24,998 nucleotides of DNA, taken from positions 1-24,998 of IMG/VR virus record IMGVR_UViG_3300032294_000444. One strand, 5' to 3'. The stretch is from a virus. This document shows positions 1 through 24,998 of this stretch, piece after piece. Each line of letters starts with the position of its first letter. Positions within the stretch are counted from its first letter, which is position 1. The notes beneath the pieces are model-generated. The model was not told the origin of the DNA. It worked only from the letters and a program-made list of their open reading frames with translations, and made no database searches. The position numbers were made by a program, and so were the translations under genes.

Positions 1-68
1 AATATGATGTAGTTTTATTACAAGCACATCTTTCTACAGTTGCACAAGAATTGGTGGTATTAGTATGA
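1..68 (+). CDS. 3' end of an unknown gene (cut by window edge)
   Basis: Only the last 21 codons are present, read from base 3 and closing with TGA at 66-68. The visible C-terminus (YDVVLLQAHLSTVAQELVVLV) is too short to assign to a family. Its stop overlaps the start of the next gene as ATGA, so the two are probably translationally coupled and belong to the tail-fibre operon that follows. Confidence 0.55.
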   Translation, partial: YDVVLLQAHLSTVAQELVVLV

Positions 69-226
69 CAATCGAACAATTAATAGTTTTATTGCAAAAT
101 AAATTGCAATATTTAAATAATGCAAAAGCCACCGCTCAAAGTATAGGTGATTTGGATGAACTTAATCGTATTGATCAAGATATAATTACCACTGAACTTA
201 CATTAGCACAATTGAAATTGTTATAA
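65..226 (+). CDS. Small helical protein of the tail-fibre region (53 aa)
   Basis: Starts at ATG 65 inside the ATGA overlap with the upstream gene and stops at TAA 224-226. The 53-residue product is mostly leucine, glutamine and alanine with acidic residues and should be largely alpha-helical or coiled-coil (MTIEQLIVLLQNK at the N-terminus, TLAQLKLL at the end). It has no cysteine, signal peptide or membrane segment. I recognise no named domain. Its position just ahead of the collagen-like gene suggests a structural or fibre-assembly accessory protein; that is inference from location only. Confidence 0.6.
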   Translation: MTIEQLIVLLQNKLQYLNNAKATAQSIGDLDELNRIDQDIITTELTLAQLKLL

Positions 227-231
227 ACACC

Positions 232-489
232 ATGCTAGTTCCTATTCAAAATCTTATACAGGCAGGATTATCTTCAGGATATTCCGGATTTAGTGGAATA
301 TCTGGTTTTAGTGGTCCTGCTGGAACTTTAGGTACTAGTGGAATATCTGGTTTTAGTGGTTCTGCTGGACCTGCAGGTACTAGTGGAGTATCTGGATTTA
401 GTGGAATGCAGGGTATATCGGGCTTCAGTGGCGCTGGCGGTGGTGGCGGCGCTGGCGAATTTCAAGTATTTTTATTATCAGGAATGTAA
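232..489 (+). CDS. Collagen-like G-F-S repeat tail-fibre protein (85 aa)
   Basis: After about 14 non-repetitive residues the protein has glycine at nearly every third position: repeats of GFSG, GISGFSG, GPAG and GTSG from about residue 16 to 66, then a poly-glycine stretch and a short hydrophobic end (FQVFLLSGM). Gly-X-Y tracts of this kind form collagen-like triple helices in phage fibres. It starts 5 nt after the preceding stop and is followed 3 nt later by the next fibre gene, so it lies in one operon. The likely role is a trimeric stalk or linker in the distal tail. The DNA repeats (GGTTTTAGTGG-type units) are long enough to allow copy-number change by recombination. The family and the fibre role are inferred from composition; no receptor-binding domain is visible. 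Confidence 0.7.
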   Translation: MLVPIQNLIQAGLSSGYSGFSGISGFSGPAGTLGTSGISGFSGSAGPAGTSGVSGFSGMQGISGFSGAGGGGGAGEFQVFLLSGM

Positions 490-492
490 AAC

Positions 493-822
493 ATGCCAAC
501 AACTTATAAAGTATTAGGACAAGACGCACCAAGTGCAAATAGTGATTCAACACTGTACACTGTCCCTGCTGCTACATCAGCAGTACTATCAACAATTAAC
601 ATAGCAAATCGTGGATCAACAGCAGCAAGTTTTAGAATTGCAATTAGACCTGCAGGCGCTACATTGGCAAATCAACATTATGTTGCTTTCGGCGTGCCAA
701 TTAATGCTGTAGACAGTATAGCATTGACGCTTGGATTTAGTCTTGCTGCTACTGATGTTGTCACGATTCGTGCCAGTACGGCAGATTTATCATTTAGCGC
801 ATTTGGTGCAGAGATTACGTAA
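493..822 (+). CDS. Small beta-rich virion protein of the tail-fibre cluster (109 aa)
   Basis: The sequence opens MPTTYKVLGQDAPSAN and continues with alternating hydrophobic and Ser/Thr/Ala residues typical of a single beta-sandwich domain; the segment STLYTVPAATSAVLSTINIAN (about residues 19-40) is typical of small structural proteins found beside fibre genes in aquatic phages. There is no membrane segment or signal peptide. Its TAATG overlap with the next adhesin gene (822) indicates translational coupling. The likely place is a decoration or fibre-attachment component on the tail. The resemblance is from memory of such proteins, so family membership is moderate and function is inferred. Confidence 0.65.
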   Translation: MPTTYKVLGQDAPSANSDSTLYTVPAATSAVLSTINIANRGSTAASFRIAIRPAGATLANQHYVAFGVPINAVDSIALTLGFSLAATDVVTIRASTADLSFSAFGAEIT

Positions 823-1952
823 TGACTATTTCTAGGTATACTACCAGCACATATAACAAAACTAGTTTGACACTACCTTCTCCACCCACAAGTTTAGTGG
901 GTACTCCCGGACCCGGTCAGGCAAGTATTGCTTTCACACCAGGCGCCAATGGCGGAAGTCCTATTACTTCATATACCATGACGAGTAATCCAGGTAATAT
1001 ATCACAGTCGGGTGCTAGTAGTCCAATCATAGTCACTGGATTGACAAATGGTACATCATATACTTTTACAGGTATTGCATCTACTGCCGTTGGTAATAGC
1101 GTAGACAGTTCACCGAGTAATTCAGTAATTCCAGCAAATGCGTTTTCATTAGATTATTTGGTTGTCGCTGGTGGCGGCGCTGGCGGAACCGGTCAGTCAG
1201 CAACTAATGGTGGCACAGGCGGCGGTGGCGCCGGCGGTTTACGTACTGGTAATTTATCAGTAAGTCCAGGTACAAATTATACTGTTACAGTGGGTGCAGG
1301 TGGCAGCAATACTAATGGGTCTGACAGTGTATTCAGTAGTATAACTAGTCAAGGTGGCGGCCTAGGCGGTAATTATGATGTAAATACCGGTACTGTTGGT
1401 AGTAGTGGTGGTAGTGGTGGCGGTGGTGGTGCTACCGTATTTGGTGCAGCAACTATTGCTGGTGGTAGTGGTAACAGTAGTCCACAACAAGGTTATGGTG
1501 GTGGATTTGCTACGGCTAGTTTTTCATGTCCAAACGGCGGCGGCGGCGGCGGCGCAGGAGCAGCAGGTAGTGATACCACATTTAATGGTCCAGGTGGTAA
1601 TGGTGGTAGTGGCCAATATATTACTATAACGGGGGCTAACGTGGCATACGCGGGCGGTGGTGGTGGCGCTCCTTGGGGATGCGGCGCCGCTAATGGCACT
1701 GGTGGAGTCGGCGGCGGCGGCAATGGTCGTGCTAATACAGGTGGTATTAGTGGTAGTGTAAATACTGGTGGTGGTGGCGGCGGTTGTGACAATAGTGGTG
1801 GAGGTAGTGGCGGAAGTGGTCTTGTGATATTAAAAGTACCTAATCCATTCACGGCAAATATTGCTAACACATTAACATTTAATACAACCAATACAGTATC
1901 TGGATTTACCATTTATGCATTTACTGCTGGCACCGGTAACATTACATTCTAA
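822..1952 (+). CDS. FN3 plus poly-glycine tail adhesin, copy 1 (376 aa)
   Basis: Three parts are visible. Residues about 20-106 are a fibronectin type III domain (PPTSLVGTPGPGQASIAFTP, then ITSYTMTSNP and VTGLTNGTSYTFTGIAS). Residues about 112-340 are a glycine-rich domain opening with DYLVVAGGG and containing long GGGG and GGSGG runs. The last 38 residues (ILKVPNPFTANIANTLTFN onward) are almost identical to the end of the next gene. Glycine-rich domains of this kind form stacked poly-glycine helices in phage adhesins and hold the exposed, variable receptor-binding loops. The gene overlaps its predecessor by one base (TAATG) and is followed 21 nt later by its paralogue. The long reading frame on the opposite strand at 1493-1912 is a mirror of glycine codons and not a gene. 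A receptor-binding role is inferred. Confidence 0.8.
   Translation: MTISRYTTSTYNKTSLTLPSPPTSLVGTPGPGQASIAFTPGANGGSPITSYTMTSNPGNISQSGASSPIIVTGLTNGTSYTFTGIASTAVGNSVDSSPSNSVIPANAFSLDYLVVAGGGAGGTGQSATNGGTGGGGAGGLRTGNLSVSPGTNYTVTVGAGGSNTNGSDSVFSSITSQGGGLGGNYDVNTGTVGSSGGSGGGGGATVFGAATIAGGSGNSSPQQGYGGGFATASFSCPNGGGGGGAGAAGSDTTFNGPGGNGGSGQYITITGANVAYAGGGGGAPWGCGAANGTGGVGGGGNGRANTGGISGSVNTGGGGGGCDNSGGGSGGSGLVILKVPNPFTANIANTLTFNTTNTVSGFTIYAFTAGTGNITF
1822..1864 (+). repeat. 43-nt direct repeat, copy in first adhesin gene
   Basis: The bases from TTGTGATATT to AAATATTGC are identical to 2998-3040 in the second adhesin gene. The following codons diverge by synonymous changes, which points to a recent duplication or gene conversion of the C-terminal module. 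Confidence 0.9.
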
Positions 1953-1973
1953 CGTTGAAACAAAGGTAATGTA

Positions 1974-3128
1974 ATGACCATTTCTTCTCCGGGATTTAGC
2001 AACTATAATCAAACTAGTTTGACACTACCTGCAGCACCCACAAGTCTAGTGGCTACTGGTGGAAATGCGCAAGCAAGTATTAGTTTTACACCAAGTGTAA
2101 GTAATGGTGGAAGTCCCATTACTTCATATACCATGACAAGTAATCCTGGCAACATATCACAATCAGGTGCTAGTAGCCCAATTGTAGTTACTGGATTGAC
2201 AAATGGCACTGCATATACTTTTACAGGTGTTGCAACTACTAGTATTGGTAATAGTGCAAATAGTTTACCTAGCAATTCAGTAACTCCTGTTAGTACTGTT
2301 ACGGTGGATTATTTAGTCGTTGCTGGTGGAGGCGGATCAGGTCGTAATACATCTACAACTAATCGTGGTGGCTCAGGAGGCGCAGGTGCAGGCGGTTTAC
2401 TTACTGGTAATTTAACATTAACTCCAAGTACCAATTATACAGTAACGATTGGTGCAGGCGGTACCACTAATGGATCTAATAGTGTATTTGCAAATATAAC
2501 TACTCAGGGTGGTGGTAAAGGTGGCAATTATCAACCATTCGGTGGTACTGTTGGTAATAATGGTGGGTCAGGTGGAGGAGGTGGCGGTACTAATTCCACA
2601 GGAAATATAGCAGGTGGTATTGGTAATAGTAGTCCACAACAAGGTTATAATGGTGGAAGTGCTGCAGGTGAAAGCACTAGTCCAGTAACTAATGGTGGTC
2701 CGGCAGGTGGCGGCGGTGGTGGCGCAGGACAAGCAGGGTCTAATGCAACACCGGGAGCCGGGGGAAATGGCGGAAATGGATTACAAAGCAATATTACAGG
2801 AACTCTTACATATTATGCTGGGGGTGGCGGTGGTGCATGTTGGGATGTCAACATCGGGGGATCGACTCACGGCACTGGTGGCCTGGGCGGTGGTCAAGCC
2901 GGCCGCAACTTCGGCGCCGGATTTCCTGGAACTGTAAATACTGGTGGTGGCGCCGGCGGCTTGGCCAATGCTGCAGGTCAGACAGGCGGAAGCGGCATTG
3001 TGATATTAAAAGTACCTAATCCATTCACGGCAAATATTGCAAACACACTAACATTTAACACAACCAACACTGTTTCTGGATTTACCATATATGCATTCAC
3101 TGCTGGTACTGGAAACATTTCATTCTAA
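1974..3128 (+). CDS. FN3 plus poly-glycine tail adhesin, copy 2 (384 aa)
   Basis: A tandem paralogue of the preceding gene with the same three-part layout: FN3 domain at about residues 20-110 (APTSLVATGG, SITSYTMTSNPG-like segment, VVTGLTNGTAYTFTGVAT), glycine-rich domain at about 113-346 (DYLVVAGGGGSG and many GGGG runs), and a C-terminal module matching copy 1 except T to S near the end. The FN3 and C-terminal parts are well conserved between copies, while the glycine-rich middle differs in sequence and spacing, as expected if that part contacts the receptor. The start at 1974 follows AAAGGTAATGTA. The pair may form two alternative or co-assembled adhesins; the sequence cannot tell which. 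Confidence 0.8.
   Translation: MTISSPGFSNYNQTSLTLPAAPTSLVATGGNAQASISFTPSVSNGGSPITSYTMTSNPGNISQSGASSPIVVTGLTNGTAYTFTGVATTSIGNSANSLPSNSVTPVSTVTVDYLVVAGGGGSGRNTSTTNRGGSGGAGAGGLLTGNLTLTPSTNYTVTIGAGGTTNGSNSVFANITTQGGGKGGNYQPFGGTVGNNGGSGGGGGGTNSTGNIAGGIGNSSPQQGYNGGSAAGESTSPVTNGGPAGGGGGGAGQAGSNATPGAGGNGGNGLQSNITGTLTYYAGGGGGACWDVNIGGSTHGTGGLGGGQAGRNFGAGFPGTVNTGGGAGGLANAAGQTGGSGIVILKVPNPFTANIANTLTFNTTNTVSGFTIYAFTAGTGNISF
2998..3040 (+). repeat. 43-nt direct repeat, copy in second adhesin gene
   Basis: Identical to 1822-1864. Together the two copies could support recombination that deletes or swaps one adhesin. Confidence 0.9.
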
Positions 3129-3140
3129 TAGGAACAAATT

Positions 3141-3512
3141 ATGGCACATTACGCATTTTTAGACGAAAACAATATAGTAACAGAAGTAATACCCGGTAAA
3201 GACGATGTAGGCGTTGATTGGGAAAAACTTTATGGTGAAGTTCGTGGGCAAGTTTGCAAACGTACAAGTTATAACACTAAAGGTGGTCAACATCCTGATG
3301 GTACGCCATTTCGTAAAAATTATGCAGGCATAGGATACAAATATGATTTTATTCGTGATGCATTTATTCCTCCTAAACCTTACCCTAGTTGGACATTGGA
3401 CGAGGATACTTGTTTATGGGTAAGTCCTAAGCCTTATCCAGAAGACTTTAATATGCATGTATGGGACGAATACACATTAAGTTGGGTAAAAATTACAATG
3501 GAAAAACCATGA
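3141..3512 (+). CDS. Small conserved phage protein, MAHYAFLDENN type (123 aa)
   Basis: The protein starts MAHYAFLDENNIVTEVIPGK and contains CKRTSYNTKGG, DGTPFRKNYAGIGYKYD and IRDAFIPPKPYPSWTLDE. I recognise this combination as a small protein family common near tail-fibre genes of T4-like cyanophages and other aquatic phages; its biochemical role is not established to my knowledge. The C-terminal half repeats a PKPYP motif twice (about residues 77-81 and 96-100), each followed by an aromatic segment, so it may contain two copies of a small beta unit. SD-like GGAAC lies 6-10 nt before the start. The end overlaps the next gene by ATGA. Probably a virion or fibre-assembly protein. Confidence 0.7.
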   Translation: MAHYAFLDENNIVTEVIPGKDDVGVDWEKLYGEVRGQVCKRTSYNTKGGQHPDGTPFRKNYAGIGYKYDFIRDAFIPPKPYPSWTLDEDTCLWVSPKPYPEDFNMHVWDEYTLSWVKITMEKP

Positions 3513-3808
3513 CAGAAGACAAAGACATCATATTAAGTGTATTGAATGAAATACGACAAGACCAGAAACAAATGGTCGAAAAATTAAATACACTCACTAA
3601 CAGTCAACTACAATTAAAAACTGAATTAGAAGTTAGTCGTAATGGATATACTCCACATGAAGTTGTAGAATTATTACATTGGGTAAAAGATCAAAAAGAC
3701 AAAGACAAAATGCGCAATGATCATATACGCAAAGCAATAATTTCATGGGGTGTACCAATATTATGTTCTGCATTAGTATTTGGTTTAATACACATGAAAA
3801 TAATTTAA
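3509..3808 (+). CDS. Coiled-coil protein with C-terminal membrane anchor (99 aa)
   Basis: I chose ATG 3509 because it forms an ATGA overlap with the previous stop; the frame is open to 3461 but that would overlap by 52 nt. Residues 1-50 are acidic and amphipathic with coiled-coil character (LNEIRQDQKQMVEKLNTLTN), 51-75 are highly charged, and the last about 20 residues are hydrophobic (ISWGVPILCSALVFGLIHM). This layout resembles XhlA-like membrane-associated lysis proteins and some class III holins, and the position at the end of a late operon fits lysis, but no endolysin is visible in the window. An alternative is a membrane-tethered superinfection or fibre-related protein. Lysis is an inference of low certainty. 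Confidence 0.65.
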   Translation: MTEDKDIILSVLNEIRQDQKQMVEKLNTLTNSQLQLKTELEVSRNGYTPHEVVELLHWVKDQKDKDKMRNDHIRKAIISWGVPILCSALVFGLIHMKII

Positions 3809-3818
3809 GGAAATTAAA

Positions 3819-3848
3819 ATGAAAGAATTAGGCATAAATACACTGTAG
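3819..3848 (+). CDS. Possible 9-codon mini-ORF with good ribosome site
   Basis: TTAAGGAAATTAAA immediately precedes ATG 3819, as good as the ribosome sites of real genes here, but the frame (MKELGINTL) stops after nine codons. The promoter-like octamer 3833-3840 and the 5' arm of the structured RNA lie inside it. It may be a leader peptide, or the remnant start of a gene replaced by the RNA unit. No function can be assigned. Confidence 0.25.
   Translation: MKELGINTL
3833..3840 (+). promoter_or_regulatory. T4-late-like promoter motif CATAAATA
   Basis: Matches the NATAAATA core of T4 and cyanophage late promoters. In T4 the octamer spans about -13 to -6, so transcription would begin near 3846, at the 5' edge of the long helix of the downstream RNA candidate. 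The following bases (CACTGTAGG) resemble those behind the motifs at 4753 and 6452. Confidence 0.45.
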
Positions 3849-3971
3849 GCGGTTGCGATCTTGTCCATCTTGTATTCATGACGCAGCCATGCGTTTTTCT
3901 TTTAAGCAATCGTCTACATTTATAAAATTGCTTAGTAAATGTTAACGCCCCATAATCGGGGCGTTTTTTTT
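3844..3971 (+). ncRNA. Candidate structured non-coding RNA ending in a terminator
   Basis: No convincing coding frame exists between 3849 and 3970. Bases 3844-3856 pair with 3906-3918 over 13 positions (eleven Watson-Crick, two G-U). The enclosed loop holds a hairpin at 3881-3894 (ACGCA, loop GCCA, TGCGT) followed by a T-run. Two alternative helices compete with the long one: 3904-3910 with 3927-3933 and 3916-3922 with 3936-3942, each 7 bp. The unit ends in the terminator at 3944-3971 and begins 3 nt behind a late-type promoter motif. An independent small RNA of about 125 nt, or a conformational switch in front of the terminator, fits this. I do not recognise a known RNA family. Confidence 0.45.
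3944..3971 (+). terminator. Rho-independent terminator of the tail-fibre block
   Basis: Perfect 8-bp stem AACGCCCC / GGGGCGTT with a 6-nt loop, ending in eight T residues (3964-3971). It acts on the + strand. The opposite direction lacks a comparable U-tract. It separates the fibre operon and RNA candidate from the convergent gene ending at 3970. Confidence 0.9.
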
Positions 3972-4368
3972 ATGTCTTTAATCTAATGAACATCAATAAT
4001 TGACTTAGCATTTCCTGTACTCTTGGATCATCTAAATTATCAATGATTTCCATATGATTTTCATAATTGCGCATGAAATGTTTTAAATCGGTTAATGGTA
4101 ATTTAATATTTACCACTTCATCAATATCTTCTTTTCTAGGTATTTCATAATCATATTCCATCATTTTTGATATTGGATCATTTTTATACCTAATTATTTT
4201 TTCATCTGTCAATTGTATATTGGCTTTATATAAACTTGCAAAATTGACTATTTGTTTATAAGTGTGATCATCTACTTTAATTTCAAATACATTATGTACT
4301 CGACCGTACCCAGGCCTATATGTATTATTGTATATGTTGTAAGTGTTGTTTGTGTTGTTTATTGCCAT
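3970..4368 (-). CDS. Unknown protein, leftward gene (132 aa)
   Basis: The start at 4368 has the ribosome site AGGAT 6 nt upstream on the minus strand. The first 20 residues are Asn/Tyr-rich low complexity (NNTNNTYNIYNNTYRPGYG); the rest is a compact, mixed-charge domain (HNVFEIKVDDHTYKQIVNFASLYKAN then repeated acidic and basic segments) ending in a helical stretch (VQEMLSQLLMFIRLKT). No membrane segment, cysteine pair or known motif is visible. It overlaps the upstream minus-strand gene by 44 nt, so both form an operon opposite to all other genes here. Minus-strand pairs between late blocks are often early or regulatory genes, but nothing in the sequence proves that. Confidence 0.65.
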   Translation of the reverse strand: MAINNTNNTYNIYNNTYRPGYGRVHNVFEIKVDDHTYKQIVNFASLYKANIQLTDEKIIRYKNDPISKMMEYDYEIPRKEDIDEVVNIKLPLTDLKHFMRNYENHMEIIDNLDDPRVQEMLSQLLMFIRLKT

Positions 4369-4540
4369 TTTTATCCTGTTGTTTTGTTTGATATTCTTTA
4401 TAAAAATTTATAAAGTTTGTTGCTTGTTTCTTGGTGTGAAAATACATACACCCATCATTAGGTGTAGAAACATAATAATTATATGGTCCCACACTATAAT
4501 CATTGATTGCAAGTACAGTTAATAGTTTTTCAGTTGCCAT
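4325..4540 (-). CDS. Small unknown protein, leftward gene (71 aa)
   Basis: The first about 50 residues form a compact fold with aromatic residues (AINDYSVGPYNYYVSTPNDG, then YFHTKKQATNFINFYKEYQ); the last about 20 are Lys/Gln/His-rich low complexity (QQDKNGNKQHKQHLQHIQ) and lie in the overlap with the next gene, so they may have grown from read-through. ATG 4540 has no Shine-Dalgarno sequence. Instead GATAAATA lies 5 nt upstream on the same strand, which would give a leaderless transcript if that motif is a promoter. The short aromatic domain with a conserved-looking FHTKKQA segment resembles other small phage proteins of unknown function. Confidence 0.55.
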   Translation of the reverse strand: MATEKLLTVLAINDYSVGPYNYYVSTPNDGCMYFHTKKQATNFINFYKEYQTKQQDKNGNKQHKQHLQHIQ

Positions 4541-4544
4541 AATG

Positions 4545-4552
4545 TATTTATC
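4545..4552 (-). promoter_or_regulatory. Promoter-like motif GATAAATA on the minus strand
   Basis: Read on the minus strand this is GATAAATAC, followed after three more bases by the ATG of the 71-aa gene. If used as in T4 the transcript would start at or next to the start codon. It also lies just downstream of the minus-strand terminator at 4557-4590, so it would restart transcription there. A chance match in AT-rich DNA is possible. Confidence 0.3.
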
Positions 4553-4556
4553 ATTT

Positions 4557-4590
4557 AAAACAAAGCCCCGTTTCGTACTAACTACGGGGC
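4557..4590 (-). terminator. Hairpin terminator on the minus strand
   Basis: GCCCCGT and ACGGGGC form a perfect 7-bp GC-rich stem with a 12-nt loop; on the minus strand it is followed by TTTGTTTT. The other direction has no T-tract. The stop codon of the doubtful minus-strand frame 4582-4803 lies at the edge of the stem. Its presence argues that something is transcribed leftward from beyond 4590. Confidence 0.6.
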
Positions 4591-4803
4591 CAGAGTCTTT
4601 GACTGGGATAATAGAAGATTGGAGTCAGTCAGTACTTTACAAGAATCATAACTAAAACACAATTGTAGTATAGCAACTTTTTCTGTGTATTCAAATACAT
4701 TTGGTGAAATTGCAATTTTACCATACTTATTTACAAGAAAAGCAATATCATGTATAAATACAGTGTAACTTTTGACAGAGTTACATTCTCCGTTATTTGT
4801 CAA
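4582..4803 (-). CDS. Doubtful leftward reading frame (73 aa)
   Basis: The frame would start with TTG at 4803 and has no Shine-Dalgarno sequence and no internal ATG. The predicted sequence has a plausible folded composition (YTVFIHDIAFLVNKYGKIAI, VAILQLCFSYDSCKVL) and is followed by a terminator on the same strand, which argues for it. Against it, its first 50 bases overlap on the other strand with a late-type promoter motif and the 5' hairpin of the structured leader. It could be a small gene with an unusual start or non-coding transcript. Confidence 0.3.
   Translation of the reverse strand: MTNNGECNSVKSYTVFIHDIAFLVNKYGKIAISPNVFEYTEKVAILQLCFSYDSCKVLTDSNLLLSQSKTLAP
4753..4760 (+). promoter_or_regulatory. 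T4-late-like promoter motif TATAAATA
   Basis: Exact match to the T4 late octamer, followed by CAGTGTAAC. The expected start is near 4766, within the first arm of a 7-bp hairpin (4764-4785). It would drive the structured leader and the gene at 4888. Confidence 0.5.
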
Positions 4804-4887
4804 CCGTGAGCAGATGTTGGTAGCGTCTGCTCACACTCTCTACCAAGAGTTCGACAAATACATGGAAACAAATAATAGGAGTCAAAA
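4764..4887 (+). promoter_or_regulatory. Structured RNA leader: three-way junction with complementary loops
   Basis: Helix P0: 4764-4770 with 4779-4785 (7 bp). P1: 4794-4801 with 4853-4860, a perfect 8-bp stem closing a three-way junction. P2: 4806-4816 with 4824-4834, 11 bp with one wobble, loop TTGGTAG (4817-4823). P3: 4835-4839 with 4846-4850, loop CTACCA (4840-4845). The P3 loop is fully complementary to TGGTAG in the P2 loop, so the two arms can dock side by side through a 6-bp loop-loop helix. The P0 loop (TTGACA, 4772-4777) can pair with 4798-4803 (extendable to 8 bp), which would break P1. CTCC at 4788-4791 could weakly pair with the GGAG ribosome site (4878-4881). The layout is that of a riboswitch or other cis-regulatory RNA; the junction does not match any class I know. 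Confidence 0.55.
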
Positions 4888-5652
4888 ATGAAACAAAACA
4901 ATATCGATCTAGGTACCTTAATTTCTGCTGAAATGTATTCTTATTCTAATCAGAAAGAGAAAAAGAAAGAGAAATTGAATAAGAATACATTTCAGCAAAG
5001 CACTGACCTTGCAGGTCCTACTGATGAAAATGTTCTGGCGCCCGCGCCAGTTTTCCTTACCGGTGCTTCGCACCCAAGAGCGAGAGAAAACCAGGAAGAC
5101 CAAGGCGTTGGCATCACGGAACCAAAATATGGGCGTCGCCTGAATCATAGAGATGATAAGATTGTTGAAATGCATTTACAAATTGGTCATGTAAAACTGG
5201 GCGACAGACATAGTAGAGTTAAAGCATATCTTTCCATAAAAACTGAAACAGACAACCGCTATATGATTTTTATGAGGTCAGCATTAACTTCAGCATTGGA
5301 CGAAACTTTTCGAAGCATTCGCAAAGATTGTGACAAAGTGTTAGAATCAGAAGCAAGTAACATTTATGCAGAACATCACAATCAAGGTCTGTTTATGGGC
5401 AGAGTAAAATATAAACCTGTAAAAGGTAATAAAATTCTTAAACATCATAGAAAGAATTTGCCACTCTCATTAATATCAGCATGGATACAAGATGGGTATT
5501 GGCATGTTGATTTTTATTTGCTAGACAGAAGTTATACATTTGTTTTAAATGAAGAGTTGTCAGAAAAACAAAAAGTTCATTATAGTGCTCAGGGAACTTG
5601 GTATGATGATGAATGTCCCACATTAAGTATTGAGGAGGCATTCGGTGGCTAA
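4888..5652 (+). CDS. Unknown 254-aa protein with palindrome-rich N-terminal region
   Basis: ATG 4888 is 6 nt behind AGGAG. Residues 1-90 look disordered: a Lys/Glu run (QKEKKKEKLNKN, about 22-33) and a proline/arginine-rich part (APAPVFLTGASHPRARENQE, 51-70). Residues about 92-245 look like a folded domain (IVEMHLQIGHVKLGDRHSRV, RYMIFMRSALTSALDETF, WIQDGYWHVDFYLLDRSYTF) that I do not recognise. The DNA of the first 75 codons contains a 21-bp inverted repeat and five short palindromes and is richer in GC and in codons such as GCG, CGC and GCC than the neighbours, suggesting an inserted segment. The gene lies directly behind the structured leader, so its expression is probably controlled by it. 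The next gene starts inside its last codons. Confidence 0.75.
   Translation: MKQNNIDLGTLISAEMYSYSNQKEKKKEKLNKNTFQQSTDLAGPTDENVLAPAPVFLTGASHPRARENQEDQGVGITEPKYGRRLNHRDDKIVEMHLQIGHVKLGDRHSRVKAYLSIKTETDNRYMIFMRSALTSALDETFRSIRKDCDKVLESEASNIYAEHHNQGLFMGRVKYKPVKGNKILKHHRKNLPLSLISAWIQDGYWHVDFYLLDRSYTFVLNEELSEKQKVHYSAQGTWYDDECPTLSIEEAFGG
4926..4997 (+). repeat. 21-bp perfect inverted repeat inside a coding region
   Basis: The left arm 4926-4946 (TGCTGAAATG...) is the exact reverse complement of 4977-4997, separated by a 30-nt purine-rich loop. It begins 38 nt after the start codon, so the mRNA can form a long hairpin in the early coding region. It may be a processing or translation-control element, or the footprint of a palindromic insertion. 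Confidence 0.9.
5005..5111 (+). repeat. Cluster of short GC-rich palindromes in codons 40-75
   Basis: In order: 5005-5017 (GACCT, TGC, AGGTC); 5035-5050 (CTGGCG, CCCG, CGCCAG); 5062-5074 (GGTGC, TTC, GCACC), itself enclosed by 5050-5055 pairing with 5086-5091 (GTTTTC/GAAAAC); and 5100-5111 (CCAA, GGCG, TTGG). The density and GC content are unlike the rest of the window and recall palindromic elements that insert in frame into genes. Confidence 0.65.
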
Positions 5653-5917
5653 GATGAATTATAATAGACCTATTCATCGTGAGATTGATGAACGCAAAAA
5701 AGATTTTACTGTAATTCGTAAAAAACCACTAGGTGATATGCCAGTACAACCTGCTAAAATGAACTTTGGTAAATACAAAGGCTTTTCATTAAAAGCGATA
5801 CCAAGTTCATATTTAGAATGGTTAATTACAGTTTGTAACGACGATAATCAAGCGATGCGTTATGCTAGAGAATTAGCAGATAGACCAGAATACTTAAGAC
5901 GCCATAAAATTGTTTGA
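5645..5917 (+). CDS. DUF3820/ExoX-C-like small protein (90 aa)
   Basis: I chose GTG 5645 because GAGGAGG at 5632-5638 is ideally spaced (6 nt); ATG 5654 is a weaker choice with 15 nt. The core NFGKYKGFSLKAIPSSYLEWLI (about residues 40-61) matches the FGKYKG...L..IP..YL.WL signature of DUF3820, a domain also found as the C-terminal part of exonuclease X and stand-alone in phages. The role of the stand-alone form is not established; a nucleic-acid-related accessory role is likely. The gene overlaps the upstream one by 8 nt, so it is translationally coupled to it. An N-terminal basic segment (HREIDERKKDFTVIRKK) precedes the domain. Confidence 0.7.
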   Translation: MAKMNYNRPIHREIDERKKDFTVIRKKPLGDMPVQPAKMNFGKYKGFSLKAIPSSYLEWLITVCNDDNQAMRYARELADRPEYLRRHKIV

Positions 5918-5949
5918 TTTAGAGCAATGGATCAATAACAGGTAACTAT

Positions 5950-6339
5950 ATGATCAATCCACATAATAGCCCATGGCTAAACTCTATTCGTATACAAGAT
6001 CGCATACGAGATGTAAAATTAAAATCAAAATTTAATAATATCAGCAAATACGCAATATCCAAGATAAATGGTATTGATTATAATGGTGTACTGACCATTA
6101 ATAAAAATATTTACATAGCAAAAAATTCTACCAAATTCAGATTGCGTAGTCATTTGGATTGGGCTTGGTATACACCTCAAACATTGGCACAAGCAATTGA
6201 TTTAGATCAAGTCGAAGCATATTATGAAATAATGCTAAAGCACATTAATAGTGATCCAAACGTTTGGAAAAATACTGACTTTGAAATGGAACTTAAAAGT
6301 TATTATGCAGAAAGAGTAGGCAGGGCAAATTTAATATAA
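5950..6339 (+). CDS. Unknown protein (129 aa)
   Basis: ATG 5950 follows ACAGGTAACTAT, with a weak AGG ribosome site. The product is mixed alpha/beta with a Tyr- and Trp-rich middle (LRSHLDWAWYTPQTLAQAIDL, about 77-97) and a C-terminal helical part. It has no cysteine, no membrane segment and no motif I recognise. Its stop codon lies inside the promoter-like octamer 6335-6342, so this gene is the last of the small operon starting at 4888 and abuts the next RNA unit. Confidence 0.65.
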   Translation: MINPHNSPWLNSIRIQDRIRDVKLKSKFNNISKYAISKINGIDYNGVLTINKNIYIAKNSTKFRLRSHLDWAWYTPQTLAQAIDLDQVEAYYEIMLKHINSDPNVWKNTDFEMELKSYYAERVGRANLI

Positions 6340-6342
6340 ATA
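6335..6342 (+). promoter_or_regulatory. T4-late-like promoter motif TATAAATA
   Basis: Exact octamer overlapping the stop codon of the preceding gene. Predicted start near 6348, inside the GTAA-capped hairpin (6347-6358). It would produce only the short RNA that ends at 6412. Confidence 0.45.
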
Positions 6343-6346
6343 AAGA

Positions 6347-6412
6347 TGTCGTAAGACACCTTCGTATACCAACTAGGTGGGGGACAGGCAGTGGGGCTTG
6401 TCCCCCTTTTTT
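6347..6412 (+). ncRNA. Candidate short non-coding RNA (about 65 nt)
   Basis: Non-coding interval with three hairpins: 6347-6358 (TGTC, GNRA-type loop GTAA, GACA), 6358-6378 (ACCT with AGGT), and the terminator stem 6379-6406. The start matches the expected transcription start of the late-type motif at 6335-6342. No frame with a ribosome site is present. It may be an independent small RNA or simply the 3' end of the upstream mRNA; no known family is recognised. Confidence 0.35.
6379..6412 (+). terminator. Rho-independent terminator
   Basis: GGGGGACAGG pairs with CTTGTCCCCC (10 bp with one G-U) around an 8-nt loop, followed by six T residues (6407-6412). It ends the 4888-6339 operon and the RNA candidate. 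Confidence 0.9.
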
Positions 6413-6451
6413 GCCTTTTAGTACCCATAAACCGATATTTTTTGTCATTTA

Positions 6452-6459
6452 GATAAATA
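6452..6459 (+). promoter_or_regulatory. T4-late-like promoter motif GATAAATA
   Basis: Followed by CAGTATAGGAG, which carries the ribosome site for the gene at 6480. It lies right after a terminator, where a new promoter is needed. Predicted start near 6465, leaving the GGAG intact. Confidence 0.55.
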
Positions 6460-6479
6460 CAGTATAGGAGATATTTACA

Positions 6480-6899
6480 ATGGCAATCAAGATCATACAC
6501 TACACACCAAAAATTACCAGTGCAAGAACACAATATGTAACAATCGATAAAGATGATATGTTATGGGTACAAATGGAATTAATTCGCTGGCTCAGTTTAA
6601 TGGGCGCACTTGATGGAAATAGAAATCAAGACATTAAGCAAATACAAAGACAATGGTGGTATAAAAAAACCAGTACGTTACCAAAAGCCCGTGATGGGCA
6701 AAACAGTCCGCTTACATTCGTAAGTGGTATAATTAACAATTTAATGTTTGGTACACAACACGATTTAAGTCAAGTACAAATGGAAGCACTAGAAAACATA
6801 TCAGCACAAATGAGTATGTTTGATGAAGCAATTATAGATTTACAAATAGGCAATGGTGGCGGATCATCATTTAAGTTCGCATTGAATTTTTTCAGATAA
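6480..6899 (+). CDS. Unknown protein, first gene of the accessory operon (139 aa)
   Basis: ATG 6480 is 9 nt behind GGAG, directly behind a late-type promoter motif. The sequence begins with a beta-like segment (AIKIIHYTPKITSARTQYVT), then a helical segment with Trp residues (WVQMELIRWLSLMGALDG, QRQWWYKK) and ends with GNGGGSSFKFALNFFR. The aromatic-rich end is typical of a structural or assembly protein, but I recognise no family. No membrane segment or catalytic motif is visible. Confidence 0.7.
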   Translation: MAIKIIHYTPKITSARTQYVTIDKDDMLWVQMELIRWLSLMGALDGNRNQDIKQIQRQWWYKKTSTLPKARDGQNSPLTFVSGIINNLMFGTQHDLSQVQMEALENISAQMSMFDEAIIDLQIGNGGGSSFKFALNFFR

Positions 6900-6909
6900 A
6901 AACTAGATA

Positions 6910-6917
6910 CATAAATA
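6910..6917 (+). promoter_or_regulatory. Promoter-like motif CATAAATA
   Basis: Overlaps the spacer before ATG 6919. A T4-like start would fall near 6923, behind the first ATG but in front of a second in-frame ATG at 6925, so use of this motif would move the start codon. Low certainty. Confidence 0.25.
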
Positions 6918-6918
6918 A

Positions 6919-7863
6919 ATGACTATGAACAAACAACATCAACTATACCCCGACACTGATATCATTAGTTGGAAATTAACTAATACCACTAACATACCCG
7001 TATATGTACCAAATGGTATTAAACCAATTGTCAATCCTGATATTACTAGATTACAACCAACAGTAAATGAAATAATATCTAGTAGAACACGTTATACAGA
7101 TACGTTCTATACTTATTTGCGTGATACCATTATAGGTCAAAGCATTCGTTTATATGGCGAATACACACAAGTAGAACTAGACTTATTAAAACAATTTAGT
7201 AACAATCAAAGTATCATCTATGACATAGGTGCTAACATTGGTTATCATACATTAGGCTTTAGTCATATGGCTAAGCATGTTTATGCTTTTGAACCAAACA
7301 CTAAAAGTTATAAACTATTACAAATGAACACCAAAAATAGAAAAAACATTACATTGTATAAAAAGATTGTTGGTGATAAAGTAGGCAAAAATTATATCAG
7401 TGATTACGATACTAACAGTCAAGGTAACTATGGTGAATGCATGGTATCAAACACTGGTGAATTAGTAGATCAAATCAGTATTGATAGTTTATCATTACCT
7501 AAACCAGACATTATTAAGATAGATGTTGAAGGTTTTGAAATTAATGTATTCAATGGCGCAAAACGAACAATTAAGAAACATACGCCAATAATGTTTTATG
7601 AAAGTCATAACTGCAAAGAACTAGATCAGATTTATGATTTCTTACATGACGAGTGTGGTTATGAAATTTATTGGATACCAAGTCCAAACTTTAATCCAAA
7701 TAATTTCAAGAAGAATCAAGAAAACGTCTTTGGATATGGTGGTGTTGTAAATTGTCTAGCATTACCTAAACGATTAAATCCAGCACACAATTCACAAACT
7801 GTAATAGATAGAAATGATACGCATATGAAGTTTTACGATAGAATGAGTAAGGTGAGTAAATGA
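6919..7863 (+). CDS. FkbM-family SAM-dependent methyltransferase (314 aa)
   Basis: Class I methyltransferase core with motif I at about 101-111 (YDIGANIGYHT, SAM-binding glycine loop), motif II at 121-127 (VYAFEPN, acidic residue for the ribose), and the FkbM signature PDIIKIDVEGFEINVFNGA at about 196-214, followed by IMFYESH. FkbM enzymes methylate oxygen atoms, mostly of sugars and polyketides; phage copies are thought to modify glycans or virion parts, but the substrate here is unknown. The N-terminal about 90 residues are an extra region. Two close ATG codons exist (6919 and 6925); no strong Shine-Dalgarno sequence precedes them. The end overlaps the next gene (ATGA), linking it to the NUMOD3-like protein. 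Confidence 0.85.
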   Translation: MTMNKQHQLYPDTDIISWKLTNTTNIPVYVPNGIKPIVNPDITRLQPTVNEIISSRTRYTDTFYTYLRDTIIGQSIRLYGEYTQVELDLLKQFSNNQSIIYDIGANIGYHTLGFSHMAKHVYAFEPNTKSYKLLQMNTKNRKNITLYKKIVGDKVGKNYISDYDTNSQGNYGECMVSNTGELVDQISIDSLSLPKPDIIKIDVEGFEINVFNGAKRTIKKHTPIMFYESHNCKELDQIYDFLHDECGYEIYWIPSPNFNPNNFKKNQENVFGYGGVVNCLALPKRLNPAHNSQTVIDRNDTHMKFYDRMSKVSK

Positions 7864-8198
7864 GTAAAGAATTATGGAGTCGTTGGCATTGTTATGACAG
7901 TAACAATAAAAAGTTAGTTAAACGATTTGAAATAAACGAAGTACCTGAAACATTGCCAGGACATACAATATGGATGCGTGGTACAGGACCACATACCCCA
8001 CAAGCAAGACAAAATATAGGTGATAGTGTTCGTAGAGTTTGTTTAGGCGTACCTAAAAGTGAATCTCAAAAAATGAAAATGAGTTTAGCGAAAAAAGGCA
8101 AACCTAAATCATTAGAACATCGCAAGAATATGAGCATAGCACATAAACAAAGAATTCAGAATAAACGAAATGAACAAAGTATATCAACGATCAACTGA
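7860..8198 (+). CDS. NUMOD3-like DNA-binding protein (112 aa)
   Basis: The C-terminal half contains basic helical units typical of NUMOD3 modules from homing endonucleases: GVPKSESQKMKMSLAKKGKP and KSLEHRKNMSIAHKQRIQNK (about 60-102), plus a weaker earlier unit (PHTPQARQNIGDSVRR). The N-terminal 45 residues (ELWSRWHCYDSNNKKLVKRF) show no GIY-YIG or HNH nuclease signature, so this is either a stand-alone DNA-binding protein or the remnant of a homing endonuclease. It starts inside the stop of the methyltransferase gene and its 3' end overlaps the next gene by 29 nt. Confidence 0.65.
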   Translation: MSKELWSRWHCYDSNNKKLVKRFEINEVPETLPGHTIWMRGTGPHTPQARQNIGDSVRRVCLGVPKSESQKMKMSLAKKGKPKSLEHRKNMSIAHKQRIQNKRNEQSISTIN

Positions 8199-8475
8199 TG
8201 GCAAGTGGGTAGTATCGGCTTATAAATGTACACTTTGTGAAAAGTATATTTTACCAAAAGACGTTGATAAACATGAAAAAAAGTGTAAACCAATAAATAC
8301 TAAACAAAAGGAAACTATTATGCCAATTCAGCGTATTATGAAAAACGGAACCCCTTACTATCGTTATGGTAATGAAGGCAAATTATACCGCGAAAAGAAA
8401 GATGCAGAAAAGCAAGCACAAGCAATACATGCAAGTGGGTACAAAGAACAAAAGAAGGAACAAGTAAAGAAATGA
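8170..8475 (+). CDS. Zinc-finger protein fused to a small basic domain (101 aa)
   Basis: Residues 20-39 form a C-x2-C-x11-H-x3-C zinc site (CTLCEKY...DKHEKKC). From Met51 (base 8320) a second module follows, MPIQRIMKNGTPYYRYGNEGK, of the short type found as an independent small protein in many phages (a PxYxxGxxGK... core). That internal ATG has its own AAGGAA ribosome site at 8308-8313 and an AATAAATA motif at 8292-8299, so a 51-aa product may also be made alone. A nucleic-acid-binding role is likely; the target is unknown. Both ends overlap neighbouring genes. Confidence 0.65.
   Translation: MNKVYQRSTDGKWVVSAYKCTLCEKYILPKDVDKHEKKCKPINTKQKETIMPIQRIMKNGTPYYRYGNEGKLYREKKDAEKQAQAIHASGYKEQKKEQVKK
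8292..8299 (+). promoter_or_regulatory. Promoter-like motif AATAAATA inside a gene
   Basis: Followed by CTAAAC and then AAGGAA and the in-frame ATG 8320. The order motif, short leader, ribosome site, start codon is the same as at 17034, which supports an internal transcript; chance is possible because it is in a Lys/Asn-rich coding region. Confidence 0.3.
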
Positions 8476-8786
8476 GTGAAATACAGTATACCTATAAATT
8501 AATAAAAGGTGCCGACAATACATTATTCGTTAGTGTAGTTCCATTAATGAATGATATTCAATTGTCAATAGAAAAAATGTATGACATAAACATCGATGGT
8601 CTTTCAGATGACGATAAACAAATTTTTGATCTTAAAATACTTGGATTAAAAACTGTTTATGAATTCTTAGGTGCATTGGTAATGGAACAAACACTTAAAG
8701 ATAAAAATAAAGAACTTACTGGTGATATTTCACTTAATACAACTAGTAACTATACACTAGTAGGTGCAAGTCCAAAGGTGCATTAA
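8472..8786 (+). CDS. Unknown acidic protein (104 aa)
   Basis: Starts with an ATGA overlap with the zinc-finger gene. The first about 80 residues (EIQYTYKLIKGADNTLFVSV, then LSIEKMYDINIDGLSDDDKQ and LKTVYEFLGALVMEQTLK) look like a small folded alpha/beta domain, and the last 20 are Ser/Thr-rich. No membrane segment or catalytic motif is visible. It is part of a run of small overlapping genes leading to the terminase, in a position where phages often carry unknown packaging accessories. Confidence 0.65.
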   Translation: MSEIQYTYKLIKGADNTLFVSVVPLMNDIQLSIEKMYDINIDGLSDDDKQIFDLKILGLKTVYEFLGALVMEQTLKDKNKELTGDISLNTTSNYTLVGASPKVH

Positions 8787-8787
8787 T

Positions 8788-9156
8788 ATGAGCGAATTCA
8801 AAACTATCATAGATAAACCAATCATAGTTAGTCATATAAAGAATTTTGATAAAATGACTACTGAGTTAAGCAAATACATGCGAGATGATGAGATAGACAA
8901 GTGTATAGGTTTTATGCACACACTACGTGATACCAAGCACGACATTAATCCTAGCCCAAGTGATTGCAAAACACAATTAGAAATCATGCTCGGTAAAGAT
9001 CGCTTTTTAGAATTAACACAAGCATGGGGTAAAGAAAATCAAAAATTCTTAACCGTGTTTGGCACACTCAAATATAAAGAAAAAGCAACTGGCAAATATT
9101 ATGACGGATTAGACCCAGAAGATAATCCTAATGATTACGAAAAAGTCTATATATGA
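8788..9156 (+). CDS. Unknown protein (122 aa)
   Basis: I start it at ATG 8788, 8 nt behind AAAGG, and not at the in-frame GTG 8764, which would overlap the upstream gene. The protein is charged and mostly helical (FDKMTTELSKYMRDDEIDKC, FMHTLRDTKHDINPSPSDCK) with an acidic C-terminus (DGLDPEDNPNDYEKVYI). I do not recognise a family. It overlaps the next gene by ATGA. Confidence 0.65.
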   Translation: MSEFKTIIDKPIIVSHIKNFDKMTTELSKYMRDDEIDKCIGFMHTLRDTKHDINPSPSDCKTQLEIMLGKDRFLELTQAWGKENQKFLTVFGTLKYKEKATGKYYDGLDPEDNPNDYEKVYI

Positions 9157-9344
9157 TGGATCCAAAGAGACAATGGTTCATTGCTCATTGTATGTGTGAT
9201 AGTAGATTTCATCAATTACTACATCATATAGAAACAGTAGAACTAAGTGAAGTAATAGAATTAAGGCAAATTCATACTTCATTGCCTAACAATCCAAAGT
9301 ATAAACCCTTGGAAGAACAATTTATAAAAAGGATAGGGATATGA
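9153..9344 (+). CDS. Small unknown protein (63 aa)
   Basis: Two ATG codons stand at 9153 and 9156; the first overlaps the preceding stop. The sequence is rich in His and Cys at the N-terminal side (HCMCDSRFHQLLHHIETVEL), which could bind a metal but has no recognisable zinc-finger spacing. The rest is helical. It is coupled to the next gene by ATGA. Function unknown. Confidence 0.55.
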   Translation: MMDPKRQWFIAHCMCDSRFHQLLHHIETVELSEVIELRQIHTSLPNNPKYKPLEEQFIKRIGI

Positions 9345-9484
9345 TTAACAAATTAATGAATAAATACGAAATACTATTAGCATATTTCGCTGGTGGTTTA
9401 ATTACCGGAACAATAATGTTTTTAATACCAGACTTTCTAATAGGTATTGCAATAGGGTTACTAGCATGGAAAATAACATTTTGA
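9341..9484 (+). CDS. Tiny membrane protein, two membrane segments (47 aa)
   Basis: Coding region 9341-9484 starts inside the preceding stop (ATGA), with AAAAGGAT 7-14 nt upstream. After a basic N-terminus (MINKLMNKYE) come two hydrophobic segments, LLAYFAGGLITGTIMFLI (about 12-29) and FLIGIAIGLLAWKI (about 32-45), separated by PD. This is a small hairpin membrane protein, compatible with a class II holin or a small inner-membrane protein; the location just upstream of the terminase is not diagnostic. It overlaps the small terminase gene by 19 nt. Confidence 0.6.
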   Translation: MINKLMNKYEILLAYFAGGLITGTIMFLIPDFLIGIAIGLLAWKITF

Positions 9485-9807
9485 ATAACAATCAGGCAGA
9501 AATCAAAAAGCGCGGTGGCAAAAGAAAAGGCGCCGGCAGAAAAGTTGGATCTACCAACAAGATTCAAGGTGGTGAATTTCTAGAAGAATACTTTAAATTG
9601 CATGGCAATTCACTAAAAGAAGATTTAGTTCAAGATATGTACAATGCTAGAATGCGTGGTGATCATGACATGTTGTTTAGATACCAAACTGCATTTGCAA
9701 AATATTATTTTAGTGATGTTCAACAAGTTGATGTTACTAGTAAAGGCGAAGCAATAAGTGTTGGATTCACATTTCCTAGTGTTGAATTAAACGACTGGAA
9801 AGAATGA
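9466..9807 (+). CDS. terS: Probable terminase small subunit (113 aa)
   Basis: The N-terminal segment KKRGGKRKGAGRKVGSTNK (about residues 14-32) is the basic GGxxKGAGRK signature seen at the start of many small terminases and related DNA-binding proteins. A helical region follows (FLEEYFKLHGNSLKEDLVQD, MYNARMRGDHDMLFRYQTAF) and a short beta-like tail (AISVGFTFPSVEL). The 4-nt ATGA overlap with the large subunit is the usual arrangement. It would recognise the phage DNA and feed it to the large subunit. At 113 aa it is short for a small terminase, so the assignment rests on the basic motif plus position. Confidence 0.7.
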   Translation: MENNILNNNQAEIKKRGGKRKGAGRKVGSTNKIQGGEFLEEYFKLHGNSLKEDLVQDMYNARMRGDHDMLFRYQTAFAKYYFSDVQQVDVTSKGEAISVGFTFPSVELNDWKE

Positions 9808-11240
9808 AAAAGGTACAGGTTCCCCTTTATGGCGAACAAAACACTATTCTAGCAGATTGGCTCACTACTGATAAGCATTGTGTGGACATAGTTCCTGTTG
9901 GTAGTGGAAAGACATTCCTCGCGGCAATTGCTTTGCCAATATTCGCTACTGACTCTCGTTTTCATAAAGGAAAAGATATTATATACAGTGCGCCCACTGG
10001 ATCCATGATTAAAGCATTGATATGGGAACCATTAAAGCGTAGTTGTATAGAATATTATGGATTAACTGATGGCAAAGACATTAACAACAGTGAACTTACC
10101 ATTAAGTTCCCAAATGGAATATTTATTAGGTGTAAATCAGCAGAACAACGAGAAAACTTGCGTGGTCTTAACGTCGGTGTGTGGGTCGCAGACGAAGCAG
10201 CATTATATACTCAAGACACATTGCAAGAAATCACAAACAGACTTAGACCTAAAGTTGGACAACCCGATACAGCCGGTAGACTTATTGTTATCAGCACGCC
10301 AAACGGAACAGGACCACTTTACGACTTGTTTGTACTTGCTCAACAAAACCCTGAACGATACATCGTTAGACACTACAACTATATTGAAATGCGTTCAGGA
10401 AATCGTGCATTCATATCTGAACAAAAACGAATTATAAGCCCATTAAAATTTGCACAAGATTATATGTGCCAATGGGAGAGTGTGGCAGATATGTTTTTCT
10501 ATGCATGGGATAAAACAAAACACACAGGTGAAATTAAAGATAGGTACGGTGATCTTTATACATTCCATGACTTTAACAAACGAGTAATGTGTGCAACAGT
10601 AGCGCAAGTTACTAAGCCAGGTGATTTAAATGGCAAAATGGAAATCTTAAAAAGTTATGCAATACCTGATTGTAGTACAGAAGGCATAGCAAGCGCAATT
10701 CGTTTAGACTTTCCTAAACGTAGAATCAATAGCATTATAGACATGAGTGGTACGCAATTGAATCGTGATACCACAAGCGCATTCGGTGTAACAGACAAAA
10801 TCATATTAGAGAAATATGGTTTTACTATTGTCAATAACCGCAAGAGCAATCCATTAGTATCAGACACTGACAATACAAGTAACGCATTTATTGCTAGAGG
10901 TGGACTTGTTGTGCAACCCGATGATAAATTTTTGCTTGAAGCATTAGGAACATACCACTATGAAGATGCCTCACGCAAACGTTTAGTAAAGTATACTGAA
11001 CAAAAATATGCACACATCGACGGTTTAGGAGATTGTATTCGTTATGGAATACATTATCTATTCCCAATCGTTCATGAAAGTATAGGAATACCTGAATACG
11101 TTGGTATGGATCCACGATTAATAAGACAATCTAGACCAGGAGTACAACACATGCCTGATAGTCCACTATATCCTGGTGGGCCAACGATGGAAGAAATATT
11201 AGGTATGACAGACGAAAAAGATTACCAAATTTGGAGTTGA
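9804..11240 (+). CDS. terL: Terminase large subunit (478 aa)
   Basis: DNA-packaging motor. ATPase part: Walker A VGSGKT at 32-37 (preceded by HCVDIVP), Walker B VGVWVADEA at 124-132 with Asp130/Glu131, and coupling motif ISTPNG at 163-168. Nuclease part (RNase H fold): candidate acidic residues Asp256 (FHDFN), Asp313 (IIDMSG) and Asp406/Asp410 (HIDGLGD). The order and length match phage large terminases. It docks on the portal and drives ATP-powered packaging and cutting of concatemers. The start overlaps the small subunit by ATGA. An HNH endonuclease separates it from the portal gene. Confidence 0.9.
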   Translation: MKKVQVPLYGEQNTILADWLTTDKHCVDIVPVGSGKTFLAAIALPIFATDSRFHKGKDIIYSAPTGSMIKALIWEPLKRSCIEYYGLTDGKDINNSELTIKFPNGIFIRCKSAEQRENLRGLNVGVWVADEAALYTQDTLQEITNRLRPKVGQPDTAGRLIVISTPNGTGPLYDLFVLAQQNPERYIVRHYNYIEMRSGNRAFISEQKRIISPLKFAQDYMCQWESVADMFFYAWDKTKHTGEIKDRYGDLYTFHDFNKRVMCATVAQVTKPGDLNGKMEILKSYAIPDCSTEGIASAIRLDFPKRRINSIIDMSGTQLNRDTTSAFGVTDKIILEKYGFTIVNNRKSNPLVSDTDNTSNAFIARGGLVVQPDDKFLLEALGTYHYEDASRKRLVKYTEQKYAHIDGLGDCIRYGIHYLFPIVHESIGIPEYVGMDPRLIRQSRPGVQHMPDSPLYPGGPTMEEILGMTDEKDYQIWS

Positions 11241-11243
11241 GAG

Positions 11244-11639
11244 ATGAGAACAATAGAAGAAAAATTAAATAGGCGTAAATCAATCGTTAATGATTGCTGG
11301 GTATGGACAGGTTGCGCAAATAACGTAGGTTATGGTATGTTGCGTGTTAAAAGTAAAATGCGTTTAGTACACAGGGTTAGTTATGAACACCATATTGGTC
11401 CTATACCTGATGGCGCATATGTATGTCACAGTTGTTATAATTACAAGTGTTTCAATCCTGCGCATTTATACCTTGCTACTAAAAAAGAAAACGTTCGAAG
11501 AATGGTAGATGATAATAGGCACATTGGTAGGCATCGTGCTTACAAACCTGTACAAGTTACCTGCACACACTGTGATAAGACCATGAGTTATCATATGTTT
11601 GTACGATGGCATGGTGACAATTGTAGAAACAAACACTAA
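11244..11639 (+). CDS. HNH endonuclease (131 aa)
   Basis: HNH_3-type signature: CWVWTG...GYGML at about 18-32, HRVSYEHHIGPIPDGAYVCH at 43-62, and CFNPAHL at 69-75, with the catalytic His62, Asn71 and His74 as best candidates. The C-terminus adds a second zinc-like site, CTHCDK with later His and Cys residues. Such genes next to terminases are common; some act as nicking partners in packaging and others as homing endonucleases that spread themselves. It follows terL by 3 nt with GGAG-like bases (TTGGAGTTGAGAG) in front. A cos- or pac-related nicking role is possible but cannot be shown here. Confidence 0.85.
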   Translation: MRTIEEKLNRRKSIVNDCWVWTGCANNVGYGMLRVKSKMRLVHRVSYEHHIGPIPDGAYVCHSCYNYKCFNPAHLYLATKKENVRRMVDDNRHIGRHRAYKPVQVTCTHCDKTMSYHMFVRWHGDNCRNKH

Positions 11640-11641
11640 AG

Positions 11642-11649
11642 TATAAATA
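11642..11649 (+). promoter_or_regulatory. T4-late-like promoter motif TATAAATA before the portal gene
   Basis: Exact octamer, 3 nt after the HNH stop codon, in the context AGTATAAATATAAGATAAC, which closely matches AGTATAAATAAGATATAC at 13340-13357 before the scaffold gene. Predicted start near 11655. The 39-nt leader holds a short frame (MPNAFYEK, 11664-11690). Confidence 0.55.
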
Positions 11650-11693
11650 TAAGATAACATATTATGCCCAATGCTTTTTATGAGAAATAAAAC

Positions 11694-13319
11694 ATGCAAA
11701 ACAAAGAACTTTTAAATAAGAATCCTATATACGATCAAATCTACTTACAAATGCTTACATATCAGCAAGCATATCTTGGTGGATTACCATTCAAAATGAT
11801 GGTTCGTAAAAAGCGCCCTAGTGAAGATAGCACACTATGGCAAGACTTAGTTAATAACACAGTGGCACAACCAATTTGTCGTTATATCGTTGACACAATC
11901 AATGACGTACTATTCGAGCCTGGTGTAAAGCGTAATGTACAATTTGCCTCACCGACCGGCGCAATCATTAATCCTAAAAACGCAGAGTGGGCTGATCTAT
12001 TTTTGTTAGATGCAGATTTAACTAATCGTAGCATGACAAGTTTTATGGAATCCCTAGGTGATTTAACAAGTATATATGGTCATTGCTGGGTAGCAGTAGA
12101 TATGCCACAAGAACAGCAAGGTAATTTAGGTAGACCCTATGTTTGTGCAATAAATCCATTAGACGTTTGGGATTGGGAATTTGATTACTATGGTGGTCGT
12201 CCAATGCTGAAGTATGTTAAAGTCAAAGAGATGGAAGAAGAAGATTGTTACTATATTAAGTGCTATCATCTTGGCGATGCAAACACTCCTAGTTACTGGC
12301 GTAGTTATGAAGTGCCTAAATCAGTTAATGGTAGCGCACAATTAAATCAAGAAGCAGAATTAATTGGAGAAGGTGCATTTCCACCTGGCATGAGTCTTCC
12401 AATATTCATTGCATATGGTCGTCGTGATCCAAGACGTATTGACGTTGGTATAAGTGATATTGATAGTGCAACCGATGCGCAAAGACAAATCTACAAACTA
12501 GAATGTGAAAAATACACTGCAATACAATTTGCACACACTATTATTCGTGCAGATAAAGGCATCAGCATTCCAGTACACGCTGGCGCAATTGTAAGAGCAA
12601 ATGAAGGTCAAGTAGAAGCAATTGCAATTGATACAGGTGATGTTGATACCATTATTAAAGCACAACAAGATATACTAGAACAAATTGAAGCACTAACTGG
12701 TTTAGGTGGATTACGCAATAGTAAAAATCAAATTGCTAGTGGCGTGGCTATTATAGAAGAACGCAAGCAATTACACAGACTTGCTAAAGCGAAAGCAAGA
12801 TTGATGGAAGTCTGTGAAGAAATGATATTCACCTATGCAGCACGTTTTATGAATGTGCGTTGGGCAGGTGAAGTACTTTATAACACTGACTATGAAGCAC
12901 ATGATACTAATTATAGAATGGCATTAATCAAGGCTGCTAAAGATTTGGTTGGTGATAACAGTGTGGTTCAAAGTTTAATCACAAAAGAAATTATTGGTAT
13001 GCTTGCTCCAGCAACAAGTATCCCAGAATATGAGCAGGTCTATATTGATTCGATAGAAGATACTGCTGTCAAAACATTAATGACTCAAGACAATACACAA
13101 GTATTGAGCCGTGATCTGGAACCGAGTATGATCCCACAACATGAAATGTATGGTGAGGAAGAATCAGAAACAGAAGATAACGGCGATGGTGTTGCAGAGA
13201 ATGGTGATAATACAAGCATACTAGGTGGCGCAGGTACTCCTGTTACCAACGTTGGTATGACATATTATACAGCGCAAGTAGCACCAGCCATGCTTAACAC
13301 AATGAGTACTGGGCGTTAA
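11694..13319 (+). CDS. Portal protein (541 aa)
   Basis: A protein of portal length directly after the packaging genes. Visible features: an N-terminal helical region (YDQIYLQMLTYQQAYLGG), VAQPICRYIVDTINDVLFEP at about 58-77, the mid-domain ending in NPLDVWDWEFDYYGG (about 156-170), and the long helical stem region with IKAQQDILEQIEALTGLGGL (about 321-340). The last about 60 residues are acidic and glycine-rich (EEESETEDNGDGVAENGDN), probably disordered. The dodecameric ring forms the DNA gate at one vertex of the head and nucleates assembly. Preceded by a late-type motif; no strong Shine-Dalgarno sequence. A GCAA-capped hairpin overlaps its stop codon. Confidence 0.82.
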   Translation: MQNKELLNKNPIYDQIYLQMLTYQQAYLGGLPFKMMVRKKRPSEDSTLWQDLVNNTVAQPICRYIVDTINDVLFEPGVKRNVQFASPTGAIINPKNAEWADLFLLDADLTNRSMTSFMESLGDLTSIYGHCWVAVDMPQEQQGNLGRPYVCAINPLDVWDWEFDYYGGRPMLKYVKVKEMEEEDCYYIKCYHLGDANTPSYWRSYEVPKSVNGSAQLNQEAELIGEGAFPPGMSLPIFIAYGRRDPRRIDVGISDIDSATDAQRQIYKLECEKYTAIQFAHTIIRADKGISIPVHAGAIVRANEGQVEAIAIDTGDVDTIIKAQQDILEQIEALTGLGGLRNSKNQIASGVAIIEERKQLHRLAKAKARLMEVCEEMIFTYAARFMNVRWAGEVLYNTDYEAHDTNYRMALIKAAKDLVGDNSVVQSLITKEIIGMLAPATSIPEYEQVYIDSIEDTAVKTLMTQDNTQVLSRDLEPSMIPQHEMYGEEESETEDNGDGVAENGDNTSILGGAGTPVTNVGMTYYTAQVAPAMLNTMSTGR

Positions 13320-13336
13320 TAAAGCAATTTATTAAC
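13315..13336 (+). other. GCAA-capped hairpin at the portal gene end
   Basis: GTTAATAAA (13315-13323, containing the TAA stop) pairs perfectly with 13328-13336 around a GCAA tetraloop. There is no U-tract, so it is not a standard terminator; a 3'-end stabiliser or processing site for the upstream mRNA is more likely. It lies just ahead of the next promoter motif. Confidence 0.6.
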
Positions 13337-13341
13337 CCAAG

Positions 13342-13349
13342 TATAAATA
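13342..13349 (+). promoter_or_regulatory. T4-late-like promoter motif TATAAATA before the scaffold gene
   Basis: Exact octamer in a 76-nt gap. Predicted start near 13355, with AAGGA (13381-13385) as ribosome site. It would drive scaffold and capsid, the most abundant products. Confidence 0.6.
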
Positions 13350-13395
13350 AGATATACAATTCGGTTATTACGTTATAATTAAGGAACAATTAAAC

Positions 13396-14178
13396 ATGGA
13401 TTTAAAAACTAACAACGTTGGCAACGATACAGCCGCTGGAGTTGCGCAGGGTCAGTTAAATGACGACGGCAATGAGCAAACCGTTAACCCAGGTGCTATT
13501 CGTAAAAGCACAACTCAAAGTTTGCTAAATGCACTCTCAAACGCAAGCGGGACACAATTCCAAAGCGTAGAAGATGCATTAGCATATATGGCTAGAGTAG
13601 GGGCTCAAAATAATTCCGGTGGCTCCGTACAGCCAGTAGTAGATAACAAATTGCAACAAAACGTTGGTCGTGTTACAACAAACGATTTGCATGAGCAATT
13701 TCAAAAACTTCAGCAAGATTTGCAAACTAAAGAGCAAAGATTGCGTGAGAAGGAACTTGATAGTGACATACAAAGAGCAATGGGTGACAAATTTGACAGT
13801 GACTTACTTGATTACGCATTAGGTAAAGTGAAATCTAATATTCAATGGAATAACGATGGAACTTACAGTATCGTAAATCAAAAGGGTCAAGAGCGTTATG
13901 GTAGCGATGGTAATCCACTAACTATCCAGGGTTTAGTAAATGAAGTAGCGCAGGGTAATCCTAAACTACTCAAACAGAGTCAACTAAATTCTGGTTCTGG
14001 TTTAAGACCTGGACAAGGTTCTTTTACTGGTGCATTAGACGAGGCTATACCTGATTATAGTCGTGACCCTGCAGCATTCAATGCATGGGCAGCGAAAAAT
14101 GGTCTAGGAAAAAATATAGGTCTCAAAGGTCTAGGTGTAACAGCAACGGTATCAGGTTCAAGTCGTAAAGTACTCTAA
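13396..14178 (+). CDS. Probable head scaffolding protein (260 aa)
   Basis: Placed directly upstream of the capsid gene. The N-terminal about 90 residues are Asn/Gln/Gly-rich and probably disordered, followed by a coiled coil (HEQFQKLQQDLQTKEQRLRE, about 98-117), a folded acidic part, and a basic C-terminus with KNGLGKNIGLKGL and SSRKVL, as expected for the capsid-binding end of scaffolds. Scaffolds guide capsid assembly and are then removed. No protease motif is seen in it or in neighbouring genes, so either scaffold exits without cleavage or a protease lies elsewhere. Confidence 0.7.
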   Translation: MDLKTNNVGNDTAAGVAQGQLNDDGNEQTVNPGAIRKSTTQSLLNALSNASGTQFQSVEDALAYMARVGAQNNSGGSVQPVVDNKLQQNVGRVTTNDLHEQFQKLQQDLQTKEQRLREKELDSDIQRAMGDKFDSDLLDYALGKVKSNIQWNNDGTYSIVNQKGQERYGSDGNPLTIQGLVNEVAQGNPKLLKQSQLNSGSGLRPGQGSFTGALDEAIPDYSRDPAAFNAWAAKNGLGKNIGLKGLGVTATVSGSSRKVL

Positions 14179-14201
14179 TTGCCAATTTAAGGAGATAATA
14201 A

Positions 14202-15239
14202 ATGGCTTATGTTCTTGGCGGTGCAAATAACGAAGCAGATGGCTTCACAACCGCAATTTCTAATTTCGCATTACGTGCTATGCACGAAAGTACAGGTCTA
14301 GTTACTATGACTAATGTTGTTCAACCTACTCAAGGTCAAACATTCTTAGTTCCTAACTTTGCACCTATCACATATCAGGATTACAATCCTAACGGTACTG
14401 GTGGTACATATGGTACTGGTAACGCTGTTGTTCAGAACCCAAGTCTTGACCAAGGTTCTATCACTGCTACCCCAGCAGTTGCACAAACTGCATTCGATAT
14501 TTTCTACGGTTGGACTACTAGTTTCCAATTGGCAGCAACTCTTGGTGCTGAATTGGGCGAAAGTTTCGCAGAAAAAGTCGATCAGCGTGTAACAAAGGCA
14601 TTCTTGAGTTTCAAAGCAACTCCAAGCAATACTTACTACAGCCCAACTCCAGCAGACGGTTTCGCTCGCGTCACAGAATTAGGCGCTATGGAATTGGCTG
14701 AGTCTGGTAACGCATTGGCTAACGCTACTGTTGGTTTCAGTGACAACACTGTCCTAGGAACAATTCGTAACATCAAGCAAAACTTCAAAGTTGCTCGTAT
14801 GCCTGGCACTCCAGTTATTGTTCTTGACAGTAACGGTGAAGCAGAAGGTACAGTTGCAGGACAAACTGGTTCTAGTTTGAATCGTTTACTTGCAGAATTG
14901 ACTGGTGGTGCAGTTTCTCAATCAGGTGGATCTAATCTATCCGCTCTTGGTAACGAGTTGCTAGCAACTGGTCGTATCGAAAGTGTATACGGTTGTATGG
15001 TCATGTTCACTACATTCTTGCCAACTGCAAGCCGTACATTCCTAGGAGTTGCTGCACAAAGTGTTCTTGTTGGCGCTTACTTCGGTGACAGTGCATTATT
15101 CACTGTTATGAAGGAAGGTCTACAATTGAAGACTGGTGAAGTTCCAGGTGGATTGCAAATTTGGTTGACTGGCGTTGGCTACTTCGGTGCTGGTGTTGGT
15201 GACCTACGTAGAGGCGGAGCAATTAACATTCAGCAGTAA
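14202..15239 (+). CDS. Major capsid protein (345 aa)
   Basis: Position after the scaffold, strong GGAG ribosome site 8 nt upstream, and length fit a HK97-fold major capsid protein. The sequence begins MAYVLGGANNEADGFTTAIS and ends GVGDLRRGGAINIQQ. Codons are clearly biased to C- and G-ending forms (GGT, GCA, AAC, TTC) compared with the small genes, as expected for a highly expressed protein. The segment LRAMHESTGLVTMTNVVQPTQ has the helix-then-strand look of the N-arm region; TPVIVLDSNGEAEG may be part of the P-domain. I see no maturation-cleavage site by inspection. A GCAA hairpin follows the stop. Confidence 0.82.
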   Translation: MAYVLGGANNEADGFTTAISNFALRAMHESTGLVTMTNVVQPTQGQTFLVPNFAPITYQDYNPNGTGGTYGTGNAVVQNPSLDQGSITATPAVAQTAFDIFYGWTTSFQLAATLGAELGESFAEKVDQRVTKAFLSFKATPSNTYYSPTPADGFARVTELGAMELAESGNALANATVGFSDNTVLGTIRNIKQNFKVARMPGTPVIVLDSNGEAEGTVAGQTGSSLNRLLAELTGGAVSQSGGSNLSALGNELLATGRIESVYGCMVMFTTFLPTASRTFLGVAAQSVLVGAYFGDSALFTVMKEGLQLKTGEVPGGLQIWLTGVGYFGAGVGDLRRGGAINIQQ

Positions 15240-15246
15240 TATGCAA

Positions 15247-15268
15247 TAGAGAGTGGCAACACTCTCTA
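15247..15268 (+). other. GCAA-capped hairpin behind the capsid gene
   Basis: TAGAGAGTG pairs with CACTCTCTA over 9 perfect base pairs around a GCAA tetraloop, 7 nt after the capsid stop. No T-tract follows, so it probably stabilises or delimits the abundant capsid mRNA and does not terminate transcription. Confidence 0.7.
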
Positions 15269-15287
15269 ATGTTCAAGGAAATATAAA

Positions 15288-15815
15288 ATGTCCGTACCAT
15301 ATCAAAGAATCAGTAATGCAACAGTCAGGGATATATCATTCTATGACCCAGCAGCCGAACGTAGAGCAGAGGCATTAGATATTGATTGGGAACCTTATTT
15401 TAAGGTTGCTAGTCAAGAATGGCTCTATAAACTTGAATTCGGTTGGTGGCAAAAATATTGCGATACTGTTCTTGGTGCTTACTATTATAGTAATCTGCCT
15501 AATGGACAATTGATTAGTTCTTTTAATCCTAATTTGCTCATTAAAAATGACCAAACATTGATAAGGTTGGATACATTCGGTGCTGTATTGGTTTTCTATG
15601 AAAGCCTAGTCACTGATGTATCTAACATGAACGAAGTGGATTTGAAGAATTATGATTTTGCTAAAGAACGCTGTGACCGTGAATGGACAAAGGCATTGGA
15701 GTTAATGAACTTCTATGATCTTTATCAAGATTCACCAAACGGTCCTACTACGAAACTTGAAGAAAACTGGACTGCTGACGTTGATTATTTCAACGGTGAC
15801 AGGAGATATTTCTAA
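15288..15815 (+). CDS. Head-tail connector or adaptor protein (175 aa)
   Basis: Located where the head-completion adaptor is found in siphovirus maps. The protein is rich in aromatic residues and Asp/Glu (DIDWEPYFKVASQEWLYKLE, WWQKYCDTVLGAYYYS) and ends in YFNGDRRYF. I recognise no specific domain, so the assignment is by position. AAGGAA precedes the start. The stop overlaps the next start (TAATG), giving coupling to the following head-tail joining gene. Confidence 0.55.
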   Translation: MSVPYQRISNATVRDISFYDPAAERRAEALDIDWEPYFKVASQEWLYKLEFGWWQKYCDTVLGAYYYSNLPNGQLISSFNPNLLIKNDQTLIRLDTFGAVLVFYESLVTDVSNMNEVDLKNYDFAKERCDREWTKALELMNFYDLYQDSPNGPTTKLEENWTADVDYFNGDRRYF

Positions 15816-16258
15816 TGGCATCTACGATAATAAATGCCCCAACTGTTACGACACAGGATATTATTTCTGTGTTGAAACGTGACATTCCAAAAAGATGGAA
15901 TGTACCAATCTATGACGATTTCCCTAGTGAAGCCGACGTAGTAAGGTTTGGCATTTATGTTAGTGATGTTCATACAGTAGAAAGAAATCCTCACCAATTG
16001 GGTATTCAATATTGCAGTGCAATTTATCATGCATTTGATCAATTTGGAATAACATATATCAGTTATCAAGATGATCCTCATAATTTAGACGTTAATGCAA
16101 TAATTGCTAATCTTGTGATTGCAATTAAAGACGATGGTCAACAATTATTTGATGGTTATTTTGAACGTGATTTCGATCAAGTTTTAACATACGGACCAAC
16201 GCAAGCAGAAAGACATACTTGGACATTCAGACTATTACGAATGGAATTTAATACTTAA
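15815..16258 (+). CDS. Probable tail terminator/neck protein (147 aa)
   Basis: Of the length of tail-terminator or neck proteins (lambda gpU-like) and in the right place between the connector and the tail tube. It starts with a Ser/Thr/Val segment (ASTIINAPTVTTQDIISVLK), has RWNVPIYDDFPSEADVVRFG and QLGIQYCSAIYHAFDQFGIT, and ends in TYGPTQAERHTWTFRLLRME, a beta-strand pair typical of such small ring proteins. The call is from position and shape only. Confidence 0.5.
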   Translation: MASTIINAPTVTTQDIISVLKRDIPKRWNVPIYDDFPSEADVVRFGIYVSDVHTVERNPHQLGIQYCSAIYHAFDQFGITYISYQDDPHNLDVNAIIANLVIAIKDDGQQLFDGYFERDFDQVLTYGPTQAERHTWTFRLLRMEFNT

Positions 16259-16283
16259 GCCAATATATAAGGAGATAACCAAA

Positions 16284-16784
16284 ATGGCAAGAATCACAGT
16301 AAATACAACCGGCACTCAACCAACTCTATTGGTTAGTACGGATCTAATTAGCAATACCGCTAACTGGGGCAATATCGCTAATGCTCTATCAGTAGTTTGC
16401 TTGCAAGACGTTACCATCACTAACAGTACTGGAGTTTATTCATATACTGACTTCTGCAACACAGACGTCAATAAGTTGACAACTCCTGCTGATAACGAAA
16501 TTACCAGCAACATGGTCCTAGACGATGTTGTGTTCTTCGGTAATAGTAGCGCAACTGCAAATAGCGCAACATTCTATGGTGTTAGCGGATTGAGCATTAA
16601 CAAAGTTCCTGTACAATTCAAAGTTGTATTGAACGGCGGAAATGCTACATCAAACGCATTCTATTATGCTGGACAAGGGTTCATCAGTTCTCTTGCTCCT
16701 ACAGTAAGTCCAGATGCACCTGTTTGGGTGTCACCTATGACGCTTGCTGTTAATGGAAGCATGGTTAGAGGAAAGAACGCTTAA
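16284..16784 (+). CDS. Major tail tube protein (166 aa)
   Basis: A beta-rich, Ser/Thr/Asn-rich protein following the tail terminator, with GGAG at 16272-16275 and a codon bias like that of the capsid gene, consistent with very high expression. Key parts: ARITVNTTGTQPTLLVSTDL at the start, VVFFGNSSATANSATFYGVS in the middle and WVSPMTLAVNGSMVRGKNA at the end. It would stack as hexamer rings around the tape measure. The gene is directly followed by a terminator, which is usual after tail tube genes to reduce expression of downstream assembly factors. Confidence 0.7.
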   Translation: MARITVNTTGTQPTLLVSTDLISNTANWGNIANALSVVCLQDVTITNSTGVYSYTDFCNTDVNKLTTPADNEITSNMVLDDVVFFGNSSATANSATFYGVSGLSINKVPVQFKVVLNGGNATSNAFYYAGQGFISSLAPTVSPDAPVWVSPMTLAVNGSMVRGKNA

Positions 16785-16802
16785 TTATTGATTAGGCGTA
16801 TG

Positions 16803-16829
16803 AAAAGGGATACAGTGTATCCCTTTTTT
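16803..16829 (+). terminator. Terminator behind the tail tube gene
   Basis: AAAAGGGATAC pairs with GTATCCCTTTT around the loop AGT, ending in six T residues. The A-run in front means it can also work on the opposite strand. It isolates the highly expressed tube gene from tail-assembly genes. Confidence 0.9.
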
Positions 16830-16855
16830 AATAATTTACTCATAAGGAATAAATC

Positions 16856-17038
16856 ATGGACAATGAAGTTTGGCTACACACCGATGAAGAAAAGATTAGA
16901 AGTTTAATTGCTGATGAGGCAAAACAAATTCCTATGCTTGACAATATGCAAGCAACAATTAAACAACTAAAAGCGAAACAAACATTTCGTTTAGCATTAC
17001 TAAATCAACTATTAGAAGATTTAGACAAAAAGAAATAA
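16856..17038 (+). CDS. Small coiled-coil protein (60 aa)
   Basis: Charged helical protein (EVWLHTDEEKIRSLIADEAK, QATIKQLKAKQTFRLALLNQ) ending in a Lys run. Start at 16856 follows CATAAGGAATAAATC, with the AAGGA ribosome site. Its position between the tail tube and the tail chaperones is unusual; I do not recognise it. It may be a tail-assembly accessory. Confidence 0.6.
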   Translation: MDNEVWLHTDEEKIRSLIADEAKQIPMLDNMQATIKQLKAKQTFRLALLNQLLEDLDKKK

Positions 17039-17041
17039 ATA
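17034..17041 (+). promoter_or_regulatory. Promoter-like motif AATAAATA before the chaperone genes
   Basis: Overlaps the stop codon of the 60-aa gene and is followed by CATTAC, a second A/T-rich stretch and the AAAGG ribosome site of the gene at 17068. Predicted start near 17047. Confidence 0.4.
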
Positions 17042-17067
17042 CATTACAATAAATTAAAGGAAAATAA

Positions 17068-17364
17068 ATGAACCTCTCACAAATAGCAAGCAAACCCCAA
17101 TTAACAAAAGTAATTCTTGATGACGAAGAAGTCATTAAAGAGTATAGCGAACCATTGGATTTTTATACATGGGATCGTCAGCCCATGGAAGTTTTTATGA
17201 AACTTGCCAACATGAATAAAGTTGACACTGCTAGTATTATAGAAATTGTTAAAACCTTGATTTTAGATGAAAAGGGTAAGCAAATATTAAATGAAGAAAA
17301 TATGTTACCAACTAATATTCTAATGAAGGCAATTAATAAGGTGACAGAAATACTGGGAAAGTAA
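17068..17364 (+). CDS. Tail assembly chaperone, gpG-like (98 aa)
   Basis: The unshifted product of a G/GT-type pair. It is acidic and helical (LTKVILDDEEVIKEYSEPLD, VFMKLANMNKVDTASIIEIV) and stands between the tail tube and tape measure genes, the fixed position of tail assembly chaperones. It stops at TAA 17362-17364 immediately after the heptamer GGGAAAG (17355-17361), which lambda uses to shift into the T frame. G-type proteins coat the tape measure during tail assembly and are absent from the mature virion. Confidence 0.85.
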   Translation: MNLSQIASKPQLTKVILDDEEVIKEYSEPLDFYTWDRQPMEVFMKLANMNKVDTASIIEIVKTLILDEKGKQILNEENMLPTNILMKAINKVTEILGK

Positions 17365-17615
17365 CGACCGACAATATTGATCTTGATTCTGAAAAGATGA
17401 TGTCAATATTGATGATTGATGGTTTAGGTAAACGTTATGGCTTATTGCCAAGCGAGGTATTAAATAGAAGTAATACATTTGATTTATATATTATGGATGC
17501 TGCATTAACATTTGAACAATTTCAACATAAAAAAATGGCAAACAATAATCAAATACCTGTTGATACATATACCCAAGATCAATTAGTACAAATGCTAAAT
17601 CAGAACAAGGATTAA
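17068..17615 (+). CDS. Frameshifted tail chaperone gpGT-like (about 182 aa)
   Basis: Product of a -1 shift at G GGA AAG (17355-17361): reading continues at 17361 as GTA ACG ACC and stops at 17615, adding 84 residues to the 98 of G. The -1 frame is open back to 17340 and its part before the first ATG (17397) is coding-like (VTTDNIDLDSEK), so the downstream frame is better read as an extension than as a separate gene from 17397. The T part contains MMSILMIDGLGKRYGLLPSE and LYIMDAALTFEQFQHKKMA; the T domain in lambda binds tail tube protein. A small proportion of ribosomes is expected to shift. Confidence 0.82.
17355..17411 (+). promoter_or_regulatory. Programmed -1 frameshift site with downstream stem-loop
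   Basis: GGGAAAG at 17355-17361 is in the correct phase (G GGA AAG) one codon ahead of the G stop. CAATATTGA (17372-17380) pairs perfectly with TCAATATTG (17403-17411) around a 22-nt loop, starting 10 nt behind the slip site. The stem is AU-rich, so its effect on shifting is uncertain. Confidence 0.85.
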
Positions 17616-17617
17616 TA

Positions 17618-17932
17618 ATGTCAGTTACATTGCAAGTTAATAAAATAACAACATCAATAAACCGTATTCAACGTAAATTAGATAAATTGCCACAAGAGGC
17701 TTATCAAGTTTTTAAAAAGAATACACCTATACGTACCGGCAATGCTAGAAACAATACTAAATTGAGTGGTAATAAAATCGAGGCTGATTACCAATACGCA
17801 CAAGTATTGGATAAAGGTCGTCATATGACTAATAGAGGTATGCGTGGTAGTAATCAAGCCCCAATGGGTATGACTAAACCTACTGAGAAATTTATTCTTG
17901 ACAGAATAAAACAAATATTAAAGGCTAAGTAA
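17618..17932 (+). CDS. HK97 gp10-like tail/neck component (104 aa)
   Basis: The segments VFKKNTPIRTGNARNN (about 32-47) and YQYAQVLDKGRHM (about 59-71) match the TP.RTG.L and YA..vE.G signatures of the HK97 gp10-like family, which forms part of the head-tail joining or tail completion. Such genes usually stand upstream of the tail tube; here it sits between the tail chaperones and the tape measure, which is uncommon. The start is 2 nt after the preceding stop with AAGGA upstream. The C-terminus is basic and helical (LDRIKQILKAK). Confidence 0.7.
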   Translation: MSVTLQVNKITTSINRIQRKLDKLPQEAYQVFKKNTPIRTGNARNNTKLSGNKIEADYQYAQVLDKGRHMTNRGMRGSNQAPMGMTKPTEKFILDRIKQILKAK

Positions 17933-17933
17933 A

Positions 17934-20576
17934 ATGGCAGATTTATCATATGACGTAACTATTGATACTAGCAGTGCGCAAAGAAACCTCGGTCAATTGC
18001 AAACTAGAGTAGAAAAACTTAATAATGCATTCAGTGGTTTGCGTGCTGCAATTGCAGGTCTAGCAATTGGTGCTGCCATTACCAATGTCATTCGAATGGC
18101 TGATGGTATACAAGATTTAACTGATGCTACTGGTATTGCTATTGAAAACCTATTAGGATTTCAACAAGCAGTAACTCTTAATGGTGGTTCAGCAGAAGTA
18201 GCATCAAGTTCTGTATTAAAATTAGTTGATGCTATAGGTAAAGCAGCCGATGGTAGTAAAGAAACACAAAAGTCATTTAGTCAAGTCGGTGTTTCTTTAA
18301 AAGATTTACGCACCCTAAGTGAACAAGACATTTTAAAGAAAACTATTCAAGGTCTTGCAAAAGTAGACGATGCCGGTAAGCGAGTTGTATTAGCAACTGA
18401 ACTACTAGGTAAGGGCTTTAGAGGTGTAAACATACAAGGTGTTGCGAATCAACTAGGTTCAGCAACAATAGAAAGTATGAAGTATGCTGATGCCATACGC
18501 CAAACTGCTGAAATGCAAGGCAAGTTAGACATTACATTTCAGAAACTACAACTAAGCGTATTAAAAGCAATACAACCCATAGTAGAATTTATTAACAAAT
18601 TAGACCAAGATACTATCAATCGTAGCGTAGACGCAATTGTTAAATTGGCTGCAGCAATTGCATCGTTAGCCGTTGCATTCACTGTTATAGATAAACTTGT
18701 AAGAGGATTTGCATTATTAGCAAGTGGTATAGTTACTGCATATGGTGCTTTCAAGATTGGTCAAGCAGTGTTTGCAGGTGGTTTTGCAAGCATTGCTAAA
18801 ACTGCTGAAATTGCATTTAGTTATGTATCTAGGTTCTTTAAAGGCACACCGATGTTTGACAAAGCAAATGGTCCAATAAAGAATATGCTAACCTTGTTTG
18901 AAAAACTAGCATTAAGAATTCCATATGCTGCTAATGGATTAGGAGTAATGATTGCTGGTTTAGTAAGAATGATACCATATATTGGTGCAGTGATCGCAGG
19001 TTTGATTTTATTGAATGAAACATTAAAAGCATTGACTGGACAAAACTTAGCAAGTTGGTTTGATAAAGCAGCAGAATCATTAGAAAAATTTGTTACTGAA
19101 AAGTTCCCTAAACTTGCAGCAGCAATTAACAAAATCAATGATATGCTAGGCATGGGTCCTTCACCATCAGGTATTGCAGCCGCAAAAGCAGAACATGAAA
19201 ATGAAATGACCAGGTTGAAAAAGCGTCATGAATCAATGATGGAAAGCGTTCGTATTAGAAAAGAAGAACGCGCAGTCATAGACAAAAACGCACAAGAACT
19301 TGCACAATTTGGTTTCATGTTAAAACAACAAAACGAAGATACCTACGTAAGTTTACAACATGCAAGAGATAGAGTTTTTACTGAAGCCAACTTAATACGA
19401 TTGCAAACTCAAGGCAATGGATTAAATCAAGACGAACTTGAAATATTAAGAGCGCAGATGCAGGCTCAAGATGAACGTTTGGCTAAAGAAATTCAAATTG
19501 GTCAAGAAATACAAAAACTACAAAATCAACTTAAGACTGGTAATGAAGATCCAACATTGCCGGGTCGTATCAAACTATTACAAGATCAGCAAAAAGAAGT
19601 TAAAGCAATATATGATGCACACATAAAGGCATTGCCAGAGTATATTGCTAAATTGCAAACTGCACGATTGTTAGAAGAAGATCGTTTGCGTACCGCAGAA
19701 AATATGAGAGTGGCAATCGAACAACAAATTGATCGTCAGCGTCAACTAGGTGATTTGTTGAGTCAGGCAAATGATAAAATGCGTGAAGTGCAATTTGGCG
19801 GCGACCAACAAAGACGTAATCCATTACAACAGCAAATTGCAGCAATACAAGAAGAAGCAAGAAAAGCAGCATTGGAAGCAGGTAGAGCATTTGCCTCTAG
19901 TTTCGAAGGTATGGATTTAAGTACCGAACAAGCACAAGAACTTGCTGATGGGTTGCAAAAAATTGCTGACAAATATAAAGCAATAGGTGAAGCACAACTT
20001 GCACAATTTGAATATTCACGTACATGGGAAGCAGGTTGGAAAGATGCATTTGACAAGTACATGGATAATGCAACCAATGCTGCAACAAGAGCGGGCGAAG
20101 TATTCGGTTCTATCACTCGTAACATGGAAAGTGCTATCGATAGATTTGTTGAAACAGGTAAGTTTAGTTTCAAAGACTTTGCTCGTAGCATCATACAAGA
20201 CTTGCTTAAAATTGAACTTAAAGCACAAGCAAGTAAGATATTCGGAGCCATTGGTGGCGTATCAGGAATAGTAGGAGCGATTGGTAGTATATTTGGTTTT
20301 GCTAATGGTGGTAATCCTCCAGTCAATAAACCAAGTATTGTTGGTGAAAAAGGACCTGAACTGTTCGTACCTAGGGCTGCAGGAACAGTAATACCTAATC
20401 ATGCTTTGAAAGGTAGTAGTGCGACTGTTAGTGCACCAGTAACAAACAATTACATTACTAATAATGTCAGCGCACTTGATGCAAGATCAGTAGCACAATT
20501 ATTTGCTGAACACCGCAAAACATTATTAGGCACAGTAGAAATGGCACGTAAAGAAATGCCATATGGAAATAGATAA
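17934..20576 (+). CDS. Tail tape measure protein (880 aa)
   Basis: The largest complete gene here. N-terminal coiled-coil region, then hydrophobic segments at about 35-55 (AAIAGLAIGAAITNVI), 235-275 and 335-360 (IPYIGAVIAGLILL), long coiled coils at about 415-720 rich in Gln/Glu/Lys/Arg, and the lambda-type C-terminal region: DFARSIIQDLLKIELKAQ at about 747-764, then GFANGG, GEKGPELFVPRAAG and VIPNHAL. It sets the tail length and passes into the host envelope at infection; hydrophobic segments fit membrane insertion. No lysozyme or peptidase domain is apparent. It starts 1 nt after the previous stop. Confidence 0.92.
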   Translation: MADLSYDVTIDTSSAQRNLGQLQTRVEKLNNAFSGLRAAIAGLAIGAAITNVIRMADGIQDLTDATGIAIENLLGFQQAVTLNGGSAEVASSSVLKLVDAIGKAADGSKETQKSFSQVGVSLKDLRTLSEQDILKKTIQGLAKVDDAGKRVVLATELLGKGFRGVNIQGVANQLGSATIESMKYADAIRQTAEMQGKLDITFQKLQLSVLKAIQPIVEFINKLDQDTINRSVDAIVKLAAAIASLAVAFTVIDKLVRGFALLASGIVTAYGAFKIGQAVFAGGFASIAKTAEIAFSYVSRFFKGTPMFDKANGPIKNMLTLFEKLALRIPYAANGLGVMIAGLVRMIPYIGAVIAGLILLNETLKALTGQNLASWFDKAAESLEKFVTEKFPKLAAAINKINDMLGMGPSPSGIAAAKAEHENEMTRLKKRHESMMESVRIRKEERAVIDKNAQELAQFGFMLKQQNEDTYVSLQHARDRVFTEANLIRLQTQGNGLNQDELEILRAQMQAQDERLAKEIQIGQEIQKLQNQLKTGNEDPTLPGRIKLLQDQQKEVKAIYDAHIKALPEYIAKLQTARLLEEDRLRTAENMRVAIEQQIDRQRQLGDLLSQANDKMREVQFGGDQQRRNPLQQQIAAIQEEARKAALEAGRAFASSFEGMDLSTEQAQELADGLQKIADKYKAIGEAQLAQFEYSRTWEAGWKDAFDKYMDNATNAATRAGEVFGSITRNMESAIDRFVETGKFSFKDFARSIIQDLLKIELKAQASKIFGAIGGVSGIVGAIGSIFGFANGGNPPVNKPSIVGEKGPELFVPRAAGTVIPNHALKGSSATVSAPVTNNYITNNVSALDARSVAQLFAEHRKTLLGTVEMARKEMPYGNR

Positions 20577-20584
20577 GGATTTTT

Positions 20585-21271
20585 ATGGCAGGTCTACAAA
20601 CAATTTTAAATTATTGTAATGGTCTACAAATAGATAGACGAAACGTTGTCGGCATACAATTTACAAGAAACGAAGTACCAAGAACTAGTTTAACTCCCAC
20701 CTTTAATCCATGGCGTTTTAGATTGGATATGCCTAATCGTTTTAAATACTATGAAGCAAGACAATTGATGGAATCACTAGACACATTAGATCGTTATACA
20801 CCAGAAGTAATTACATTCAGTGATTTGCCTCAATTGAATTGGATATTTGCTTATCAAGGATCAATGAATCAAACTCAAATTAATAACGTAACTGTTCAAA
20901 GTTTTGTGGGCAATCAACTAACATTAACAAATCTACCAGTAGTGGCTGCAACTCGCGTATTATTTGAGCCAAACGACTTAATACAAATTGGTAATCATAC
21001 GTTTCCATTTACAAGTACAACGCAAGTAACTAGAGGTACTGGTTCTAGTGTTGTTATAACGACACATAGACCAAACATAATTACTGGCACAGTTGTAGGT
21101 GATAACATTACTGTTGGTAATAGTTGTGAGTTCTATATGTTTTGTCCAAATATGCCTGTATATAAATTAATACCGGGTGGACAAACAATGTTTAATGATA
21201 GTGTAATCAGTAATGCATTGATTGAATTCAGTGACAGTTTTATGTTATATGAATATGTGGCAACAGCCTAA
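20585..21271 (+). CDS. Minor tail protein behind the tape measure (228 aa)
   Basis: Position matches lambda gpM or a distal tail protein. It is beta-rich with the segment FNPWRFRLDMPNRFKYYEAR and the aromatic QLNWIFAYQG, followed by many Val/Thr/Asn strands. The first about 90 residues resemble the N-terminal belt domain of distal tail proteins, which forms the ring under the tail tube. I can support a tail tip position but not the exact homologue. AAGGA precedes the start. Confidence 0.6.
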   Translation: MAGLQTILNYCNGLQIDRRNVVGIQFTRNEVPRTSLTPTFNPWRFRLDMPNRFKYYEARQLMESLDTLDRYTPEVITFSDLPQLNWIFAYQGSMNQTQINNVTVQSFVGNQLTLTNLPVVAATRVLFEPNDLIQIGNHTFPFTSTTQVTRGTGSSVVITTHRPNIITGTVVGDNITVGNSCEFYMFCPNMPVYKLIPGGQTMFNDSVISNALIEFSDSFMLYEYVATA

Positions 21272-21281
21272 GGAATAAATT

Positions 21282-21953
21282 ATGCAAAATATACCAGAGG
21301 TATCAAACAATGCTGCGTTTATTAATAACGCAGAATTTGTTAAATTAACAATTTACAATGAATATGGCAACATAGCCAATGCTAATGTTTACACTTTTAG
21401 CAGTTCATACAAGCCCGAAGTTATTGGTGGAGTAACATATACACCATTAGGTGGATTAATGGGCGTTGGCGTGCAAAATAGAGATTTGCGTGTTACTAGC
21501 GGTGATACAAGTATAGCACTAAGTGGTATCGATGGCAATAATATACAAGTCGTATTAGATAGTCAAGGTAAAATACGCGGTAGTGAAGTGCAAATTATAC
21601 GTGGATTCTATAACAACAATTATGTATTAACCAATACGTATACAAGATTTACGGGCATCATTACTAGTTATAATATTTCAGAAGATAGAGTAGATCAGCA
21701 GGATAACTTTACAGTAACACTAAATGCAAGTTCATATAAAACAGTTTTAGAAAATAGAGTTGCCGGCAGAAAAACTAATAAAACTAGTTGGCAAGAATTT
21801 ACTTCTACTGATAGTAGCATGAATAACATATATGCAATTGCAGGACAAACATTTGACTTCGGTCAACCCGCAACTGCAACTACAACCAATCCTAGTGGTA
21901 GTTCATTGGAGAGTAGTGTAACAAATGAAAACACATTTATAGACCAACCATGA
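21282..21953 (+). CDS. Tail tip/hub protein, gpL-like position (223 aa)
   Basis: Beta-rich protein with VKLTIYNEYGNIANANVYTF, GVQNRDLRVTSGDTSIALSG and the C-terminal block VAGRKTNKTSWQEFTSTDSS...FDFG, a common ending in phage hub proteins where it precedes the tail-tip peptidase. It lies between the distal-type protein and the GNAT gene and overlaps the latter by 4 nt (ATGA). It probably links the tube end to the tail tip protein. No cysteine cluster (as in lambda gpL iron-sulfur binding) is visible. Confidence 0.6.
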   Translation: MQNIPEVSNNAAFINNAEFVKLTIYNEYGNIANANVYTFSSSYKPEVIGGVTYTPLGGLMGVGVQNRDLRVTSGDTSIALSGIDGNNIQVVLDSQGKIRGSEVQIIRGFYNNNYVLTNTYTRFTGIITSYNISEDRVDQQDNFTVTLNASSYKTVLENRVAGRKTNKTSWQEFTSTDSSMNNIYAIAGQTFDFGQPATATTTNPSGSSLESSVTNENTFIDQP

Positions 21954-22390
21954 TAAGACTAGCAAATAAATTTGATATACCAAGAATAATTGAAATGTTA
22001 TGGGATTACCATGACAGTGGCAATATCAGTAATATGGAGATAGAAGATGATACAACGGCTAAAAAAATATTGTCAACAATTGTTGCAGGCGCGGGCATTG
22101 CATTGGTTAGTGAAAAGAATAAAGAAATAACAGGAATGTTATTGGCATTGTGTGTACCATATCTTTGGGATAACAGTAAATTAGTAATGACAGAAATTGC
22201 TTATTGGGTCGATTTAGATCACAGAGGATCAACCGCTGGTTATAGACTATTGAAACACTATACCGAAATGTGTGATGAACTAAAAGATCAAGGTAGAATT
22301 CAATTCTATACAATGAGCCAAATGCATGGGCAAGAATTAAATTATAGTAGGTTTGGATTAAAACCTGTAGAAACGACTTGGAGTATATGA
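21950..22390 (+). CDS. GNAT-family N-acetyltransferase (146 aa)
   Basis: Of normal GNAT length with the expected fold order: helix-rich start (MIRLANKFDIPRIIEMLWDY), strand region IALVSEKNKEITGMLLALCV, strand WDNSKLVMTEIAYWVDLDHRGSTAGYRLLK with HRGSTAGYRLL as the acetyl-CoA loop (R-x-x-G-x-G/A variant: here RGSTAGY), and a C-terminal strand pair (RIQFYTMSQMHG, SRFGLKPVETTW). It would transfer an acetyl group from acetyl-CoA to an unknown amine. Starting by ATGA inside the tail hub gene and ending 1 nt before the tail tip gene, it occupies the place where lambda has gpK. The substrate may be a virion protein. Confidence 0.75.
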   Translation: MIRLANKFDIPRIIEMLWDYHDSGNISNMEIEDDTTAKKILSTIVAGAGIALVSEKNKEITGMLLALCVPYLWDNSKLVMTEIAYWVDLDHRGSTAGYRLLKHYTEMCDELKDQGRIQFYTMSQMHGQELNYSRFGLKPVETTWSI

Positions 22391-22391
22391 T

Positions 22392-24998
22392 ATGCCAATT
22401 TTTACCGCTATAGCCGCAGGCGCAACAGCCCTTATCGCAGGTGCCGGCGCAGCATTAGGAGGCACAATTGGTGCATTCATGATTATGAATGCAGGTGCTA
22501 TTGCCGCATTCGCTGGACGAACATTATTAACAATTGGTATTAGTAAATTAATAGCAAATCGTTCTAATAGCAAAGCAGCAGGAAGTCAAGACGCTGGTGC
22601 AAGAATACAATTGGCCCCAAGCACTGACAACAAAATACCTGTGGTATATGGTACAGCATTTATTGAGGGTGTTGTAACTGATGCAAAATTAAGCACAGAT
22701 AATAAAACAATGTGGTATGTTGTTGCATTGGCAGAACATACGGACACAACAGCCACTAGTGGATATTCATTTGATGAAGTTTACTATGAAAATAAATTAG
22801 TAGCATTCGATGGCATCGATCCAGCAAAAGTCGTAAGCCTAACAACAAACACAGCCGGTGGTCCACAAGTTGATACTAAAGTTGCCGGTAGATTATTCAT
22901 TTACAAATTTACAAATGGATCTAATTCGGGTACAAATACAGGTGGTCAAACTGCTATTGATATATTAAGTGATAGTGGTATACCTAGTGATATTCGCTGG
23001 AATAGTTCATTATTTACTAATGGTGGTCAATCAGCATCAATGACCAATACTGCATTCGTAATCGTTAAAGTAATTTACAATCGTGACGCTGGTACAACAA
23101 ATCTTGGATCAGTTAAAGTTAAAATTAGAAATACTTTATCTTTACCTGGCTCTGTAATTAAAGATTATATGTTGAATTCACGTTATGGATGTGGGTTACC
23201 AATATCAAAAATTGACACCGCAAGTTTAACGGCATTGGATACATATTCAGCACAAAATATTACATATATACCAGTAGGTGGCGGATCCGCAACACAACAA
23301 CGTTATGCCGTTAACGGACCAGTTAATACCGGTATTGATTGTTTAAGTAATTTGCAACAATTAGTGGATACCTGCGATAGTTGGTTACAATATAGTGAAT
23401 TGACTGGACAATGGCGTGTTGTCATCAATAGAAGTTATACTGATTATACAACATTAGGACAATTGTTTAGTGTTGATAGCAATAATTTAATTGGTGGTAT
23501 TGAAGTCAATCCAATCGATTTGAACAGCACATACAATGAAATGGAAGTTCAGTATCCTAATGTGAATATTAAGGATCAAACTGATTACCAAGTTGTATCA
23601 TTATTCACAACTATTCCAAGTTTATTGTCACCTAACGAAGCCATTAATAAACTTGTAATTCAATTACCACAAGTTAATAATGCAGTGCAAGCCAAATATT
23701 TAGGTTTGCGTAGATTATTGCAAGGTCGTGAAGATTTAGCAATTAGTTTTGCTACGGATTATAGTGGCATACAAATAGAAGCCGGTGATGTGATTAAAGT
23801 AACATTAAGTCAATACGGTTGGACTAACAAATTGTTCAGAGTAAACTACGTAGGTGAAGAAAAATATCCTGATGGTAGTTTAGGTGCAAGAATTACTGCA
23901 TTTGAATATAATGACAACATTTATGCTGACAATTCAATACAAGATTTTGTACCAAGTGATAGTACAGGTTTAATTGATCCAAATATTATTGGTACTCCTG
24001 CTGCTCCAATAATTACAAATAGTCCTGTTAATAATGGTGATTTGCAAAGTCAAGTGATCACTGGTGTAGTACCTAATACTGGTGCTGTATTGTACATGGA
24101 TTTTAACTTCGGTACATCTAATAATACTCAAACGCATACTTTATATAAATCCGCGACCCTAGGTGATGGTAGATTATATAGTGGTAATACTGTTGTACAA
24201 ATAACAATGAGTGACTTGCCGGTCGATACTTATTATTGGTCAGTGACTGCAAAAAACAATCAAGTGGGTGTTACAGGACCAGCAGCATTAGCGCCATCAT
24301 GGGATGGTCCTAGCATAAGACCATATTCAAGCACAACTAAAACAGGTGCAAGCAGTATAGGTACTAAAATTGCACTCGCTACAGTTGGTGGAATATTATT
24401 AGGGCAATTATTTAAGGTCGTATCGGGTACAGGTAGTGTTCCTGCAAATACTACTGTTACTGATATTGATCCCATAAATAATGAAATAACAATTAGTAAT
24501 ACACCTACTGTACCATTATCAGGTGCTACAATTACCACATCAGGTGGCGGCGTTCCATTTAGTGCAATGAGTCCAAATAGTTTAGGTTTCGTAAAAGCAA
24601 CAACATATGATCCTAGAACTGTTGGTGGAGGCTCAAATATTGTCGATGTTACCACTACAGCAACAAGAAATATTCCATTAATATATCCTGGTGTTTCAGT
24701 TCCAGCGAGTGAATATAATACCTATTATAGTGGTACGTGGCCATATACATGGACATCCGCACCTTCTGGATTGGGATATTTTGATCCCGTTCAAGCACAA
24801 AGTCCAGGCGGCACCGAAACGGATTTAGAAAGTTTGGGCTGGTATAAAGTAGTAGGGGTGGATCTAGAAGGTAATACATTAACACCAAGCGAATGGGGTG
24901 TAATGACTGGTTATTTAACTATGACTTCTGATGTCGCAAATACTCAAGTACAACTTGTTAGATATGCTAGATTTGATGTAGCACCTACATATTATACA
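22392..24998 (+). CDS. Tail tip protein, host specificity J-like (partial, 869 codons so far)
   Basis: The frame is open from ATG 22392 to the window end with no stop. The first about 60 residues are hydrophobic Ala/Gly-rich (AIAAGATALIAGAGAALGGT), followed by QLAPSTDNKIPVVYGTAFIE and WYVVALAEHTDT, the usual start of gpJ-type proteins. Later parts (TCDSWLQYSELTGQWRVVIN, IGGIEVNPIDLNSTYNEMEV) are the hub-like domain, and residues about 530-640 (TPAAPIITNSPVN, VDTYYWSVTAKNN) look like an FN3-type domain. Gp J forms the central tail fibre hub and contacts the receptor. The C-terminus is missing, so the receptor-binding end cannot be judged. Confidence 0.8.
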   Translation, partial: MPIFTAIAAGATALIAGAGAALGGTIGAFMIMNAGAIAAFAGRTLLTIGISKLIANRSNSKAAGSQDAGARIQLAPSTDNKIPVVYGTAFIEGVVTDAKLSTDNKTMWYVVALAEHTDTTATSGYSFDEVYYENKLVAFDGIDPAKVVSLTTNTAGGPQVDTKVAGRLFIYKFTNGSNSGTNTGGQTAIDILSDSGIPSDIRWNSSLFTNGGQSASMTNTAFVIVKVIYNRDAGTTNLGSVKVKIRNTLSLPGSVIKDYMLNSRYGCGLPISKIDTASLTALDTYSAQNITYIPVGGGSATQQRYAVNGPVNTGIDCLSNLQQLVDTCDSWLQYSELTGQWRVVINRSYTDYTTLGQLFSVDSNNLIGGIEVNPIDLNSTYNEMEVQYPNVNIKDQTDYQVVSLFTTIPSLLSPNEAINKLVIQLPQVNNAVQAKYLGLRRLLQGREDLAISFATDYSGIQIEAGDVIKVTLSQYGWTNKLFRVNYVGEEKYPDGSLGARITAFEYNDNIYADNSIQDFVPSDSTGLIDPNIIGTPAAPIITNSPVNNGDLQSQVITGVVPNTGAVLYMDFNFGTSNNTQTHTLYKSATLGDGRLYSGNTVVQITMSDLPVDTYYWSVTAKNNQVGVTGPAALAPSWDGPSIRPYSSTTKTGASSIGTKIALATVGGILLGQLFKVVSGTGSVPANTTVTDIDPINNEITISNTPTVPLSGATITTSGGGVPFSAMSPNSLGFVKATTYDPRTVGGGSNIVDVTTTATRNIPLIYPGVSVPASEYNTYYSGTWPYTWTSAPSGLGYFDPVQAQSPGGTETDLESLGWYKVVGVDLEGNTLTPSEWGVMTGYLTMTSDVANTQVQLVRYARFDVAPTYYT

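Follow-up and report, generated by a model that had tools for sequence, protein, structure and literature searches.

A covariation-supported kissing-loop 5' leader of uncultured phages as a candidate bistable translational switch

The 124-nt leader described here occupies positions 4764-4887 of a 24,998-bp virus record (the window, meaning the whole stretch of DNA analyzed), which also carries a terminase gene (9804-11240) and a portal gene (11694-13319). Judging from the sequence comparisons, it belongs to a real and covariation-supported family of bistable 5' leaders that had not been catalogued before and occurs in a group of uncultured phages; at the start of a phage transcript, it probably acts in cis as a bistable switch of translation. 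The pairings of the leader, their covariation, the near-equal energies of its two folds, its recurrence and its position in an operon were obtained by computation, and the control of translation initiation is its best-supported function. On the plus strand, no intrinsic terminator with a U run was found within 4764-4887, and attenuation by such a terminator is therefore unlikely. Phages have few known regulatory RNAs, and the present one has covariation support across tens of uncultured genomes; with its covarying kissing helix, its decoy that mimics the Shine-Dalgarno (SD) sequence and its strand exchange between near-isoenergetic folds, it offers a clean switch that lends itself to testing.

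The leader lies, on the plus strand, between a TATAAATA box and the SD site of a gene for a 254-aa protein. It begins with the 5'-terminal hairpin P0 (4764-4785; arms TGTAACT and AGTTACA, loop region CTTTTGACAG), and between P0 and P2 lies the switch strand S5 (CTCCGTTATTTGTCAA, 4788-4803), which contains the anti-SD. Two adjacent hairpins follow: P2 (4806-4834, pairing 4806-4816 with 4824-4834), of 11 bp with one G.U pair and the loop TTGGTAG (4817-4823), and P3 (4835-4850, pairing 4835-4839 with 4846-4850), of 5 bp with the loop CTACCA (4840-4845). The decoy strand (4853-4866), which is the 3' strand of helix P1, pairs with 4789-4801 around a bulged C4861 and contains an SD-like TGGA; the SD strand ACAAATAATAGGAG (4868-4881) holds the SD, AGGAG, at 4877-4881, and its partner in the OFF state would be 4788-4800. 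An earlier note on this DNA had reported an 8-bp closing helix around arms of 11 and 5 bp with complementary loops, and these elements are indeed there: the helix is part of P1 (TATTTGTC at 4794-4801 with GACAAATA at 4853-4860), and the loop match extends to an exact 7-nt complement, TTGGTAG/CTACCAA, giving a loop-loop (kissing) helix K of 7 bp between 4817-4823 and 4840-4846. The minimum free energy of the leader is -43.2 kcal/mol, as against -23.4 +/- 3.7 kcal/mol in 200 dinucleotide shuffles, none of which folds as well (z -5.4). This value, and the fact that about 32 other contigs share the layout and show compensatory changes in it, bear out the view that the leader is structured other than by chance, and computation likewise supports its description as a regulatory 5' leader built on a three-way junction whose parallel arms are joined by a loop-loop helix.

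The other contigs with this layout also come from uncultured phages (about 33 in all, including the window), and in the records searched there is one element each, located 3.4-7.0 kb upstream of the terminase. They were sought among IMG/VR terminase relatives with long upstream regions, and further members came from searches with a descriptor, with covariance models and with a sequence pattern. The first covariance model, R1, retained the P2 pairs only, since MAFFT alignment of the leaders is blind to structure, and it served as a sequence-plus-P2 search tool; the pattern GAAGTCCCN{8,18}GGGGCTTCATCT leaves the loops open and gave five leaders (L159, L160, L161, L164 and L165). A homologue of the 254-aa protein occurs in six terminase relatives, each of which has a leader of the same layout and diverged sequence upstream, and the layout also precedes unrelated genes in L047, L064 and L007. 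The leader was not found in three terminase relatives with enough upstream sequence (L017, L049 and L148). Exact loop patterns were abandoned as a finder in viral contigs after yielding many chance matches within genes. A search for TerL in GTDB genomes, meant as a clue to the host, gave no match, and DNA similarity to cultured phages amounted to short matches in Bragavirus, inside an annotated coding gene, and in Enterocloster phages, all judged coincidental.

Covariation was scored on 25 distinct cores, registered by hand and N-padded, with two bulged bases removed from L022. Over P2, P3 and the kissing helix, 98.2% of 554 cells are standard pairs (73.8% in shuffles), two-sided changes affect 22 of the 25 pairs (12.6 in shuffles) and 134 cells (30.8 in shuffles), and the covariation score of 0.596 (0.177 in shuffles) was reached by none of 500 shuffles. 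Slid controls scored 0.08-0.14, with paired cells down to 40-49%, a comparison biased in favour of the expected pairing because the registers were set by hand with that pairing in view; the exact loop complementarity of the unaligned sequences is independent of these registers. All cells of the 11 P2 pairs are paired in the 25 leaders, with two-sided changes in 10 pairs; for P3 the figure is 98.4%, with two-sided changes in six of six pairs. P2 measures 10-11 bp in nearly all leaders, often with one bulged U, and P3 4-6 bp.

The kissing helix alone is 95.3% paired, as against 64.1% in shuffles, and has 58 two-sided cells, as against 16.3. It spans 6-8 bp, and the loops are complementary in every leader found, in combinations as different as UUGGUAG/CUACCAA, UUAGCGU/ACGCUAA, UUAGCGG/CCGCUAA, UUAGACC/GGUCUAA, UCUGACAG/CUGUCAGA, UCUGACGG/CCGUCAGA, UUUUGCGG/CCGCAAAA, AUGAUAG/CUAUCAU, AUUGCA/UGCAAU, UUGAACC/GGUUCAA, CUGAACC/GGUUCAG and CUGAAC/GUUCAG. 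Because part of the set came from a descriptor that demanded loop complementarity, the fair test of this helix is provided by the eight leaders found without a loop criterion, namely L137, L146 and L147 (through R1) and the five from the pattern. Each of the eight retains six or more loop-loop pairs; their kissing helix is 91.1% paired, as against 67.4%, and two-sided changes occur in six of eight pairs, as against 2.8 in shuffles.

S5 has two possible partners, the decoy and the SD strand, in the 19 leaders examined, although in L004 the decoy appears only if part of P3 is included. Across 20 leaders, the mean energy of S5 with its own decoy (P1) is -11.7, as against -6.9 with the strands of other clusters, and with its own SD strand -12.0, as against -7.5; in L147 the SD pairing is weakly specific, its own S5 ranking 10 of 20. 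When S5 was permuted over nine clusters, a split made by eye, the observed sum was reached in none of 20,000 rounds for P1 and in one for the anti-SD helix. Both helices also form in the five pattern-found leaders (p<=0.02 each against shuffled S5). The SD varies among leaders (AGGAG, AGGAA, AGGAT, GAGAAA and GAGGGA) and S5 changes accordingly, so that in L007 and L048 an SD of GAGAAA is matched by UUUCUC in S5. Compensating changes across homologues in P1, P2, P3 and the loop-loop helix, which the earlier note had named as a check on its structure, were looked for, and all four helices covary. The notion that stable hairpins merely protect the 5' end of the mRNA has in its favour that P0 stands at the likely 5' end of the transcript; we regard it as highly improbable, since it accounts neither for the kissing helix nor for an S5 that can pair with two strands and varies in step with compensatory changes in the SD.

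By computation, the leader has two folds that exclude each other, one leaving an expression signal exposed and the other hiding it. The earlier note had proposed two exclusive folds, which the computation supports, but the conserved alternative to P1 is the pairing of 4788-4800 with the SD strand 4868-4881 and not the invasion of the closing helix by the P0 loop. The complementarity on which the latter idea drew is present in the window (TTGACA at 4772-4777 with TGTCAA at 4798-4803) and is not the general switch: among the 20 leaders tested, pairing between the P0 loop and S5 is significant only in the window (8 bp), L047 and L105, borderline in L046 and L146 and unsupported in the rest. The P1 and anti-SD duplexes are nearly isoenergetic in most members. 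Full-leader ensembles, computed with neither the kissing helix nor tertiary contacts in the energies, put the release of the SD at 0.3-4.3 kcal/mol for 18 of 19 leaders, the exception being L004, for which the model prefers the OFF fold by 7.3 kcal/mol. A nascent-fold computation on the window has P1 appearing once the 3' end reaches 4856; with the SD strand out, the predicted occupancies for 4764-4887 are 0.44 for P1 and 0.56 for the anti-SD helix.

We infer the following course of events during transcription. The transcript would start near 4764, P0 would fold first and P2 and P3 after it, and the P2 and P3 loops would join as the 7-bp kissing helix. The decoy (4853-4866), once made, would capture S5, so that P1 closes the three-way junction; in this state the SD would be free and the first gene translatable (ON). 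The emerging SD strand (4868-4881) could then take S5 over from the decoy through strand exchange, and the resulting anti-SD helix would hide the SD (OFF). Such interconversion is plausible because the decoy and SD strands compete for one S5, and since the two folds differ little in energy, a modest signal could be enough to shift the equilibrium. That signal is quite possibly a trans-acting factor, the likeliest candidate, for which an RNA-binding protein of the phage or the host that recognizes the conserved P0 loop or the kissing P2/P3 module is the most likely form; next in likelihood, at a rather low probability, comes a small molecule or ion, a ligand-free folding timer is somewhat less likely still, and temperature would be an improbable trigger. 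As a separate observation, the decoys of L032, L034, L078, L126 and L123 contain an SD-like AGGAG or GGGAG upstream of the real SD (AGGAG in L032, L034, L078 and L126), and an exposed SD-like decoy in the OFF fold might serve as a ribosome standby site.

The decoy emerges ahead of the SD strand, the computed course has P1 forming first and the ratio then approaching 1:1, and the states are near-isoenergetic across members, all of which would suit a timer that needs no ligand, in which P1 allows early translation before the RNA relaxes to the anti-SD fold or ribosome loading holds it open; a simple timer needs neither the conserved kissing module nor the conserved P0 loop, however, and we consider this explanation unlikely. 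An RNA thermometer, in which heat melts the anti-SD helix, is very improbable: the SD can be sequestered in a helix of about -12 kcal/mol, but a thermometer has no need for a decoy that replaces the anti-SD partner or for a covarying kissing helix.

The layout invites comparison with the purine and 2'-deoxyguanosine riboswitches (RF00167 and relatives), in which P1 and parallel P2 and P3 hairpins are combined with a loop-loop contact (PMC8872408). The leader shares with them a three-way junction with P1 as the switch helix and two parallel hairpins joined through their loops, but it has no Rfam match, almost all of the 19 parsed leaders have a J2/3 of only 0-1 nt, and its P2 of 10-11 bp contrasts with a P3 of 4-6 bp. 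Across these 19 leaders there are no conserved junction bases, and the long conserved J2/3 and the J1/2 and J3/1 pocket bases of the purine class are lacking. Rfam 15 at the gathering threshold gave no match in the window, and at E<=10 the region 4700-4960 gave no purine-riboswitch match, nor did three relatives, with nothing credible overall; the earlier note's judgement that this is not a purine riboswitch despite the similar layout is upheld. Conserved unpaired bases are almost absent from the core, a feature that speaks against a purine-type or classical small-molecule pocket.

The same features weigh on the wider proposal of a metabolite or ion riboswitch, in which P2, P3 and the kissing helix would form a junction pocket whose ligand stabilizes P1 and exposes the SD. 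Besides the purine-like layout (PMC8872408), the exchange between P1 and anti-SD is a standard platform of translational riboswitches, and phage riboswitches exist, as illustrated by the glutamine riboswitch of the marine methylophage Melnitz (PMC9004378). Known aptamers, however, keep unpaired junction bases conserved, whereas here J2/3 is nearly absent and the core bases are, with few exceptions, both paired and free to change; moreover, the first genes are unrelated, with no obvious metabolic enzyme among them. We therefore think a metabolite or ion riboswitch fairly unlikely. Phage riboswitches are documented but rare (PMC9004378, PMC2864571), and they resemble the leader in being structured regulatory RNAs of aquatic phages upstream of phage genes, the manA and wcaG motifs of cyanophages (PMC2864571) included; their structures differ from it. 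The freshwater-2 RNA (RF02980) is likewise a short cis-regulatory leader that ends at the SD and start codon, and over its full length it matched L009 (17.3 bits) and L032 (14.8 bits) weakly, far short of the gathering score of 49.9. We rejected identity with it: none of 22 records exceeds the cut-off, nine of 14 well-known control genomes also score, its hairpin layout is another one, and the match relies on the SD region and a forced P0. In the plasmid RepZ leader, translation is controlled through a pseudoknot or kissing interaction, with loop pairing linked to SD access; here, in contrast, two neighbouring hairpins within the leader supply the kissing loops, and exchange of S5 between the decoy and the SD governs the latter. 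A literature search of incomplete coverage returned no description of the leader, so an earlier description is possible.

In P0, the arms vary across 20 leaders and yet stay complementary, while the loop, which is the best conserved single-stranded part of the leader, retains related sequence (UUGACA, GUGACAUUU, UAGAACUUU or UUUUGACA). Such a loop on varying but complementary arms favours, without proving, a trans-acting protein or RNA. Control by a phage or host RNA-binding protein, which would lock one fold through the P0 loop or the kissing module, is accordingly a reading that we put forward tentatively: a loop that stays GUGACAUUU- or UAGAACUUU-like while its arms vary is the pattern expected of a protein site, and the retention of the leader while the downstream gene changes makes a shared trans factor likelier than autoregulation by the first gene. 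The P0 loop could, however, serve transcription start or RNA stability instead.

The first genes behind the leader fall into at least seven families. The commonest comprises small proteins of 55-63 aa (L032, L047, L056, L078, L126, L160, L164 and L165); others are DUF5710 proteins (L022 and L146), a pair of 401 and 229 aa that are 44% identical (L034 and L147), and single proteins of 606, 105 and 58 aa (L004, L007 and L048). In the window, the first gene (4888-5652, plus strand) encodes the 254-aa protein, with homologues in L009, L011, L020, L027, L046, L071, L137 and L140. It has no PHROG, Pfam or PADLOC match, its predicted structure is of low confidence (pLDDT 61) and resembles only uncharacterized phage proteins, and neither it nor the protein at 14202-15239 has a relative in cultured phages. 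That the leader is conserved while its first genes change suggests reuse by the phages to place various genes under its control in infection. The leaders may, although this is speculative, form a new class of sensory RNA in which a kissing-loop three-way junction responds to a signal of infection (a protein of the phage or host, or an unrecognized ligand) by toggling S5 between the SD and a decoy that mimics it, so that varying cargo genes would occupy a conserved, controlled slot at the head of the unit upstream of the packaging genes. Identifying the trigger would reveal what these phages sense. Inside the 254-aa gene, we also observed a long inverted repeat at 4927-4998 (GCTGAAATGTATTCTTATTC ... 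GAATAAGAATACATTTCAGC, 20 bp in the window), which is kept in seven homologues (window, L009, L011, L020, L027, L046 and L071) with some compensatory changes; the codons between its arms diverge freely, and the repeat is apparently missing in L137.

Intrinsic terminators at 3944-3965, which closes the preceding unit, and at 6379-6413 indicate that the leader probably heads a three-gene unit at 4888-6339, comprising plus-strand genes for 254 aa (4888-5652), 95 aa (5630-5917) and 129 aa (5950-6339). The second terminator, on the plus strand after the gene ending at 6339, has an 11-bp stem with 8 GC followed by TTTTTT and probably ends this unit. Upstream of P0, the TATAAATA box (4753-4760, plus strand) resembles a promoter -10 or T4-late-like motif and may be the promoter of the unit; TAAATA stands 0-4 nt before the 5' hairpin in 20 of 20 leaders, and also in further leaders whose sequence reaches upstream. 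The whole window contains four TATAAATA boxes, as against 4.5 expected, and because they are not over-represented, the late-promoter reading draws on the fixed place of the box before P0. All four (4753, 6335, 11642 and 13342) are on the plus strand, shortly before genes, like T4-type late promoters. Upstream of the packaging genes, a gene for an FkbM-type methyltransferase lies at 6919-7863. A GC-rich hairpin of the minus strand (4590-4565) is followed by TTTGTTTT and a GATAAATA box just before an ATG at 4540, and the gene starting there may be read from a near-leaderless message.
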